In this document: positions 1-64,000 of the stretch, in pieces
Layout: each line of letters opens with the position of its first letter
Numbering within the stretch: the stretch's first letter is position 1
Assembly: GCF_013408305.1 (NCBI RefSeq)
Contig: NZ_JACBZS010000001.1
Span: 1,984,001 to 2,048,000, forward strand
Source: Naumannella cuiyingiana
Lineage (GTDB): Bacteria > Actinomycetota > Actinomycetes > Propionibacteriales > Propionibacteriaceae
DNA length: 64,000 nucleotides
Direction: 5' to 3'
Position numbers and translations under genes: made by a program
The notes under the pieces: model-generated
The model's input: the letters and a program-made list of their open reading frames with translations, nothing else
What the model was told of the DNA's origin: nothing
The model's database searches: none

Positions 1-407
1 TGGGCAAAGCTCTCCCCGAACTTGTCGGCCTTCACCCACAGGTAGCCGTCGGAATCCGGCTCAAGATTGGGGAAGGCCTCCGGCGGTGCCTGCTCGCTGA
101 TCGCGCCCGGGCTCTCGCCGGCATCCGGCGCGAAGGCCGCCACATAGACCAGCCCGACGACATTGTCCTCATTGCCGGCCTCGGTGATCACTGCGCCGCC
201 GTAGGAGTGTCCGACGAGCAGCACCGGGCCGTCCACCTGCTTGATCATCTTGCGGGTACGCTCCGCGTCGTCGGCCAGCGACGTGAGTGGATTCTCCACC
301 GCCTTGATCGAGTCGTAGCCACGCTTGTCCAGCTCGGTGATCACGCCGGCCCAGTGGGCCGCGCCACCCCAGAAGCCGTGTACCAGGATCACGGTCGGTT
401 TCGCCAT
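1..407 (-). CDS. alpha/beta hydrolase, 3' end beyond window
   Basis: The ATG at 407 opens a frame that runs off the left edge, giving 135 N-terminal residues. It begins as an alpha/beta-hydrolase: strand VILVHG with the oxyanion HG at residues 10-11, then the nucleophile elbow GHSYGG with Ser68. The spacing and the phrase VVGLVYVAAFAPD match small esterase-like hydrolases common in actinobacteria, often annotated only as alpha/beta hydrolase. The acid and histidine of the triad lie outside the window. A substrate cannot be assigned. Confidence 0.85.
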   Translation of the reverse strand, partial: MAKPTVILVHGFWGGAAHWAGVITELDKRGYDSIKAVENPLTSLADDAERTRKMIKQVDGPVLLVGHSYGGAVITEAGNEDNVVGLVYVAAFAPDAGESPGAISEQAPPEAFPNLEPDSDGYLWVKADKFGESFA

Positions 408-514
408 GGTCGGGTTCCTTCCCTCGAACGGGCGCCGCGGACCCGCGACGCGCAATCACGCTACTGCGCCGAACCCGGCCCCGCACTGGGGGGATCCCCA
501 GTCCTGGCCGCCGG

Positions 515-1957
515 TCACTCCGGCGCGGGACGCTTGCGGTTCTCGCGACGCAACTGTCGCTTGGCCTCGACGAAATTGCGGACCGAGGTCGACGACAATG
601 CCAGCAGCGCGAGGATCGCGAACGACAGCGTGCTGAGGTCACCGAAGCTCAACGACCGGCCGGGCTGGCCGAAGCCCATCGCCGGCCCGGCGAAGGCGAT
701 CGCGATGATCAACCCGCTGAGCAGCAACAGCGTGATCGTGCGGGTCCACACCACCCCGGCCGCGGTGGCAATCGCCAGCACGGTGAGCAGGGCCACGACC
801 AGGACGACGAAGCCGATCGACACCGCGCGAGCGACGCCGGCCTCCGATTCGCCCAGTTCGGGGACGTCGGCGAACAGGTCCGGCCGCAGCAGGTTGAGCA
901 CCGTCGTGGCGGTCGGGAAGATGCTCATCAGCAGGATCAGGACGCAGCCGAGGATCAGCGAGGACGGGCGCCGCGGCTTCTTCGGCACCGGCTGCGATCC
1001 GGAGGTCGGCACGACGGACACGTCGACGATCGGCAGGTCGCCGTCGGTCTGGATCACGTCGCCGCCGCCGTTGCGGCTGTGATAGCCCGTGGAGAAGTCC
1101 TCGATGATGCCGACCGGCACCTCCGGATGATGGTGCTCGATCGTGGACACGATGTAGTTGCGTTCGATGTCGATGTTCGCGTCGATCTTGTGGGTGACCT
1201 GCAACGTGAACAGGGAGAGGCCGACCGACCGGTCATAGGTGCCGGCGGCCAACCAGTCGGCCCGATGCCCACCGGGCAGCAGCCAGCCTTCCGGTGTCTT
1301 CCAGAACCGCACATGGTGGCGCTTGTGCGGATTCCCGTCGACCTCTTGCTGATAGGCGAAATCCTGCTGGTGGCCGAACAGGAACAGCGGGCTGACCGGG
1401 GCCTGCGGATAGGACCGCTTGAACAACGACGAGACGATCATCTTCCATGCGGTACGCGCGGTGATCGGCTGCGCCAGCGTCCAGCCGGAGTCCTCCATCA
1501 CCTGGTGCAACTGTTTCTCACGGCCGAGGAAGCCGAGATTGACCGGGTCGCCGAGCAGGCCGTCGCTGGTCCGGGTCCGCCCGATGAAGTAGTCCGGCAC
1601 ATAGATCCAGGTCAGCACCCGGTGCAGCCGCGGCAGCGCGAGGTAGGCGAGCACGCCCCAGAACGGGATCCAGTACCACAGGCGGTCGACATTCAACCCG
1701 TCGGCCGCCAGGATCCAGGCCAGATACAGCGAGGCGATGCCGGCGAGGACGAAGAAGCCGATGTCCAGCATCGTGGAGAAGTAGCGCGGGCGTACCTGGT
1801 CGGAGGTGACCTTGGTCGGCGGGTGCTGGTAGACCGGCAGTTCCTTGTGCGGAGGTGCCTTCGGCAGCGGCGGGTGCGGCTGGCGCTGCGCCTGCTGCGG
1901 GGCCGGCTCTCCGATCACCATCGTCCCATCATGGCCGATCGGCCCCGGACCGACCAC
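515..1957 (-). CDS. LssY C-terminal domain membrane protein
   Basis: A 480-residue protein from the GTG at 1957; an ATG at 1921 is an equally possible start, and neither has a strong ribosome binding site. The N terminus is rich in Pro and Gln, followed by two membrane segments (about 62-108). The middle (about 150-320) matches the LssY_C family, with its APVSPLFLFG, FAYQQ, HHVRFW and GTYDRSVGLS blocks. Four more hydrophobic segments follow before a basic tail. The function of LssY_C is not established. It begins 18 bases after the tenA stop, so it is probably the last gene of the PEBP-tenA transcript. Confidence 0.75.
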   Translation of the reverse strand: MVGPGPIGHDGTMVIGEPAPQQAQRQPHPPLPKAPPHKELPVYQHPPTKVTSDQVRPRYFSTMLDIGFFVLAGIASLYLAWILAADGLNVDRLWYWIPFWGVLAYLALPRLHRVLTWIYVPDYFIGRTRTSDGLLGDPVNLGFLGREKQLHQVMEDSGWTLAQPITARTAWKMIVSSLFKRSYPQAPVSPLFLFGHQQDFAYQQEVDGNPHKRHHVRFWKTPEGWLLPGGHRADWLAAGTYDRSVGLSLFTLQVTHKIDANIDIERNYIVSTIEHHHPEVPVGIIEDFSTGYHSRNGGGDVIQTDGDLPIVDVSVVPTSGSQPVPKKPRRPSSLILGCVLILLMSIFPTATTVLNLLRPDLFADVPELGESEAGVARAVSIGFVVLVVALLTVLAIATAAGVVWTRTITLLLLSGLIIAIAFAGPAMGFGQPGRSLSFGDLSTLSFAILALLALSSTSVRNFVEAKRQLRRENRKRPAPE

Positions 1958-1975
1958 CGCGCGAGCCGGCTCAGC

Positions 1976-2644
1976 TCAGAACGGCCACTGGAGGCGTTGC
2001 CACGCGGCGTCCCAGAACATCCACTCATAGCGCGCGGCCATCGCGAAGTGCCGCTCGCAGGCAGCGAACTCTGCAGGGCTGACCTGCAGGGTGTCGGTGA
2101 GCGCGAGCGCCTGGTCCACGACGGCGTCGAACTCGTCCCCGCCGTAGGTCGCGATCCAGCGCGCATACAGCTCGTCGGGGCTGCCGTCGCGGACCAGCAC
2201 CCGGCCGACCTCGCGATAGATCCAGTAACACGGCAGGACGGCGGCCACGCCCTCGGCGAACGATCCGCTCGCGGTGGTCGCGAGTAGGTAGGACATGTAC
2301 GCCGTGGTGGTCGGGCCGGGGCCGATCCGGTCGAGATCGGCGGGGGTCAGCCCGAGGTCACCGAGCAGGCTCTCGTGCAGGGCCCGCTCGACGTCGATCG
2401 CCTCGGCCGAGTGCAGCGCGAACATCCGCACCGCATCCTCGGTGGGAGCCCGGGCGGACAGCGTCGACAGCGCGCGCGAGTAGGCCCGCAGATAGTGGGC
2501 ATCCTGCACGATGTAGTGGGCGAACTGTTCGCGGGGCAGGCTGCCGTCGGCCAGCCCGATGAGGAACGGATGCTGCAGGATCCGCGCGTAGGCGTGTTCG
2601 CCCGCGCGCCACAGCCGCGCGCTCAGCGGCTCGGCCGAGCTCAC
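1976..2644 (-). CDS. tenA: TenA/thiaminase II family aminopyrimidine aminohydrolase
   Basis: 222 residues, normal length for TenA, from a GTG that overlaps the stop of the upstream PEBP gene. TenA hydrolyses aminopyrimidines from degraded thiamine so that HMP can be salvaged. The expected catalytic groups are present: Asp48 in QDAHYL, a tyrosine in TAYMSYLL near 116, the nucleophile Cys139 in LPCYWIY and Glu207 in RYEWMFWDAAW. Salvage fits the presence of a TPP-riboswitch-controlled CytX transporter near 20.9 kb, although the two genes are not linked in one operon. Confidence 0.9.
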   Translation of the reverse strand: MSSAEPLSARLWRAGEHAYARILQHPFLIGLADGSLPREQFAHYIVQDAHYLRAYSRALSTLSARAPTEDAVRMFALHSAEAIDVERALHESLLGDLGLTPADLDRIGPGPTTTAYMSYLLATTASGSFAEGVAAVLPCYWIYREVGRVLVRDGSPDELYARWIATYGGDEFDAVVDQALALTDTLQVSPAEFAACERHFAMAARYEWMFWDAAWQRLQWPF

Positions 2645-3162
2645 TGCGCGGGGGTGGCGTAGCGCCCGGTGAGCGTACCCCGGCCGAGGACGTGTCCGAG
2701 CATCTTGAAGTGCACCACCGCCGGCGACGCCGAGGCATCGACGCCGAGGTCGTCGGTGTCCAGCGCGTTGACCGCGAAGATGTAGCGGTGGGGCCGGTCG
2801 CCGGGCGGCGGGGCGGCGCCGGCGAAACTGTCGCTGCCGGCGTCATTGCGTACCGCGAAGGCCCCGTCCGGCAGCGCCCCGCCCTCGGGCAGTTCGGTGA
2901 CGGTTGCGGGTACGCCGACCACGGTCCAGTGCCAGAACCCGCTCGGGGTCGGGGCATCGGGGTCGAAGCAACTGACCACATACGACGCCGTTCCCTCGGG
3001 CGCGCCGGACCAGGCCAGTTGCGGCGCAACACTGCCGCCCGCGGCGGTCTGCTCGGCGGCGAGGGTGTCGCCGTCGGCGAAGGTCGAGCTGGTCACCTCG
3101 AAGGCGGGGACCTGCGGCAGCAGCTCGTAGGGATCCGGTGCGGTCGGTCGTTCGAGATTCAT
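2641..3162 (-). CDS. YbhB/YbcL-type phosphatidylethanolamine-binding protein family
   Basis: 173 residues, ATG start, no signal peptide. It carries the PEBP ligand-pocket signature CFDPDAPTPSGFWHW (residues 65-79) and the conserved PPGDRPHRYIFAVNALD block (119-135), as in bacterial Raf-kinase-inhibitor-like proteins such as YbhB. The biochemical role of bacterial members is unknown. It precedes tenA with a 4-base overlap, so the two are translationally coupled, although no functional link is obvious. Confidence 0.88.
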   Translation of the reverse strand: MNLERPTAPDPYELLPQVPAFEVTSSTFADGDTLAAEQTAAGGSVAPQLAWSGAPEGTASYVVSCFDPDAPTPSGFWHWTVVGVPATVTELPEGGALPDGAFAVRNDAGSDSFAGAAPPPGDRPHRYIFAVNALDTDDLGVDASASPAVVHFKMLGHVLGRGTLTGRYATPAQ

Positions 3163-3184
3163 GACCCCGACGATAACGACCGGG

Positions 3185-3991
3185 TCAGCGCTCCTTGACG
3201 TCGGTTCCGGGTACGCCGGTGTCCTCGACGTACTGCGTGTGCAGGCGGACCGGCTCGGGCTGCTGGTTGCGGCGCTTCTCCTGCCGGGACCGGTAGATCA
3301 GGTTGAGCACCTCCACGGCGATGGCGAAGGCGATCGGGCCGTAGATCATTGCCTTCTCGACATGGACGTTGAAGCCCTCGGCGAGCAGGGTGGCGCCGAT
3401 CAGCACGAGGAAGGTGAGCGCCAGCATCTTCACCGTCGGGTGCTTGTTGACGAAGGCGCTGATCGGGCCGGAGAAGATCATCATCAGGCCGATCGACAAC
3501 ACGACCGCGGCGATCATCACCGGCAGGTTGTTGGTCATGCCGACGGCCGTGATCACCGAATCCAGGGAGAAGACCATGTCGACCAGCACGATCTGCACCA
3601 GCACGGCGCCGAAGGACGACGTCTTGCCCTTGCCGGCATCGCGCTCGCCGTCGTGGCCCTCGAGCTTGTGGTGGATCTCGGTGACGGCCTTGTAGATCAG
3701 GAATGCGCCGCCGGCTATCAGGATCAGGTCTCGGCCGCTGAACTGCAACGCCTCCCAGGTGCCGATCGAGAACAGCGGTTGGGTCAGGCTGACGATCCAG
3801 GCCGCGAAGAACAGCAGGATGATCCGCAGCACCATCGCCAGCGCGAGCCCGATGATCCGGGCGCGGGTGCGCTGCTCGGCCGGAAGTCGGCCGGCCAGGA
3901 TCGAGATGAAGATGACGTTGTCGATGCCGAGGACGAGTTCGAGGACGAACAGCGTCAGGAACACGACGATCAGGTCGGGGGTGAATTCCAC
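3185..3991 (-). CDS. TerC family integral membrane protein
   Basis: 268 residues from a GTG. It has seven or more hydrophobic helices and the two acidic TerC motifs: ELVLGIDN (Glu18, Asp24) and DMVFSLDS (Asp138, Asp144). TerC/Alx-type proteins are linked to Mn2+ efflux and to metalation of exported proteins; the substrate here is inferred from family only. A soluble loop rich in charged residues (about 108-125) separates the two halves. No manganese riboswitch was recognised upstream. A strong inverted repeat lies about 120 bases upstream at 4111-4145. Confidence 0.88.
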   Translation of the reverse strand: MEFTPDLIVVFLTLFVLELVLGIDNVIFISILAGRLPAEQRTRARIIGLALAMVLRIILLFFAAWIVSLTQPLFSIGTWEALQFSGRDLILIAGGAFLIYKAVTEIHHKLEGHDGERDAGKGKTSSFGAVLVQIVLVDMVFSLDSVITAVGMTNNLPVMIAAVVLSIGLMMIFSGPISAFVNKHPTVKMLALTFLVLIGATLLAEGFNVHVEKAMIYGPIAFAIAVEVLNLIYRSRQEKRRNQQPEPVRLHTQYVEDTGVPGTDVKER

Positions 3992-4110
3992 AGGCGAATC
4001 CTGCCCGAAATCGGGTCCAGGCCCAAGCGACAGGGGGATATCGCGGGTACGCCGCTGCGCCCGGGGTCGGGTTGCCGGCGGCGGTCGGCGGGCCCGTGGT
4101 CGGGGTGCCC

Positions 4111-4145
4111 GCAGACCCCGAGCGGATGGTCCGCCCGGGGTCTGC
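4111..4145. repeat. long inverted repeat / hairpin
   Basis: Outer arms GCAGACCCCG (4111-4120) and CGGGGTCTGC (4136-4145) enclose a second pair, GCGGA and TCCGC, around a TGG loop. The result is a nearly continuous 15-base-pair stem with one A-C mismatch. It lies between the divergent terC gene and the small plus-strand frame at 4162. There is no T run on either side, so it does not look like a classic terminator. An operator or 5' leader structure is possible. Confidence 0.6.
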
Positions 4146-4161
4146 GCGGCACGGTTGGCAC

Positions 4162-4260
4162 ATGATGAACCTACTGATCACCGCCGGCAGCATTCTCGGA
4201 GTCGCGATCATCGCGCTGATGGCCGTCGTGCCCGGCATCGCGAGCATCGACCGGCGCTGA
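4162..4260 (+). CDS. possible small hydrophobic peptide
   Basis: A 32-codon frame from the ATG at 4162 (or 4165) predicts one membrane helix (MNLLITAGSILGVAIIALMA) followed by a short tail ending IDRR. The profile is that of a one-pass membrane mini-protein, and it sits 16 bases after the hairpin at 4111-4145. No convincing Shine-Dalgarno sequence is visible, and I do not recognise a family. It may be spurious. Confidence 0.35.
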   Translation: MMNLLITAGSILGVAIIALMAVVPGIASIDRR

Positions 4261-4301
4261 CCCGCGTGCCGGGCGGCGGCTCGGGCGGGCAGAATGAGCG
4301 C

Positions 4302-5420
4302 ATGTCGGGTGTGCTGGACCACGTGGTGGTACGCAGCCCGGGCCCGCTGCCGCTGGCCTTCTTCTGGGCGCGGCTGCTGGGCGGACGGATCGCCGAGCCC
4401 GCTGCCGATCGCGCGATGGTGCTGGCACCCGGCGGTCAGCGGCTGGCCTTCGAGTCCGGCCCCGGAGCCTCCTCGCGCCTGGCTCTTCGCGTACCGTCCG
4501 TCGAGCGGGGCGCGGATCATGTGCTGCGGCTCGGCGGCCACCTGATCGGCGAGGGGGTGGCCGATCCGGACGGCAACGAGATCGCGCTCCTGGTCGACCC
4601 GACGGTCGAACTGCCGGGGCCCGATGCCCCGAGGTTTCGCCGCTATGTCGCGATCGGGGACTCCAGCACGGAGGGTCTCGTCGATGGCGACGGCACGGGC
4701 GGTTGGCGCGGCTGGGCGGACCGGTTCGCCGCCCACCTGGCGAGCAACGGTTCGCCCGGACTGGAGTACGCCAATCTCGCCGTCAGCGGGCTGCGGCTGG
4801 CCGACATCCGGGCACGGCAGTTCGACGCGGCACTTGCGCTGCGCCCCGATGTGATGACGATCGTGGGCGGGATCAACGATGTGATCGGCCTGCGACCCGA
4901 TTTCGGCGCCATCGCCGACGACCTGAACGACATGTTCGCGCGCTCCCGGGCCGCCGGCATCCGCGTGCTGACCTTCACCAATCCGGACCTGGCCCGTGCC
5001 AACCCGCTCGCCACCGTGGTCCGCGAGCGGTTGCTGGCGCTGAACCGGATCGTCCGGGAGGCCGCCTTGTTGCACGACGTCTCCATGATCGACTTCGAGT
5101 ATGTCGCGATGGCATCGGATCCCCGCCTGTGGGGCGAGGACCGGTTGCACATCAACACCCTCGGCCACACGCTGGTCGGTGCGGCGCTCGCCTGGCTGGT
5201 CGGGCTGCCGGGCAGCGACCGGGACTGGGCGACGGACCTGGACCTGCGACTGGCCGCGCATCCCCGGCCCCGGATCGGTGATCATCTGCACTGGACGATG
5301 CGGCACCTCGGCCCCTGGGTGGTCTCGGGGATCCGCGGCCCGCAGTATCGGCAGGGGCGCGAGCCGAAGCGGCCCGATCCGGTGCCGGTGAACCTGGAGC
5401 GGGAGCGGCACGCGACCTAG
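4302..5420 (+). CDS. VOC-like domain fused to SGNH/GDSL hydrolase
   Basis: 372 residues from the ATG at 4302, preceded by a weak purine stretch. Residues 1-105 read as a glyoxalase/VOC half (LDHVVV, FWARLLGGRI, DPDGNEIALLVD). Residues 113-330 are an SGNH hydrolase: block I GDSSTEG with nucleophile Ser121, the GGIND block with Asn192, and DRLHINTLGH with Asp280 and His283. The SGNH half alone is typical of actinobacterial GDSL esterases; the N-terminal VOC-like module is unusual. The fusion is continuous in frame. The substrate is unknown. Confidence 0.82.
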   Translation: MSGVLDHVVVRSPGPLPLAFFWARLLGGRIAEPAADRAMVLAPGGQRLAFESGPGASSRLALRVPSVERGADHVLRLGGHLIGEGVADPDGNEIALLVDPTVELPGPDAPRFRRYVAIGDSSTEGLVDGDGTGGWRGWADRFAAHLASNGSPGLEYANLAVSGLRLADIRARQFDAALALRPDVMTIVGGINDVIGLRPDFGAIADDLNDMFARSRAAGIRVLTFTNPDLARANPLATVVRERLLALNRIVREAALLHDVSMIDFEYVAMASDPRLWGEDRLHINTLGHTLVGAALAWLVGLPGSDRDWATDLDLRLAAHPRPRIGDHLHWTMRHLGPWVVSGIRGPQYRQGREPKRPDPVPVNLERERHAT

Positions 5421-5590
5421 CGGCCGGGCTCGGTGAGGCGCACGCAACTCGGGCACGGAATGCCGGGCGGGCGAGGAAGCCGGGGCAGCGCGCGACTGGT
5501 GTGCCACTCGATCGGGCGCATCGGGCAGCTGACCCCGCGGCGCCGCGGTTCGGCCGCGGAGGCGGTGACCTGAGTGGAACCTGACGCGCA

Positions 5591-5626
5591 AAAGCCCCCG
5601 CACCCGAGGTGGGTGCGGGGGCCTTT
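5591..5626. terminator. bidirectional rho-independent terminator
   Basis: Arms GCCCCCGCACCC (5594-5605) and GGGTGCGGGGGC (5611-5622) flank a GAGGT loop, with AAA on the left and TTT close to the right end. It separates the convergent VOC-SGNH gene from the LADTG surface-protein gene and can serve both. Confidence 0.85.
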
Positions 5627-5637
5627 GTCGTTGCGGG

Positions 5638-7179
5638 TCAGCCCCGGCGACGCCGGGTCAGCAGACCGGCTCCGGCGAGCGCGGCCAGCGCCGCGGCGCC
5701 GACGGCCAGCGGGCCGACCTGGCCACCGGTGTCAGCCAGCGGCGTGTTCGGGCTGCTCGGCGTGTCAGGACCGGTCGGCGTGTCGGGCGTGTCGCTCGGC
5801 GCCGGAGGCTGCGGCACACAGGGCGATTCCGACGGGCCGGGACCCTGGCTCGGCGACCCACTCGGGCCGGTCGGCGGGACGCACGGGGTCTCCGACGGGG
5901 TCGGGGTGGGGGTCTCCGACGGGGTCGGGGTGGGGGTCTCCGACGGCGTGGGGGTGGGGGTCTCCGACGGGGTCGGGGTCGGCGTCTCCGACGGGGTCGG
6001 GGTGGGGGTCTCCGACGGCGTGGGGGTGGGGGTCTCCGACGGGGTGGGGGTAGGCGTCTCCGACGGGGTCGGGGTCGGCGTCTCCGACGGGGTCGGGGTG
6101 GGGGTCTCCGACGGGGTCGGGGTGGGGGTCTCCGACGGGGTCGGGGTGGGGGTCTCCGACGGGGTCGGGGTCGGGGTCTCCGACGGGGTCGGCGTCGGCG
6201 GGAGGTCGCCGGAGCCGTCGCCGCCGGCGTCGACCTTGCGTACCCGCGTGGTGACCTCGACGTCATCGATGCCGGCGGTGTTGCTGAACTCGGTGCCGAC
6301 CGGGACGCCGGTCGAGTCCATCCGGTACTGGATCAGGTAGGTCGCACCGGCCAGTCCGGCGTTGGCGAAGGTCACCGTGAAGCTGTTGTCGGGGCCCTCG
6401 GTGAGGACGTAGTCGACGTTGGGCTCGAGGCTACGACCACCGGCCTCCCAGTCGGGACCGCTCTCGTTCCAGGCGCCTTCGGGGAACTCCGCGACGTTGA
6501 ACTCGTCGGGCAGGAACTTGAGCCGCGAGTCATACTGGTCGGTCACCCGGGTCCCGGCCTGGATGTAGCTGGCGGGCACGGCGATCCGGTACTCGACGAG
6601 GTCACCGTTCTCCAGGACCTGCCAGCCGGCCTTCTGCGGCTCGGTCGGTCGCGGCCAGGGCTCGCCGATCACACCGCCGCTGCCCGGCAGTTGGATGGTG
6701 ACCTCGTGATCACCGGACGTCCACACCGTCTCCGAACCGTCGTAGGCCTTGGTCGCCCGCGCGGTGAACCACAAGGTGCCCTCGACATTGTCGTGGCTCT
6801 CGACGAAATCGGTCAGGGTGCAGACGATCTCCTTCGGGGTCGCGGCGCAATTGCCGACCGTTTGCCCGTCCGCCGTCTTCAGCGGGAAATCCTTGGCGAA
6901 GAGTTGGATCTCCGGGCCGCCCTCGGGGATCGTCAAGCGGAAGGTGTCCCCGGCCTTGGCCGTGCTGTCCACCGCCCAGTTGGCTCGAACGTCGAAGTTC
7001 TCCCACTGGCGAAGTGGCCCGTCGAACCCGCTGGTCCGCTCGGTCGTCACCTGCGTGATGGCGCCGGAGATCTCGTCGGCCTTGGCGGTGCCGGGGCTCG
7101 TCAGGACGAGCGCGCCCAGCGCGAGCAGAGCTGTGGTGAGTGCGGCCAAAACAGCGCGCACGGAAGACCGTGTCTTCAT
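5638..7179 (-). CDS. LADTG-anchored surface protein with Pro/Thr repeat stalk
   Basis: 513 residues from the ATG at 7179, chosen because GGGGGA lies about 6 bases upstream and a signal peptide follows at once (KTRSSVR, hydrophobic 9-28, cleavage near TAKA-DE). Residues 40-350 look like one or two Ig-like adhesin modules. Next come about 13 copies of an eight-residue TPTPSETP repeat, a Cys-Pro-Ser-rich linker, and a C-terminal sorting signal: LADTGG, hydrophobic helix, TRRRRG. LAXTG is the motif recognised by class E sortases of high-GC Gram-positives. The repeat probably acts as a wall-spanning stalk. Confidence 0.88.
5888..6200. repeat. 24-base tandem repeat array inside the surface-protein gene
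   Basis: About 13 copies of a 24-base unit, each marked by GTCTCCGAC, encode the TPTPSETP stalk of the LADTG protein. Copies differ at a few third positions (CGGGGT, CGGCGT, CGTGGG and similar), so they are close but not identical. Length variation by slippage or recombination is likely. Confidence 0.9.
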
Positions 7180-7322
7180 CAATATCCCCCGATATCGAGT
7201 TTCTCGATTGTGATCCCACACCCGGCGTCAAAGCGCGGGGCGTGCAGACCCTCGGCACCATACACAAGTCAGTGGCGCTGCGCGAACGCATCTGGGGAAA
7301 AAGTGACCGCCCGCGTCGCCTG

Positions 7323-7379
7323 TCACCCGCGGCGTCGGCGCAGCAGCCCGGCTCCGGCGGCCGCGTCGCATGCATTCAC
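7323..7379 (-). pseudogene. remnant of a cell-wall sorting tail
   Basis: On the minus strand, 18 codons ending in a stop at 7323-7325 read ...AAAGAGLLRRRRG. This nearly duplicates the end of the neighbouring surface protein ([14 protein letters not shown]). No start-to-LPXTG portion remains: upstream lies the stop region of the biotin-carboxylase-like gene. I interpret it as the last piece of a deleted paralogue. Confidence 0.5.
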
Positions 7380-8608
7380 CGTGGGCCCGGCAACCCGAGA
7401 GTTCCGGGCCGCCCGTCGATCAGGATCGGGGTACGCCCGATGTCGGCGTCGGGCTCGCGCCCGGCCGGGAAGTCGGGCAGTGGCGCCGCGAACTCGGTCT
7501 CCAGCCAGCTCTCGTGCACCCGATACCGCTCGGATTCGGCGAAGGCGGGCTGGTCGAGCACGGCGCGATGGAACGACAACACGGTGGGTACGCCGGCCAC
7601 GTCGAACTCGCCGAGCGCGCGCCGGGCCCGGGCCAGTGCGGCCGGTCGATCCGGGCCCCAGACGGTCAGCGTGGCGAGCAGCGGGTCGAACCCGGGGACG
7701 GCCGACCCGGCCTCGATCCCGGAGTCGAGCCGGACGCCGGGCCCGCCGGGCGGCGCCACCCCCCGGACGACGCCGGCAGCGGGGAGGAACCCTCGTCCCG
7801 GGTCCTCGGCGCTGATCCGGAAGGTGATGGCGTGCCCGCGCGGTCGCTGCTCGGCCAGTGCGGGGTCGAGCCGCGCTCCGGAGCCCACCCGCAATCCGGC
7901 CACGACCAGATCGATGCCCGTGGTTTCCTCGGTCGCGGCGTGCGCCGGCGTCAGCCGGAAGCTGACGTCGAGCAGGGACGGCGTACCGTCCGCGTCCAGC
8001 CGGAACGCGACGCTCGCCCCGTTGATCAAACCCGGGCCGCTCAGGCCCCGGCCGACCGGGCCGCGGGCGGTGTACGCCGCTACGGCGGCGGCCCGCAGCT
8101 CGCGCTCCAGCTCCGCGCCGAGCGCGGGCGCCGGCGCCTCGTCGATCAGCGACCCGCCGCGGCGCTGCACCGAAGCGTCCCGGGTGCCGAGCGCGACGAC
8201 CGTGCCGTAGGGGTCGGCGAGCACGGGCACCTCGATCCGGCGCGACCGCGGCGATCCGCGGCCGGGCGTCGGTGCGCGGTCGACGAACTCCGGGGGGCGG
8301 CCGAGCCAGGTGAACCCCGCGGCCCGCACGGCGCGGGCGAAGTCCGCGCTGTCGGCCAGGCCGCCCGACCCCGGATGCACGGCGTCGGCGCGTGCGGCAC
8401 GTGCCGCGGCGATGATCCCGTCCCCGGACAGGTAGCTCCGGGCGGGGGTCGCGCCCGGCACGGCGTACGCCTCGTCGGCGAGCCGGACGTGCCGGGCGTC
8501 GAAGTCGGCATCGGCGTACACCGCGATCGAGGTGAGACCGGAGTCGGCGCAGGCGCGAGCGATCCGGGCCGCGATCGGGCCCCGGTCGGCGATCAGGACT
8601 CGTCGCAC
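7376..8608 (-). CDS. degenerate biotin carboxylase-like protein
   Basis: 410 residues, GTG start 4 bases after pxpBC. The N-terminal third follows acyl-CoA carboxylase alpha chains (LIADRGPIAARIARAC, VYADADFDARHVRLADEAYAV), but the sequence then jumps from the GLTWIGPP-like block (about 105) to the RHIEVQVL-like block. About 90 residues carrying the ATP-grasp glycine loop and its lysines are missing. The catalytic EVNxRxQVEHxVTE segment has become DVSFRLTPAHAATE. It stops before any biotin carrier domain. The frame is intact, so it is a paralogue with no predicted carboxylase activity. It may be structural or regulatory, or a gene in decay. Confidence 0.75.
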   Translation of the reverse strand: MRRVLIADRGPIAARIARACADSGLTSIAVYADADFDARHVRLADEAYAVPGATPARSYLSGDGIIAAARAARADAVHPGSGGLADSADFARAVRAAGFTWLGRPPEFVDRAPTPGRGSPRSRRIEVPVLADPYGTVVALGTRDASVQRRGGSLIDEAPAPALGAELERELRAAAVAAYTARGPVGRGLSGPGLINGASVAFRLDADGTPSLLDVSFRLTPAHAATEETTGIDLVVAGLRVGSGARLDPALAEQRPRGHAITFRISAEDPGRGFLPAAGVVRGVAPPGGPGVRLDSGIEAGSAVPGFDPLLATLTVWGPDRPAALARARRALGEFDVAGVPTVLSFHRAVLDQPAFAESERYRVHESWLETEFAAPLPDFPAGREPDADIGRTPILIDGRPGTLGLPGPR

Positions 8609-8612
8609 CCGA

Positions 8613-10184
8613 TCATCCTTCCCGGTCGGTCAGCCGGAACCGCAGCTCGGTCCCCGGTGGCGCCTGGCCGAGCGCGCCCAGCGCGGTGGAGTCGACGACC
8701 GCGATCACCGGGTATCCGCCGGTGATCGGGTGGTCGGCGAGGAACAGGATCGGCTCGCCCGACGGGGGCACCTGCAGCGATCCGGTGGCCACGCCCTCGC
8801 TCGGCAGCTCGCGTTGCTCGGTACGCACGAGCGGGCGTCCGCCGCCGAGCCGGAGCCCGACTCGGTCGGAGCGCTCGGTCACCAGCCACGGCTCGGTGAC
8901 CAGCCGCTGCACGGAATCGGCGTCGAACCAGTCGTCGCGCGGGCCGAGCATGATCGGCACCTCGAGCGATCCCGAGGGCTCGTCCGGCCACGGCACCGGG
9001 TCGCCGACCGCGCGGGCCGGGGGCACGATGTCTCGCAGCCCCAGTACCTGCCCGGCGCGCAGCGGAGGCGGGCCGATCCCGCCCAGGGTGTCGGTGGAAC
9101 GGCTGCCCAGCACGGCATCGACGGCGAATCCGCCGCGCGCGGCGAGCATTGCCCGGACACCGCCGGCCGGAACGCCCAGCGCCAGCTCGTCGCCGTCGTC
9201 CAGCGCCAATGGGCGTTGATCATCGACGACGACCTGTTCGCCGCCCGACCGGGTGATGATCACACCGACGCGGGCCCCGGTGACGGCGACGACGCAGCGA
9301 CCGCGCGCCCGCAACGTCAACGCGCCGTAGGGAATCTCCAGGATCGCCTCGTCGGGGACGTTCCCGACCAGTCCGTTCGCCAGTCGCATCGCCCGGATGT
9401 CCAACGCGCCGGAAACGGCGACGCCCATCGCCAGGTTGCCCGGCCGTCCCGCATCCTGCAGCGTGCTCTGCAACCCGGGGATGATCACCTCGAGGCCCCG
9501 GTCATGATCGGGTTCGGCGGCCGGGTCCGGAGCCGGGGCTGTCGTCGCGAGCTGCGCGACCGCCCGGAAGCGGACCCGGGTGCCGGGTGCGAGCAGCGCC
9601 GGCGGGTCGCGGTCGGCCTCCCACATGGTGGCCGCGGTACGCCCGATCAATTGCCAGCCGCCCGGGCTCTCCCGCGGGTAGACGCCGGAGAAACGGCCGG
9701 CGAGTCCGACCGAGCCGGCGGGGATGCGGGTCCGCGGCGAGGACCGGCGGGGGACGTCGAAGATCGGGTCTCCGCCGGCCAGGTAGGCGAATCCCGGCGC
9801 GAAACCGGCGAAGGCCGCCACCCATTCGCCGCCGGTGTGCCGGGCGATCAAGTCGTCACGGGTCAGGCCGAGCAGCCCGGCGACCTCGTCGAGATCCTCG
9901 CCGTCGTAGACGACATCGATCTCGATCGGCGGTCCGTCGCCGGCCGGCCGCGGCTCATCCGACAGTGCGGCCAGCTCGGTGATCAACTCGGCGCGAGTGA
10001 TCACCTCGGGACAGAAATCGATCATGATGGTCCGGGCCGCGGGCAGCGGCTCGCCCAGCCCCGGGATGGGATCGACGCGCTGGCGTTGCCGGAGGCTCGC
10101 GAGCAGCCCGAGGGTGTGTTCGAGGTCGACCAGCTCGACCAGTACGGCCCGGTCCCCGGCGGACAGGTGGCGCCGCTCGCTCAT
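8613..10184 (-). CDS. 5-oxoprolinase subunits PxpB-PxpC, fused (KipI-KipA type)
   Basis: 523 residues; its ATG overlaps the pxpA stop. Residues 1-215 are the PxpB/KipI half ([47 protein letters not shown]). Residues 225-523 are the PxpC/KipA half ([54 protein letters not shown]). With PxpA it forms the ATP-dependent 5-oxoprolinase that opens 5-oxo-L-proline to glutamate. Two-gene arrangements are more familiar from E. coli and Bacillus; fused forms also occur. Confidence 0.93.
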
Positions 10185-10945
10185 CGGCCGACGAACGGCC
10201 GCACCGAGATATCGTCCGTGAGCAGTCGATCGCGGACCGCGCGGGCCATCTCGACCGCGCCCGCGCTGTCGCCGTGCACGCAGATCGAATCGGCGCGCAG
10301 CCGCACCGGCGTACCCTCCACGGAGATCAACTCGCCCGCCGCGACCAGCCGCGCCATCCGCTCGGCCACCTCCGCCGGATCGTGCAACACCGCGTCGGGC
10401 TCGCGGCGCGAGACCAGCGTGCCGTCGGCGTGGTACGCACGGTCGGCGAAGGCCTCGCTCGCCGTCGTCAGTCCCGCCTCCTCGGCGATCCGCAGCACGA
10501 CGCTGCCGGCCAGCCCGAGCAGCACCAGCGAGTCGTCGGCCTCGCGGATCGCCGCGACCACGTCGCGCGCCTGTCGCTCGTCGACCGCGATGGTGTTGTA
10601 GAGCGCGCCGTGCGGTTTCACATAGCTCACCCGCCCGCCCGCCGCGCCGGCCAGCGCGGACAGCGCACCGATCTGGTAGATGATCTCCGGGACCAGGTCC
10701 TCGCTCGCCACATCCATTGCGCGGCGGCCGAAACCCGCCAGATCGCGATAGGCGACATGTGCGCCGATCGCGACGTCGTTGTCGACGGCGATCCGGCAGG
10801 TCCTCGCCATCACGCGCGGGTCGCCGGCATGGAAGCCGCAGGCGATGTTGGCGCTGGAGACGATGCCGAGGACGGCCTCGTCGTCGCCGAGGTTCCATCG
10901 GCCGAAGCCCTCGCCGATGTCGCTGTTCAGATCGATCGCGGTCAT
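10181..10945 (-). CDS. pxpA: 5-oxoprolinase subunit PxpA (LamB/YcsF family)
   Basis: 254 residues, full family length, ATG start overlapping the DUF1445 stop. The LamB/YcsF signature is clear: [14 protein letters not shown] at the N terminus, [47 protein letters not shown], and a C-terminal [11 protein letters not shown]. It supplies the catalytic part of 5-oxoprolinase together with the fused PxpBC encoded immediately downstream. Confidence 0.95.
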
Positions 10946-11760
10946 CGGACCTCCTGCTGCAGGGGCGGTTCGAGATAGGCGGAGTCGGGGGTGTCGGTGA
11001 TCAACATGTGACCGGGGGAGTGGGTGATCGCGAACGCCGGGCGGCTGGCCAGCACCGCCGCCTGCGGCGTCACCCCGCAGCCCCAGAACACCGGAACGTC
11101 CCCGGGCTCGAGGATCGGGGCATCGCCGAAATCGGGATGATCCAGGTCGGCGATGCCGAGCGCCCCCGGGTCGCCGACATGCATCGGGGCGCCGTGCACC
11201 GCCGGATAGCGGCCGCTGATCGCGATCGCGTCATCGACCCGATCGGCCGGGATGCCGCGCAGCGAAACCACCAGCGGGCCGTGGAACCGGCCGGCCGGTG
11301 TGCAGGGCACGGTCGTCGCATACATCGGCACGCTCCGGCCCGCGGTGATGTGTCGGACGGGTACGCCGGCCGCCAGCAGCGCGAACTCGAAGGTGAACGA
11401 GCAGCCGATCAGGAAAGCGACAAGATCATCGCGTTCCGACCACGCCGCGCTGGCGTCGCCCACCTCGGCCACCAGCTCGCCGTCACGCCAGATCCGATAG
11501 CCGGGCAGGTCGGTGCGCAGGTCGAGATCATCACCCGCCAGGGCGCTGGTCACGGCCCCGGGCGCGGTCTCGTCGAGCAGCGGGCACGGCCGGGGATTGG
11601 CCCGGGCGAAGGCGCGGAAGTCATCGGCCTGGTCCGCGGGCAGGGCGATCAGGTTGGCCTGGGCGTACCCGCGGGCGATGCCGGCGGTCGGTGCGACCAG
11701 GCCGGCGCGGTACGCCGACCGGGCGCGGGCCGGAGTGCTGTCGGCGTCGGGAATGATCAC
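10942..11760 (-). CDS. DUF1445 hydro-lyase / D-glutamate cyclase-like protein
   Basis: 272 residues from the GTG at 11760, which overlaps the permease stop. Family blocks include [45 protein letters not shown] and [12 protein letters not shown]. The mammalian relative DGLUCY converts D-glutamate to 5-oxo-D-proline, and the Bacillus homologue YcsI lies in the same PxpA neighbourhood. A role feeding 5-oxoproline, or handling its D form, to PxpABC is inferred from this context. Confidence 0.88.
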
Positions 11761-13004
11761 GATCCCGACACCATGGCGAAGATCGGGCCGATCGACACCG
11801 CGCCCATGTAGTAGCTCAGGGCCGTGGCTGCGGTGCCGACGACCAGCAGCCACCGGGGATAGCGGTAGTCGCCGAGCAGGCCGGGCCGGAACCAGCCGAT
11901 GATCATGAAGATGGTCAGGCCGATCGGCAGCACCAGGCCGTTGAATCCGCCGACGAAGACGAGGATCGCCGCGGGGGCCGCGCCCCAGAGCAGGAACAGC
12001 ACCAGCGAGACCGCGATGAAGCCGATCGTGATGAAGCTGCGGGTGCGCTGGGTGAGCCGGTCGCTGAATGCGGAGAAGAACGAGCTCGAGGTGTACGCGG
12101 CGCCGATCACCGACGAGATTGCCGCCGCCCAGAACACCACGCCGAAGACCTTGAAACCGACCTCGCCGGCGGCGGCCTGGAAGGCCTGTGCGCCGGGATT
12201 GCCCGAGGTGTCGAGCACGACGCCGCTGGCCACCACGCCGAGGATGGCCAGGAAGAGCACGTAGCGCATCACGCCGGTGACCAGGATGCCGTTGACGGCC
12301 GCCCGGTTCACCTCCTTGACGTGCTCGGGGCCGGTGGTGCCGGAGTCGAGCAGCTTGTGCGCGCCGGAGTAGGTGATGTAGCCGCCGACGGTGCCGCCGA
12401 CGATGGTGGTGATCGCGGCGAAGTTGAGCGTGTCCGGCAGCACCGTCTGGCGCAGGGCGTCGGCGACGGGTGGGCCCGAGACCACGGCGACATAGACCGT
12501 CAGCGCGATCATCACCAGCCCGAGCACGATCAGCACCCGATCGACCGCGGCCAACGCGCGCCGGGAGAGGAAGATCGCGATCGCGATGGCGGCGCTGATC
12601 GCACCGCCGATCTTGGGGTCGAGCCCGAACAGCACCTTCAGGCCCAGGCCTGCGCCGGCGATGTTGCCGATGTTGAAGGCCAGGCCGCCGATGATGATCA
12701 ACACGGCGAGCAGGTACCCCGACCCGGGGATCGCCCGGTTCGCCAGTTGCGGTGCGAACATCCCGGACACGGTGACCATTCGCCAGACGTTCAACTGGAT
12801 CGCGAAGTCGATCAGGATCGACAACAAGATGCCGAAGGCGAACGCTGCGCCGAGCTGGGCGGTGAAGGTGGCCGTCTGGGTGATGAAGCCGGGCCCGATG
12901 GCGCTGGTGGCCATCATGAAGATCGCCCCGATCAGCGAGATCCGGCGGGCCGATGCGAAGGACTTCGCCTGTTCGGCGGTGGATTCCTCACCAGTGGCTG
13001 CCAT
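11757..13004 (-). CDS. NRAMP-like permease (YcsG type)
   Basis: 415 residues with about eleven membrane helices, ATG start. Overall fold similarity is to NRAMP transporters, but the metal-binding DPGN of helix 1 is replaced by GPGFITQ and the helix-6 MPH motif by GAHKLLDSG. The Bacillus homologue YcsG sits beside PxpA and YcsI. I infer an organic substrate (5-oxoproline, glutamate or a related compound) rather than a divalent metal. It is the first gene of the five-gene oxoprolinase operon. Confidence 0.82.
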
Positions 13005-13065
13005 CGCGCACGCTCCTCGGGCCTGGGCGGCGCAACGCGCCGACGAATGGGCGTCACCCTAGAAG

Positions 13066-13076
13066 TTGTTGAACAA
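13066..13076. promoter_or_regulatory. candidate GntR operator
   Basis: The perfect 11-base palindrome TTGTTGAACAA lies in the 133-base divergent gap between the permease (start 13004) and the GntR regulator (start 13138). Its AT-rich character stands out from the surroundings. It is the best candidate for the binding site of the adjacent regulator. Confidence 0.5.
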
Positions 13077-13137
13077 AATGACCAGATCGTTGAGGAAATT
13101 GGCCGGATCCGGCCGCGGCCGCCCCTACGATGAGTCG

Positions 13138-13809
13138 GTGCGGACCAATGACGCGCCGAGCCGGGTGCCCGGTGCGCGACTCGATCTGGCCGAGCGCACC
13201 GCCGCCGAGCTGCGTTCGATGATCATCGATGGTGCGCTTGCGCCGGGCCAGCAGTTGCACGAGGCGGCGCTCGCCCAGAGCCTGGGGGTCTCGCGCAACT
13301 CGCTGCGGGAGGCGTACCGGATCGGAATCCACGACGGCCTGCTGGAGCGGCACAACCATCGCGGCGTCTTCGTCCGGGTGCCGAGCCTCGCCTCGCTGCT
13401 CGACATCTACCGAGTGCGGCGGATGATCGAGGAACAGGCGGTACGCCATGCCGTGCCCCGGCACCCCGCGCTCGGCGCCGTCCGCGAGGCGGTCGCCGCC
13501 GCGCAGGAGCATCGCCGCGCGGGCCGCTGGCGCCAGGTCGGGTCGATGAACATGGCCTTCCACGCGGGCCTGGTCGCCCTGGCCGACAGCGAGCGGCTCG
13601 ACCAGTGGTTCGCGCGCCTGGCCGCTGAGCTGCGGCTGGCGTTTCGCACGATTGCCGATGCCGAGTACCTGCACGCGCCCTTCGTGGACGCCAATGCATC
13701 GATTGCCGCGCTGCTCGCCGAGGGGCGGATGGCCGAGGCGGCCGATGCCCTCGATGCCTACTTCACCCGCTCCGAGCGGACATTGGTCGCGGCCTACGCC
13801 CGAGGCTGA
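13138..13809 (+). CDS. GntR family regulator, FCD subfamily
   Basis: 223 residues from the GTG at 13138. An upstream ATG-containing extension would run through the palindrome at 13066 and is less likely. The winged helix-turn-helix (about 15-80) includes LAPGQQLHEAALAQSLGVSRNSLREAYRIG. The FCD ligand-binding domain follows (about 95-215) with YRVRRMIEEQAVRHAV. Its divergent position makes it the probable local regulator of the oxoprolinase operon; Bacillus uses an IclR protein (KipR) in the equivalent place. Confidence 0.87.
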   Translation: MRTNDAPSRVPGARLDLAERTAAELRSMIIDGALAPGQQLHEAALAQSLGVSRNSLREAYRIGIHDGLLERHNHRGVFVRVPSLASLLDIYRVRRMIEEQAVRHAVPRHPALGAVREAVAAAQEHRRAGRWRQVGSMNMAFHAGLVALADSERLDQWFARLAAELRLAFRTIADAEYLHAPFVDANASIAALLAEGRMAEAADALDAYFTRSERTLVAAYARG

Positions 13810-13817
13810 TCGGCCGG

Positions 13818-15062
13818 TCAGGCGAGCAGGGTCTCGCCGAGCCAGCCGCCCTCGTTGACCCCGGGCAGCACGGCCCACAGGCCCGAGCCGGTGTGGCGCA
13901 GGTACTCCTGTAGTGCATCCCGGCTCGCCAGCCGGGTCTGCATCGGGATGAAGTGGGTCCGCGGGTCGGTCACGAAGGCGAGGAAGAACAGCCCGGCATC
14001 GAGTCGGCCGAGCCGCGTGCTGCCGTCCACGAAGTTGTAGCCGCGGCGCAGCAACTGCACGCCGTCATTGGCATCGGGGTGGGCGAGCGCGACATGGCTT
14101 CGCGGATCGATAAGCGGGAGCCCGCCGCGACCCGCGGCCGCGAAGTCCGGCGCCGCGAATTCGTCGCCGCCGCTGAGCGGTGCCCCTTCGGCCTTGCTGC
14201 GGCCGATCACCCGCTCCTGTTCGGCGAGCGAGGTCCGGTCCCAGGTCTCGATCGTCATGTTGATCCGGCGCGCCACGAGGTAGCTGCCGCCGACCAGCCA
14301 GTCCTCCCGGGGATCGCGGCCGGCGGGCACCCAGACGTGCCGGTCGAGCAGGTCGGGCTCCTCTGCCTTCAGGTTGGCGGTGCCGTCCTTGAAGCCGAAC
14401 ATGTTCCGCGGGGTCGGCTGCGCCGTCGACGTGGAGGAGGTACGCCCGAAGCCGAGCTGGCTCCAGCGTACCGACACCGTGCCCATGCCGATCCGGGCGA
14501 GATTGCGGATCGCGTGCACGGCGACCTGCGGGTCGTCCGCGCAGGCCTGGACGCACAGATCGCCGTCGGAGCGATCGGGATCGAGGGCGTCGCCGGGAAA
14601 CGCGGGCAGCGGCGTCAGCGCCTCCGGTCGCCGCTGTCCCAGGCCGAACCGGTCGAACAGCGCCGGTCCGACGCCGAAGGTCAGCGTCAGGCCCGACGGG
14701 GGCAGGCCGATGGCCTCGCCGGTGTCATCCGGCGGGGCCTGGTAGGAACCACCGGTCGGGCCCTGTTCGCCGGCTGCCAGGCCCTGGGTGAGCCGGGCGG
14801 CCGCGGTGGTCCAGGCGCGCAGCAGCCGCGCCAGCTTGGCCCGGTCGTCGGTCAGCACGTCGAAGGCGGCGAAGTGCAGTCGATCCTGGGCGGGCGTGGC
14901 GATGCCCGCCTGGTGCGCGCCGTGGAACGGATACGTCCGGGCAAGCGGGTCGGGCGGCGGCTCGGCGGTGCGACCGAGCGCCAGGCCGCCCGCCAGGCCG
15001 GCGGCGCCCACGGCCGCAGCGCCCCCGGCGGCGCCGATCAGGCCGCGCCGCGACAGGGTCAT
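13818..15062 (-). CDS. efeB: EfeB, Dyp-type haem peroxidase of the iron uptake system
   Basis: 414 residues, ATG start. It begins with a twin-arginine signal (SRRGLIG at 4-10) and a long Ala/Gly-rich h-region. The DyP GXXDG motif is GFKDG (223-227, catalytic Asp226), and the haem-ligand region SHVALAHP lies at 322-329. EfeB is exported folded and works with EfeO and EfeU; it has been proposed to oxidise ferrous iron or to act on haem. It is the last gene of efeUOB and converges with the gntR gene. Confidence 0.94.
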   Translation of the reverse strand: MTLSRRGLIGAAGGAAAVGAAGLAGGLALGRTAEPPPDPLARTYPFHGAHQAGIATPAQDRLHFAAFDVLTDDRAKLARLLRAWTTAAARLTQGLAAGEQGPTGGSYQAPPDDTGEAIGLPPSGLTLTFGVGPALFDRFGLGQRRPEALTPLPAFPGDALDPDRSDGDLCVQACADDPQVAVHAIRNLARIGMGTVSVRWSQLGFGRTSSTSTAQPTPRNMFGFKDGTANLKAEEPDLLDRHVWVPAGRDPREDWLVGGSYLVARRINMTIETWDRTSLAEQERVIGRSKAEGAPLSGGDEFAAPDFAAAGRGGLPLIDPRSHVALAHPDANDGVQLLRRGYNFVDGSTRLGRLDAGLFFLAFVTDPRTHFIPMQTRLASRDALQEYLRHTGSGLWAVLPGVNEGGWLGETLLA

Positions 15063-15104
15063 GCCGGTGCGCCCGTCGTGCTCGATGTCATGTCGTCCCC
15101 GGGG

Positions 15105-16277
15105 TCAGGACAAGACGGCCGCGGTCAGCCGGGAGAGCGGCTCGCCGAGCGCATTGACCCGGTCGGAGAGGGCCTTGATGTCGTCCTCGGTGAGCTCGTC
15201 GTAGCTCTTCCAGCCGTCCCCGCTGCGGTGGGAGTCCAGCTCGGCCTGGGTGGCGGCGAACTCTTCTTCCAAGGTGGCGTCCAGATCGGGATCCTTCTTC
15301 TGCAGGATCGGCCGCAGCCCCTGCCAGGCGACCCGCGCGCCCTCGAGATTGCCCTGGAAGTCCCACAGGTCGGTGCGCGACCAGTACTCCTCCTCGCCGG
15401 TGACCTTGCCCGAGGCCACCTCCTCCATCAGCCCGGTCGCACCGTTGCCGATCTGGTCGGTGCTGAAGGTCAGGTCGCGGGTGCGGTTGTAGAGGTCCTC
15501 GGTGTTGGCGACCAGGTCGTCGGCGTACCGCTTGCGCTCCTGCGTGGTCAGCGCGGTGTAGTTCTCGGCCCGCTGCGGCCACAGATCCTTCTCCATCACG
15601 TGCCAGCCGGTCCACTCCTCGCCGGGCTGCAGGTCGGCCTCGCGCGCGTCCATCTTCGGGTCGAGATCGCCGAAGGACTCCGCGACCGGCTCGATCCGCT
15701 CCCAGTGCATCCGGGCGCGGGGGTAGAGCCGGCGGGCCTCGTCGTCGGAGCCCGCGGTGTAGGCCTCGGCGAAGGCGCGGGTCTGTGCGAGAAGCTGCTC
15801 GGTCTGGTCCTTGACGTAGGAGCCGTACTGCTGGTCGGCCTGCTCGGCGAGCTGCTGATCATCGGCCGAGACTGCCGGTTGATCATCGGACGGCGCGACC
15901 GAGAACGGGTTGCGGATGCCGTCGCCGATCATGCCCGGCTTGCAGGCGGTGAAGTAGTCGCCGGCCGGCGCGTTGACGACCAGGTCACGGGACAGGCCGG
16001 GCCCGATGTTCTCCACCTCGCCGAGGATCCGCAACCCGTCGGATCCGAGCAGGTAGAACTCGGTCACCTGGCTGCCGCCGTTGGTCACCGAGAAGGTCAG
16101 GGTGCCGGCCGGTGCGCCGCCGCCGGAGACCGTGCAGGCGTCGTCGGTGGACTGCACGGTCAGCGCGCGCGGATCGCCCGGCGCGGCGCCGGAGGTGTTG
16201 TCGGTGCAGCCGGCGAGCGCGACGGCGAGAGCCGCGACGAGGCAGGCAGCTCCCGCGCAGCGGTGGGACTTGATCAT
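15105..16277 (-). CDS. efeO: EfeO, periplasmic-type iron-binding lipoprotein
   Basis: 390 residues; the ATG at 16277 overlaps the efeU stop. Lipobox LAGC at 21-24 marks a lipoprotein. A cupredoxin-like N-terminal domain (about 38-130) has no full copper site. It is followed by the M75 peptidase-like helical domain with the metal-binding HWERIE motif (HxxxE) and the GWHVMEKDLWP block. It delivers iron to EfeU. Confidence 0.94.
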   Translation of the reverse strand: MIKSHRCAGAACLVAALAVALAGCTDNTSGAAPGDPRALTVQSTDDACTVSGGGAPAGTLTFSVTNGGSQVTEFYLLGSDGLRILGEVENIGPGLSRDLVVNAPAGDYFTACKPGMIGDGIRNPFSVAPSDDQPAVSADDQQLAEQADQQYGSYVKDQTEQLLAQTRAFAEAYTAGSDDEARRLYPRARMHWERIEPVAESFGDLDPKMDAREADLQPGEEWTGWHVMEKDLWPQRAENYTALTTQERKRYADDLVANTEDLYNRTRDLTFSTDQIGNGATGLMEEVASGKVTGEEEYWSRTDLWDFQGNLEGARVAWQGLRPILQKKDPDLDATLEEEFAATQAELDSHRSGDGWKSYDELTEDDIKALSDRVNALGEPLSRLTAAVLS

Positions 16278-17116
16278 GCAGGTTCTCCGGTAGGGACGGG
16301 CGCGGCCGCGGCGGAGGTACGCCGAAGCGCGCGCAGGAACAGGAAACCGACGATGAGCAGATAGGCCCACCAGGCGGCGAACTCCAGCCAGGTCGTGGCG
16401 GGAGAGAAGTTGAAGATGCCCTTCAGCAGCGTGCCGTACCACGATGCCGGCGGGATGATCGCGCTGACGTCGAAGGCCAGCGAGTGCAGGCCGGGCAGGA
16501 TGCCTGCCTCCTGCAGATCGTGCACCCCGTAGGCCAGCACGCCCGCGGCGACGATGATCAGGAACGCCCCGGTGATCGCGAAGAACTTGCCGAGGTCGAT
16601 TCGCAGGGCGCCTGAGTAGAACAAGAAGCCGAGCACGATTGCGGTGGCGATGCCGAGCACGGCGCCGAGCAGCGGGATCGCGCCGCTGCCGCCGGTGGCG
16701 CCCTGGGTCGCCGCCCACAGGATCAACGCGGTCTCCAGCCCCTCGCGACCGACCGCCAACATCGCGATCACCACGAGCGACCAGCCGCCGCCGGACCGGT
16801 CGACCTTCTCGCGCAGCACCCGCCCGAGCGACTTGGCAGCGGTAGCCATCCACAAGATCATCCAGGTGACGAAGCCGACCGCGATGATCGACAGGGCGCC
16901 GCCGATGGCCTCCTGGGCCTCGAAGGTCAGGCCGCGCGGGCCAAAGGTCAGTACGGCGCCGAAGGCGAGCGAGATGACGACGGCGATGCCCACGCCGAGC
17001 CAGATCCGGGACAGCAGTTCGCGCCGGCCGGTCTTGACCAGGTAGGCGATCAGGATGCTGACGATCAGGCAGGCCTCCAGGCCCTCGCGCAGACCGATCA
17101 GGTAGTTGGCGAGCAT
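16274..17116 (-). CDS. efeU: EfeU, FTR1-family iron permease
   Basis: 280 residues, seven membrane helices. Both REXXE iron-translocation motifs are intact: REGLE at 10-14 in the first helix and REGLE at 124-128. ATG start. First gene of efeUOB; an iron box lies 12 bases upstream of the start codon, so repression by a DtxR/IdeR protein in iron-replete cells is expected. Confidence 0.95.
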   Translation of the reverse strand: MLANYLIGLREGLEACLIVSILIAYLVKTGRRELLSRIWLGVGIAVVISLAFGAVLTFGPRGLTFEAQEAIGGALSIIAVGFVTWMILWMATAAKSLGRVLREKVDRSGGGWSLVVIAMLAVGREGLETALILWAATQGATGGSGAIPLLGAVLGIATAIVLGFLFYSGALRIDLGKFFAITGAFLIIVAAGVLAYGVHDLQEAGILPGLHSLAFDVSAIIPPASWYGTLLKGIFNFSPATTWLEFAAWWAYLLIVGFLFLRALRRTSAAAAPVPTGEPA

Positions 17117-17127
17117 GAACCGCTTTC

Positions 17128-17146
17128 TAGGTTAAGGACAACCTAA
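17128..17146 (-). promoter_or_regulatory. DtxR/IdeR iron box upstream of efeU
   Basis: The 19-mer TAGGTTAAGGACAACCTAA is an interrupted palindrome with the TAGGTT and AACCTAA arms of the DtxR/IdeR consensus TTAGGTTAGGCTAACCTAA. It lies 12 bases upstream of the efeU start codon. Confidence 0.8.
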
Positions 17147-17187
17147 CCTAAACCGGAATCCGCGCCGCTGTCGAGTTGGCCAGCGCG

Positions 17188-17859
17188 TCAGCTCGGGATC
17201 GCGCGGCGGGCGACCAGCTCCTGCTTGGCGAACAGACCGGTGGCGCGCGTCTCCCAGCCGTCGACCGCGGCACCGACCCCGCCGCCGAGCACCGGCACCC
17301 GCTTGGTGAACATCAGCGCCGCCTGCTTGCCCGTCACCCGGGTGCTCAGGTGGCCGACGACGAGCGTGGCGATCTTGCGATCGAGGCGCGGGTCGAAGAC
17401 CGGGGCGGTCGCAACGATCATCGGGCGCCGAGGGATCGACTCCTCGGCCCGCTCCAGGCTGTCGGCACCGAGCAGACACATCAGCAGCGCCGTGCGTACC
17501 TGTCCCTTCTCCAAGTCGTACCCGCGCAGGTGCGCGACCCCGGCAACCATTCGCGTCTGCAGCACGGCAAGGCCGGTGAGATTGGTCGGGATGGAGATCG
17601 GCAGGGTCAGCATGCCGCCGACGTTGGTGGCGAACCCCTGGGCGCCGGCGAGCGCGACGTGCTGGGAGATCACCCCGTCGATCGCGCCCTCGACCTGGCC
17701 GACCCGCTCGAGGTGGCGGCCGGCGGCGGTGCGCGCCCCCGGGAGCACGCCGATGCCGTCGATCGCCAGTTCGAGGACGCGCCGCAGCGCGCCTCCGGCG
17801 ACCTCGGTGGTCCGCTCGGCGGTCAGGTTCTGCGCGAGCGTGCGGCCCACTGATGCCAT
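17188..17859 (-). CDS. EcsC family protein
   Basis: 223 residues, ATG start. The sequence fits the EcsC family: FATNVGGMLTLPISIPTNLTGLAVLQTRMVAGVAHLRGYD and a Gly-rich VPVLGGGVGAAVDGW segment near residues 190-205. The family is named after a gene in the Bacillus ecs locus; its molecular role is unknown. It stands alone on the minus strand, divergent from aat. Confidence 0.78.
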   Translation of the reverse strand: MASVGRTLAQNLTAERTTEVAGGALRRVLELAIDGIGVLPGARTAAGRHLERVGQVEGAIDGVISQHVALAGAQGFATNVGGMLTLPISIPTNLTGLAVLQTRMVAGVAHLRGYDLEKGQVRTALLMCLLGADSLERAEESIPRRPMIVATAPVFDPRLDRKIATLVVGHLSTRVTGKQAALMFTKRVPVLGGGVGAAVDGWETRATGLFAKQELVARRAIPS

Positions 17860-17989
17860 GTCTCCTCCTGGCTCTGCGCGAGGGGTTCGGTGGTCAGCTT
17901 ACGCGCGGCGACGGCACACCCGGCCGGCGCGCGACCCGGGGCGGACCCTGAGGTCCGGGCGTGTCGGAGCGGGTACGCACAATGGTCTG

Positions 17990-18658
17990 GTGGGCGTCTT
18001 TCTGCACCCGAGCTCCTGGCCCGACCAGGATCTCGTCTCCTTCTCCACCGGCCTCGACGAGTCGCTGGTCGTGGAGGGCTATGCCACGGGCGCCTTTCCG
18101 ATGCCGCTCGGCGGGGTGGGTCCGCGCGACGGCGAGCCGTTGATCGCCTGGTACTCGCCCGTCCGCCGCGGCATCCTGCCGCTGGACGGGATGCGGGTCA
18201 CCCGCTCCTTGCGCAAGAGCGCGAAGCGGTACGCCATCACCACCGACACCGCCTTCGAGCAGGTGCTGGACGGCTGCGCCGACGAGCGCCGCGAGGGGGG
18301 CTGGATCGACGACGACATCCGGCGGACCTACCGCGCCCTGTTCCGGCGCGGGCTGGCGCACTCGGTCGAGGCCTGGGGGCCGGGCGGCCGGCTGGTCGGG
18401 GGGCTGTACGGCGTCGGGCTCGGCGGCCTGTTCGCCGGCGAGTCGATGTTCCACGACCCCGAGCACGGCCGGGACGCATCGAAGGCGGCGCTGCTGGCGC
18501 TGGTCGGGATCCTCGGCGGCGACGGCCGGCCCCGGCTGCTCGACGTGCAATGGCGTACCGATCACCTGGGCAGCCTCGGGGTGATCGAGATCCCCCGGGC
18601 GGAGTATCTGCAGCGGCTGGCCGTCGCCCTCGAACTGCCGGCCCCCGCCTGGCCCTGA
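17990..18658 (+). CDS. aat: leucyl/phenylalanyl-tRNA--protein transferase
   Basis: 222 residues from the GTG at 17990. Aat transfers Leu or Phe from tRNA to N-terminal Arg/Lys of proteins, creating N-degrons. The signature blocks are present: GAFPMP, LIAWYSPVRRGILPLDG, GGWIDDDI, AHSVEAW, and GGLYGVGLGGLFAGESMFH. The start is chosen because upstream codons are not family-like; the Shine-Dalgarno is weak. It lies 59 bases before the glycosylase gene. Confidence 0.93.
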   Translation: MGVFLHPSSWPDQDLVSFSTGLDESLVVEGYATGAFPMPLGGVGPRDGEPLIAWYSPVRRGILPLDGMRVTRSLRKSAKRYAITTDTAFEQVLDGCADERREGGWIDDDIRRTYRALFRRGLAHSVEAWGPGGRLVGGLYGVGLGGLFAGESMFHDPEHGRDASKAALLALVGILGGDGRPRLLDVQWRTDHLGSLGVIEIPRAEYLQRLAVALELPAPAWP

Positions 18659-18717
18659 CAGCGACCCCGGCCGGGGATCGCGCCGACTAGCATGGGGCCC
18701 GCACTGGGAGGTGTGAC

Positions 18718-19581
18718 ATGCCGGAGCTGCCCGAGGTGGAGTCGCTGCGCGGCTTCCTGGCCGAGAAGACCGCCGGCCGTTCGATCGCGCGCCTCGACCT
18801 CGCCGCATTCTCGGCGCTGAAGACCTACGATCCGCCGCCGGCGGCGCTGCAGGGTCTGGCGATCTCCGGGGTCAGCCGGCACGGCAAATGGCTCGACCTC
18901 GACGCCCAGGGCGTACACCTGATCTTCCACCTCGCCCGCGCGGGCTGGCTGCGCTGGTCCGACGAGCTGCCTGCCGCGCCGCCCAAGCCGGGCAAGGGGC
19001 CGCTGGCCGCGCGGGTCCGGCTCGACGACGACTCCGGCTTCGACCTGACCGAGGCCGGTACCCAGCGCAAGCTCGCCATCCACGTGGTGACCGACCCGCA
19101 ACAGGTGCCCGGGATCGCCACGCTCGGCCCCGATCCGCTGGCCGACGACTTCGGGCCCGATCGCCTGCGCGAGATTCTCGACGCGGCCGGCCGCGCCCAG
19201 CTCAAGGGCGTGCTGCGCGACCAGCGCCAGCTCGCCGGCGTCGGCAATGCCTATTCCGACGAGATCCTGCACGCGGCGAGGCTGTCGCCGTTCAAGGCGG
19301 CGAGCGCGCTCACCGACGACGAGCACGATCGGCTGTACGCCGCCCTGCGTGGCGAGCTCGCCGAGGCGGTACGCCGGTCGGCCGGCCTCGCCGCCAAGGA
19401 CCTGAAGGGCGAGAAGAAGTCGGGCATGCGGGTGCACGGGCGTACCGGGCAGGCGTGTGCGACCTGCGGTGACACGATCGCCGAGGTGAGCTTCGCCGAC
19501 TCCTCGCTGCAGTACTGCCCGACCTGTCAGACCGGCGGCAAACCCCTGGCCGATCGGCGGATGTCACGTCTGCTGAAGTGA
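18718..19581 (+). CDS. Fpg/Nei family DNA glycosylase
   Basis: 287 residues, ATG start after GGGAGG. It starts MPELPEVE with catalytic Pro2 and Glu3, has the central helix-two-turn-helix segment LRDQRQLAGVGNAYSDEILHAA, and ends with a zinc finger of the C-x2-C-x16-C-x2-C type (CATC ... CPTC). It excises oxidised bases by a beta/delta-lyase mechanism. Sequence resembles the actinobacterial Nei-like/Fpg-like group more than classical MutM, so lesion preference is left open. Confidence 0.92.
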   Translation: MPELPEVESLRGFLAEKTAGRSIARLDLAAFSALKTYDPPPAALQGLAISGVSRHGKWLDLDAQGVHLIFHLARAGWLRWSDELPAAPPKPGKGPLAARVRLDDDSGFDLTEAGTQRKLAIHVVTDPQQVPGIATLGPDPLADDFGPDRLREILDAAGRAQLKGVLRDQRQLAGVGNAYSDEILHAARLSPFKAASALTDDEHDRLYAALRGELAEAVRRSAGLAAKDLKGEKKSGMRVHGRTGQACATCGDTIAEVSFADSSLQYCPTCQTGGKPLADRRMSRLLK

Positions 19582-19605
19582 TCATGGTCGACCCGATCAT
19601 GATCG

Positions 19606-19665
19606 TCCGATCCCGTACACACCGATCCCTTACTCACCGATCCCTTACTCACCGATCCCTTACTC
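19606..19665. repeat. 15-base tandem repeat
   Basis: Three identical head-to-tail copies of ACCGATCCCTTACTC (19621-19665) follow a degenerate copy at 19606-19620. They lie in the 112-base gap between the glycosylase and the rhodanese start, about 30 bases before the rhodanese start codon. Confidence 0.9.
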
Positions 19666-19693
19666 ACCGATCATGGAATCGAAAGGACCCCCG

Positions 19694-20011
19694 ATGAACC
19701 ACACCGAGATCCCCGGCACCGACCCGGCCGGCGCGCAGCGGCTGATCGACGAGGGCTACCAGTTGCTCGATGTGCGTACCCAGGAGGAGTGGGACGAGGC
19801 CCACGTCGACGGCGCCACGCACATCCCGCTCGATCAGTTGGTCGAGCGCGCCGACGAGGTCGGCGACCGGGTGGTCGCGATGTGCAAGGGCGGCGGCCGG
19901 TCGGCGCGCGCCACGGCGTACCTGCGATCCGCGGGCCGCGACGTGATCAATCTCGAGGGTGGGATCACCGGCTGGGTCGAGCAGGGCCGGCCCGTTGTCG
20001 GCGCCGGCTGA
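19694..20011 (+). CDS. rhodanese-like protein
   Basis: 105 residues from the ATG at 19694, preferred over an ATG at 19673 because AAAGGA lies 6 bases upstream. A single rhodanese domain: YQLLDVRTQEEWDEAHVDGATHIPL, then the active-site loop CKGGGRS with Cys64. Single-domain rhodaneses move sulfane sulfur or act as thiol carriers. It is preceded by the 15-base repeats. Confidence 0.92.
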   Translation: MNHTEIPGTDPAGAQRLIDEGYQLLDVRTQEEWDEAHVDGATHIPLDQLVERADEVGDRVVAMCKGGGRSARATAYLRSAGRDVINLEGGITGWVEQGRPVVGAG

Positions 20012-20017
20012 GCCGGC

Positions 20018-20737
20018 TCAGGAATTGGCCTCGATCTCGGTCACCTGGCCGTCCCCGTCGAGGTGCACGTCAACATTGCCGCGGCCGTCGGAGATGCGTA
20101 CCCCCGCCGGACCCCACTCGCCCCGCCAGGCGGGGATGCGGTTCAACAGGCTGCGGATCGCGCGCGGCGCGTCGGTGATCTGACCGGCCATCAGCCCCTC
20201 CGGGAGCGCCGCCATCAGGTCGCCGATCTCCGGCCGCGGCAGCGCAGGGCCGCCCTGCAGCAGCGTCACCACCTTCGTCTCGCCCGCCTGGGCGATGAAC
20301 CACGGCACCTCGCCGATCACCTGACTGGCGATCATGGCGACCTGCCCGGCGACGGAATCCGTCTCGTCCGATCCCTCCGGGCTCGGCGAGAACTCGTCGA
20401 AGCCCACCTCGGCCCTGGTCAGCGGCTCGACCCCCTGGCTCTGGCCGAAGTCGCGCAGGCGCCGGGCGAGCGCCGCCGCGGGCAGCTCGGCGAGCTCGGG
20501 CAGCGCCCAGGCCCACCGGACCGTGCGCGGCCCGGGCGCGACGGAGGCGATCAGGTGCGGGACCGCCTCGATGCTGGCGCCGTCACCGCTGATGGTCAGC
20601 TTCGGGGCGGCAAGATCAACGTCGTGCTCCCGACGGTCGCCGAGCCGTCCGGCGATCTCGGTGCTCAGGCTGTGTTGGGCCAGCAGCCCCCACAGCGCGC
20701 CGTCATTGACGATCTGATCCAAGGTCAGCCCGGCCAT
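20018..20737 (-). CDS. conserved actinobacterial protein, DUF6882-like
   Basis: 239 residues from the ATG at 20737, which follows GAGAGGGG. It is acidic and soluble, with no signal peptide. The TVRWAWALPELAELPAAALARRLRDFGQ segment and a central ISxVxGExPWF-type stretch resemble DUF6882-type proteins; I rely on memory of that family, so the assignment is tentative. It converges with the rhodanese gene and is divergent from the riboswitch-cytX unit. The function is unknown. Confidence 0.6.
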   Translation of the reverse strand: MAGLTLDQIVNDGALWGLLAQHSLSTEIAGRLGDRREHDVDLAAPKLTISGDGASIEAVPHLIASVAPGPRTVRWAWALPELAELPAAALARRLRDFGQSQGVEPLTRAEVGFDEFSPSPEGSDETDSVAGQVAMIASQVIGEVPWFIAQAGETKVVTLLQGGPALPRPEIGDLMAALPEGLMAGQITDAPRAIRSLLNRIPAWRGEWGPAGVRISDGRGNVDVHLDGDGQVTEIEANS

Positions 20738-20837
20738 CGCGATCCCCTCTCTGCGGAACCACCGCTCGCCCAACAGGCTAGCGGCTCGACGGGCGGACAG
20801 GTTGGAACGCGGCTCGCCGCGTAGTAGCGTCCACCCC

Positions 20838-20951
20838 AAACCCCGGGAGCTCGCGCCGATGTGGCGGGCTGAGAGGGCGGAGTGGCGGGAGATGATCACC
20901 GCCCGGTCCGCCGACCGGATGAACCTGATCGGATAATGCCGGCGCAGGAAG
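20838..20951 (+). promoter_or_regulatory. TPP (THI-box) riboswitch
   Basis: The conserved THI elements are present in order: CCGGGAGCTC, GGGCTGAGAGGG (20866-20877), then GATGAACCTGATC-GGATAATGCCGGCG. The last helix runs straight into AGGAAGG, the ribosome binding site of cytX, so control is probably at translation initiation. Thiamine pyrophosphate would switch the transporter off. Confidence 0.95.
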
Positions 20952-20957
20952 GACATC

Positions 20958-22307
20958 ATGTCGAAGCTTGCCCAAGGTGGTTCTGCCACCAGTTCTCCCG
21001 TCACGCGGGCCGCGGAGGCCCCGCTCGTCCTCACCACCGAACCACCTCGCCCGCTCGGCCTGTGGAGCCAGCTCGCGATGTGGGGCAACCTCGGGGTGTC
21101 GCTCTTCGGTCCGCTCACCGGCGCCCTGGTCGCGATGACCGTCGGGTCGCTGTGGGGCGCCGTCGGCGCGATCATCGTCGGCTGCCTGATCGGGGGACTG
21201 CTGCTCGCGGGATCTGCCTGTTTCGGCGCCGTCACGGGCGCCCCGTCGATGGTCTCGCTGCGTGGCCTGCTCGGTCGCCGCGCCTCCACCGTGCCCACGG
21301 CCCTGAACATCTTCCAGAACATCGGCTGGGCCACGATGGAGATCATCGTGATCGCCACCACCGCGGCCTACATCCTCGGGCCGCAGTGGCGGTTGCCGTT
21401 CGTGATCATCGGCGGTGTGCTGGCGACGCTGATGGCGATCCGCCCGCTCGGCACCGTGCGGTTGCTGCGCAAGATCATGATCTGGTTGGTGCTGGCCTGT
21501 TCGGTCTATCTGTTCGTGCAGGTGCTGATGCAGCCGGCGACACCGATCGATGCCAGTGCCGCCTCCGGATTCTGGCCCGGTGTCGATCTTGCCGTCGCGG
21601 GCGTCGTCTCGTTCGCCCCGCTCGCCGCCGACTATGCGCGGCACTCCAGGACTAGGCTGGCCGCCGCCGGTGGGGCGGGCATCGGCTACGGGCTGGCGGC
21701 GATCGGCTACTACACGCTCGGGGTGTTTGCGGTGGTGCACCTGCCGGGTGCGGCCGACGGCGACCGGTTGATCGGCGCGCTGGTGGCCCTGCCGGCGGGC
21801 GGGATCGCGTTGGCAATCTTGATGATCGACGAGGTCGACGAGGCCTTCGCCAACATCTACTCGACCACCATGTCGGTGCAGAACCTGGTCGGCCGGGCGG
21901 ACCGGCGCGTCGTCGCCGTCGGTGTCGGGCTGTTGGCGATGCTGCTGGCCGCACTGCTCGACTTCGGGCAGTACCAGTCGTTCCTCTATCTGATCGGCTC
22001 GGTCTTCGTGCCGCTGTTCTCGGTGGCGGCCGCGGACTTCTTCTGGATCAGTCGGCAGCGCTGGGACGTCTCCGACCGGGCGCCGTTCCGGTTGGCGCCG
22101 GTGCTGGCCTGGGCGTGCGGCTTCGTGGCGTACCAGTTGATCTACCCGGGCGACGTGCCCGGCTGGTCGGCACTGTGGACGAGCGTGCGGGACGCCATCG
22201 GCTTCACCGCGCCGAGCTGGCTCGGCTCCTCGGTGGGCGCCATCGTCGTCAGTATCGGGGCGATGGTGATCCTCGGCTCCCTGTCCCGGGCGCTGGCGCG
22301 CAGGTAA
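20958..22307 (+). CDS. cytX: CytX-type NCS1 permease, putative hydroxymethylpyrimidine transporter
   Basis: 449 residues, twelve membrane segments, ATG start 7 bases after AGGAAGG. NCS1/CytX features include LAMWGNLGVSLFGPLTGAL, FQNIGWATMEIIVIATTA and SFAPLAADYARHSR. A TPP riboswitch directly upstream ties it to thiamine; CytX proteins are predicted importers of the HMP moiety. This pairs logically with TenA, which releases HMP. Confidence 0.92.
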   Translation: MSKLAQGGSATSSPVTRAAEAPLVLTTEPPRPLGLWSQLAMWGNLGVSLFGPLTGALVAMTVGSLWGAVGAIIVGCLIGGLLLAGSACFGAVTGAPSMVSLRGLLGRRASTVPTALNIFQNIGWATMEIIVIATTAAYILGPQWRLPFVIIGGVLATLMAIRPLGTVRLLRKIMIWLVLACSVYLFVQVLMQPATPIDASAASGFWPGVDLAVAGVVSFAPLAADYARHSRTRLAAAGGAGIGYGLAAIGYYTLGVFAVVHLPGAADGDRLIGALVALPAGGIALAILMIDEVDEAFANIYSTTMSVQNLVGRADRRVVAVGVGLLAMLLAALLDFGQYQSFLYLIGSVFVPLFSVAAADFFWISRQRWDVSDRAPFRLAPVLAWACGFVAYQLIYPGDVPGWSALWTSVRDAIGFTAPSWLGSSVGAIVVSIGAMVILGSLSRALARR

Positions 22308-22440
22308 CCGCACTTCTCCGGTCGGCGTGGGATGTTCCACCCGACCCGCGGGGTCGGGGCCTCGCCCCGTGCTGGCGCGGCGCGCGCGGTGCGGGACGGC
22401 GCCGAGTGGAACCTGACCCGCGCTTGCCCAGCCCGCCCCG

Positions 22441-23718
22441 TCAGACGGGTTCGCGCTCGATCGGGCAGGACATGCACCGGGGTCCGCCGCGACCGGAACC
22501 GAGCTCGGAGCCGGCAATGGCGACGACCTCGATGCCAGACTTCTCCAGCCGGGCATTGGTTTCGGTATTGCGCTCGTACGCCACGGCGACGCGCGGCTCC
22601 AGGGCCAGGGTGTTGTTGCCGTCGTCCCACTGTTCCCGCTCGGCGGTCACCGGGTCCAGGCCGGTGTCGATCACCCGCACCTGATCGATCCCCATCGCAT
22701 CGGCCGCCACCTCCAGGAACGGCCGGCGCTCACCGATCACCAGATCGTCGCCGTCGCGGGTGACCTTGAACGCCGCCAGCCGGTCGGCAACATTCGGATA
22801 CATCACCACGGCGTCCACGTCGACCATCGTGCAGACGGTGTCCAGGTGCATGGTTGCCCGCTGCTGGTCGATCGGCACGGCGACCACGGTGTGCGCCAGC
22901 CCGGCGCCGAGCACCGTCCGGGCCAACCGCTCCGCACCCGCCGGTGTGGTCCGCTCGCCGATCCCGATCGCCAGCACGCCGTCGGCCAGCGCCAACACAT
23001 CGCCGCCCTCCACATGCTCGCGATCCCAGCCGTACAAGGTCTCGTTGCCCACGAACCGCGGATGATGGTCATAGATCAACTCGGTGAGCTGGGTCTCGCG
23101 CGACCGGGCCGGCATGGCCAGCGAGGTGACCGCGGGGTTGTCGCCGATCCACACCGACGAGTCGCGGGTGAACAACAGGTTCGGCAGCGGGTCGATCAGG
23201 AAGTCATCGGGCGCCATCAGCGAGGTGACCAGCGTCCGCGTCGGGAACTCGTCATTGCGCAGGCCCGTGGTCAGCAGATGCGTCAGGTCGTCCGGGTGCT
23301 GCTCGGCCAGGTGAGTGCGCAGCAGGGTACGCAGTTGATCACCCAGTCGAAGATCGTTCAGCGTCAGGTCGATCGCCCGGGACCGGGCCAGCTCGTCGCC
23401 GAGCGTTTCGGCCAGCAGGTTCGCCAGGTACAACACCTCGACCCCGCGGTCCCGCAGCACCTGCGCGAAGGCGTCGTGCTCGGCCTGCGCCCGGTCCACC
23501 CACGGGATCGCGTCGAACAGCAGTTGGTCGTTGTTGCGCGGGGTCAGCCGCCGCAGCTCGTCGCCCGGTCGGTGCAGCAACACCGTGCGCAGCTTCCCGG
23601 TCTCGGTGCGTACGCCCAAACCCTGCCGGCCCAGACCCTGCTGGCCCGGACCCTGTTCGCCCGGGCCCGCCGCTTCGCCGGGTGCCGCAACGCCGTCGGA
23701 GGTGGAAGCTTCAGCCAT
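22441..23718 (-). CDS. arcA: arginine deiminase
   Basis: 425 residues, ATG start. It converts arginine to citrulline and ammonia. Core motifs are intact: [35 protein letters not shown], the metal-free active-site blocks [11 protein letters not shown] and [12 protein letters not shown], and the nucleophile Cys415 in GGPRCMSCP. The first 35 residues are a Gly/Gln-rich extension with a repeating GQQGLG pattern, absent from most ArcA proteins. No arcB or arcC is adjacent, so it stands alone here. Confidence 0.94.
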
Positions 23719-23895
23719 GTGCCGACCATAGTGCGCCGCGCCCGACCCGGCACCGACGGCGACCGACAGCCCGGCGCCGTTCGAACGATCCGCATCGCGT
23801 CCGGCCCGCGCCGGGGTCGACTAATCTTGCCCCGATTTGCCGACCCGTCGGTGCCGCGCGATGCCCGCCGCCGAGAGATGCCGAGAGGAGGTGCC

Positions 23896-25626
23896 GTGGT
23901 CCACCCACGCCCACCGGCGCCGAGCCCGGCAGCACCGCGCCCGGTCCCTCGGCCCCTCGCGCTGTTGGACTGGTTCAGCGCCCCGACCAGCCCGGATCGC
24001 GCCGATCGCGGCGGCGCCGCATCGTGGACGACCAGCCCCCGGATCGCGCTGGCCGCGCTGCTGCTCGCACCGGCGATCTATCTGTGTGTCGGCTTCCTCG
24101 GCCCCTCGGTGGTGACGCTCGACCTCGGTCCGCGCAACGGCAGCCTGTTGCCGCCCTGGCACATCGCTGCCCCCGCGCCGTGGCGCAACGAGTGGCTCGT
24201 CACCGGCGCGCTGTGGGCGTCCATCGCGATCGGCGGCGCCGGGATGTGGATCGGCCTGCGGGCGCTGGCGCGCGGCTGGCTGCCGCGGCTGCGCCGCTGC
24301 TTCGGCCTCGGCGTCGCCCTGTGTCTGATCACGATCGGCGTCCCGCCGCTGACCTCGGCGGATGTGTTGATGTATGCGGCCTACGGCCGGATCGCGGTGC
24401 TCGGGATGAGCCCGTACGCCGTCACGCCGGCCGGGCTGTTCCGCACCCAGTACGACCCGATCCTCGTCTACACCGAGCGGCCCTGGCAGGACACCCCGAG
24501 CGTCTACGGCCCGATCCTGAACTGGATCCAGATCGGCGCCAACCGGCTGGGCGGCGAGACGGTGCACGACGTGGTGTTCTGGTTGCAGCTCGTCTGCATG
24601 ATCTTCATGGTGATCGCCTGCACGCTCGCGGTCGGGCTGGCCCGCGGCGACCGGCGCCTGCAGGCCCGGGTGATCTGGCTGACGATCCTCAACCCGGTGA
24701 TGATCTGGGCGGTGGTGGTGAGCGCGCACAACGAGGCGATCGCCATCTCCTTCGGCGTCGCCGCGTTCTGGTTCCTGCGGCGGCGGCCGTTCGTGGCCGG
24801 CGTGCTGATCGGCATCGGCTGTTCGGTCAAGGCGACGCTGGGCCTCTACGGGATCGCGATGGTCTGGGCGTACCGACGTGATCTGCCCGCGATGCTGCGG
24901 GCGATCATCGGCGCCGGCATCCCGTCCTCGATCGCCTATTTCGTCCTCGAGCCGGAGGCGCTCGGCCAGGCCGCCCGCAACAGCGGCTATCTGTCCGAGG
25001 TGAGCTGGCTCGCGCCGGTGCAGAAGCTGCTGGTCACCTTCGTCGCGGGCGAGACCAGCTACGACCTGGTCTCGCTGCTCGGCTGGCTGGGGATGATCAC
25101 GCTCGCCTGGATGCTGTCCCGGGTGCTGCCGCGCCGGCGCCTGTTCGGGCTCTCCGGTGAGCTCGACCCGCGGCGCGATCCTTTGAGCGATGCGGTACGC
25201 ACCGCCGTGGTGCTCACCGTCGCCTGGCTGTGCACCGCGCCCTACTCGCTGCCCTGGTACGACCTCGCGGCGTGGGTGCCGATCGCGCTCTACGGCGCCA
25301 GTCGGCTGGACGTGATCATGCTCGCCCGCGGGCTCGTGCTGAACCTGGCGTTCAATCCCGGGCGGGTGGTCGGGCAGAGCGCGCTGCTGGAGGAGGTCGT
25401 CGCCCGCGTCCGGCAGGTCGGCACGACCACCGCGATGCTCGGCGTGGTGTCGGCGATCGTCATCTGGTGGTACTACGCCTGCCGCCGGGCGGGCAGCCTG
25501 ATCAGCACCCGCACCGATCCTGCGCCGCCGGCCGGCACGGCAGGCGCGGGCGAGCTCACGGCAGCTGCTGGCGAGATTCCCGGCGCAGCGGCTAGCGTCG
25601 CCACGAAGACCCGAACGGGGGAGTGA
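23896..25626 (+). CDS. GT-C mannosyltransferase, MptA/MptB-like
   Basis: 576 residues from the GTG at 23896, preceded by GAGGAGG. Multiple membrane helices and the signature SADVLMYAAYGRIAVLGMSPYAVTPA resemble polyprenyl-phosphomannose-dependent alpha-1,6-mannosyltransferases that build lipomannan-like glycans. TERPWQDTPSVYGPILNWIQ is another family block. Acceptor and product are unknown in this organism. The C-terminal 60 residues are low-complexity. The next gene starts 3 bases after its stop. Confidence 0.82.
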   Translation: MVHPRPPAPSPAAPRPVPRPLALLDWFSAPTSPDRADRGGAASWTTSPRIALAALLLAPAIYLCVGFLGPSVVTLDLGPRNGSLLPPWHIAAPAPWRNEWLVTGALWASIAIGGAGMWIGLRALARGWLPRLRRCFGLGVALCLITIGVPPLTSADVLMYAAYGRIAVLGMSPYAVTPAGLFRTQYDPILVYTERPWQDTPSVYGPILNWIQIGANRLGGETVHDVVFWLQLVCMIFMVIACTLAVGLARGDRRLQARVIWLTILNPVMIWAVVVSAHNEAIAISFGVAAFWFLRRRPFVAGVLIGIGCSVKATLGLYGIAMVWAYRRDLPAMLRAIIGAGIPSSIAYFVLEPEALGQAARNSGYLSEVSWLAPVQKLLVTFVAGETSYDLVSLLGWLGMITLAWMLSRVLPRRRLFGLSGELDPRRDPLSDAVRTAVVLTVAWLCTAPYSLPWYDLAAWVPIALYGASRLDVIMLARGLVLNLAFNPGRVVGQSALLEEVVARVRQVGTTTAMLGVVSAIVIWWYYACRRAGSLISTRTDPAPPAGTAGAGELTAAAGEIPGAAASVATKTRTGE

Positions 25627-25629
25627 TCG

Positions 25630-26565
25630 ATGTCGACGCCGTATCGCCAGCCGGCCCGCGCCGCCGACCCGACCGGTCCCGGAACTCCCGCGTCTCCTGC
25701 CCGTGACGGCGGGAATGTCGGCTGGTACCACGACCCCCGCGGGCTCACCGGCACCTACCGCTGGTGGGACGGTGCGGAGTGGACCGACTGGCTCACCACC
25801 GAACCGGAATCCCCGCCACCGGGGCCCGCCCGGCGGACCGTGCGGCCGGACCCGCTGCTCGGGCCTCGCGCCCGGCGCGCGCTGATCGTCGGCGGGGCGG
25901 TTCTCGCGGCACTGGTGATCGGCCTCGCCGTGCTGACGGTACGCGGGGTGCAGGCGGTGCTGAACCAGCCGCCGGCGGCCGTGGCCCCGGCGGATCTCGG
26001 CGTACCCCGCATCGACGCGCCCGAGGTCGTCGCCGACTACAGCGAGATCTCCATCCACGGGATCTGGGGCGCGTCGCTGCCGTCATTCCCGTTCAACAGC
26101 GAGGGCGACTCGACCAAGGCCCGGCCGATCCCGCCGCTGATCGCGTCCGGCGCGTCCGGGATCACCTCGTCGGACTCGGCGGACAAGTACGGCGGCAGCT
26201 TCCAGGTCGGCCTGGTCGATCCGTCGGTTCCCGGCGACGACGGCGAGGAGCTCGGACGCGCGGTCGCTGCCGCCCGGCACCAGCGGACCGTCGATGCCGC
26301 CGAACGCGTGGTGAGCACCGCCGAGCCCGTCGTCCGGCCGGGCCAGCGGGCGGGCAGCACCCTGGTCGAACAGCGCGCGGTGATGCGGTTCGCCGGGATC
26401 GAGGGCGAGTTCGAGACGGCCCAGATCGTGCAGGCCGAGGTGTGGCCGGACGGCACCCGGATCGTCTGGACGGCCACCACCATCGTGCGTACCGACCTGA
26501 CCGAGGACCCGGGATTCCTCGAGATCCGCACCGCGCTCGACGAGTCGCTGGCCAGCACCCGCTGA
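25630..26565 (+). CDS. DUF2510 membrane-anchored protein
   Basis: 311 residues, ATG start. Residues 29-55 are a DUF2510 module (VGWYHDPRGLTGTYRWWDGAEWTDW). One membrane helix follows at about 88-112, then an extracellular domain of about 190 residues that I do not recognise. DUF2510 is common in actinobacterial membrane proteins and has no known activity. Its tight spacing behind the mannosyltransferase suggests a joint transcript and perhaps an envelope role. Confidence 0.8.
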   Translation: MSTPYRQPARAADPTGPGTPASPARDGGNVGWYHDPRGLTGTYRWWDGAEWTDWLTTEPESPPPGPARRTVRPDPLLGPRARRALIVGGAVLAALVIGLAVLTVRGVQAVLNQPPAAVAPADLGVPRIDAPEVVADYSEISIHGIWGASLPSFPFNSEGDSTKARPIPPLIASGASGITSSDSADKYGGSFQVGLVDPSVPGDDGEELGRAVAAARHQRTVDAAERVVSTAEPVVRPGQRAGSTLVEQRAVMRFAGIEGEFETAQIVQAEVWPDGTRIVWTATTIVRTDLTEDPGFLEIRTALDESLASTR

Positions 26566-26618
26566 TCGGCCCGCGATACCCGGCGGGCGCGCCCGCGCGG
26601 CCCGGCTAGCCTGTCGCG

Positions 26619-27524
26619 GTGGCGATCGGCTATCTCGGTCCCGAGGGGACCTTCACCCACCAGGCATTGCTGACCATCCGGGACATCAGCGACCCGCAGC
26701 CCTTCGCGACCGTCGCCGAAACCATCGCGGCCGTCCGCGAGAACAGGGTCGACAGCGCGCTGGTGCCGATCGAGAACTCGGTCGAGGGCGGCGTCACCGC
26801 CACGCTGGACAACCTTGCCCGCGACAACGGCCTGGTCATCGTCGGCGAGGTCGTCCTGCCGGTCCGGTTCGGTATCTACGCCCGGCCGGGCACCGAGTTG
26901 TCGGCGGTACGCCGGGTGCTCACCCATCCCCATGCCTACGCGCAGTGCCGCGACTGGCTGGTGGCCAACCTGCCGGAGGCGGTGGTCACCGAGGGCGGCT
27001 CGACCGCCGCGGCGGCCGCCGAGGTCGCCGACCCCGACTCGGTCTTCGACGCGGCGATCTGTGCGCCGATCGCCGGCGAACGGCACGGGCTGGTCGCGCT
27101 GGCCGGCGACATCGCCGACAACCCCGATGCGGTCACCCGGTTCGTGCGGGTCGCGCCGGCCGGCGCGCTGCCCGAGCCGACCGGCGCGGACAAGACGACG
27201 CTGGTCGCCTACATGTTCGAGAACCATCCGGGCGCGCTGCTGGACATCTTGGAGCAGTTCGCTTCCCGCGGCGTCAGCCTGACCCGGCTGGAGTCGAGGC
27301 CGACCAAGCGGACCCTGGGTGACTACTGCTTCTCGATCGACGCCGAGGGTCATATCCGCGACGCCCGCCTGGGCGAGGCGATGATGGGCCTGCACCGGGT
27401 CTGCCAGCGGGTCGTCTTCCTCGGCTCCTACCCGCGCGCGGACGGGCGTACCCCCGACGTGCCGCGCGGCTCCGCCGACGGCGACTACGCCGCGGCCCGG
27501 GAGTGGCTGGACTCGCTCGACTGA
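26619..27524 (+). CDS. pheA: prephenate dehydratase
   Basis: 301 residues from the GTG at 26619. The catalytic domain starts IGYLGPEGTFTHQAL and contains VPIENSVEGGVTATLDNL. An ACT regulatory domain (about 195-275) has the phenylalanine-binding GALLDILEQFASRGVSLTRLESRP. It makes phenylpyruvate for phenylalanine synthesis and is probably feedback-inhibited by Phe. The stop abuts the stop of the convergent kinase gene. Confidence 0.96.
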   Translation: MAIGYLGPEGTFTHQALLTIRDISDPQPFATVAETIAAVRENRVDSALVPIENSVEGGVTATLDNLARDNGLVIVGEVVLPVRFGIYARPGTELSAVRRVLTHPHAYAQCRDWLVANLPEAVVTEGGSTAAAAAEVADPDSVFDAAICAPIAGERHGLVALAGDIADNPDAVTRFVRVAPAGALPEPTGADKTTLVAYMFENHPGALLDILEQFASRGVSLTRLESRPTKRTLGDYCFSIDAEGHIRDARLGEAMMGLHRVCQRVVFLGSYPRADGRTPDVPRGSADGDYAAAREWLDSLD

Positions 27525-29141
27525 TCAGCCCGGTACGCGAACCGTCAACGCGCCCGGCCGGGTCCGCGCCGAGAGCCGGCGGCAGTGCCCGATGGTGTCG
27601 CCGTCGAGCTGGTACGGCTCGGGCTCTTCGGTGATCACCTCGACCGAGCGGCCCCGCAGGCGGGTCAACTGGGCGTCCTCGCCTCCGCTGCGCACGACCA
27701 GCTTCGTGGCCAGCCGGGCCCAGTCGCCCAGGCTGCGCGGTGAGGCGACCAGCACCTCCAGCAGCCCGTCGTCCGGGACGGCCTCGGGGAACAGCCGGAT
27801 GCCGCCCTGCAGCTCACCGACATTGCCGATCACCACCAGGCTGATCCGGCGGCGCAGCGCCAGGTGGTCGTCGATCGACACCTTGGCCTGGAACGGTTCG
27901 TTGCCGGCGGCGCGGGCGGCCGTCACGAAGTACGCCGCGGAGCCGACCGCCCGCTTCAGCTCGTCGGCCGTCTGGTCGAAGATCAACGCGTCGAAACCCA
28001 TCCCCGCCATCACCGAGAACGACAGGCTCTCGGGTTGATCATCCGGGCGGACCTGCACCAGATCGATCACCCGGTTGCGCCCGTCGAAGGCGACATCGAT
28101 GGCGGCGCGCTCGTCGAGCGGGATGCCGAGATTGCGCGCCAACAGATTGCCGGTGCCCGCCGGGACGATTCCCAACGGGATGCCGCTGTCGGCCAGCCCC
28201 TGGCAGACCGAACGGACGGTGCCGTCCCCGCCGGCGACGACGACCAGATCGACCTCCTTGCCGACGGCGATCTTGGCCATCCCGTGCCCCGGATCATCGA
28301 CGCTGGTCTCCAGCCACAGCGTGCGCTGGAAGTCGTGGCGCTGCAACTCGTAGCTGACATGGCGGCGGAAGGTCGCCTCGTCGGCGATCTTGCTCGGGTT
28401 GACGATCACCGCGCAGCGCCGGTGTGGGTGCGCTGGGCTGGTCACGTGCTGGCGGGGTTGGGCGAGCGCGGCCAACCCGGCGCGGGGCAGCACGCGTACC
28501 CCGGCGATCATCAGCGAGAAGGCCGCGACGGTCGCACCGAGCAGCAGGCCGCCGACCAGGTCGGAGACCCAGTTGGCCCGGACCAGCCAGCGGCTGGCGG
28601 CCATGATCAGCACCGCAGCGACACCGGCGATCTGCCAGGCGCGGACCACCGACCGGCGCTGCCGGGTGACCACGGCGGTAACGGCGACCATGATCGCCAC
28701 CGTGGTCAGGGTGGCGATGTGTTCGGACGGGTAGGCGGGTCCGATCTCGGTGATCTGTGGCAGGTGCTCGTCCGGCCGCGGGCGCGAGCCGACCAGCTTC
28801 ATCAGCCAGGCCAGGGCCGAGCCCGGCAGCGCGGCGACCGCCAGGGCGATGGCGACATTGCGCAGTCGTCTGCGCTGTGCCCACCACGCCAGCCCGAGCA
28901 GCAGCGCGATGAACCCGCCGGGCCAGAAGACCACCCCGAGCGCGGCCGCCACCTGTACTGCAGGGTTGGCCGGGTCCGGCACCGGAGCCAGCGTGGCCTG
29001 GTCGAGCGTCGCGACGAATCCGCCGAGGGCGACCAGCGCGGTCCAGGCGACCAACAGCGCCACGGCGATCCCGGAGAAGCAGATCGCATACATCGAGGGG
29101 CGGCCGAGGGGACGCCGCCTCGGGCGGTCGGGGGTAGCCAT
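27525..29141 (-). CDS. PAP2 phosphatase-diacylglycerol kinase fusion
   Basis: 538 residues from the ATG at 29141. The N-terminal half has about five membrane helices with a PAP2-type phosphatase pattern: [23 protein letters not shown] and [16 protein letters not shown]. From about residue 245 the protein is a DAGK-catalytic/LCB5-like lipid kinase: [25 protein letters not shown] and [13 protein letters not shown]. The pair could cycle lipids between phosphorylated and dephosphorylated states. Similar fusions are known in actinobacteria; substrates are inferred. Confidence 0.88.
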
Positions 29142-29186
29142 GACAAGTCGATTCTGGCACGCGACCCGGCGGCTAGGCTGTTCGCC

Positions 29187-30461
29187 GTGATCGATCCCAG
29201 ACTGCTCCGCACCGACCCCGAGGCCGTCCGCGAGTCGCAGCGGCGGCGGGGCTCCTCTGTCGAGGTGGTCGACGAGCTGCTTGCCGCGGACGCGGCCCGA
29301 CGGTCGGCGATCGCGGCCTTCGAGGAGCTGCGGGCCGAGCAGAAGTCGCTCGGCAAGGAGGTTGCCCGCGCCGACGGCGAGCGCAAGCAGCAATTGCTCG
29401 ACCGGACCAGGGAACTTGCCGCCGAGGTCAAACAGCGCCAGGCCGACAGCGAGGCCGCCTCGGCCCGCTTCGACGCGCTGCTCGCGGGCGTGGGCAATAT
29501 CGTCGCCGACGGGGTGCCCGAGGGCGGTGAGGACGACTATGTCGTCCTGGAGTCGGTGGGTACGCCGCGCGACTTCGCCGCCGAAGGCTTCGAGCCGCGC
29601 GACCACCTGGAGCTGGGCGAGTTGCTGGGTGCGATCGACATCGAGCGCGGGTCGAAGGTCTCGGGATCGCGGTTCTACTTCCTCACCGGCGTCGGCGCCC
29701 AGCTCGAACTGGCGTTGATCAATCTGGCCATGAACAAGGCCCTGGAGTGGGGCTTCACGCCGATCCTGCCGCCCGCGCTGGTCAAGCCCGCGGCGATGGA
29801 GGGCACGGGCTTCCTCGGTCAGGCGGCCGACGACGTCTACCACCTGGAGCGCGACGACCTCTATCTGGTCGGCACCGCCGAGGTGCCGCTGGCGGCCTAT
29901 CACTCCGAGGAGATCCTCGACCCGGAGACGCTGCCGCGCCGCTACGCGGGCTACAGCCCGAGCTTCCGGCGCGAGGCCGGCTCCTACGGCAAGGACACCA
30001 GGGGAATCTTCCGGGTGCACTGGTTCGACAAGGTCGAGATGTTCGTGCACACCGACCCGGCCGACGCCGATGCCGAGCATCGGCGGCTGCTGGGGTATGA
30101 GAAGGAGTTCATCGAGCTGCTCGAGCTGCCCTACCAGACGCTCGAGCTGGCCGGCGGTGATCTTGGTCTGAGCGCGGCGCGCAAGTTCGACTGCTACGCC
30201 TGGCTGCCCAGCCAGGACCGCTACCGGGAGATCACCTCGACCTCGAACTGCACCGACTTCCAGGCCCGCCGGCTGGGCATCCGCGGCCGGTTCGCCGACG
30301 GCATCGCGCCCGTCGCGACGCTGAACGGCACCCTGGTCGCCGTGCCGCGGGTGATCATCGCCCTGCTCGAGAATCACCAGCAGGCCGATGGTTCCGTCCG
30401 GGTGCCCGCGGCACTGCGCCCCTATCTCGGCGGCCGCGACCTGTTGACCCCCGTCCGGTGA
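29187..30461 (+). CDS. serS: serine--tRNA ligase
   Basis: 424 residues from the GTG at 29187. It has the N-terminal coiled-coil arm (about 30-105), class II motif 2 ([30 protein letters not shown], in part) and motif 3 ([18 protein letters not shown]). Three tRNA-Ser genes lie in the same window. The stop overlaps the start of the HAD gene. Confidence 0.97.
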
Positions 30462-31267
30462 TGGTGCAGTCGCGGGCCGAGGATGCGGCGTGGCGCCCGA
30501 AGCTGGTGGCGCTGGACATCGACGGAACACTCGTCGATCACGAGGGTGTGCTGCCGCCGGACGTCCACGCCGCCGTCCGTCGGGTGGTCGACGCGGGCGT
30601 GCCGGTCGTGCTGGCCACCGGGCGTAGCTGGCACAGCACACAGCCGATCTTCGACGCGCTGGGTCTGCCGGACGGGTACGCCGTCTGCTCCAACGGCGCG
30701 GTCGTGGTCTCCTATCCGCCGGCCGAGATCATCCGGCAGGTCACCTTCGATCCGGCGCGGGTGATCGACAAGGTCTCCGAACTCGCGCCCGGCGCGCTGA
30801 TCGCCGCCGAGGTGATCGGCCGCGGCTACCGGGTGAGCGCGGACTTCCCCGACGGGGACCTGCACGGCGAGATGATCCCGGCGAGCATCGCCGAACTGCG
30901 CGGCGAGCCGGTGACCCGGGTGATCATCCGCGACCCCTACGCCGATGATCAACAGTTCATCGCGCTGGCCGAGCGGCTCGGCCTGCACGGGGTGTCCTAT
31001 TTCATCGGGTACAGCGCGTGGCTGGACATCGCCCCCGAGGGGGTGGACAAGGCCAGCGGTCTCACCGACGTCTGCCACCGGCTCGGCGTCGATCCCGCCG
31101 ATGTGCTCGCCCTCGGCGACGGCCGCAACGACATCGAGATGCTCGAGTGGGCCGGCCGAGGGGTCGCGATGGCCGAGGCCCCCGAAGAGGTCCGGACCGC
31201 TGCCGACGCCGTCACCGGAGGATTCGCCGACGGCGGCACCCCCGCGGCGCTGGGCCGCTGGTTCTGA
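30458..31267 (+). CDS. HAD family (Cof-type) hydrolase
   Basis: 269 residues; the GTG at 30458 overlaps the serS stop (an ATG at 30461 is also possible). HAD motif I DIDGT, motif II ATGR, and motif [16 protein letters not shown] with a C2B-type cap mark a Cof-like phosphatase acting on sugar phosphates or related compounds. Translational coupling to serS is conserved in some actinobacteria, but no specific role is known. Confidence 0.88.
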
Positions 31268-31276
31268 TCCGGCGGT

Positions 31277-31861
31277 TCAGGCGGCGCCGATGCCGGCATG
31301 CCGCGGCGTGCTCGCCGCCTGCAGCACCTCACCGCGGGTCGGGACGGTCTGCTTCGGCTTCAGGTCCTGGCCGCGCCGATGGCGGCGCAGGTGGCGCTTC
31401 ACGGTCGACAGCGAGCAGTCGAGTCGACGCGCCAGCATCTCCAGCGATTCGTGCGGATTGGCCTGGCGCAGGCGTACCACCTCGTCGTGGTCGATCCGGC
31501 GGCCGCTGCGGAAGACGCCCGCCATCGTGTCCAGATCCTCGGCCTCGACGGTGACGTCCAACTGGCGGCGGATCATCCGTCGCTCCATCTCGGTGGTGCC
31601 GGCGACGAAGCCCGCCACATCGTGCTTGACGACGGCGTCATAGAGGCAGTCCCGGCGGAGCGGGCAGGCGGCGCAGACGGCGCGGGCCTCGTTCACCAGC
31701 ACCGAGTACTCGCGGCGTACCGACTGCGGAGCGCTGCTGGTCGGCGGCTCCTCCACGAGCGGGTGCTGGAAGAGCTCCGGGCGCGAGGCGCAACCCTGCG
31801 GGTGGCGGCCCTGGCCGGGGTCGTCCGGATCGGCGATCGGTGCGGTACGAAACGTGTTCAC
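31277..31861 (-). CDS. WhiB family regulator with C-terminal HTH
   Basis: 194 residues from the GTG at 31861, preferred over TTG 31876 because GGGGGA sits 7 bases upstream. The four Fe-S cysteines are present: one in QGCASRPELF and three in AVCAACPLRRDCLY. The usual GVWGG turn is changed to GFVAGT. Beyond the WhiB fold a second helix-turn-helix (LEMLARRLDCSLSTVKRHLRRHRRG) precedes a basic tail, an arrangement seen in a subset of Wbl proteins. A redox-sensitive transcription factor is inferred. Confidence 0.85.
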   Translation of the reverse strand: MNTFRTAPIADPDDPGQGRHPQGCASRPELFQHPLVEEPPTSSAPQSVRREYSVLVNEARAVCAACPLRRDCLYDAVVKHDVAGFVAGTTEMERRMIRRQLDVTVEAEDLDTMAGVFRSGRRIDHDEVVRLRQANPHESLEMLARRLDCSLSTVKRHLRRHRRGQDLKPKQTVPTRGEVLQAASTPRHAGIGAA

Positions 31862-31917
31862 GAGGTTTCCCCCCAACGTGATTCCATGCGGTCATGGCAT
31901 GCGACGCGACGGCTACG

Positions 31918-31930
31918 GGGAACGGTTCCC
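31918..31930. promoter_or_regulatory. palindrome upstream of whiB-like gene
   Basis: GGGAAC-G-GTTCCC, perfect 6-1-6 symmetry, 57 bases upstream of the WhiB start. The GGGAAC element also resembles the -35 box of some ECF sigma factors. It is either an operator or a promoter element; the sequence alone does not decide. Confidence 0.35.
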
Positions 31931-32061
31931 GAACCACCGGAATCGGCCTGGGGGGCGCCGACCTGCCGGGAACCTAGCCGAACGGACCGATCAGCCGCCA
32001 GCACAGCGGCAGAAGATTTGTTGAGAATTTGCCGAGCCGGAGCGCGCCCGGCCGTGCTACC

Positions 32062-32673
32062 TCAGAGATACATGCCGTCGGTGCCGCCGGCCGGCCGCTG
32101 CGGCGCCTGCGGCTGGCCGGGCTGCGGTCCGCCCGGCAGGGTCCGGCGCATCTGCTCCAATTGCGCCCGGGCCGCCATCTGCTGGGCGACCAACGCGGTC
32201 TGGATGCCCTGGAACAGTCCCTCCAGCCAACCGACGAGCTGGGCCTTGGCGATCCGCAGCTCGTCGTTGGACGGCGTCTCGTCGGCGGTGAAGGGCTCGG
32301 TGATCCGCTCCAGCTCGGCGGCCAGATCCTCCGACAGCCCCGACTTGAGCTCGTCGATGCTGGCGCCGTAGACCTCGCGCAGCCGCTCCCGGCTCGGGTC
32401 GTCGAGCGGCGTGGAGCGTACCTCCTCCAGCAGCGCGCGGATCATGTTGCCGATCCGCATCACCTTCGCGGGCTCCTCGACCTGATCGGTCACCGACGGC
32501 TCCTCGCCCTCGGTCCCGGGAGCCCGCTCCACGGCCATCCCCTGCGGGCCGACGATGAAGCCGCGACCGTCGCCGGTCGCACCGGCGATGACCTGCGGTT
32601 GGCCCTCGCCGGCGGCGCCACCGGCGGGCTGCTGGTCGGCCTGGGGCTGCTGCGGATCCGGCTGCTGGGTCAT
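32062..32673 (-). CDS. bpa: bacterial proteasome activator Bpa
   Basis: 203 residues, ATG start. The core SVTDQVEEPAKVMRIGNMIRALLEEVR ... PLDDPSRERLREVY ... LRIAKAQLVGWLEGLFQGIQTALVAQQMAARAQLEQMR matches the four-helix Bpa (DUF2587) ring protein. It ends GGTDGMYL, with the C-terminal Tyr-Leu used to dock into the 20S proteasome. It implies a functional 20S proteasome elsewhere in the genome. The N-terminal 40 residues are Gln/Pro-rich. Confidence 0.93.
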   Translation of the reverse strand: MTQQPDPQQPQADQQPAGGAAGEGQPQVIAGATGDGRGFIVGPQGMAVERAPGTEGEEPSVTDQVEEPAKVMRIGNMIRALLEEVRSTPLDDPSRERLREVYGASIDELKSGLSEDLAAELERITEPFTADETPSNDELRIAKAQLVGWLEGLFQGIQTALVAQQMAARAQLEQMRRTLPGGPQPGQPQAPQRPAGGTDGMYL

Positions 32674-32719
32674 GACGCCACCATACGACGATGTCGGATC
32701 GGGCCGGCCGGGCGCCGGT

Positions 32720-33691
32720 TCACACGGTGAGAACGATCTTGCCGGTATTCGCCCCCGACTCGAGCAGTTCGTGCGCGCGGGCGGCCTCCGGCATGGGGAT
32801 CCGGGTCTCGTTGGGTACGCGGATGGCGCCGTCGGCATACAGCGGCCAGACGTCGTCGGCGACCGCGGCGCAGATCGCGGACTTCTGGTCCACCGGCCGC
32901 GAACGCAACGAGGCCGCGATCACCGCTCCGCGCTTGCGGAGCAGGGCATTCAGGTCCAGCTCGGCCTTCGACCCGCCCTGCAGCCCGATGATCGCGATCC
33001 GCCCGTCGTGGGCCATCGCCTCGAGATTGGCCGACAGGTACTTCGCGCCGATCACGTCCAGGATCACGTCGGCGCCGTCGCCTCCGGTGGCCTCGGCCAC
33101 CCCGGCGACCCAGTCGTCGTGATAGTCCAGCGCGTGAGTGGCGCCGAGCTCGCGGCAGTACGCGAGTTTGTCGGCATTGCCGGCCGTGGTGATCACCTCG
33201 GTGCCGACCGCGCGGCCGTACTGGATCGCGAACGAGCCGATGCCACCCGCACCGCCGTGCACGAGGAAGACGTCGCCGCTGTCCAGCCCGGCGAGCTCGG
33301 TCATCGACAGCACGGTCGCGGCCACCTCGATCAGACCACCGGCGCTGACCGGGTCGACGCCCTCGGGCGGGGCCACCACCTGGCCCTGCGGGACGGCGAC
33401 GTACTCGGCGTACCCGCCGCCGGCGAGCAGCGCGACACACGGGTCGCCGACCTCCCACTCGTCGGCGTCCGGGCCGAGCGCGGCGATCTCACCGGCGCAT
33501 TCCAGGCCGAGGATGTCCGGCGCGCCGGGCGGCGGCGGATAGGCGCCCTGACGCTGCAGCAGGTCGGCGCGGTTCACCCCGGCCGAGCGGATCTTGATCA
33601 ACACCTCGTCACCGGTGGGCTCGGGTGTCGGCACCTGCGACCAGGTGAGAACCGACGGGGGACCGGGCTCGGACTGCGTCACCGCGTACAT
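32720..33691 (-). CDS. NAD(P)H quinone oxidoreductase, PIG3 type
   Basis: 323 residues, ATG start. Zinc-free medium-chain dehydrogenase: AGVNRADLLQRQGAYPPPPGAPDILGLECAGEI matches the TP53I3/PIG3 group (split here: NRADLLQRQG, then GLECAGEI), and the nucleotide-binding loop is VHGGAGGIGSFAIQ. It probably reduces quinones with NADPH. It lies divergent from tRNA-Ser. Confidence 0.88.
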   Translation of the reverse strand: MYAVTQSEPGPPSVLTWSQVPTPEPTGDEVLIKIRSAGVNRADLLQRQGAYPPPPGAPDILGLECAGEIAALGPDADEWEVGDPCVALLAGGGYAEYVAVPQGQVVAPPEGVDPVSAGGLIEVAATVLSMTELAGLDSGDVFLVHGGAGGIGSFAIQYGRAVGTEVITTAGNADKLAYCRELGATHALDYHDDWVAGVAEATGGDGADVILDVIGAKYLSANLEAMAHDGRIAIIGLQGGSKAELDLNALLRKRGAVIAASLRSRPVDQKSAICAAVADDVWPLYADGAIRVPNETRIPMPEAARAHELLESGANTGKIVLTV

Positions 33692-33747
33692 GTCCGCCAG
33701 CCTAGGCCCCGCTAGGATGATGGCGCCCTCGGGGAATCCCGGGGCCG

Positions 33748-33834
33748 GGCGAGGTCGCATAGTGGACTAGTGCAGCCGCCTTGAAAGCGGCCGAGCGGGA
33801 GACCGTTCCGTGGGTTCGAATCCCACCCTCGCCG
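33748..33834 (+). tRNA. tRNA-Ser(TGA)
   Basis: 87 bases. Acceptor stem GGCGAGG / CCTCGCC, anticodon stem GCCGC / GCGGC around loop CTTGAAA (anticodon TGA), a long variable arm, and T loop GGTTCGAATCC. CCA is not encoded. Confidence 0.96.
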
Positions 33835-33858
33835 CCGCCCCCGACCAGGAGCCAGCCC

Positions 33859-34353
33859 GTGACCGATGCGCCGCAGCGCCCGCCCGCCGATTCCGGTGAG
33901 CGCCGTCCGCCGACCGAGCATGTGCTCACCTCGCCGCCGCCGACCCGGGCCTATGCCATCGCCGCGGGCTGTGCCGTGCTCGGCGCCGTGCTGCTGGTCG
34001 CCGGCAGTTCGGGGGGATGGCCGATCGGGGTGGTCGCCCTCGGCGGTGTCGTGCTGGCGTTCGGCATCGTCCTGGCGCTCGCCGCGCTGATCCTGGTACG
34101 CCGGTCCCGCGCGAGTTTCGCCTTCGATGCCGACGGTTACCGGATCACCGGACCGGGCGGGACGGTGGCGGGCCGCTGGGACCGGACGCGGCAGGTCACG
34201 ATGTCCGCGGGCGGGCACCGGATCGGCCTGCTCGGCGAGCCGGATCGGCATGTGTTGTCACCGGCGCCGACCAGCGACCCCCGGGCCCGCGCGATGCTCG
34301 CCGACCTGAAGGAGCGCCTGGACGCCGACCGCGGCTATCGCCCGCTGGCCTGA
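33859..34353 (+). CDS. small membrane protein with PH-like domain
   Basis: 164 residues from the GTG at 33859, 8 bases after AGGAG. A Pro-rich N terminus is followed by two membrane helices (about 31-50 and 56-82). The rest is a short soluble region (FAFDADGYRITGPGGTVAGRWDRTRQVTMSAGGHRIGL is its start) with the look of a bacterial PH-like membrane-associated fold. I do not recognise a named family. It begins 24 bases after tRNA-Ser. Confidence 0.65.
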   Translation: MTDAPQRPPADSGERRPPTEHVLTSPPPTRAYAIAAGCAVLGAVLLVAGSSGGWPIGVVALGGVVLAFGIVLALAALILVRRSRASFAFDADGYRITGPGGTVAGRWDRTRQVTMSAGGHRIGLLGEPDRHVLSPAPTSDPRARAMLADLKERLDADRGYRPLA

Positions 34354-34360
34354 GCGCGCC

Positions 34361-36001
34361 TCAGCGGCCGGTCGTGTAGTAGGGCTGCGACTCCGCGGCC
34401 GCCTTCGGGTCGAACTCGCAGCTCGAGGCGAGATCCTGGCTGCGCTCCTTGGGCGCCGCGCTGGGCTGCCCGCCTCCGTCGCCGCCGTCCGTGGACGGCG
34501 CGGTCGACGGCTCCTCGGACTCCTCGGGCTGCGGTTCGGTGGTGCCGCCTCCGCCGGGCGGCGCGGGCTCGCCGCCGGGCGGGGCCGGCTCCTGCTTCTT
34601 GGGCGCGGCCTGCTCGGTTTCCTTGATCGACTCCTGGACGCGCTGGCGCAGCGCATCGAAGTCGGGATCGGCGGTGCTCAGGGAGTCGTCGCCGTCGAAG
34701 GCGGCGAGGCTGCGTACCTTCGCGTCCTTCACCCGCAGCGACAGGTCGACCATCGCGGGCAGCATCTCCTGGGGGATGTCGGTCTCGACCATGCTCGCCG
34801 ATGCGCTCGCGATCGCCTCGTAGCGCTGCAGGACGTTGATCGGATTCGCCTGCTGGATGATCGCATTCACCGAGCAGCGCTGCCGGATGTTGCGCTGGTA
34901 GTCGTCCTGACCGTAACGGCCGCGGGCGAACCAGAGCGCCTGGAAACCGTCCAGATGCTGGTTGGGACCGGGATTGAGCTGGTCCTCCGGCGGGATGCCG
35001 CGGTCGGTGTTGCCGCCGATCGGGACGTGCCGGTTGATGTTGACCGTGATCCCGCCGAGCGAATCGATCAGCTTGCGATAGCCCCGGAAGTTGACCATCA
35101 CGTAGTAGTCGACCGGAAGGCCGGTCGCCTCGCCGATGCCGAGCTTGAGGACATCGGCACCAAGATCATCGGTCTTGCCCAGGATGTCGGCCGGCACCTC
35201 CTGTGGCACGTTGTAGTAGATCGCGTTGGCCATCCCCTCGGCCTCGTCGTAGCTGCTGGTGTAGCCGTCGGGGTAGTACCGCGCGAGTGGGGAATCGGCC
35301 GGGAACGGGATGTGCATCGTCTGCCGCGGGATGCTGACCAGGACCGTGTCGCCCGTGCGGGTGTCGATGCTGGCGAGCATCATCGTGTCGGTGCGGATGT
35401 TGCCCTTGTCGCCGCCGTAGGCATCGTCGGCGCCGATCAACAACACATTGACCCGGGGCTTGTCCTGGAAGGGATTGTCGCCACCGAGATCCGGCCGCGT
35501 CCCGGACTGGGAATCGTCGGTCGTGCGGAAGACCTGGCTGACCAGACCGAACTGGTCGTAGGAATAGCGGCCGGCGACCGCCAGCGGCGCCGCCACGGCG
35601 AAGGCCAGCCCGCCGACGAGTACCGAACTGATCACCCGCTGGAGCGTGGTCAACACCGCGGGCCGGGTGTCGAGATGGGTACGCACGATCACCGCGACCC
35701 AGACCAGGGCCACCAGCGGCAGACCGATCGCCGCGATGATCAACGGCGCCGGCCGGACCGCGAGCTGCAGCAGGCTGCGGCGATCGACGGCGGCCCAGAT
35801 CAGCAGCGAGGCGATCCCGATGGCGAACAGGGCGAGCAGGGCGATGCCCAGCCTGCGGTGACGGCGACCGGCGATCAGTCCCGAACCGGGCAGCAGGCTG
35901 CCGACAACGGTCCAGAACGTGCTCTGCCCGAAACCGAACCGACGCCCGCGCTGACCGACCGGGCGCGCGCGCTGGGGTCGCGGGGTGCTCGCGTTGGTCA
36001 T
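34361..36001 (-). CDS. LytR-CpsA-Psr (LCP) family protein
   Basis: 546 residues from the ATG at 36001 (AGGACGAG upstream). A cytoplasmic basic head and four membrane helices (about 25-155) precede an extracellular LCP domain (about 183-400): NVLLIGADDAYGG, RTDTMMLASID, VSIPRQTMHIP, WFARGRYGQDDYQRNIRQR. LCP enzymes attach polyprenyl-linked glycopolymers to peptidoglycan. The C-terminal 110 residues are a Pro/Glu/Ser-rich tail. Four helices rather than one is an unusual topology, but it occurs in actinobacteria. Confidence 0.9.
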   Translation of the reverse strand: MTNASTPRPQRARPVGQRGRRFGFGQSTFWTVVGSLLPGSGLIAGRRHRRLGIALLALFAIGIASLLIWAAVDRRSLLQLAVRPAPLIIAAIGLPLVALVWVAVIVRTHLDTRPAVLTTLQRVISSVLVGGLAFAVAAPLAVAGRYSYDQFGLVSQVFRTTDDSQSGTRPDLGGDNPFQDKPRVNVLLIGADDAYGGDKGNIRTDTMMLASIDTRTGDTVLVSIPRQTMHIPFPADSPLARYYPDGYTSSYDEAEGMANAIYYNVPQEVPADILGKTDDLGADVLKLGIGEATGLPVDYYVMVNFRGYRKLIDSLGGITVNINRHVPIGGNTDRGIPPEDQLNPGPNQHLDGFQALWFARGRYGQDDYQRNIRQRCSVNAIIQQANPINVLQRYEAIASASASMVETDIPQEMLPAMVDLSLRVKDAKVRSLAAFDGDDSLSTADPDFDALRQRVQESIKETEQAAPKKQEPAPPGGEPAPPGGGGTTEPQPEESEEPSTAPSTDGGDGGGQPSAAPKERSQDLASSCEFDPKAAAESQPYYTTGR

Positions 36002-36119
36002 CTCGTCCTGTTCGTGGTCGGGTGCGTCGGCGTGGCGGCTCGCCAAGGGCCTCGGTCATGATATGCGGCCGCCGGGGCGCAGAGATCGGCCCGTGGTAGC
36101 ACCCCGGCTGAGGCGCTGG

Positions 36120-37301
36120 TCACATCCGATCGCCGGAGCCGGTGGTCGGGTCCGCCTGCGGATCGCTCCCCGGCCGGGCCCGGTCGGTCCGGCGCCGGAC
36201 CAGCACGACGGCGCCGGTCCCGACCAGGGCGAGCAGGATCGCGCCGGCGAGCGGCGCCTCCGGCCGCTGCCAGAACGGAACGGCCCGGTGCACGCTCGGC
36301 GCCCAGCCGCGGACGGCGTCGACCGTCGGCCGGACCGCGGGCTCCAGCAGCTCGGCATAGCCGAGGTGGATCGGCTGGGCCCGGTCCACCTCGTCCTGCA
36401 GCGGCGCCTGGGCGAAGACGATCCGGCCGAGGCCCGGGCCGGAGTCGCAGATCAGGTCGCCCGCCCGGCAGACCTGGGTGATCCGCCCGGCGATCACCGG
36501 GTCGATCGCCAGCCCTCGGCTGCGCAGCACTCGCTCGGCCAGGGCCGCGTCGAGCGGGCCCTCGGACAACTCGACCACCGCCCGCAGGGCGCCGCCGAGA
36601 CCGCCTGCGTCGTCGGGTTGGCGCGCACCGGCGATCCGTGCCCGGATGTAGTGCAGGCTCGTTGACAGCCCCATCGCGTCCGGGCGTGCGTCGCCGGCCA
36701 GGTTCGTGCCCTGGGAGGCGGGGCCGTTGGCCGGGTTGCCGAGCAAGACGGCGCCCAACAGGCGGTCGTCGGCGTCCTCGCGTACCGCACGATCGGCGAG
36801 CGCCTCGGTCACCACCTGCGCGCCCTGGGAGAATCCGGCGATCACCCAGCGCTCGCCCGGGCAGCGCCGGCCGGAGTCGGCGAGCAGGTCGATCAGGTCG
36901 CCGCGGCCCGCGCGCACCGAGTCGAAGAACTGCGTCGGGGGCATCTCGGGATCGAACAGCAGCCGGTCGGCGCCGGTCGCGCCGAGGGTCTCCGGGGAGA
37001 CCGCGGGATAGTCGAGGAAGACCTCGCGGACCAGCAGCGAGGCATCGCCCGGGGCATCGGAGGTACGCCGGGCCAGCTCGTCGCGGACGGCAGTCACGGT
37101 CGGTCCGTAGGGCGCCGGCTCCGCCGACCCGCGTACCCCGACGAAGAGCAGGTCGGCGCAGGCCTGGGCGGTGGCGGTGCTGGCGGCGATCGGCGGCCCG
37201 GACCAGGTCATCGTGGCGCGCGCCGGGGAGGCGAGCACGGGCAGCGTGCAGAGCGCGAGCGCCAGCGAGGCGAGGAGGCGGCGGGCCGGCCGGATGATCA
37301 C
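36120..37301 (-). CDS. cutinase-like secreted serine esterase
   Basis: About 393 residues from the GTG at 37301, which places a signal peptide (IIRPARRLLASLALALCTLPVLASPARA) at the start; a GTG at 37331 is the alternative. The cutinase fold shows CADLLFVGVRGSAEP and the nucleophile elbow GFSQGA. A C-terminal helix with a basic tail (LLALVGTGAVVLVRRRT) suggests that the protein stays membrane-anchored. It probably acts on lipid or polyester esters at the cell surface. Confidence 0.83.
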   Translation of the reverse strand: MIIRPARRLLASLALALCTLPVLASPARATMTWSGPPIAASTATAQACADLLFVGVRGSAEPAPYGPTVTAVRDELARRTSDAPGDASLLVREVFLDYPAVSPETLGATGADRLLFDPEMPPTQFFDSVRAGRGDLIDLLADSGRRCPGERWVIAGFSQGAQVVTEALADRAVREDADDRLLGAVLLGNPANGPASQGTNLAGDARPDAMGLSTSLHYIRARIAGARQPDDAGGLGGALRAVVELSEGPLDAALAERVLRSRGLAIDPVIAGRITQVCRAGDLICDSGPGLGRIVFAQAPLQDEVDRAQPIHLGYAELLEPAVRPTVDAVRGWAPSVHRAVPFWQRPEAPLAGAILLALVGTGAVVLVRRRTDRARPGSDPQADPTTGSGDRM

Positions 37302-37375
37302 GTGCCCCGACGATATATCGGTGCCGGGCACCGGGAGCCGCGGTGGACCCGGGCATCGGGGCCCGGAAGACGAAA

Positions 37376-37402
37376 ACCCGCCCCGGTCGGCCCGGGGCGG
37401 GT
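37376..37402 (-). terminator. terminator of tRNA-Ser(GCT)
   Basis: Arms CCGGGGCGGGT and ACCCGCCCCGG flank a CCGA-type loop. On the minus strand the stem is followed by TTTTCG. It lies just downstream of the minus-strand tRNA. Confidence 0.85.
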
Positions 37403-37407
37403 CTGCG

Positions 37408-37498
37408 CGGAGGCGGCGGGATTTGAACCCGCGAGAGGGTTGAAGCCCTCAACCCGCTTAGCAGGCGGGCGCCATAGACCGGACTAGGCGACGCCTCC
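37408..37498 (-). tRNA. tRNA-Ser(GCT)
   Basis: 91 bases. Acceptor stem GGAGGCG / CGCCTCC, anticodon stem CCCGC / GCGGG with loop CTGCTAA (anticodon GCT), a long variable arm, and T loop GGTTCAAATCC. Confidence 0.96.
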
Positions 37499-37549
37499 AA
37501 CGCGCGTACCGCGTCAAGCGAACCCTACCGATTCCGGCGGCGGCTCGCC

Positions 37550-37594
37550 AAAACGCGGCCCGGGTCATTCCGTGGGGGAACGACCCGGGCCGCG
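37550..37594 (-). terminator. pckG terminator
   Basis: Perfect 13-base arms CGCGGCCCGGGTC (37554-37566) and their complement (37582-37594), followed on the minus strand by TTTT. It lies 14 bases after the pckG stop. Confidence 0.88.
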
Positions 37595-37608
37595 TCGGCG
37601 ATGCGTGC

Positions 37609-39450
37609 TCAGGAGAGCTGGCTGCGCAGCTTGTCCAGCTCGCCGCGGATCGGCGCCGGGACGCGCTCGAGGAAGTCGAACCACTCCTCGATCAGGGGCA
37701 GCTCGGCCTTCCATTCCTCGACATCGACCTTGGTCGCCGCCGCGACCTGTTCCTCGCCGACCGACAGGCCCTCGACGTCGAGGCCGTCCGGGGTGGGCAC
37801 CGCGCCGGCGGGGGTGTCGATCGCGTCGGCCTTGCCCTCCAGGCGCTCGGTGATCCACTTCAGCACGCGGGAGTTCTCGCCGAAGCCCGGCCAGATGAAC
37901 TTGCCGTTGTCGTCCTTGCGGAACCAGTTGACGTAGAAGATCGCGGGCAGCTTGGCGTCGTCGTGCTGCTCGCCGATGGTCAGCCAGTGGTTCAGGTAGT
38001 CGGCGGCGTGGTAGCCCATGAACGGCAGCATCGCCATCGGGTCGCGGCGGACCACGCCGACCTTGCCGGTGGCCGCGGCGGTCGTCTCCGACGAGCAGGT
38101 GGCGCCCATGAACACGCCGTGCGTCCAGTCGCGGGCCTGGGCGACCAGCGGCACGGTGCTGGCGCGGCGGCCGCCGAACAGGATCGCGTCGATCGGTACG
38201 CCGTCGGGGGTGTTGTACTCCGGCGCCAGCGTCGGGGTCTGCTCGATCGGAGTGCAGAACCGGCTGTTCGGGTGGGCGGCCGGCGTCTCGGACTCCGGGG
38301 TCCAGGAATTGCCCCGCCAGTCGGTCAGGTGGTCCGGCCGGTGCTCGGTCATTCCCTCCCACCAGATGTCGCCGTGATCGGTCAGCGCGACATTGGTGAA
38401 GATCGTGTTGCCCTTCTCCAGGGTGCGCATGGCATTCGGGTTGGTCTTCCAGCCGGTGCCGGGCGCGACGCCGAAGAAGCCGAACTCGGGGTTGGTGGCA
38501 TACAGGCGACCGTCGGCACCGAAGCGCATCCAGGCGATGTCATCGCCCAGCGTCTCCACCTTCCAGCCCGGCAGGCTCGGCTCCAGCATCGCGAGATTGG
38601 TCTTGCCGGTGGCGCTCGGGAAGGCGCCGGCGATGTGGAAGACCTTGCCCTCGGGGTTGGTCAGCTTGATGATCAACATGTGCTCGGCCATCCAGCCCTC
38701 GTCGCGGGCCATCGCCGAGGCGATCCGCAGCGAGTAGCACTTCTTGCCCAGCAGCGAGTTCCCGCCGTAGCCCGATCCGTAGCTCCAGATCGCGCGCTCC
38801 TCGGGGAAGTGGACGATGTACTTGGTGGTGTTGCACGGCCACTCGACGTCTTCCTGGCCGGGCTCGAGCGGGGCGCCGACGGAGTGCAGGCAGGGCACGA
38901 AGTCGCGCTCGGTGCCGCCCTCGGTCAGCGCGGCCAGCGGGCCGGCGCCCATCCGTGTCATCACGCCCATGGACAACACGACGTAGGGGGAGTCGGTGAT
39001 CTCGACGCCGAACTTCGGGTCCTCGGCGTCCAGCGGGCCCATGCAGAACGGGACGACGTACATGGTGCGTCCGCGCATCGAGCCGTCGAACAACTCGGTC
39101 AGCTCGGCCTTCATCTCGGCGGGTTCGCGCCAGTTGTTGGTCGGGCCGGCATCCTCCTCGCGGGCCGAGCAGATGAAGGTCCGATCCTCGACCCGGGCGA
39201 CATCGTCGGGGTCGGTGCGGGCGTAGAAGGAGTTCGGGCGGGTCTCCTCGGACAGGCGTACCAGCGTGCCGGCCTCGACCATCTGGGCGGTCAGGCGGGC
39301 AAACTCCTCCGCGCTGCCGTCGCACCACACCACGGCGTCCGGCTTGGTCAGCTCGGCCACCTCGCGCACCCAGGCCAGCAGGCCCTTGTGAGTGGTCGGC
39401 GCGGGGGTGGTCGGCGCGGCTTCCGTCAGCGGGTCGGCGGTCGCTGTCAT
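37609..39450 (-). CDS. pckG: phosphoenolpyruvate carboxykinase (GTP)
   Basis: 613 residues, full length, ATG after GGAGGAGC. It converts oxaloacetate and GTP to PEP, the entry to gluconeogenesis. Signature elements are [18 protein letters not shown], the P-loop [22 protein letters not shown] and the mobile-lid region near TRMGAGPL. It is monocistronic, with a clear terminator. Its AT-rich upstream region carries inverted ACCAGTG/CACTGGT elements. Confidence 0.97.
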
Positions 39451-39814
39451 ATCGGCTCCTCCAGGGCTTCGGCCCGTCATTGGGGTGGGTGAACGATGTC
39501 GGGGGTGGTCCGTCGGCAACCTTGTGTGTGTACCAGTGGACAAGTGGCATTGAGGGTAGCCCACCACACTCACTGGTATTACACATTTCAGACCACATTT
39601 CTGCTGTGAAGATCGTCACGTGGCCCACGTCACTCCCGCAGTTACGCGGAAAATCGGATGTCTGGAGCACTTCGATGCGCGGGCCTGGGTGCGGGCGCAT
39701 CGTGCGTCAACTGGTACGAACCAGTGAGGGAATCGGGGCTGCTCGGATCGTCCGCCTGATTTGGCGGGCCGCGGGCGCGCCGGTACAGTGTCTTCCCGGT
39801 CGTCGACCGATCCT
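39451..39814. promoter_or_regulatory. pckG upstream region with repeated ACTGGT elements
   Basis: This 364-base gap holds no credible gene. It contains TACCAGTG at 39531-39538, CACTGGTA at 39571-39578 and a perfect palindrome ACTGGT-ACGA-ACCAGT at 39710-39725. The 39560-39615 stretch is distinctly AT-rich and probably holds the promoter. The element resembles FadR-type GntR operators (TGGT...ACCA). A terminator-free boundary leads into tRNA-Arg. Confidence 0.5.
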
Positions 39815-39887
39815 GCGCTCGTAGCTTAATGGATAGAGCATCTGACTACGGATCAGAAGGTTGGGGGTTCGAGTCCCTCCGAGCGCG
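39815..39887 (+). tRNA. tRNA-Arg(ACG)
   Basis: 73 bases. Acceptor stem GCGCTCG / CGAGCGC, anticodon arm CTGAC-TACGGAT-CAG with anticodon ACG, T loop GGTTCGAGTCC. The A34 anticodon requires TadA deamination to inosine; tadA is at 53.3 kb. Confidence 0.96.
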
Positions 39888-39892
39888 CAGCA

Positions 39893-39921
39893 GAACCCCG
39901 AGCCCACCCGGCCCGGGGTTC
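39893..39921 (+). terminator. hairpin after tRNA-Arg
   Basis: GAACCCCG (39893-39900) pairs with CGGGGTTC (39914-39921), a few bases beyond the tRNA end. The following T content is modest (GTTGCGTTT). Confidence 0.65.
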
Positions 39922-39970
39922 GTTGCGTTTCCGGGGCGGCATCCTGGGCGCGCGCGCCGAGTTGCCATCT

Positions 39971-39982
39971 GACTGATCAGTC
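39971..39982. promoter_or_regulatory. palindrome upstream of BCCT transporter
   Basis: The perfect 12-base palindrome GACTGATCAGTC lies 69 bases before the transporter start. It is a candidate operator only. Confidence 0.35.
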
Positions 39983-40051
39983 GCAAAGGTCTGTATGTAC
40001 CCCGAGCGATACGCAGCGCGACAGCCGCGCGAACCAGCAGAGAGCGATGAG

Positions 40052-41800
40052 ATGAGCATCCGAACAGACTCCGAAGAAACAGCACCGACCGAGACCGGTA
40101 CGCCGGCGGGCCCGAGCGGCGACCGGATCCGCGAAGAGGTCGTCCCGAAGGGCAACCGGCCGTACTGGCCGGTCTTCATCCCGGCGGCGGTGATCATCGG
40201 ACTGTTCGTGATCATCGCCGCGGTCGGCGGCGGTCCGTTCAGCGAGTGGATCACCAACCTGAACAGCTATGTCACCAATGGCATCGGCTGGTACTACGTG
40301 TTGATCGTCACCTGCTTCGTGATCTTCTCCGTCGTGGTGGCGGTGTCCCCGCTCGGCCGGATCAAGCTCGGCAAGGACGACGAGGAGCCGGCGTACGGCA
40401 CGCTCAGTTGGATCGCCATGCTGTTCGCTGCCGGGATGGGCATCGGCCTGGTCTTCTGGGGCGCGGCCGAACCGTTGAATCACCTCGCCTCCCCGCGACC
40501 CGACCTGGCCGGGGCGGCGCCGGGGGCCCTGGCGCAGCAGGCGCTCACCCAGACCTTCCTGCACTGGGGTGTGCATGCGTGGGCCATCTATGCGGTGGTC
40601 GGCCTCGGTGTCGCGTACGCCGTGCACCGGCGCGGCCGTCCGGTCTCGATCCGCTGGGCGCTCGAGCCGCTGCTCGGTACCCGGGTGGTGAAGGGATTCT
40701 GGGGCCACGTGATCGACGTCGCCGCCATCGTCGGCACGCTGTTCGGCGTCGCCAGCTCGCTGGGTCTCGGCGTGGCGCAGATCGCCGCTGGCCTCGCCCA
40801 CATCGGCCTGCTGCCCGACAGCGAGATCGTGCAGCTCGTGCTGGTTGTCGGGATCACCGCGCTCGCGACGCTGTCGGTGCTGTCCGGGCTGGACAAGGGC
40901 ATCAAGTGGCTGTCCAACATCAACATGGTCCTGGCCGCGGCGCTCGTGCTCGTCGTGCTGGCCGTCGGCCCGACGCTGTTCGTGCTGCGCGAGATGGTGC
41001 AGACGATCGGGCTCTACATCCAGCAGTTCATCGGGCTGTCCTTCGCCACGCTGCCCTACCAGGGCACGAACGGCGAGGAGTGGCTCGGCGGTTGGACCAC
41101 CTACTACTGGGGCTGGTGGATGGCCTGGGCGCCGTTCGTCGGCGTGTTCATCGCGCGCATCTCGCGGGGGCGTACCGTCCGCCAGTTCGTGGTCGGCGTG
41201 CTGCTCGTGCCGACCCTGATGACCGCGCTGTGGTTCTCGGTGATCGGCGGCACCGCGCTCTGGCAGGAGGTCGCCGGCGGCGGCGGGCTGATCATCGACG
41301 GCGCGGTCTCCACCAACACCGCGCTGTTCGACATGCTGTCCCGACTGCCCGGCGGCGCGCTGCTCAGCGGCCTCGCGATCTTGCTGGTGATGATCTTCTT
41401 CGTCACCAGCTCCGACTCCGGATCGTTCGTGGTGGACATGATCAGCCATGGCGGCGACGAGAACCCGCCGGTCTGGTCGCGGGTGTTCTGGGCGGCCATG
41501 GAGGGCGCGATCGCGCTGGTGCTGCTGTGGGCCGGCTACCGCGCCGGTACCGAGGGCCTGGGGCTATCCTCGCTGCAGGCGATGACGATCATCGCGGCCG
41601 CGCCGTTCTCGGTGGTGATGATCGGCATCTGCATCAGCTTGTGGAAGGCGCTCAGTCGTGATCTTGCCCAGCGTCGCCGGATCGAGGAGAACGTCTTCCG
41701 CCGCGAGGTGACGCTTGAGGTTGCCGAGGCGCTCGCCGAGGATGACGCCGATCCCGCACCGACCCGGACCGGGTCGCGCGCCGTGCCGCGGAACGGCTGA
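40052..41800 (+). CDS. BCCT family transporter (betaine/choline/carnitine type)
   Basis: 582 residues from the ATG at 40052, with a purine-rich GAGAGCGATGAG just before it; an upstream ATG at 39995 is less likely. Twelve membrane helices. BCCT signatures: AMLFAAGMGIGLVFWGAAEP, the Trp-rich TTYYWGWWMAWAPFVGVFIA and FVTSSDSGSFVVDMISHGG. The GMGIG segment indicates a Na+-coupled glycine-betaine/choline importer; the exact substrate is uncertain. The charged C-terminal helix may sense osmotic stress, as in BetP. Confidence 0.93.
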   Translation: MSIRTDSEETAPTETGTPAGPSGDRIREEVVPKGNRPYWPVFIPAAVIIGLFVIIAAVGGGPFSEWITNLNSYVTNGIGWYYVLIVTCFVIFSVVVAVSPLGRIKLGKDDEEPAYGTLSWIAMLFAAGMGIGLVFWGAAEPLNHLASPRPDLAGAAPGALAQQALTQTFLHWGVHAWAIYAVVGLGVAYAVHRRGRPVSIRWALEPLLGTRVVKGFWGHVIDVAAIVGTLFGVASSLGLGVAQIAAGLAHIGLLPDSEIVQLVLVVGITALATLSVLSGLDKGIKWLSNINMVLAAALVLVVLAVGPTLFVLREMVQTIGLYIQQFIGLSFATLPYQGTNGEEWLGGWTTYYWGWWMAWAPFVGVFIARISRGRTVRQFVVGVLLVPTLMTALWFSVIGGTALWQEVAGGGGLIIDGAVSTNTALFDMLSRLPGGALLSGLAILLVMIFFVTSSDSGSFVVDMISHGGDENPPVWSRVFWAAMEGAIALVLLWAGYRAGTEGLGLSSLQAMTIIAAAPFSVVMIGICISLWKALSRDLAQRRRIEENVFRREVTLEVAEALAEDDADPAPTRTGSRAVPRNG

Positions 41801-41819
41801 CCGGCAGACGGTCGGGAGA

Positions 41820-42860
41820 TCAGGCGCCCGGCGGCGGGATCTTCGTCGCCGGGTCGCCGTCGATCGCCGCGACCAGTTGCGGGGTGAGGCGCTGCAGCAC
41901 GTACGGGATGCTCAGCGGGGTGACGAAGCTGAACGCGATGTCGTAGTCGGCCGGCTTCGGCTCGATGAAGATCCCGCGGCCCTGCTTGGCGGTGTCGGTT
42001 TTGGCCCACACACCGCCCGTCTGCTGTGCCACCTGGTCCGGCGTCGCGGTCCAGATCGCAAGGTCCACGCCGTTCAGGTCCGTGGTCCGCTCCGGGCTCA
42101 GCGCCCAGCCGAACCGATCGGACTTGCCCTGCAGCAGCTTCTCGGGGAACGCGAAGCCGAGCTCCCGCAACATCTGGGAGCGGGGGTCGTCGGGGCCGTA
42201 GACATACATGCCCTCCCAGGCCGACAAGACGGCCCCGGACCTGCCGGCGAACCCGTTCGCCGCGGCCGCCTCGGCGAGCTGCCGCTTGACGCCGTCCACC
42301 AGCTCGCGCGCCGCCGCCTCCTTGCCGATCGCGCGGCCGATGGTGATCGCCGCGACGTCCCAGGGGGCGCCGTAGTCGGGGACGTTTCCGGGCTGCACCA
42401 CCGTCGGTGCGAGCGCCGAGAGCTTCTCGTAGTCGGCCTGCTGGACGCCGGCGTACTGGCCGAGGATCAGATCCGGGGCGAGCGAGGCGATCCGCTCGAA
42501 CTCGATCTCCTCGCCGCTCAGCACCTCCGGCAGGGGCGCGTCGCCCAGCTTGTCCAGCGCCCACGGGTAGATCCGCCCCGGGGTGTCGTCTGCGTACCAG
42601 TCGGTCACCGCGACCGGCGCCTTGCCCAGGGCGAGCATGGTGTCCTGGTCGGTCAGCCCGACCAGCACCACCCGCTGCGGCTCCCGCTCGATCGTCGTCG
42701 AGCCGAACTTGTGCTCGATCGTGACCGGGAAGCCCGCGCCCGCGGGACCGGCCGCGGGCTGTTGGTCCGCCGGGGCCCCGCCGGTCGAGCAGGCCGCGAG
42801 CGCCGGTGCGGCGGCGAGCACGGACAGTCCGGTCAGGAAGGTGCGGCGGGTGGTCGGCAT
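41820..42860 (-). CDS. siderophore-binding lipoprotein (FecB/FepB-like)
   Basis: 346 residues, ATG start. A twin-arginine signal (TTRRTFLTG) is combined with a lipobox LAAC ending at Cys24. The rest is a class III substrate-binding fold: QRVVLVGLTDQDTMLALG, FERIASLAPDLILGQYAG, ... GIFIEPKPADYDIAFSF. Iron-siderophore binding is inferred. No permease or ATPase gene is adjacent, so it either feeds a transporter encoded elsewhere or is an orphan receptor. An iron box lies upstream. Confidence 0.88.
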   Translation of the reverse strand: MPTTRRTFLTGLSVLAAAPALAACSTGGAPADQQPAAGPAGAGFPVTIEHKFGSTTIEREPQRVVLVGLTDQDTMLALGKAPVAVTDWYADDTPGRIYPWALDKLGDAPLPEVLSGEEIEFERIASLAPDLILGQYAGVQQADYEKLSALAPTVVQPGNVPDYGAPWDVAAITIGRAIGKEAAARELVDGVKRQLAEAAAANGFAGRSGAVLSAWEGMYVYGPDDPRSQMLRELGFAFPEKLLQGKSDRFGWALSPERTTDLNGVDLAIWTATPDQVAQQTGGVWAKTDTAKQGRGIFIEPKPADYDIAFSFVTPLSIPYVLQRLTPQLVAAIDGDPATKIPPPGA

Positions 42861-42916
42861 GCAGGCTCCTCGTAGAGAACGTTCGGTGGGGTCGCAACAC
42901 GGGCGACGCGAGCGAT

Positions 42917-42935
42917 GAAGGAGAGCCTAACCTAG
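42917..42935 (-). promoter_or_regulatory. probable DtxR/IdeR box upstream of siderophore lipoprotein
   Basis: GAAGGAGAGCCTAACCTAG matches 13 of 19 positions of the DtxR/IdeR consensus, with one strong half (CCTAACCTA). It lies 57 bases upstream of the lipoprotein start and just past the dinB stop. Confidence 0.65.
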
Positions 42936-42936
42936 A

Positions 42937-44256
42937 TCAATCCGGAAGCAATTCGAGATCGGGGTCGTCCTCGGCGAAGGTACGCACCGGGCCGGGGCCG
43001 GTCAGCGCGGTTTCGAACCGGACGGTGACCCGCCCCAGCCCCGCTCCCCAGACCCAGCCGTCGCCGTGCTCACGGTGCCGGACGTCGGCACCCGGGCGCA
43101 GGCTCGGCGCGCGGCGCGGTTCCGGGTCGGCCCAGTCGGTCTGCTGCGTCGCCTCCGGCTCGGCGCCCGCGGTCGGCGTACCGAGGTCGAAAAGCTCCTC
43201 CTGCGCGGACTCGGAGAATCCACTGACGCCCACCCCGAGCAGCCGCACGCCGTCGGCCAGATCGAGCCCGTCGAGCAGCGCGTGCGCCTGGCCGATGATC
43301 ACCTCCGCACGGTCGGTCGCGCCCCGGAGGGTACGCGCGCGGGTCACGGTGGAGAAGTCGGGGCGGCGTACCTTGATCGCCACCGTGCGGGCGAACAACC
43401 CCTGCTCGCCCACTCGGCGGGCGACCAGCCGGGCATGCCGCTCGGCGATCCGGCGCAGCTCGGCCCGGTCGGCGATGTCGGTCTCGAAGGTGTCCTCGAC
43501 CGAGATCGACTTCGACTCGCGTTCGGGATCGACCGCGCGATCGTCGCGGGCGAAGGCGAGGTGGTGCAGGCCGGTGCCGTGGGCCTGGCCGAGCTCACGG
43601 TTCAGCTCGGCAAGGGAGCGCTGCTGGAGATCGGCGACCGTGCGTACGCCCAGGCGCGCCAGCTTGTCGCGGGTCACCGGGCCGACGCCGGGAATCACGC
43701 CGACGGCGAGCGGCGCGATGGTCTCGACCTCGGTTCCGGGCTCGACCAGATGGCACCCGTCGGGCTTGCCGAGCTCGGTGGCGAGCTTGGCGATGAACTT
43801 GGAGCTGCCGATCCCGAGCGAGGCGACGATGCCGCCCGTGGCCTCGCGGACCCGCTGTTTGAGCTCGATGCCGAATCTCGTCAGCGCCGGCGGGGCGAAC
43901 TCCGGCGGGTCGGCGCCGGCGGCGAGATCGACGAAGGCCTCGTCCAGCGACAGCGGCTCGACCAGTGGTGAGATCTCGCGCAGGATGCCCATCACGATCG
44001 CGCTGGTCGCGCGGTACTTGCCGAAGCGGCCCGACAGGAATGCCGCATGGGGCGCGAGCCGGCGGGCCTCGTGCATCGGCATTGCCGAGTGCACGCCGAA
44101 GACCCGGGCCTCATACGACGCCGTCGACACCACGCCGCGCCGGCCCAGCCCGCCGACGATCACCGGCTTGCCGCGCAGCGACGGCTTGTCGCGCTGCTCG
44201 ACCGAGGCGAAGAAGGCATCAAGATCAAGGTGCATGATCGAGGCCTCCGAACGCAT
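42937..44256 (-). CDS. dinB: DNA polymerase IV
   Basis: 439 residues from the ATG at 44256, so that the protein begins RSEASIMHLDLDAFFASVEQ as in other actinobacterial DinB proteins. An ATG at 44235 with GGAGG upstream is the alternative. Y-family motifs: DLDAFFASVE, YEARxFGV, and the catalytic PLSLDEAFVDL. A C-terminal extension of about 80 residues (RPGADVRHREHGDGWVWGAG) is typical of mycobacterial and propionibacterial members. It performs error-prone lesion bypass. Confidence 0.94.
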   Translation of the reverse strand: MRSEASIMHLDLDAFFASVEQRDKPSLRGKPVIVGGLGRRGVVSTASYEARVFGVHSAMPMHEARRLAPHAAFLSGRFGKYRATSAIVMGILREISPLVEPLSLDEAFVDLAAGADPPEFAPPALTRFGIELKQRVREATGGIVASLGIGSSKFIAKLATELGKPDGCHLVEPGTEVETIAPLAVGVIPGVGPVTRDKLARLGVRTVADLQQRSLAELNRELGQAHGTGLHHLAFARDDRAVDPERESKSISVEDTFETDIADRAELRRIAERHARLVARRVGEQGLFARTVAIKVRRPDFSTVTRARTLRGATDRAEVIIGQAHALLDGLDLADGVRLLGVGVSGFSESAQEELFDLGTPTAGAEPEATQQTDWADPEPRRAPSLRPGADVRHREHGDGWVWGAGLGRVTVRFETALTGPGPVRTFAEDDPDLELLPD

Positions 44257-44303
44257 GTTCCCATCCTGCACCCTCGCCGCCGCCACGGTCGGGCGGCGGT
44301 AGC

Positions 44304-45224
44304 GTGGCGCGGGTGAACGATGCGCAGGGACGGCAGAATCTCGACGAAGCGGCGTGGCGGAAGGTCGAGGGATTCGACTTCACCGACATCACCTACCACC
44401 GGGCGGTCGACGTCCCGGTCGTGCGGATCGCATTCGATCGTCCGGAGGTGCGCAACGCGTTCCGCCCGCACACCGTGGACGAGCTCTACCGCGCACTTGA
44501 TCATGCTCGGATGAGCTCCGATGTCGGCTGCGTGCTGCTCACCGGCAACGGTCCGTCGCCGCGGGACCAGGGCTGGGCGTTCTGCAGCGGCGGTGATCAA
44601 CGGATCCGCGGTCGGTCGGGATACCAGTACGCCGACGGCCAGACCGCGGACACGGTCGACGCCGGTCGGCTCGGGCGGTTGCACATCCTGGAGGTGCAGC
44701 GGTTGATCAGGTTCATGCCGAAGCCCGTGATCGCGCTGGTCAACGGTTGGGCCGCCGGCGGCGGGCACAGCCTGCACGTGGTGTGCGATCTCACCCTGGC
44801 CAGCCGGGAACACGCGCGCTTCAAGCAGACCGATGCCGACGTCGGCTCCTTCGATGCGGGGTTCGGGTCGGCGTACCTCGCCCGGCAGGTAGGGCAGAAG
44901 TTCGCCCGGGAGATCTTCTTCCTCGGCGATGTCTACGATGCCGACGCCGCGCACCGGATGGGCATGGTGAACGCGGTCGTGGACCATGATCAACTCGAGG
45001 CGACCGGGCTGGACTGGGCGCGCAAGATCTGTGGCAAGAGCCCGACCGCCCAGCGGATGCTGAAGTTCGCGTTCAACGCCATCGATGACGGGCTGATCGG
45101 CCAGCAGGTGTTCGCCGGGGAGACGACGCGGTTGGCGTACATGACCGACGAGGCCGTCGAGGGCCGCGACGCGTTCCTGGAGAAGCGCGACCCCGACTGG
45201 TCGACATTCCCCTGGTACTACTGA
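44304..45224 (+). CDS. menB: 1,4-dihydroxy-2-naphthoyl-CoA synthase
   Basis: 306 residues from the GTG at 44304 (a GTG at 44313 is possible). It closes the naphthoquinone ring in menaquinone synthesis. Family features: FDRPEVRNAFRPHTVDEL, the bicarbonate/oxyanion region GWAFCSGGDQRIRG, NGWAAGGGHSLHVVCDLTLAS and the C-terminal YMTDEAVEGRDAFLEKRDPDWSTFPWYY end (in part). It stands without other men genes nearby. Confidence 0.96.
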   Translation: MARVNDAQGRQNLDEAAWRKVEGFDFTDITYHRAVDVPVVRIAFDRPEVRNAFRPHTVDELYRALDHARMSSDVGCVLLTGNGPSPRDQGWAFCSGGDQRIRGRSGYQYADGQTADTVDAGRLGRLHILEVQRLIRFMPKPVIALVNGWAAGGGHSLHVVCDLTLASREHARFKQTDADVGSFDAGFGSAYLARQVGQKFAREIFFLGDVYDADAAHRMGMVNAVVDHDQLEATGLDWARKICGKSPTAQRMLKFAFNAIDDGLIGQQVFAGETTRLAYMTDEAVEGRDAFLEKRDPDWSTFPWYY

Positions 45225-45281
45225 TCCGACGCGTTGAGATCGTCCGGCGCGCCGGACCACGGTCTGCCGGGCCCGGGGTGT

Positions 45282-46091
45282 TCAGACCAGGCGCCGGACG
45301 GACCGCACCGTGCCGTCGTCGTGGAGCGTGTGGTCCAGCCACCCCGCGTCCGGATCGCCCGACGCGGCGGTCATGTCCGGGCGGACCAGGATCGGCCCGG
45401 CGAGGCTCGGCGCCGTGACCTGCGCGATCCCGTCGCCGGACCACGCCAGATACTTGTGCGTGTGCCCGGCCGCGACGAGGGCAACGTTGGCGTCCCGGAT
45501 CAGCGCGGCGAGCCGGTGCCCGGGCGCCGTCGGCACGCTCAGCCAGGAGTCGTTCCCGGTGTCCTCCGGCCGGGGCCCGAGCGACTCGTGCAGGAACACC
45601 AGCTTCGGGCGCGGGTCGCCCGCGGCCAGCGCCGTCCGCTCCAGCCAGTCCCACTGCTCGGCCTCGCGCGGGGTGCCGCTGCCCAGCACCTGGGCGTTGA
45701 TCCCGATGATCGTCCACGAGCCGAGCTGCAGGCTCCGGAACGACGGCCCCCAGCGCGCCTCCCACGCGGCGACCCGCTCGGCGGTCACGAGCTTGCCGTG
45801 CCAATCGGCGGGCAGGCCCCGCCGCAGCTGATGATCACCGACATCGTGGTTGCCCGGCAGGACCAGCGTGGGTACGCCCAGGCTCGCCACCGCCGTGGCT
45901 GCCTCGGCTTGGTCGGCCTCGTCGTCGGGATCGTCGACGACGATGTCGCCGCTGACCACCACCAGCGCGGGCGGGTCGGCGCTGACCCGCTCGGCGAAGG
46001 CGGCCCAGTGCCGGCGTCCCAGCTCGGCGCGCTCCGGGCCACCGGAGGCGCCGAGGTGGGGATCGGAAACCTGCAGGATCGTCGTGCTCAC
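45282..46091 (-). CDS. calcineurin-like metallophosphoesterase
   Basis: 269 residues from a GTG that overlaps the stop of the HAD gene upstream. All metal-binding blocks are intact: DPH near the N terminus, VSGDIVVDD, LPGNHDVGDH and the C-terminal GHTHKY. It resembles class III cyclic nucleotide or glycerophosphodiester phosphodiesterases (CpdA/GpdQ group). It is the last gene of the transporter operon, which suggests that it acts on the imported phosphorylated solute or a product of it. Confidence 0.87.
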   Translation of the reverse strand: MSTTILQVSDPHLGASGGPERAELGRRHWAAFAERVSADPPALVVVSGDIVVDDPDDEADQAEAATAVASLGVPTLVLPGNHDVGDHQLRRGLPADWHGKLVTAERVAAWEARWGPSFRSLQLGSWTIIGINAQVLGSGTPREAEQWDWLERTALAAGDPRPKLVFLHESLGPRPEDTGNDSWLSVPTAPGHRLAALIRDANVALVAAGHTHKYLAWSGDGIAQVTAPSLAGPILVRPDMTAASGDPDAGWLDHTLHDDGTVRSVRRLV

Positions 46092-46933
46092 TGTGCCCCT
46101 CGAAGGGTCGGCAGCAGGTGCTCGGTCAGGAACCGGGCCACTCCGTCCTCGTCGTTGCCGGCGGTGACGCTGCGGGCCGCGGCCTTGACGTGATCGGCCG
46201 CATTGCCCATCGCCACCCCGAGCCCGGCGGCGGTGAGCAGCGGTAGATCGTTGTGCTCGTCGCCGAAGGCCACGACATCGGCGAGCCCCAGGCCGATCGA
46301 CTTGGCCCACAGCGCCGCCGCGGTCGCCTTGCTGACCCCGGCCGGCGCGACCTCGGTGACGCCACCGAGGGAGTCGGTCACGTCGTAGGCCCCGCCGAGC
46401 ACGGCGGCGGCCGGGGCCAGCAGCTCGGCCGGCTTGATCCCGGCCACGGACATCACGAGCTGGTTTGCCGTGCCGGCGGGCTCCGGCGTGACGCGGTCGG
46501 GGTGGGCGTCGCGCAGGATCGGCTCGGTCCGGGTCAGCTCGAGGAAGGCCGCGTCGCAGCCGAACTCGGTGCCCGACTCCCAGCCGAACCCGGCTCCGGG
46601 CCACTGCGCGCGCAGCCGTTCGATCGCCGTCCTGGTGTGCTCGGGGGACAGCGCCTGCTCGGCGAGCAGCGTCCCGGTGGCGGCGTCGAGCACCGCCGCG
46701 CCGTTCGACACGATCAGCGCGGTGAAGAGCTTGATCACCTCCGGACCGAGCACGGCCTCGATCAGGCGGAGGGGTCGGGCCGAGGCGACGGCGAGCGTCA
46801 GCCCCGCGTCCCGGGCCGCGGCCAGGCCGGCCACGGTCGTGTCGGTGACGGTACGCCGCGAGGTGAGCAGCGTGCCGTCCAGGTCGGTGACCAGCAGGCG
46901 GGGGCGGCGGGGGGAGAGGGCTTCAGGTGGCAC
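46088..46933 (-). CDS. HAD family (Cof-type) phosphatase
   Basis: 281 residues from the GTG at 46933, overlapping the ATPase gene by 11 bases. Motif I DLDGT at the N terminus, motif II SARP, motif III Lys within GVSKATAA, and motif IV GDEHNDLPLLTAAGLGVAMGNA. The C2-type cap points to small phosphorylated sugars or coenzymes. Sandwiched between transporter ATPase and phosphodiesterase, it probably dephosphorylates the imported compound. Confidence 0.88.
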   Translation of the reverse strand: MPPEALSPRRPRLLVTDLDGTLLTSRRTVTDTTVAGLAAARDAGLTLAVASARPLRLIEAVLGPEVIKLFTALIVSNGAAVLDAATGTLLAEQALSPEHTRTAIERLRAQWPGAGFGWESGTEFGCDAAFLELTRTEPILRDAHPDRVTPEPAGTANQLVMSVAGIKPAELLAPAAAVLGGAYDVTDSLGGVTEVAPAGVSKATAAALWAKSIGLGLADVVAFGDEHNDLPLLTAAGLGVAMGNAADHVKAAARSVTAGNDEDGVARFLTEHLLPTLRGAQ

Positions 46934-47954
46934 GTCGGGCTCCGGTTTCGGTGTCGAAGGTGTGGACCTGGTCGCGCGACGCGACCAGGGTGATCTCGTC
47001 GCCGATCGGCGCGTCGGCATCGACCCGTGCGCGCCAGAGGATCTCCCCGGCCCGCACGTGCAGAATCCGATCGGCGCCGAGCAGCTCGCAGCGCTCGAGC
47101 CGGCCGCTGACGACGAAGTCGTCCTCGGCGGCCGGGCGGGTGCCGGCCAGCCCGAAGTGCTCGGGTCGGATGCCGACCGTTTCGGCGTACCCGCCAGCAC
47201 GCTCGACATCCGGTGCCGGGTTGAGGTTCATGTTGCCGAGGAACTCGGCCACATAGGTGCTCGCCGGCCGTGCGAACACCTTGTCCGGCGGTCCCGCCTG
47301 CTCGATCCGCCCGCCCCGCATCACCACGACCGTGTCGGACATGGTCATCGCCTCGGTCTGGTCGTGGGTGACGTAGAGGATGGTCGAGCCGATGGCGCGC
47401 TGCAGGGCGACGATCTCGGTACGCAGCTCGTTGCGCAGCTTGGGATCCAGCGCGGACAGCGGCTCGTCCATCAGGAGCAGCCGCGGCCGGCGTACCAGCG
47501 CCCGACAGATGCCGACCCGCTGCCGCTGCCCACCAGACAGCTCGGCGGGCAGGCGGTTCATCAGGTGCTCGATGTGCATGATCGCGGCGACCTCGGCGGC
47601 GCGGGTACGCCGCTCCGCGGGGGCCACCTTGGCCATCTTCAGCGGGAACTCGATGTTCTTCGCCACGGTCTTGGCCGGATAGAGCCCGAAGGTCTGGAAG
47701 ACCATCGCGACATCCCGGTCGACCGGGGCCAGCCGGGTGACATCGCGATCGGCGATCAGCAGCCGGCCGGAGCTGGGCTCCTCCAGGCCGGCGACGATGC
47801 GCAGCAAGGTGGTCTTGCCGCAGCCGGACTCGCCGAGGATGGTGGTGATCCGGCCCGCGTCGGCGGTCAGCGTGATGTCATCGAGGATGCGGGGCTCGCC
47901 GGGACGAAAGGTCTTCGTCACCGATTGCACGGTCAGCGCGGCGCTCATGATCAC
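46923..47954 (-). CDS. ABC transporter ATPase, MsmK/UgpC type
   Basis: 343 residues; the GTG at 47954 overlaps the binding-protein stop (ATG 47948 is an alternative). Walker A GESGCGKT, signature LSGGQRQRVGI, Walker B LLLMDEP and the H-loop VTHDQTEA. The C-terminal MalK-like OB region (about 235-340) includes GIRPEHFGLA. Such ATPases serve CUT1 carbohydrate or glycerol-3-phosphate importers. Confidence 0.94.
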   Translation of the reverse strand: MIMSAALTVQSVTKTFRPGEPRILDDITLTADAGRITTILGESGCGKTTLLRIVAGLEEPSSGRLLIADRDVTRLAPVDRDVAMVFQTFGLYPAKTVAKNIEFPLKMAKVAPAERRTRAAEVAAIMHIEHLMNRLPAELSGGQRQRVGICRALVRRPRLLLMDEPLSALDPKLRNELRTEIVALQRAIGSTILYVTHDQTEAMTMSDTVVVMRGGRIEQAGPPDKVFARPASTYVAEFLGNMNLNPAPDVERAGGYAETVGIRPEHFGLAGTRPAAEDDFVVSGRLERCELLGADRILHVRAGEILWRARVDADAPIGDEITLVASRDQVHTFDTETGARRAT

Positions 47955-49228
47955 TGCGCCGCGAGCAGGTCGGCCGTGGCCGCCTGCAACGAAGTGACGG
48001 CCTCTGCGGCGGGGGTCTCCCGACGCAGCACGCGGAGCTGGCTGTCCACGTAGGCCTTGCTGTACTCGGCGTGCGCGCCGCCCGGCAGCGACACCCAGGG
48101 GGTGGTCTGCTGCTCGCGCACCGCGACCCAGTCGGGGTTCTTCTCGTAGACATCCGCGAGGTACGCGGGGTCGTCGGCGACCGACGGCAGCAACGGGATG
48201 GTGGCCGTGGCAGCTACCGTCCTGGTCACGGCCTCGGGGCTGAGCAGCGTCTGCAGCGCGTCGCAGACTGCCCGCTGACGCGCGGGATCCTTGGTGGTGA
48301 TCACGAAGCCGTTGGTGGAGCTGACCGCGACCTGCTTGCCCCCGTCCATCGTCGGCACCGGGGCGAGCCGGATCGAGACCTTGCCGCTGGCCTTCAGCGC
48401 CGGGTAGCCCGAGGCCGAGGTGATGATCATGCCCAGCTTGCCGGCCGCGAAGGCCTCGTTGGCCTCGGCGAAGAAGTTGGAGTAGACGGGGCTGCTGCCG
48501 TCGCCCGCCATGGTGGCGAACAGGTCAAAGGCCGCCGTGCCGCCGGGGCTGTCGATCCCGAGCGCCTTGGTCTGCGGGTCATACACCCGGCCGCCGAGCG
48601 AGGCGACATAGCCCTGGAAGTTGTAGTCGTTGCCGAAGTACGCCGTGCCGCCGGCGGCGCCGGTGGCCGCGATCGCCTTGGCGGCCTCGTGGAACTCGCT
48701 CATCGTCGTCGGCGGCTTGTCCGGATCGAGGCCGGCCTTGACGAAGAGGTCGTCGTTGTAGAACAGGGCATTCGGCGTGACGTACCACGGCACCTGGTAG
48801 CTGGTGCCGTCGACCGCGATGCCGTCGAGGACGCGGCGGTCGAGCTCGGCGCCGGACTCGGTGAGGCAGGCATCGGCGGGCTGCGCGGCGCCCGCGTCGA
48901 TCATGGTCTGGTAGGTGGCATTGGTGACCCGGACGGCGTCTGGGCCCTTGCCGGAGGCGAGGCTGACCAGGGCCTTCTGTGCGGTGTCGACATCGGTGTC
49001 GGCCGACATCTGCAAGGTGACGGGCGCCGCGGCGTTCGCGGCGTTGTAGTCGTCGAAGAGCTGCTGCAGCAGCTCACCGTTCTGGGCCGACTGGCCGGAG
49101 ACGATGATCACCGGGCTGTCGGTCGTCGAGGCCGTGCTGTCGGGGGAGGCGCAACTGGTCAGCACCAGAGCCGCGATGGTCGAGGAGGCGAGCAGGGCGA
49201 GGGCAGGGATACGGACGGAACGATTCAT
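47951..49228 (-). CDS. ABC transporter extracellular binding lipoprotein
   Basis: 425 residues from the ATG at 49228, 7 bases after AAGGAAG. Lipobox LTSC with Cys26. The rest is a family 1 sugar-binding protein: VPWYVTPNALFYNDDLFVKAGLDPDKPPTTMSEF (first part YVTPNALFYNDDLF) and a UgpB-like later half with VSSTNGFVITT and QLRVLRRE near the end. UgpB-like proteins bind glycerol-3-phosphate or glycerophosphodiesters; that is plausible here, not proven. Confidence 0.9.
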   Translation of the reverse strand: MNRSVRIPALALLASSTIAALVLTSCASPDSTASTTDSPVIIVSGQSAQNGELLQQLFDDYNAANAAAPVTLQMSADTDVDTAQKALVSLASGKGPDAVRVTNATYQTMIDAGAAQPADACLTESGAELDRRVLDGIAVDGTSYQVPWYVTPNALFYNDDLFVKAGLDPDKPPTTMSEFHEAAKAIAATGAAGGTAYFGNDYNFQGYVASLGGRVYDPQTKALGIDSPGGTAAFDLFATMAGDGSSPVYSNFFAEANEAFAAGKLGMIITSASGYPALKASGKVSIRLAPVPTMDGGKQVAVSSTNGFVITTKDPARQRAVCDALQTLLSPEAVTRTVAATATIPLLPSVADDPAYLADVYEKNPDWVAVREQQTTPWVSLPGGAHAEYSKAYVDSQLRVLRRETPAAEAVTSLQAATADLLAAQ

Positions 49229-49320
49229 GATGATCTTCCTTGTGCTGAGCGTTCGGGGGCAGGGCGAGGAGCTCGAACGGCGCTGGCCGAGCGAGTGGGG
49301 TGAGTGGTCGTCGGGGCTGG

Positions 49321-50133
49321 TCAGCCGGTCTGGCCCTTGAGGGCAAGGCCGCGGATGAACTGACGCTGGGCGATCAGGAACGCCGCGAGCAGCGGAAGTA
49401 CGGACAGGGTGGCCATCGCCATCTGGGGGCCGTAGTCGGTCACGGCATCGGAGTTGACGAAGCTGATCACGCCGAACGGGATGGTCGCCGAGGACTGGTC
49501 GGTGAGAACGAAGGATGGCCAGAAGTAGGCGTTCCAGGCGGCGGTGATGGTGAACACCCCGAGCGAGGTGATCGCGGGGCGGCTCGATGGCACGACGATC
49601 TCCAGCAGCACGGCGAGCGTACCGGCCCCGTCGATCCTGGCGGCGTCGAACATCGACTGCGGCAGCGAGACGAAGTACTGGCGGAGCAGGAAGATCGCGA
49701 AGGCGTTGCCGACGAAGGGCAGGATCAACGCGGGCAGGGTGTCGATCAGGCCGACATTGCGGAAGACCAGGTAGATCGGGATCGCGATCACCTGGAAAGG
49801 CAACAGGATGAGCAGGCCGAGCAGCCAGACCCCGACCGTCCGGCCGGCGAAGCGCAGCCGGGCGAGGGCATAGGCCGCCGGGACACAGACCACCACCTGC
49901 AGCAGGAATGTGCCGAGGCAGACGATGATCGAGTTGCGGTAGTACAGGGCCAGTGGGACCCGCTCGGCGACCTCGACGAAGTTGCCGAGGGTGAGGTTGG
50001 CCAGATAGCGGCCGGCCAGGATGTCGTCGGTCGGGGTGAACGCGCTGAGCAGCATCAGCGCGATCGGTCCCAGGACATAGACCGCGCCGAGGGCGAGCAG
50101 GCCATGACGGGCGAGTTGCGGAATGATCTTCAT
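49321..50133 (-). CDS. CUT1 ABC permease, MalG/UgpE-like
   Basis: 270 residues from the ATG at 50133, overlapping the first permease stop. Six membrane helices and the cytoplasmic EAA loop MFDAARIDGAGTLAVLLEIVVP. The N-terminal LLSAFTPTDDI segment is typical of the second permease of sugar importers. Confidence 0.92.
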   Translation of the reverse strand: MKIIPQLARHGLLALGAVYVLGPIALMLLSAFTPTDDILAGRYLANLTLGNFVEVAERVPLALYYRNSIIVCLGTFLLQVVVCVPAAYALARLRFAGRTVGVWLLGLLILLPFQVIAIPIYLVFRNVGLIDTLPALILPFVGNAFAIFLLRQYFVSLPQSMFDAARIDGAGTLAVLLEIVVPSSRPAITSLGVFTITAAWNAYFWPSFVLTDQSSATIPFGVISFVNSDAVTDYGPQMAMATLSVLPLLAAFLIAQRQFIRGLALKGQTG

Positions 50134-51011
50134 CGGACGGCCCCGGCTTCCAGGCGGCGGGCGTACCCCGTGCGTTGGACGGCGGTGACCAGGATCGACA
50201 GGGCCAGCAGCGCGAGCGACAGGACCGCGGCCCGGCCGATGTCGAAGAAGTGCACGCCGCGTGACCAGATGGCATAGGTCAGGGTGGTGGTGGAGTTCAG
50301 CGGGCCGCCCGCGGTCATCGCCGCGATCACGTCGTAGGCCTGCAGCGCCGAGCTGGCCGTGACCGCGAAGGCGAACACCGTGGTCGGGCCGAGTGCCGGC
50401 CAGGTCACGTGCCAGAACCGGCTCCAGTCGCGCGCGCCGTCGATGGCGGCGCTGTCGTACTGATCGCCCGGGACCGTGCCGAGGGCTGCGAGGTAGAGGA
50501 CGGTGATCAGCCCGAACTGGTGCCAGATGCCGACGATCGCGATCGCGCCCATCGCCAGATTCGGGTCGCCGAGCCAGTCGCGAAGGCCGAACAGCGGGCC
50601 GAGGACGGTGTCGACGACCCCGGTGTCGGGCCGGAACATCCAGCGCCAGACCGCGCTCATCGCGACGAGCGTGGTCGCCGCCGGGAGGAAGTAGACGCTG
50701 CGCCAGAAGCCCTGCCCGCGGGTGAGGCCGTTGATCGCCAGCGCGACGATCAGGCCGAGCGCGAGGGAGGGCAGGACGGTGAGCAGGCCGTAGGTGACCG
50801 TGTTGCGGATGCTGGTGACGAACTCCGGGTGCTGGAGCTCCGTGACGAAGTTGTCCAGCCCGGCGAAGGTCATCGTGCCGCCGATCAGGTTCACCCGGAA
50901 CAGGCTGAGCGCCAACACGATGATCAGCGGGGCGATCACGAACACGATGATGCCGAGCGCCGCCGGGCCGATGAGCAGCATCGGCACCACTCGATTGCGG
51001 GCGTCGCTCAC
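50130..51011 (-). CDS. CUT1 ABC permease, MalF/UgpA-like
   Basis: 293 residues from the GTG at 51011, overlapping the regulator stop. Six helices, with the EAA loop QYDSAAIDGARDWSRFWHVTWP. N-terminal LLIGPAALGIIVFVIAPL is a typical first helix. It forms the channel with the permease encoded next. Confidence 0.92.
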   Translation of the reverse strand: MSDARNRVVPMLLIGPAALGIIVFVIAPLIIVLALSLFRVNLIGGTMTFAGLDNFVTELQHPEFVTSIRNTVTYGLLTVLPSLALGLIVALAINGLTRGQGFWRSVYFLPAATTLVAMSAVWRWMFRPDTGVVDTVLGPLFGLRDWLGDPNLAMGAIAIVGIWHQFGLITVLYLAALGTVPGDQYDSAAIDGARDWSRFWHVTWPALGPTTVFAFAVTASSALQAYDVIAAMTAGGPLNSTTTLTYAIWSRGVHFFDIGRAAVLSLALLALSILVTAVQRTGYARRLEAGAVR

Positions 51012-51853
51012 AGCCCACCGCCTTCGACGAGTTCCTGGATGCGGGCCAGCGACGCGCGATGTTGTCCCGGGTTCATGTTGATCACCGAGAGCACCAGCGC
51101 GTCGGCCACCGCCAGGAAGGACAACCGCGACGCCCAGGCCTCGACCCCGGCCCCGACGACGCCGGCGCCGACAACGAGCGCATGATCGGCGAGCTCGGCG
51201 AGCGGCGTACGCACGAACGAGGTGACGCCGACGATGGTGGCGCCGGTCGCCGCCGCGTCGTGCAGCAGGTCGATGACCGGCTGGTAGGTCCCGCCGTGCA
51301 GGAAGACCAGGCAGACATCGGCCGGCCCGAGCCGCGCCGCCCGGATCCGCTGGATCTGGCTGTCGGCCGGCGCGTCTGCGGAGATGCCGAGGTGGTTCAG
51401 GCGGTAGGCGACGTCCAGGGCGACCGGCGCACTGAGCGCCGCCCCGATGGCGAGGACGTGGCGCGCCTCGGCGATCGCGGAGACCGCGGCGGACAGCGCG
51501 GCGGGGTCGACGGACTCGGCCGTCTTCCGCAGCGACTGGGAGCCGATCGTCGCGATCTTGCGCAGGGTCTCGATCGGGGTGTCGGCCGACTCGAGCGGCG
51601 TTGCGGATTCCAGGGTCGGTTCGGTGATGGCCAGCGCGATGGCGAGCTGCTGGTAGCCGGCGAAGCCGACACTGCGGGCGAAGCGGATGACGGTGGTCGC
51701 GGAGGTGTCGGCCCGGGCGGCGAGCTGTGCCGCCGTGGAGCCGATGACTGCGCGGGGGTCGGCCAGGACGATCTCGGCAACGCGCCGCTCGCTCGCCACC
51801 AACGAGCCGAGCGCCGCCTGGATGCGGGCGATGGCGGTGGGCTGTTTCGTCAC
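51008..51853 (-). CDS. MurR/RpiR family transcriptional regulator
   Basis: 281 residues from the GTG at 51853. The ATG at 51895 would place the start codon inside the large palindrome at 51893-51917, so the internal GTG is preferred; no Shine-Dalgarno is visible at either. N-terminal HTH_6 domain (TSATTVIRFARSVGFAGYQQL) and C-terminal SIS sugar-phosphate-binding domain (about 125-260) with VLAIGAALSAPVALD. SIS domains sense phosphosugars, which fits the phosphatases at the end of the operon. Confidence 0.9.
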   Translation of the reverse strand: MTKQPTAIARIQAALGSLVASERRVAEIVLADPRAVIGSTAAQLAARADTSATTVIRFARSVGFAGYQQLAIALAITEPTLESATPLESADTPIETLRKIATIGSQSLRKTAESVDPAALSAAVSAIAEARHVLAIGAALSAPVALDVAYRLNHLGISADAPADSQIQRIRAARLGPADVCLVFLHGGTYQPVIDLLHDAAATGATIVGVTSFVRTPLAELADHALVVGAGVVGAGVEAWASRLSFLAVADALVLSVINMNPGQHRASLARIQELVEGGGL

Positions 51854-51892
51854 GAGAGGAACGCTAGGGGCCCCGGGCGACTCATGTATGGC

Positions 51893-51917
51893 CATAACAT
51901 GAACGATTCATGTTATG
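51893..51917. promoter_or_regulatory. 25-base palindrome, probable RpiR operator
   Basis: Two perfect 11-base arms, CATAACATGAA and its reverse complement, surround a CGA centre. A smaller perfect palindrome TCATGACATGA follows at 51923-51933, and a CATG repeat lies at 51883. The cluster sits directly in front of the RpiR gene and is sharply AT-rich. Autoregulation of the whole operon is likely. Confidence 0.8.
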
Positions 51918-51934
51918 TATTCTCATGACATGAA

Positions 51935-52576
51935 CTAGTCGGCGACACCGTAGAGACGGTCGCCGGCATCGCCCAGGCCGGGCACGATGAAGCCCTGTTC
52001 GTTGAGCCGCTCGTCCACCGCCGCCACCACGAGCGTCGTGGGCACCTCCAGCTCGGCCAGCAGTTCGCGCATCCGGTCGATCCCCTCGGGGGCGGCAAGC
52101 AGGCAGATGCAGGTGATGTGGTCGGCCCCGCGATCAACCAGGAACCGCACCGCGGTGGCGAGCGAACCGCCGGTGGCGAGCATCGGGTCGAGCACATAGC
52201 ACTGGCGCCCGGAGAGATCGGTCGGCAGCCGCTCGGCATAGGTCACCGGCTGCAGCGTCTCCTCGTTGCGGACCATCCCGACGAAGCCGACCTCGGCGGT
52301 CGGCATCAGCCGCGACATGCCCTCCAGCATCCCGAGCCCGGCGCGCAGGATCGGCACCACCATCGGCCGGGGCTCGCGCAGGCGTACCCCGGGAGCGGCC
52401 GCCACCGGTGTCGGCACGGTGGACGGCTCGACGCGTACCTCGCGGGTGGCCTCGTAGGCCAGCAGGGTGACCAGCTCCTCGGTCAGCCGGCGAAAGGTCG
52501 GCGAGTCGGTGTCGCGGTCGCGGAGCAGGGTCAGCTTGTGTGCCACCAGCGGGTGGTCGACGACGCGGAGTTCCAC
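51935..52576 (-). CDS. upp: uracil phosphoribosyltransferase
   Basis: 213 residues from the GTG at 52576, so that the protein begins [14 protein letters not shown] like its homologues; a GTG at 52585 is possible. Uracil plus PRPP gives UMP. PRPP-binding motif [15 protein letters not shown], the [17 protein letters not shown] region, and the uracil-contacting [12 protein letters not shown] end. Pyrimidine salvage. Confidence 0.96.
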
Positions 52577-52685
52577 AGGTGGCACTTTGGCACACGGCCG
52601 GAGAGGTCCGAGCGAACCTGCCGCATTTGCCGGTGCCGCTGGCGGTCACGATCTGTCACCATGGGGCGGTGAACGGGAGGCGGAG

Positions 52686-53321
52686 ATGAGCGATTACGAC
52701 GTCGACGACTACGAGTCGTTCGATCTGGGCCGTGCCGGTGGGTCCGGTACGCCGTCGCGCCGCGAGGCCGATGCCGCGGCCGAGGACTCCGACTTCGACG
52801 AGGACGAAGACGACGAACTGGACGACGAGCCCGAGGATGCCGAGGACGACGAGATCGATCTCGTCCTCGCGGTCTATCGGGAGGACGGCGTCGCGGTCGC
52901 CCGCGCGCTGCCGAAGGAGCTGGCCAACGATCTGGAGGAGCTGATCGTCCAGCTCCGCCGGCTGCCGGGCGATGCCGGCGCGATCGGATTCGTCTCGCTG
53001 GTGGGCGAGGTCTTCGTGATCGTCCGGGTCCGGGGTCGCATGGTGCAGACGCTCGTCTCCGACGCCGCGTCCGCGACGGAATGGCCGATCGCGCGCGACG
53101 TCGCCGACTACCTGGGCGAGTCCGACATCGACGAGGACGAGGCCGAGCCGCTCGGTGATCTTGGCCTGCTTGCCGATGTGGGAATCAGCGAACTCGATCT
53201 CGAGGGCTTCGTCGCCGAACTGGACGACGACGCAGACTCCGACGAGGTCGTTCTCGACATCGCCGACAAGCTCGGCGTCGGGCGCGAGGTGCGCCGGGTG
53301 GTCGACGCCGAGTTCGCCTGA
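52686..53321 (+). CDS. tRNA adenosine deaminase-associated protein
   Basis: 211 residues, ATG start after GGGAGG. It is strongly acidic: residues 28-55 are almost entirely Asp/Glu. The remainder (LVLAVYREDGVAVARALP, FVIVRVRG, DEVVLDIADKLGVGREVRRVVDAEF in part) matches the actinobacterial family always found next to tadA. Its role in tRNA editing is inferred from that linkage. It ends 6 bases before tadA. Confidence 0.88.
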   Translation: MSDYDVDDYESFDLGRAGGSGTPSRREADAAAEDSDFDEDEDDELDDEPEDAEDDEIDLVLAVYREDGVAVARALPKELANDLEELIVQLRRLPGDAGAIGFVSLVGEVFVIVRVRGRMVQTLVSDAASATEWPIARDVADYLGESDIDEDEAEPLGDLGLLADVGISELDLEGFVAELDDDADSDEVVLDIADKLGVGREVRRVVDAEFA

Positions 53322-53327
53322 TCATCG

Positions 53328-53783
53328 ATGGCGTCGCGCTGGGATGCCGCGATGGCGCAGGCGCTGGACCGGGCGCGGGCCGCGGCCGATCATGGTGACA
53401 TTCCGGTCGGCGCGGTCGTGCTGGACGCCGGCGGCGAGCTGATCGCCGAGGCCGGGAACGAGCGGGAGCTGACCGGTGACCCGACCGCGCATGCCGAGGT
53501 GCTCGCGCTGCGCCGGGCCGCGGCGCGGCTCGGGGAGTGGCGGCTGTCCGGCTGCACGCTCGTGGTCACGCTGGAGCCGTGCACGATGTGTGCGGGTGCG
53601 TCCGTGCTGTCCCGGGTGGCGCGGCTGGTTTTCGGCGCCTATGACCCGAAGGCGGGTGCGGTCGCGTCGCTGTTCGACGTGGTACGCGACCCGCGGCTGA
53701 ATCACCGGCCCGAGGTGATCGGCGGCGTACGGGCCCAAGAATCCGACGCCCTGCTCACCGCGTTCTTCGCCGGGCGGCGCTGA
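53328..53783 (+). CDS. tadA: tRNA-specific adenosine deaminase
   Basis: 151 residues, ATG start. It converts A34 of tRNA-Arg(ACG) to inosine; that tRNA is at 39.8 kb. Zinc-site motifs HAE (in DPTAHAEVLALR) and PCTMC (in TLEPCTMCAGA) are intact, with the catalytic Glu in HAE. Coupled with the acidic partner protein upstream. Confidence 0.96.
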   Translation: MASRWDAAMAQALDRARAAADHGDIPVGAVVLDAGGELIAEAGNERELTGDPTAHAEVLALRRAAARLGEWRLSGCTLVVTLEPCTMCAGASVLSRVARLVFGAYDPKAGAVASLFDVVRDPRLNHRPEVIGGVRAQESDALLTAFFAGRR

Positions 53784-53845
53784 CGCCGCGGATGCGGGCG
53801 CGAGCGGAGGCGCAGGCCCGCATATCGTGTGCAATCATGCTCGGC

Positions 53846-54250
53846 ATGACGCAACTGCGGATCGCCGATGTCGCGCGCCTGCTGGCCGTCAGCGACGACA
53901 CGGTACGCCGCTGGGTCGCCTCCGGCGCGCTGTCGGCCGGCGCCGACGGCGCCGGCCGCAAGGTGATCGACGGTCGCGAGCTGGCCCGGTTCGCAGGGGA
54001 GCGGGCGCCCGGCGTACCCGAACCGGTCGGGCTGACCAGTTCGGCGCGCAACCGCTTCGTCGGCCTGGTCACCAAGGTCACCCGCGACACCGTGATGGCC
54101 CAGGTCGAGCTGCAGTGCGGGCCCTACCGGGTGGTCTCCCTGATGAGCAGCGAGGCCGCGGACGAGCTCGGGCTCGAACCCGGTGTGGTCGCCACGGCGA
54201 GCATCAAGTCGACCAATGTCGTCATCGAGGTGCCGGAGGAGAAGTCATGA
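53846..54250 (+). CDS. MerR-type HTH plus TOBE/Mop molybdate-binding protein
   Basis: 134 residues from the ATG at 53846 (ATG 53837 is possible). N-terminal excisionase/MerR-like helix-turn-helix (LRIADVARLLAVSDDTVRRWVASGAL), then a single Mop domain (SARNRFVGLVTKVTRDTVMAQVEL ... ASIKSTNVVIEV). It is probably a molybdate-responsive regulator or storage protein. The stop overlaps modA by ATGA, so it leads the mod operon. Confidence 0.88.
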   Translation: MTQLRIADVARLLAVSDDTVRRWVASGALSAGADGAGRKVIDGRELARFAGERAPGVPEPVGLTSSARNRFVGLVTKVTRDTVMAQVELQCGPYRVVSLMSSEAADELGLEPGVVATASIKSTNVVIEVPEEKS

Positions 54251-55029
54251 TCATCGCGACGCGACGCGGGGTGGCGCTGCTGGTCGCCGGGGTGGTCGCA
54301 TCGCTGGCCGCCTGCGGCGGCAACACCGGGCAGCCCACGACCGACGGGGCTGGCGGGCGTACCCTCACCGTGTTCGCGGCCGCCTCGTTGAAGACCACCT
54401 TCACCACGATCGCCGACGACTTCGAGCAGGCCAATCCCGGCACCACCGTCGCGCTGAACTTCGACGGTTCGGCCAACCTGGTCCAGCAGATCCAGCAGGG
54501 CGCGCCGGCGGATGTGTTCGCCTCCGCCAACACCGCGAACATGACCAAGCTGACCGACGCCGATCTCACGGCCGCCGAGCCGGTCGACTTCGCGAGCAAC
54601 ACGCTCCAGATCGCGGTCGCACCCGGCAATCCCTTGCAGGTCAAGGGATTGGCCGATCTGGCCGATCGGGAGATCGTGACCGTGCTCTGCGCGCCGCAGG
54701 TGCCGTGTGGCGCTGCGTCGGTCACGGTCGAGGAGGCCGCCGGCATCGACATCGCACCGGTCAGTGAGGAGCAATCGGTCACCGATGTGCTGAACAAGGT
54801 CGCCAGCGGCGAGGCCGACGCCGGGCTGGTCTACCGCACCGATGTCAGCGCGGCGTCCGACCGGGTCGCCGGTGTGGAGTTCCCCGAGTCCTCCGCCGCC
54901 GTGAACGTGTATCCGATCGCCCGGGTCGGCACGAGCGGCCAGCCGGACCTGGCCGACGCGTTCATTGCCCACGTCACCGGCCCCGACGGCCAGCGGGTGC
55001 TGGCCGACGCCGGTTTCGCACGGCCGTGA
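54247..55029 (+). CDS. modA: molybdate-binding lipoprotein ModA
   Basis: 260 residues; the ATG at 54247 overlaps the regulator stop. Lipobox LAAC with Cys23. ModA blocks: [58 protein letters not shown]. It binds molybdate or tungstate for ModBC. Confidence 0.95.
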
Positions 55030-55862
55030 CGGAGGCGGTGGCGAGGCGGCGCGCGTCGAGGCGGTCCCGGGGCGACGCGGTCCGGGTGCCGCGCTGGCTG
55101 CTGGCTCCGGCCGCGATCGGCGCCGGCTTCGTGTTGCTGCCGCTGGCGGCGATGCTGATCAAGGTCGACTGGGCGCGGTTCCCCGCCCTGATCACCAGCG
55201 AATCATCACGGGCCGCGCTGCTGCTGAGCGTGCAGACATCGGCGGCGAGCATGATCATCTGCGTGCTGCTCGGCGTACCGCTCGCCGTGGTACTCGCCCG
55301 AACGAGCTTCCCCGGACAGTCCCTGCTGCGATCGCTGGTGCTGCTGCCGCTCGTCCTGCCGCCGGTCGTCGGCGGCATCGCCCTGCTCTACACCTACGGC
55401 CGGCTCGGGCTGCTCGGGGCGTACCTGCAGATCGCCGGGATCAACATCTCCTTCACCAGCACCGCCGTGGTGCTGGCCCAGGCGTTCGTCTCGATGCCCT
55501 ATCTGGTGGTCAGTCTGGAGGGTACGCTGCGCAGCTCCGGTGAGCGCTACGAGCGGGTCGCGATGTCGCTCGGCGCCGGGCCGAGCGCCACGCTGTGGCG
55601 GATCACGCTGCCGCTGGTGCTGCCCGGCCTGGTCTCGGCGGCGATCCTGGCGTTCGCGCGCTCGCTCGGCGAGTTCGGGGCCACGATCACCTTCGCCGGC
55701 AGCCTGCAGGGGGTGACGCGGACCCTGCCGCTGGAGATCTACCTGCAACGCGAGACCGACCCCGACGCGGCGGTGGCCCTGTCACTGCTGCTGGTGGTGC
55801 TGGCCGTCGCCGTGATCTGGCTGGTCCGCGGCTGGCAGGACGACCGGGGTGCGGGTCGGTGA
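55026..55862 (+). CDS. modB: molybdate ABC permease ModB
   Basis: 278 residues from a GTG that overlaps the modA stop. Six helices, with [21 protein letters not shown] and the EAA loop [22 protein letters not shown]. Conserved mod operon order. Confidence 0.95.
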
Positions 55863-56932
55863 GTGCGGGTACGCCGTCGCCGCCCGGCCTTCGGCTTCGC
55901 GCGGGAGTGGCCGATCGCGGGTTCGATCTCGAGCTCGAGGTGGCCGCGGGCGAGTGTCTGGCCGTGCTCGGTCCGAACGGGGCGGGCAAGTCGACGCTGT
56001 TGTCGGTGATCGCGGGGTGGCTGCGGCCCGATCACGGCCGCGGCATGATCGGCGACCGGGCGATCTTCGATCTCGACACGGGCCTCTGGCTGCCGCCCCA
56101 TCGCCGCGAGGTCGGCCTGCTCGCCCAGGCAGCGCTGCTGTTCCCGCATCTCACGGTGGCCGAGAATGTCGCCTTCGGGCCGCGCAGTGCGGGCGCGGGG
56201 CGAACCGAGGCCGCCGCCCGCGCGCGACACTGGCTGTCCGAGGTCGACGCGGTCGAGTTCGCCGGTCGTCGACCGGGGGAACTGTCCGGCGGGCAGGCGC
56301 AGCGGGTGGCGATCGCGCGCGCCCTGGCGGCCGAGCCGCGGGTACTGCTGTTGGACGAGCCGCTGTCCGCGCTGGACGTCGACATCGCCGTCGGGATTCG
56401 GCAGTTGCTGCGGCGAGTGCTGGCCGAGCGTACCGTCGTGATCGTCACCCACGACGTGCTCGACGCGTTGCTGCTCGCCGACCGGGTGCTGGTGTTGGAG
56501 AGCGGGCGGATCGCGGAGTCCGGCCCGACCGCGGAGGTGCTGGCGCGACCGCGCAGCCGGTTCGGGGCGCGGTTCGCCGGCCTGAATCTGCTGTCCGGTG
56601 TCCGCGCGGGTGATCATCTGCGCGCTCCGGACGACACGGTGATCATCGGGCACGTGATCGACGAGGAGCGCCTCGGCACGGGTGCGGCCGTGGCGGTGTT
56701 CTCGCCCAGCGCGGTGGTGGTCTCGACGGATCGGCCCGTTGGGGTGAGCACCCGCAACGCCTTCGAGGCGATGATCACGGAGTTGGAGCCGCTGGGCGAG
56801 AGGATCCGCGTACACACCGATCGGTTCGCCGCCGACGTGACCGCGGCGGCCGTGGCCGAGCTCGGGCTCGCGCCCGGCCGGCCGGTCGTGTTGTCGGTCA
56901 AGGCCAGCGAGGTCGAGATCTACGCGGCATGA
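55859..56932 (+). CDS. modC: molybdate ABC ATPase ModC
   Basis: 357 residues; GTG start overlapping the modB stop. Walker [10 protein letters not shown], signature [15 protein letters not shown], Walker [13 protein letters not shown]-loop THD. The C-terminal half contains a TOBE-type domain (about 285-355) that may bind molybdate and inhibit transport. A terminator follows. Confidence 0.95.
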
Positions 56933-56940
56933 CACGACGA

Positions 56941-56966
56941 GGGCCCCGCGCGATCGCGGGGCCCTC
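56941..56966. terminator. terminator between modC and cell-wall hydrolase
   Basis: GAGGGCCCCGCG pairs with CGCGGGGCCCTC across a short CGAT loop. Convergent genes on both sides make a shared terminator likely. T tracts are poor on both strands. Confidence 0.75.
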
Positions 56967-56986
56967 GCGTCTGGTTGCGGTGCCGG

Positions 56987-57526
56987 TCAGCCCTGGGCTT
57001 GGGCCTGCAGCTCCTTGGCCTTGGCCTCGGCCTCGTCATAGCGATCCGGGTACGCCGAGCGCTGGACCGACTGGGCAAGCTGGCCCGCGGTGTAGCCCGG
57101 GTTGTTCGCGTCGTTCGGGATCGCCTGGTCGAGGTAGGCATTGGTGGCGTACTCGACATTCGTCACCTGCTCGGGCGTACCCCAGCCGGCGGACGGGCGC
57201 TGCTGGAAGACGCCGAGCGAGTCGCTGTCGCCACAGTTGAGGTTGTTGGCGTGGGACTCGACCCAGGCGGCCTCGTAGGCCGACAGGCGCACCTTGGCCG
57301 ACGCATCGCGCTCGTCGAGCTCGCGCTCGATGATCGTCAGGACCTCGGGATCGGCGTTCGCCGGGACCTCGCAGGACGCGGTGTCGGTCGCCGACACGTG
57401 GGTGCCCTCGTTCGGGGCCGCGACGGCGGTGCCCGCGAGCGGACCGAGCAGGCCGAAGGTGGCGCCGGCGGCGACGGCCAGGCCGGCAAGACCGCGGACG
57501 GCGGGGGTGTGGGTACGCGTGGTCAT
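56987..57526 (-). CDS. secreted lysozyme-like/transglycosylase-like protein
   Basis: 179 residues, ATG start. A signal peptide (GLAGLAVAAGATFGLLGPLAGTAVAA within residues 12-37) precedes an actinobacterial lysozyme-like domain: WVESHANNLNCGDSDSLGVFQQRPSAGWGTPEQV (in part: NCGDSDSLGVFQQRPS), with the probable catalytic Glu in WVES. A final Lys/Glu/Ala helix follows. It probably cleaves peptidoglycan. It lies 61 bases downstream of the CHAP gene, so the two are likely co-expressed. Confidence 0.82.
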   Translation of the reverse strand: MTTRTHTPAVRGLAGLAVAAGATFGLLGPLAGTAVAAPNEGTHVSATDTASCEVPANADPEVLTIIERELDERDASAKVRLSAYEAAWVESHANNLNCGDSDSLGVFQQRPSAGWGTPEQVTNVEYATNAYLDQAIPNDANNPGYTAGQLAQSVQRSAYPDRYDEAEAKAKELQAQAQG

Positions 57527-57587
57527 TTCAGTTCTCCTTGTGTTTCTGTGTTTCCGGATTGTTGAAATTGTCGAAAGGGGGTCGTGC

Positions 57588-58133
57588 TCAATTGATGGTG
57601 ATGTATTGGAGCGTGAAGTCGGTGCCCGACGTGTCGCGCTGCTTTTCCGCGACCTGCGAGTCGGCCTTGGGCCCGGAGGTGTTGCCCTCGATGGTCGTCA
57701 CCGTGCCGTCGCCGATGGACTTCACGATTCCGATGTGGTCCCAGACGCCGTTCTTGTCCCAGTCGTAGACGATGAAATCCCCGGTCTTCGGTTCGGTGGT
57801 CAGGGACAGGCCGTTGTTGGCCTCGGCCAGGTCGACATAGGCCTCGACCCCGACCTCGTTGTGCGGCTGGAGACCGAGCTGGTCCTGGGTGACCCAGGAG
57901 GTGAAGCCCGCGCACCACGCGTCATCGCTGGTGTTGAGGTAGTCCCACTCGCCGTAGAAGTACTTGTCCGCACCGGGGCCGGCGACGGTGCCGACCTGAC
58001 TTTCTGCGGTCTCGACGATCTTTTGCCGCTCGGGATCGGTGGGTGCGGCATCCGCCGGTGCAGCGCCCGGCGCGCCTGCCATCAGCCCGACCGCGGTCAG
58101 CGGTATCGCCGCGATGGTCAGTTTCCGGAACAT
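57588..58133 (-). CDS. secreted CHAP-domain peptidoglycan hydrolase
   Basis: 181 residues from the ATG at 58133; AAGGAG lies 12 bases upstream. Signal peptide with AGAPGAAPADA. The CHAP domain has its Cys in DDAWCAGFTSWV and its His in GVWDHIGIVKSI, the usual amidase/endopeptidase pair. It works at the wall, probably with the lysozyme-like protein that follows. Confidence 0.88.
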   Translation of the reverse strand: MFRKLTIAAIPLTAVGLMAGAPGAAPADAAPTDPERQKIVETAESQVGTVAGPGADKYFYGEWDYLNTSDDAWCAGFTSWVTQDQLGLQPHNEVGVEAYVDLAEANNGLSLTTEPKTGDFIVYDWDKNGVWDHIGIVKSIGDGTVTTIEGNTSGPKADSQVAEKQRDTSGTDFTLQYITIN

Positions 58134-58457
58134 GGGGTGGTTCACTCCTTGAATTCGGACTCTGATATGGCTCTTTGTCTGTTCCGTTTCGGATCGGCGG
58201 CGGTTGCCGGTCGATCCACCCACCACGTAATCGGAGTTCGCGGCCCGGGTGCAATGGCCCGACCGGTCGCATCGCCGAGATCGCCGATGATGATCATGGG
58301 CAGGCGGCGTCCCGGCGGCATCAGCGCGTATCTCGATCTGATTACGAAACGTTCCACATCGTGAGATGGAGCGATCATCTCCGCCGCAGTTGATCATGGC
58401 GCCCGGCGCGCTCGCGCGGCCGACATGCAAACGGGCCCCGCGATCGCGGGGCCCGGC
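58134..58457. other. intergenic region upstream of CHAP gene
   Basis: About 320 bases without a credible gene. The CHAP promoter probably lies here, in the AT-richer parts near 58135-58190 and 58330-58360. A short inverted repeat GAGATG / CATCTC occurs near 58365. I looked for a c-di-AMP riboswitch, since actinobacterial wall-hydrolase genes can have one, and did not recognise it. The right end holds the tRNA terminator. Confidence 0.4.
58432..58455 (-). terminator. terminator of tRNA-Ser(CGA)
   Basis: CGGGCCCCGCG pairs perfectly with its complement around an AT centre. On the minus strand it is followed by TTTGC. It lies 2 bases past the tRNA CCA end. Confidence 0.8.
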
Positions 58458-58460
58458 TGG

Positions 58461-58545
58461 CGGTGACGGTGGGATTTGAACCCACGGTAGGTCTCCCTAC
58501 ACTCGCTTTCGAGGCGAGCTCTTTCGGCCGCTCAGACACGTCACC
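58461..58545 (-). tRNA. tRNA-Ser(CGA)
   Basis: 85 bases plus an encoded CCA (58458-58460). Acceptor stem GGTGACG / CGTCACC, anticodon stem CTCGC / GCGAG with loop CTCGAAA (anticodon CGA), a long variable arm, T loop GGTTCAAATCC. Confidence 0.96.
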
Positions 58546-58673
58546 GCCGGTCAGGATACCGGCAGTTCACCCGCGATTTCCAATCGCGACCACACCGCGC
58601 GCAGCGGCGCGGATCGGCCGCGGGCCCCAGGGGTGATGCGAGAGACTGTGGCCCAGGTGGGGAGGTGAGCGCG

Positions 58674-60203
58674 ATGGTCGAGCTGTCGATTGCGGTGCTC
58701 GCCGGGTCCTTGGTCGTCGTGGTGGCCATCCTCGCCACCCGGTTCGGCTCGCGGTTCGGCCTCCCGTCGCTGTTGATCTTCCTGGCGATCGGCGCCGCGA
58801 TCGGCGACTCCGGACTCGGTGTCCGATTCGACAACTTCGAGCTCGCCAATGTGATCGGCTTCACCGCGTTGGTGCTGATCCTGGCCGAGGGCGGTCTGAC
58901 CACCCGGTGGACCGAGATCCGTGGCGCCATCGGGATTGGTGCGCTGCTCGCCACCGTGGGCATCGTCGTCTCCATCGCCGTGGTTGCCGTGATCACCCAC
59001 TTCGCCCTCGGCCTGGACTGGTGGATCGCGGTGCTGCTCGGGGCCGTCTGTTCGCCGACCGACTCGGCGGCGGTCTTCTCGGTGCTGCGTCGGCTCCCGC
59101 TGCCCCAACGCCTGCGATCCGTGCTCGAGGCCGAGTCGGGCTTGAACGACGCGCCGACCGTGCTCGTGGTCAGCATGGTCTCGTTGATCGCCGCGGGCAG
59201 CGCCACCCTCGAGAGCTCGGGCGGCGTGCTCGGCACCATCGCGCTCGGCGTCTTCGAGCTGGTCGTCGGCGTCGCCTGCGGGGGCCTGGTCGGCTGGCTG
59301 GGGATACGCCTGCTGCGCTGGGTGAACCTGCCTTCCTCGGGGCTGCAGTCGATCGCCACCCTCGCTCTGCCCTGCCTCGCCTTCGGCGTCGCCTCGGTGC
59401 TGCACACCTCCGGCTTCGCGGCCGTGTACGCCGCGGCGGTGCTGATCGGCAATGCGCGGCTGCCCTTCCGGACGGCCACTCGCTCGTTCGTGGAAGGGGT
59501 CGGCTGGATCGCCCAGATCGGCCTGTTCGTGATGCTCGGGCTGTTGGCCAGTCCGGCTCGGATCACCCCGCACGTGATCATGATCGCGCTGGTCGCCGGC
59601 GCCGCGCTGACCTTCCTGGCCCGCCCGCTGTCCGTCCTCGTCTGCACGATCTGGTTCCGGCTCGGTTGGCGCGAGGACATCTTCTTGTCCTGGGCCGGCC
59701 TGCGCGGCGCGGTCCCGATCATCCTGGCCACCGTGCCGCTGGTCGAGGGCGTGCCCAATGCGCTGTTGCTGTTCGACGTGGTCTTCGTCTTCGTGATCAT
59801 CTTCACCCTGTTGCAGGCGCCGACCCTGCCCTGGCTCGCCCGGCGGCTCGGCCTCGCCGACACCGAGCCCGACGAGGTGGACCTCGAGGTCTCCAGCCTG
59901 GACGAGATCTCCGCCGACCTGCTGCAACTCCGGGTCGCGCCCGACTCGCGCCTCGCGGGAGTGGAGGTCGGCGAGCTGCGGCTGCCGCGCAATGTGGCCA
60001 TCTCGCTGGTGATCCGCGGCGACGCGATGTTCGCTCCCGGCGCCGCCGAGGTGATCCGGGCCGGAGACACGCTGCTGATCGTCAGCCCGGCCGCCCTGCG
60101 GGGCGCGGTGGAGAATCGGCTCCGGCTGGTCAGCCGGCACGGCCGGCTGGCCGGATGGCGGCGGGCCGCCCGGCGTACCCTCCGCGGAGACGGTACGCCG
60201 TGA
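58674..60203 (+). CDS. CPA1-type cation/proton antiporter with TrkA_C domain
   Basis: 509 residues from the ATG at 58674, 8 bases after GGGGAGG. Twelve or so helices with the transport-site segments SPTDSAAVFSVLRRLPLP and EAESGLNDAPTVLVV. A cytoplasmic TrkA_C module (about 415-490) ends VIRAGDTLLIVSP. The organisation matches NhaP2/CvrA K+/H+ antiporters, so potassium/proton exchange with nucleotide sensing is likely. Confidence 0.9.
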   Translation: MVELSIAVLAGSLVVVVAILATRFGSRFGLPSLLIFLAIGAAIGDSGLGVRFDNFELANVIGFTALVLILAEGGLTTRWTEIRGAIGIGALLATVGIVVSIAVVAVITHFALGLDWWIAVLLGAVCSPTDSAAVFSVLRRLPLPQRLRSVLEAESGLNDAPTVLVVSMVSLIAAGSATLESSGGVLGTIALGVFELVVGVACGGLVGWLGIRLLRWVNLPSSGLQSIATLALPCLAFGVASVLHTSGFAAVYAAAVLIGNARLPFRTATRSFVEGVGWIAQIGLFVMLGLLASPARITPHVIMIALVAGAALTFLARPLSVLVCTIWFRLGWREDIFLSWAGLRGAVPIILATVPLVEGVPNALLLFDVVFVFVIIFTLLQAPTLPWLARRLGLADTEPDEVDLEVSSLDEISADLLQLRVAPDSRLAGVEVGELRLPRNVAISLVIRGDAMFAPGAAEVIRAGDTLLIVSPAALRGAVENRLRLVSRHGRLAGWRRAARRTLRGDGTP

Positions 60204-60212
60204 CGGTGCGCC

Positions 60213-60767
60213 TCAGTTGGCGGTGCCGGGCTGGATGAGCTGGGGCAGGCAGATCTGCGGCTCGGCGTAGTCGATCCGATTGGCGGCGTCGTCGACGAAT
60301 CCCGGGTACTTCTCGCCGACCCGGATCTCGACCGAGCGATCCGCCCGGCCGTCGCCGACGATCTCGGCATCGCGGAAGAATCCGGCCACCAGCCGCACCT
60401 CGGGATTCTCGGGCGCGGCGCCGACGATCATCGTCCCGGCCGGCCGGCCGGCGTCGTCGCCCTCGTAGTTCGAGGTGCTGGCCACGACGAAGCCCTTGTC
60501 CTGCAGTGCCTTGGTCACCTCGGCGGCCAGGCCGCGACGCCCGCCCGCGTTGAACACCCGCACCGTGACCTGCTCGGCCTTCAACTGACCGTCGGTCACC
60601 GGCTGCGGTTCGCACGGCTCGACCTCCGGCGGCGGCGGCGGCGCGGTCAGCCAGTCATAGCCGACGCGGAACCCGACGAACAGCAGCGCCAGCAGCGCGA
60701 GCAGCGTCAGCGGGGTCTTCAGGCCCCGCAGTACGCGTATTGCGGTGTCCGAGGTCGGTTCGTCCAC
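60213..60767 (-). CDS. LytR_C domain membrane protein
   Basis: 184 residues from a GTG at 60767. One membrane helix (about 18-37), a Pro-rich linker, and an extracellular LytR_C domain (about 65-180) opening VTVRVFNAGGRRGLAAEVTKAL. LytR_C domains often accompany LCP glycopolymer ligases; here it is free-standing. It lies 2 bases after the conserved 97-residue protein gene. Confidence 0.85.
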   Translation of the reverse strand: MDEPTSDTAIRVLRGLKTPLTLLALLALLFVGFRVGYDWLTAPPPPPEVEPCEPQPVTDGQLKAEQVTVRVFNAGGRRGLAAEVTKALQDKGFVVASTSNYEGDDAGRPAGTMIVGAAPENPEVRLVAGFFRDAEIVGDGRADRSVEIRVGEKYPGFVDDAANRIDYAEPQICLPQLIQPGTAN

Positions 60768-60769
60768 CG

Positions 60770-61063
60770 CTACTTGAGCTCCAGGACGCGCGCATGCATG
60801 GTCTGGCGCTGCTGCAGGGCCGCCCGCAGCGCCCGGTGCAGCCCGTCTTCGAGGTAGAGGTCTCCCTGCCAGAACACGACATGGGCGAACAGGTCGCCGT
60901 AGAACGTCGAGTCCTCCTCGAGCAGTGCCTCGAGATCAAGATTGCGCTTGGTGGTGACCAACTGATCAAGGCGTACCTGATGCGGCGGGATCGCTGCCCA
61001 CTGCTTCTGGACATAGCCGTGGTCCGGATACGGCCTGCCGTCGCCCACGCGCTTGAAGATCAC
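60770..61063 (-). CDS. conserved actinobacterial protein of unknown function
   Basis: 97 residues from a GTG at 61063. The sequence (MIFKRVGDGRPYPDHGY, VRLDQLVTTKRNLDLEALLEEDS, HVVFWQGDLYLEDGLHRALR) is highly conserved in actinobacteria and often linked to a LytR_C gene. Databases sometimes label such proteins as VapB-like antitoxins; I see no toxin partner and would not use that name. Confidence 0.75.
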   Translation of the reverse strand: MIFKRVGDGRPYPDHGYVQKQWAAIPPHQVRLDQLVTTKRNLDLEALLEEDSTFYGDLFAHVVFWQGDLYLEDGLHRALRAALQQRQTMHARVLELK

Positions 61064-61202
61064 GCCCGACACTGTAGCCAACGCCTCCAGCGGTCCCGCG
61101 CGGTCCAGGTCACGATTTGGCGTCCATTGCCTGATGCTTTGCCAAGAGATTGCTGGGGAGATTGCCTGCTGGGCCGCCGGGGGAGTGTGCCAACCTATGG
61201 CC

Positions 61203-62810
61203 ATGACCGAGCCTGCCGCCCAGCAACCCGAGGCCACCGAGAAGGCGCCGGAGCGCTCCGGTGATGCCGAACGCATCACCCAGATCACCGAGGGCTATAC
61301 CTTCGACGAACCCGCGATCGACCTCGGCGTGCTCGTCGAGGCCGACGAGCCGGTCCCGGCCGCCCGGGTACGCATCCCGCTGGCCATGATGAACCGGCAC
61401 GGGCTGGTCGCCGGAGCCACGGGTACCGGCAAGACGAAGACCCTTCAGGTGCTCGCCGAGCAGTTGTCCGAGGCCGGCGTACCGGTATTCGCGGCCGACA
61501 TCAAGGGCGACCTGTCGGGCATCTCGGCGCCGGGTCAGCCCTCGGACAAGCTGACCGCGCGCGCCGCGAAGATCGGCCAGGACTGGCAGCCGACGGGTTT
61601 CCCGGTCGAGTTCTATGCGCTCGGCACGGACGGCACGGGCACGCCGTTGCGCGCCACCGTCTCCAGCTTCGGGCCCGTGCTGTTGTCGAAGGTGCTCGAT
61701 CTGAACGAGGTCCAGGAGTCCTCGCTGGGGCTGGTCTTCTCCTATGCCGACCGGGCCGGCCTCGCGCTGCTCGACCTGTCCGACCTGCAGGCCGTGCTGA
61801 CCTTCCTGACCAGCGACGAGGGCAAGGACGAGCTCGGCTCCATCGGTGGCCTGTCCAAGGCCACGGTCGGCGTGATCTTGCGCAGCCTGACCAATCTCGC
61901 CGATCAGGGCGGCGACGAGTTCTTCGGCGAGCCGGAGTTCGACACCGAGGACCTGCTGCGGGTCGGGCCCGACGGCTTGGGCGTGATCTCGCTGCTGGAG
62001 CTGCCGAATGTGCAGAACCGGCCCGCGCTGTTCTCGACCTTCCTGATGTGGCTGCTGGCCGACCTGTTCGCGACGCTGCCGGAGGTCGGGGACGCCGACA
62101 AGCCGAAGCTGGTGTTCTTCTTCGACGAGGCGCACCTGTTGTTCAAGGATGCGTCGAAGGCGTTCCTGGAGGCGATCGGCCAGACGGTACGCCTGATCCG
62201 CTCCAAGGGGGTCGGCGTGTTCTTCGTCACCCAGACGCCGAAGGACGTGCCCGAGGACGTGCTGGCCCAGCTCGGCTCGCGCGTCCAGCACCAGTTGCGC
62301 GCGCACACGCCGAACGACGCGAAGGCGCTGAAGCAGACGGTCGCGACCTTCCCGACCAGTTCCTACGACCTCGGTGAGGTGCTGCAGACGCTCGGCATCG
62401 GCGAGGCCGTGGTCACCGTGATGGACCCCGACGGCGCGCCGACCCCGGTGGCGTGGACCCGGATGCTGGCGCCGCGGTCGCTGATGGCGCCGGCGCCGGC
62501 GCAGGACGTGAGCGCCGCGGTGCAGGGTTCGCCGCAGTTCGCGAAGTACGGCCAGGCCGTCGATCGCGAGTCCGCCCGGGAGAAGCTGGCCGCGCGGCTG
62601 ACCGCGGGCGCGCAGGCCGCGGCCCCGCCCGCTGCTCCGGCACCGGCGCCCGGCCCGGACGCGCCGCCGGAGCCGCCGCGCGAGCGCCACACGAAGGCGG
62701 AGCCGGGGCTGTTGGAGCAGCTGTCGAAGAACACGATGGTCCGCCAGATCGGGCGTACCGCCGCGCGGGAGATCTTCCGCAGCATCTTCGGTAATGCGCG
62801 GAGGCGCTGA
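61203..62810 (+). CDS. HerA-like ATPase (DUF853)
   Basis: 535 residues from the ATG at 61203 (ATG 61197 possible). Walker A GATGTGKT at 71-78 and Walker B LVFFFDEAHLL near 300. The DUF853 family is a stand-alone relative of the HerA/FtsK DNA-pumping ATPases. The last 100 residues are Ala/Pro-rich followed by NTMVRQIGRTAAREIFRSIFG, a conserved terminal helix. The cellular role is not established. Confidence 0.9.
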   Translation: MTEPAAQQPEATEKAPERSGDAERITQITEGYTFDEPAIDLGVLVEADEPVPAARVRIPLAMMNRHGLVAGATGTGKTKTLQVLAEQLSEAGVPVFAADIKGDLSGISAPGQPSDKLTARAAKIGQDWQPTGFPVEFYALGTDGTGTPLRATVSSFGPVLLSKVLDLNEVQESSLGLVFSYADRAGLALLDLSDLQAVLTFLTSDEGKDELGSIGGLSKATVGVILRSLTNLADQGGDEFFGEPEFDTEDLLRVGPDGLGVISLLELPNVQNRPALFSTFLMWLLADLFATLPEVGDADKPKLVFFFDEAHLLFKDASKAFLEAIGQTVRLIRSKGVGVFFVTQTPKDVPEDVLAQLGSRVQHQLRAHTPNDAKALKQTVATFPTSSYDLGEVLQTLGIGEAVVTVMDPDGAPTPVAWTRMLAPRSLMAPAPAQDVSAAVQGSPQFAKYGQAVDRESAREKLAARLTAGAQAAAPPAAPAPAPGPDAPPEPPRERHTKAEPGLLEQLSKNTMVRQIGRTAAREIFRSIFGNARRR

Positions 62811-62823
62811 CCCGACTCGACAT

Positions 62824-62842
62824 TTTGCTTAGGCTCACCTAA
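62824..62842 (+). promoter_or_regulatory. DtxR/IdeR iron box upstream of siderophore-interacting protein
   Basis: TTTGCTTAGGCTCACCTAA matches 16 of 19 positions of the DtxR/IdeR consensus. It lies 40 bases before the start codon. Confidence 0.88.
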
Positions 62843-62881
62843 CCTCGCTTGCGGCCCCACCCGCAGCGAGAAAGCAGGCCC

Positions 62882-63757
62882 ATGTCGAAGCCGTACCGGA
62901 TCTTCCGCACCGAGGTGCTGCGCGCGCAGCGGATCAGCCCGAGCTTCGTCCGGGTGACCCTGGCGGGCCCCGAGCTCGCTTTCTGCGGCGCCACCCTGCT
63001 CGACCAGCGAGTGAAGTTGATCTTCAGCACCGATCCGGAGACGCTGGCCGGCGCCGACGACTGGTACGCCGCGTGGCGCGAGCTCCCGGACGAGCGTCGG
63101 CCACCGATGCGCACCTACACGCTGCGCGATGTCCGCCCGGAGGCGGGCGAGGTGGACATCGACTTCGCCTGTCACGGCGACGCGGGGCCGGCGTCGCGCT
63201 TCGCGCTGACCGCCGCGCCGGGTCAGCAGGTGTTACTGGTTGGGCCGGACGCCCGGGTGCCCGGCCACGACGCTTCGGGCGTCGCCTGGCAGCCCGGGCG
63301 GGCGCGTGAGCTGCTGCTCGTCGGCGACGAGACCGCCGCGCCGGCGATCTGCAATATCTTGTCGGTGCTGCCGGCCGAGGCGACCGGCCTGGCCGTGATC
63401 GAGGTGCCCCATGCCGACGACGCGCAGCCGGTCGAGGCGCCGGACGGCGTCGAGGTGCGCTGGGTCGCCCGAACCGGCGAGCGGGTCGGCGACGACGCCA
63501 CCCCGCATGTGCTCGAGTGGGCGCGGCAGCGTACCTCCGGCGTGCCGGGCGAGGGTGTCGAGGAGACCGACCGCGAGCGCGACGGGCTGCTGATCTGGGA
63601 AGAGGCGTCGGCCGACGAGGACCGGTACGCCTGGCTGGCCGGCGAGGCCGGCTGGGTGACGGGCCTGCGCCGCAGCCTCGTCAACGAACTTGGTCTGCCG
63701 CGCAAGCAGTTGTCCTTCATGGGCTACTGGAAGGACGGCGTCGTCGCGGTCGGTTGA
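62882..63757 (+). CDS. siderophore-interacting protein, FAD-dependent ferric reductase
   Basis: 291 residues from the ATG at 62882. The FAD-binding domain carries RTYTLRD, the NAD(P)-binding SIP domain has ELLLVGDETAAPAICNIL, and the C-terminal GYWKDG ends the family signature. It releases iron from siderophores in the cytoplasm by reduction. Together with the iron box this places it in the iron-starvation regulon. Confidence 0.94.
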   Translation: MSKPYRIFRTEVLRAQRISPSFVRVTLAGPELAFCGATLLDQRVKLIFSTDPETLAGADDWYAAWRELPDERRPPMRTYTLRDVRPEAGEVDIDFACHGDAGPASRFALTAAPGQQVLLVGPDARVPGHDASGVAWQPGRARELLLVGDETAAPAICNILSVLPAEATGLAVIEVPHADDAQPVEAPDGVEVRWVARTGERVGDDATPHVLEWARQRTSGVPGEGVEETDRERDGLLIWEEASADEDRYAWLAGEAGWVTGLRRSLVNELGLPRKQLSFMGYWKDGVVAVG

Positions 63758-63766
63758 TGATCAGGA

Positions 63767-63900
63767 GTCGCGCAGCGGACCGTCGATGATGACCTTGATC
63801 ATCGGCGCGGGATCGATCTGATTCGGGCTGAGGTCCAGCGCGACGGTGTTCGCATCGATCAGGGTGAGGCGCTTGCCAGGCTGATCATGGAGCCGCGGAC
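63767..63900 (-). pseudogene. possible frameshifted gene fragment
   Basis: On the minus strand a frame ending at 63767 reads PGKRLTLIDANTVALD ... MIKVIIDGPLRDS, which looks like real coding sequence. Upstream the frame has no start; a second frame just before it reads VVGTVRGSMI and would join to it if one base were added near 63883. This suggests a frameshift or a sequence error. No family is recognised. Confidence 0.35.
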
Positions 63901-63926
63901 GGTGCCGACGACGGAATGATCACCTG

Positions 63927-63974
63927 GGTACGCCCGCGCGACGCGTCGTGTCCGACGTGCCGCGCGGGCGTACC
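63927..63974. terminator. large hairpin at right edge
   Basis: Perfect 14-base arms GGTACGCCCGCGCG (63927-63940) and its reverse complement (63961-63974). Inside, CGTCG and CGACG pair around TGTC, extending the stem to over 20 base pairs with minor mismatches. It sits just after a minus-strand stop codon at 63978-63980. No T run follows, so terminator function is likely but not certain. Confidence 0.6.
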
Positions 63975-63977
63975 GGC

Positions 63978-64000
63978 TCAGCGGGTGCGGCGGCGGCGCT
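63978..64000 (-). CDS. C-terminal end of a gene entering from the right
   Basis: The last seven codons, ending RRRRTR and a stop at 63978, are consistent with the basic tail of a membrane or wall-anchored protein that begins beyond the window. The hairpin immediately after supports a gene end here. Too short to identify. Confidence 0.35.

Follow-up and report, generated by a model that had tools for sequence, protein, structure and literature searches.

A biotin carboxylase remnant lacking ATP lid and biotin carrier behind pxpBC of Naumannella cuiyingiana, probably kept as a noncatalytic protein

The pxp locus and its shortened carboxylase gene

The window (the whole stretch of 64,000 nucleotides that was analysed) carries what looks like a complete 5-oxoprolinase locus, consisting of a regulator, a transporter, a cyclase, PxpA and a fused PxpB-PxpC protein. 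Behind it follows a shortened gene of the biotin carboxylase (BC) type, in the following called the remnant. The features of the locus are listed here from low to high coordinates.

7376..8608, minus strand: BC remnant of 410 amino acids with N- and C-terminal BC domains, without ATP lid and without biotin-carrier domain (BCCP); from frame, Pfam, alignment and model
7400..7429, minus strand: final pair of short strands ahead of the stop, approximately residues 394-403; from the alignment, strands in both models, pLDDT below 50
7940..7969, minus strand: DVSFRLTPAH in place of the catalytic motif EVNTRLQVEH, residues 214-223; from the alignment
8015..8044, minus strand: in-frame insertion of 10 residues, residues 189-198, not in the eight orthologues; from the alignment
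8240..8281, minus strand: lid-deletion junction, residues 110-123, where 83 residues are absent, including the glycine loop and two ATP lysines; from the alignment with eight orthologues
8616..8620, minus strand: AAGGA, ribosome-binding-like, 7 bases before the GTG and within the end of pxpBC; from reading the sequence
8613..10184, minus strand: pxpBC, fused PxpB-PxpC with CT_C_D and CT_A_B domains; from domain matches, the start presumably being an ATG overlapping with the stop codon of pxpA
10181..10945, minus strand: pxpA, LamB/YcsF family, 5-oxoprolinase subunit; from profile matches
10942..11853, minus strand: D-glutamate cyclase family, YcsI-like; from profile matches
11757..13004, minus strand: Nramp-like transporter in YcsG/PxpT-like position; from profile matches, PxpT role after PMC13274462
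13066..13809, plus strand, divergent: GntR/FCD regulator in PxpR-like position; from a profile match, PxpR after PMC13274462

The original prediction had described an open frame of 410 residues coupled to pxpBC, and both statements are borne out: the frame at 7376-8608 on the minus strand has 410 codons without an internal stop, and its GTG start at 8608 lies four bases after the pxpBC stop, which ends at 8613, with AAGGA seven bases ahead of it. The gene can not be called intact, as had been proposed, since the frame ends 89-100 residues before the ends of eight orthologues, whose additional part holds a biotin-carrier domain. With Pfam, the N- and C-terminal BC domains were found at residues 2-107 (Biotin_carb_N, PF00289, 4.5e-32) and 263-360 (Biotin_carb_C, PF02785, 7.6e-28), and CPSase_L_D2 matches with its second part only (profile positions 92-209 of 211). 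The TIGR00514 score of 269.9 bits does not reach the curated equivalog cut-off of 626.5. No Pfam match at E 0.01 was obtained for the overlapping frames 7370-8725 (plus strand), 7140-8210 (plus strand) and 6710-7375 (minus strand). The open frame alone is little evidence of a functional gene, because the window has a GC content of 70.8% and 15-69% of neutral simulations run to the same level of change stayed free of stops.

Just downstream of the remnant, 5638-7221 on the minus strand encodes a protein in which a Big_8 (bacterial Ig) domain is combined with a stalk made of 12.8 copies of a 24-base repeat (5885-6192, PTPSET units) and with a LADTG end resembling a sorting signal.

Lost modules, orthologues and predicted fold

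The alignment to eight orthologues agrees with the predicted loss of the glycine loop and its lysines; the 83 absent residues are spread over three gaps (21+55+7) with few residues remaining between them. A further deletion of one residue was also found, and the predicted motif changes to ADRGPIA, GSGGLAD and DVSFRLTPAH are all seen in the alignment. At the biotin-carrier end, there is neither a match to PF00364 nor an AMKM motif.

Outside the deletion, 10 of 15 active-site columns, a list drawn up largely by hand, are lost, and the changed equivalents include Glu276, Glu288, Glu296, Lys238, His209 and Asn290. The metal ligands Glu276 and Glu288 and the bicarbonate base Glu296 correspond to Ala, Asp and Ala in the remnant. 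Kept are the equivalents of Gly83, Gln233, Arg292, Arg338 and Asp382, the last four being Gln148, Arg218, Arg264 and Asp308 of the remnant. Equivalents of Glu201, Gln233, Glu276, Glu288, Glu296, Arg338 and Asp382 are found in PMC11077971, which also gives the roles of all of these except Glu201. Judged from these losses, the remnant is almost certainly dead as a carboxylase.

The window, the genome G001 of the same genus and the genome G016 all show regulator, transporter, cyclase, PxpA, PxpBC and BC in one and the same succession, and by this gene order the remnant is the orthologue of the full-length BC-BCCP in its genus, which in G001 is the last gene of the operon and encodes 571 residues. 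We examined ten relatives in which a BC adjoins PxpBC (G001, G016, G103, G101, G071, G143, G058, G152, the near-copy G150 and G412), the first eight of which served as reference orthologues for the alignment and the column counts. All ten proteins are full-length (571-585 residues) and have the glycine loop, EVNTRLQVEH and the AMKM carrier motif; in the BC of G412, the N-terminal NRGEIA motif is present in variant form. The eight orthologues share with the remnant the position beside pxpBC, the N- and C-terminal BC domains and approximately 50-57% identity over shared columns, but they possess their own ATP lid, catalytic motif and carrier domain, all three of which are missing in the remnant.

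In some relatives, PxpB, PxpC and BC-BCCP are found in a single open frame of approximately 1120-1150 residues, namely at L153 1094-4465 (plus strand, G101), at L157 3320-6760 (minus strand, G152) and in its near-copy L158 (G150). These frames hold CT_C_D, CT_A_B, three BC domains and a carrier domain, though translation might also start internally.

When 35 PxpBC proteins were placed in a tree, the 10 loci that have a BC next to PxpBC, the remnant included, all fell into one supported clade of 17, of which the other seven members have no BC within 1.5 kb of PxpBC. Three of these seven were read over 10 kb and no BC was seen there. The BC-neighbour label needs five changes on this tree, at least four of them forced by well-supported branches, and this fits a history of one gain and approximately four losses.

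The search for other carboxylases without a lid covered 56 relatives and the own genome, where, among the matches listed, only that of the window itself starts before residue 36 and passes the junction; likewise, none of the matches listed for 394 genomes of the class does so. Of the matches listed, the 16 that begin at residues 36-56 and extend over the junction proved without exception to be full-length, and they possess both the glycine loop and the catalytic motif. Short open frames in G563 and G536, from the 394 genomes, are cut by contig ends and stand outside the lid comparison. Among 80 named loci, 78 align full-length in one piece, L053 does so in two adjoining pieces and L111 is cut by a contig end. 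The remnant is known from one genome. A literature search that covered few subscription papers returned, for BC or ATP-grasp pseudoenzymes, matches concerning tubulin ligase only.

AlphaFold modelling had been suggested together with the original prediction. For the single chain, the model with 69 aligned sequences, which may give the family fold whatever the sequence, is a BC core (pLDDT 86.3, pTM 0.86), whereas a model from the single sequence was not usable and was discarded (pLDDT 36.5). In the former, mean pLDDT is 63 at the junction (residues 111-120), 63 and 69 across the insertion (residues 181-200) and below 50 at residues 379-410.

The solved structure nearest to the remnant by Z is AccA3 of M. 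tuberculosis (5mlk_A, Z 52.7, rmsd 1.5 over 369 residues), with which 9yx1_A and 9yx2_A of M. smegmatis tie within Z 1; AccA3 is a BC-BCCP subunit with lid and carrier, whereas the remnant has neither. The lid-deleted structure 5ks8_A (Z 49.8) aligns with the remnant in a single stretch, residues 1-358. It stems from the alpha subunit of the pyruvate carboxylase of M. flagellatus, in which a four-residue linker had been put in place of the B sub-domain (residues 131-201 to Gly-Ser-Ser-Gly); according to PMC5059739, the altered protein was purified like the wild type, was inactive and still formed the holoenzyme. The deletion in the remnant is of the same kind, but it is natural and larger, and active-site residues outside of it are lost as well.

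PMC11077971 describes another BC-BCCP, whose tetramer is held by the hairpin preceding the carrier core and not by the core. The last two strands of the remnant would be the counterpart of the beta-hairpin that precedes the BCCP core, with the frame stopping just after it.

PxpBC and BC-BCCP together contain the same kinds of domains as urea carboxylase, which unites BC, carboxyltransferase (CT) and BCCP in one chain and whose CT is of the CT_C_D/CT_A_B type. However, CT comes first in the frames of G101 and G152, and BC is dead and separate in the window, whereas urea carboxylase, following PMC3199775, starts with BC and carries CT in the middle.

Constraint and neutral decay

Of the columns that are invariant in the eight orthologues and present in the remnant, 41 of 147 (27.9%) are changed, compared to 2-14% in the neighbouring proteins (PxpBC 3/130, cyclase 5/108, transporter 10/176, PxpA 4/29) and to 7 of 113 in the BC of G001, a count for which the copy of the window was part of the comparison set. 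The losses differ strongly between types of residues: Gly (0/22), Arg (0/13), Asp (0/10) and Trp (0/2) are always kept, while Glu (8/13), Gln (4/5), Asn (3/3) and Lys (2/2) are mostly lost.

Neutral simulations were stopped at 41 changed columns and run with equilibrium GC contents of 0.60-0.95 and three transition biases (15 settings with 1000 runs each). They lost on average 9-13 and at minimum 2 of the 47 Gly, Asp, Arg and Trp columns, against none in the remnant, a grouping that was made after the counts were seen. For this reason an omnibus test over all amino-acid types was performed, which is independent of chosen groups and gave P 0-0.0047 in eight settings. With 0, 8 or 12 of the changes placed in a functional phase, P was 0-0.0063 in nine settings; the rates of this phase were taken from the orthologues, where 63 of 1242 column comparisons are changed and none of them at the active site. 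Active-site losses amounted to 4-5 on average in neutral runs, and 10 or more occurred with P 0-0.004 or, with the final list of columns, 0.001-0.0065. The substitutions at the 41 columns are, moreover, milder than those of the simulations, with a mean BLOSUM62 score of -0.32 versus -0.82 to -0.91 (P 0.006-0.025). The contrast between Glu (8/13 lost) and Asp (0/10), which both have A at codon position 2, has P=0.003, or P=0.046 without the changes from Glu to Asp. Simple neutral decay therefore fits badly, since the active-site columns are mostly lost and Gly, Asp, Arg and Trp are all kept.

Two other tests gave null or weak results. Conserved columns outside the active-site list are lost at chance rate (29/111 versus a simulation mean of 31, P approximately 0.25); weaker conserved columns are lost in 2 of 21 cases and highly conserved ones no less often. 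The variable columns appear somewhat more constrained than neutral for most starting orthologues, with P from 0 to 0.37 depending on the one chosen, so that this test is weak. In the frame-aware alignment, no frameshift was needed at any of three penalties, even at one of 6, and the internal insertions and deletions are consequently multiples of three.

A dN/dS analysis, as recommended originally, was run with branch codon models for BC and PxpA in six taxa, yet it allows no decision, because synonymous sites have reached saturation even between members of the genus and branch lengths reached the bound of 15 neutral substitutions per codon. For BC, omega came out at 0.078 on the branch of the window and at 0.032 on the others, values that are unusable given this saturation. 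An omega of 1 over the whole window branch is rejected (2dlnL 42.1), but this is trivial, since the gene was functional along a part of that branch.

The composition of the remnant is shifted. Gly, Ala, Arg and Pro make up 49.7% of its residues versus 35-41% in the orthologues, and GC at codon position 2 is 60.3% versus 47-52%, a shift that resembles drift. Among the changes at codon positions 1 and 2 that alter the GC class, 35 of 46 go toward GC, which could be explained by neutral drift if the equilibrium is at least 75% GC. GC3 is 91.6%, a value that should have dropped by a few points under neutral drift, except with a neutral GC equilibrium of approximately 90%. In 394 compared columns, the remnant has no Lys, Asn or Met, which is extreme even among its orthologues.

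For PxpBC (8613-10184, minus strand, 1.7-fold) and PxpA (10181-10945, minus strand, 2.2-fold), G000 has a longer amino-acid branch than G001, which is not the case for the cyclase or the transporter; tests of unique changes do not bear this out in a consistent way. For PxpBC this test gave P=0.02 with one outgroup and 0.58 with the other. A decay of the whole operon was considered and rejected, as the neighbours are changed at few invariant columns and their unique-change ratios are not consistently above 1.

Explanations for the remnant and its possible role

We regard the remnant, with a probability of roughly 0.6, as a former BC-BCCP subunit of the pxp operon that is now a noncatalytic protein kept for its fold, and in the same measure as a pseudoenzyme derived from biotin carboxylase. 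The main competitor, which we consider a serious though less probable explanation at about half that weight, is slow gene loss: the carboxylase would have become dispensable, lid and carrier would have been deleted and the rest would be drifting in a frame that stays open because stops are rare at high GC. In line with this, the orthologues of the relatives are full-length, no second copy without a lid was seen among the matches listed and the 80 named loci, and seven members of the same clade, closely related in PxpBC, do without a BC neighbour. With approximately four losses of BC in this clade, an intermediate of loss is expected somewhere. C. glutamicum requires a regulator and the cluster pxpTABC for growth on 5-oxoproline, and no carboxylase is named with this cluster in the accessible text of PMC13274462. 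Moreover, a level of 0.10-0.14 neutral substitutions per site, which amounts to roughly 100-150 in all, would suffice for the observed losses at invariant columns, and the BC carries twice as many unique changes as that of the sister species (80 versus 40, P=0.0003). The drift-like composition and the chance-rate losses outside the active-site list point in the same direction. However, the neutral runs fail to reproduce the spread of losses over the amino-acid types and their enrichment at the active site. Furthermore, given the usual shares of insertions and deletions in bacteria, several frameshifts would be expected at such a number of substitutions and none was found.

Two other explanations fare much worse. 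A remodelled protein with a new role apart from the oxoprolinase, for instance with another ligand in the old cleft, would agree with the retention of Gln148, Arg218, Arg264 and Asp308, but the gene has stayed in the pxp operon, where it is preceded by a ribosome-binding-like sequence, and no sign of another partner was seen, and we therefore rate this role as improbable. It is harder still to believe in an enzyme that remains active with a lid or a carrier supplied from elsewhere in the genome. The equivalents of Glu276 (metal ligand), Glu296 (bicarbonate base) and Lys238 are gone, nothing was found in its favour, and profile searches of the genome with PF02786 and PF00364 revealed no isolated lid or carrier; the other matches to PF02786 (ATP-grasp) sit in open frames of 385-1962 residues and the six to PF00364 (carrier domain) in open frames of 510-1962.

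We favour retention for the fold over slow loss, as the losses look non-random. Both a retained pseudoenzyme and slow decay had been offered by the original prediction; it is the retained noncatalytic protein that is favoured, even though two further tests are null or weak. The prediction had also held that a unique copy under relaxed selection, next to full-length carboxylases in relatives, would mean simple decay. The relatives are indeed full-length and no second lid-less copy was seen in the genomes searched, but the pattern of losses appears non-random.

If the protein is kept, it probably serves the adjoining PxpBC as a partner in assembly. The remnant protein would be made and folded as a BC core and would bind PxpBC, as the intact BC may do in those relatives that have both in one open frame. 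In this way it might help to assemble or stabilise the 5-oxoprolinase, the chemistry of which would need no biotin in this organism. That the protein is a BC body stripped of its moving parts is a reading based on lid-deleted 5ks8, which assembles, and on the frame, which stops just past the putative position of the hairpin. More specifically, it is conceivable, albeit doubtful, that we are dealing with a natural BC without B-domain that acts as a structural subunit (scaffold) of the PxpABC 5-oxoprolinase, derived from a part of a urea-carboxylase-like enzyme by removal of the moving modules (ATP lid and biotin carrier), with the static core and the pre-carrier hairpin being kept.

A lineage without BC chemistry but apparently with the protein body separates two possible roles of a BC beside PxpB and PxpC, carboxylation and assembly, and the assembly role becomes testable through the dead protein. 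The remnant can thereby be seen as a natural counterpart of the engineered lid-deleted carboxylase.
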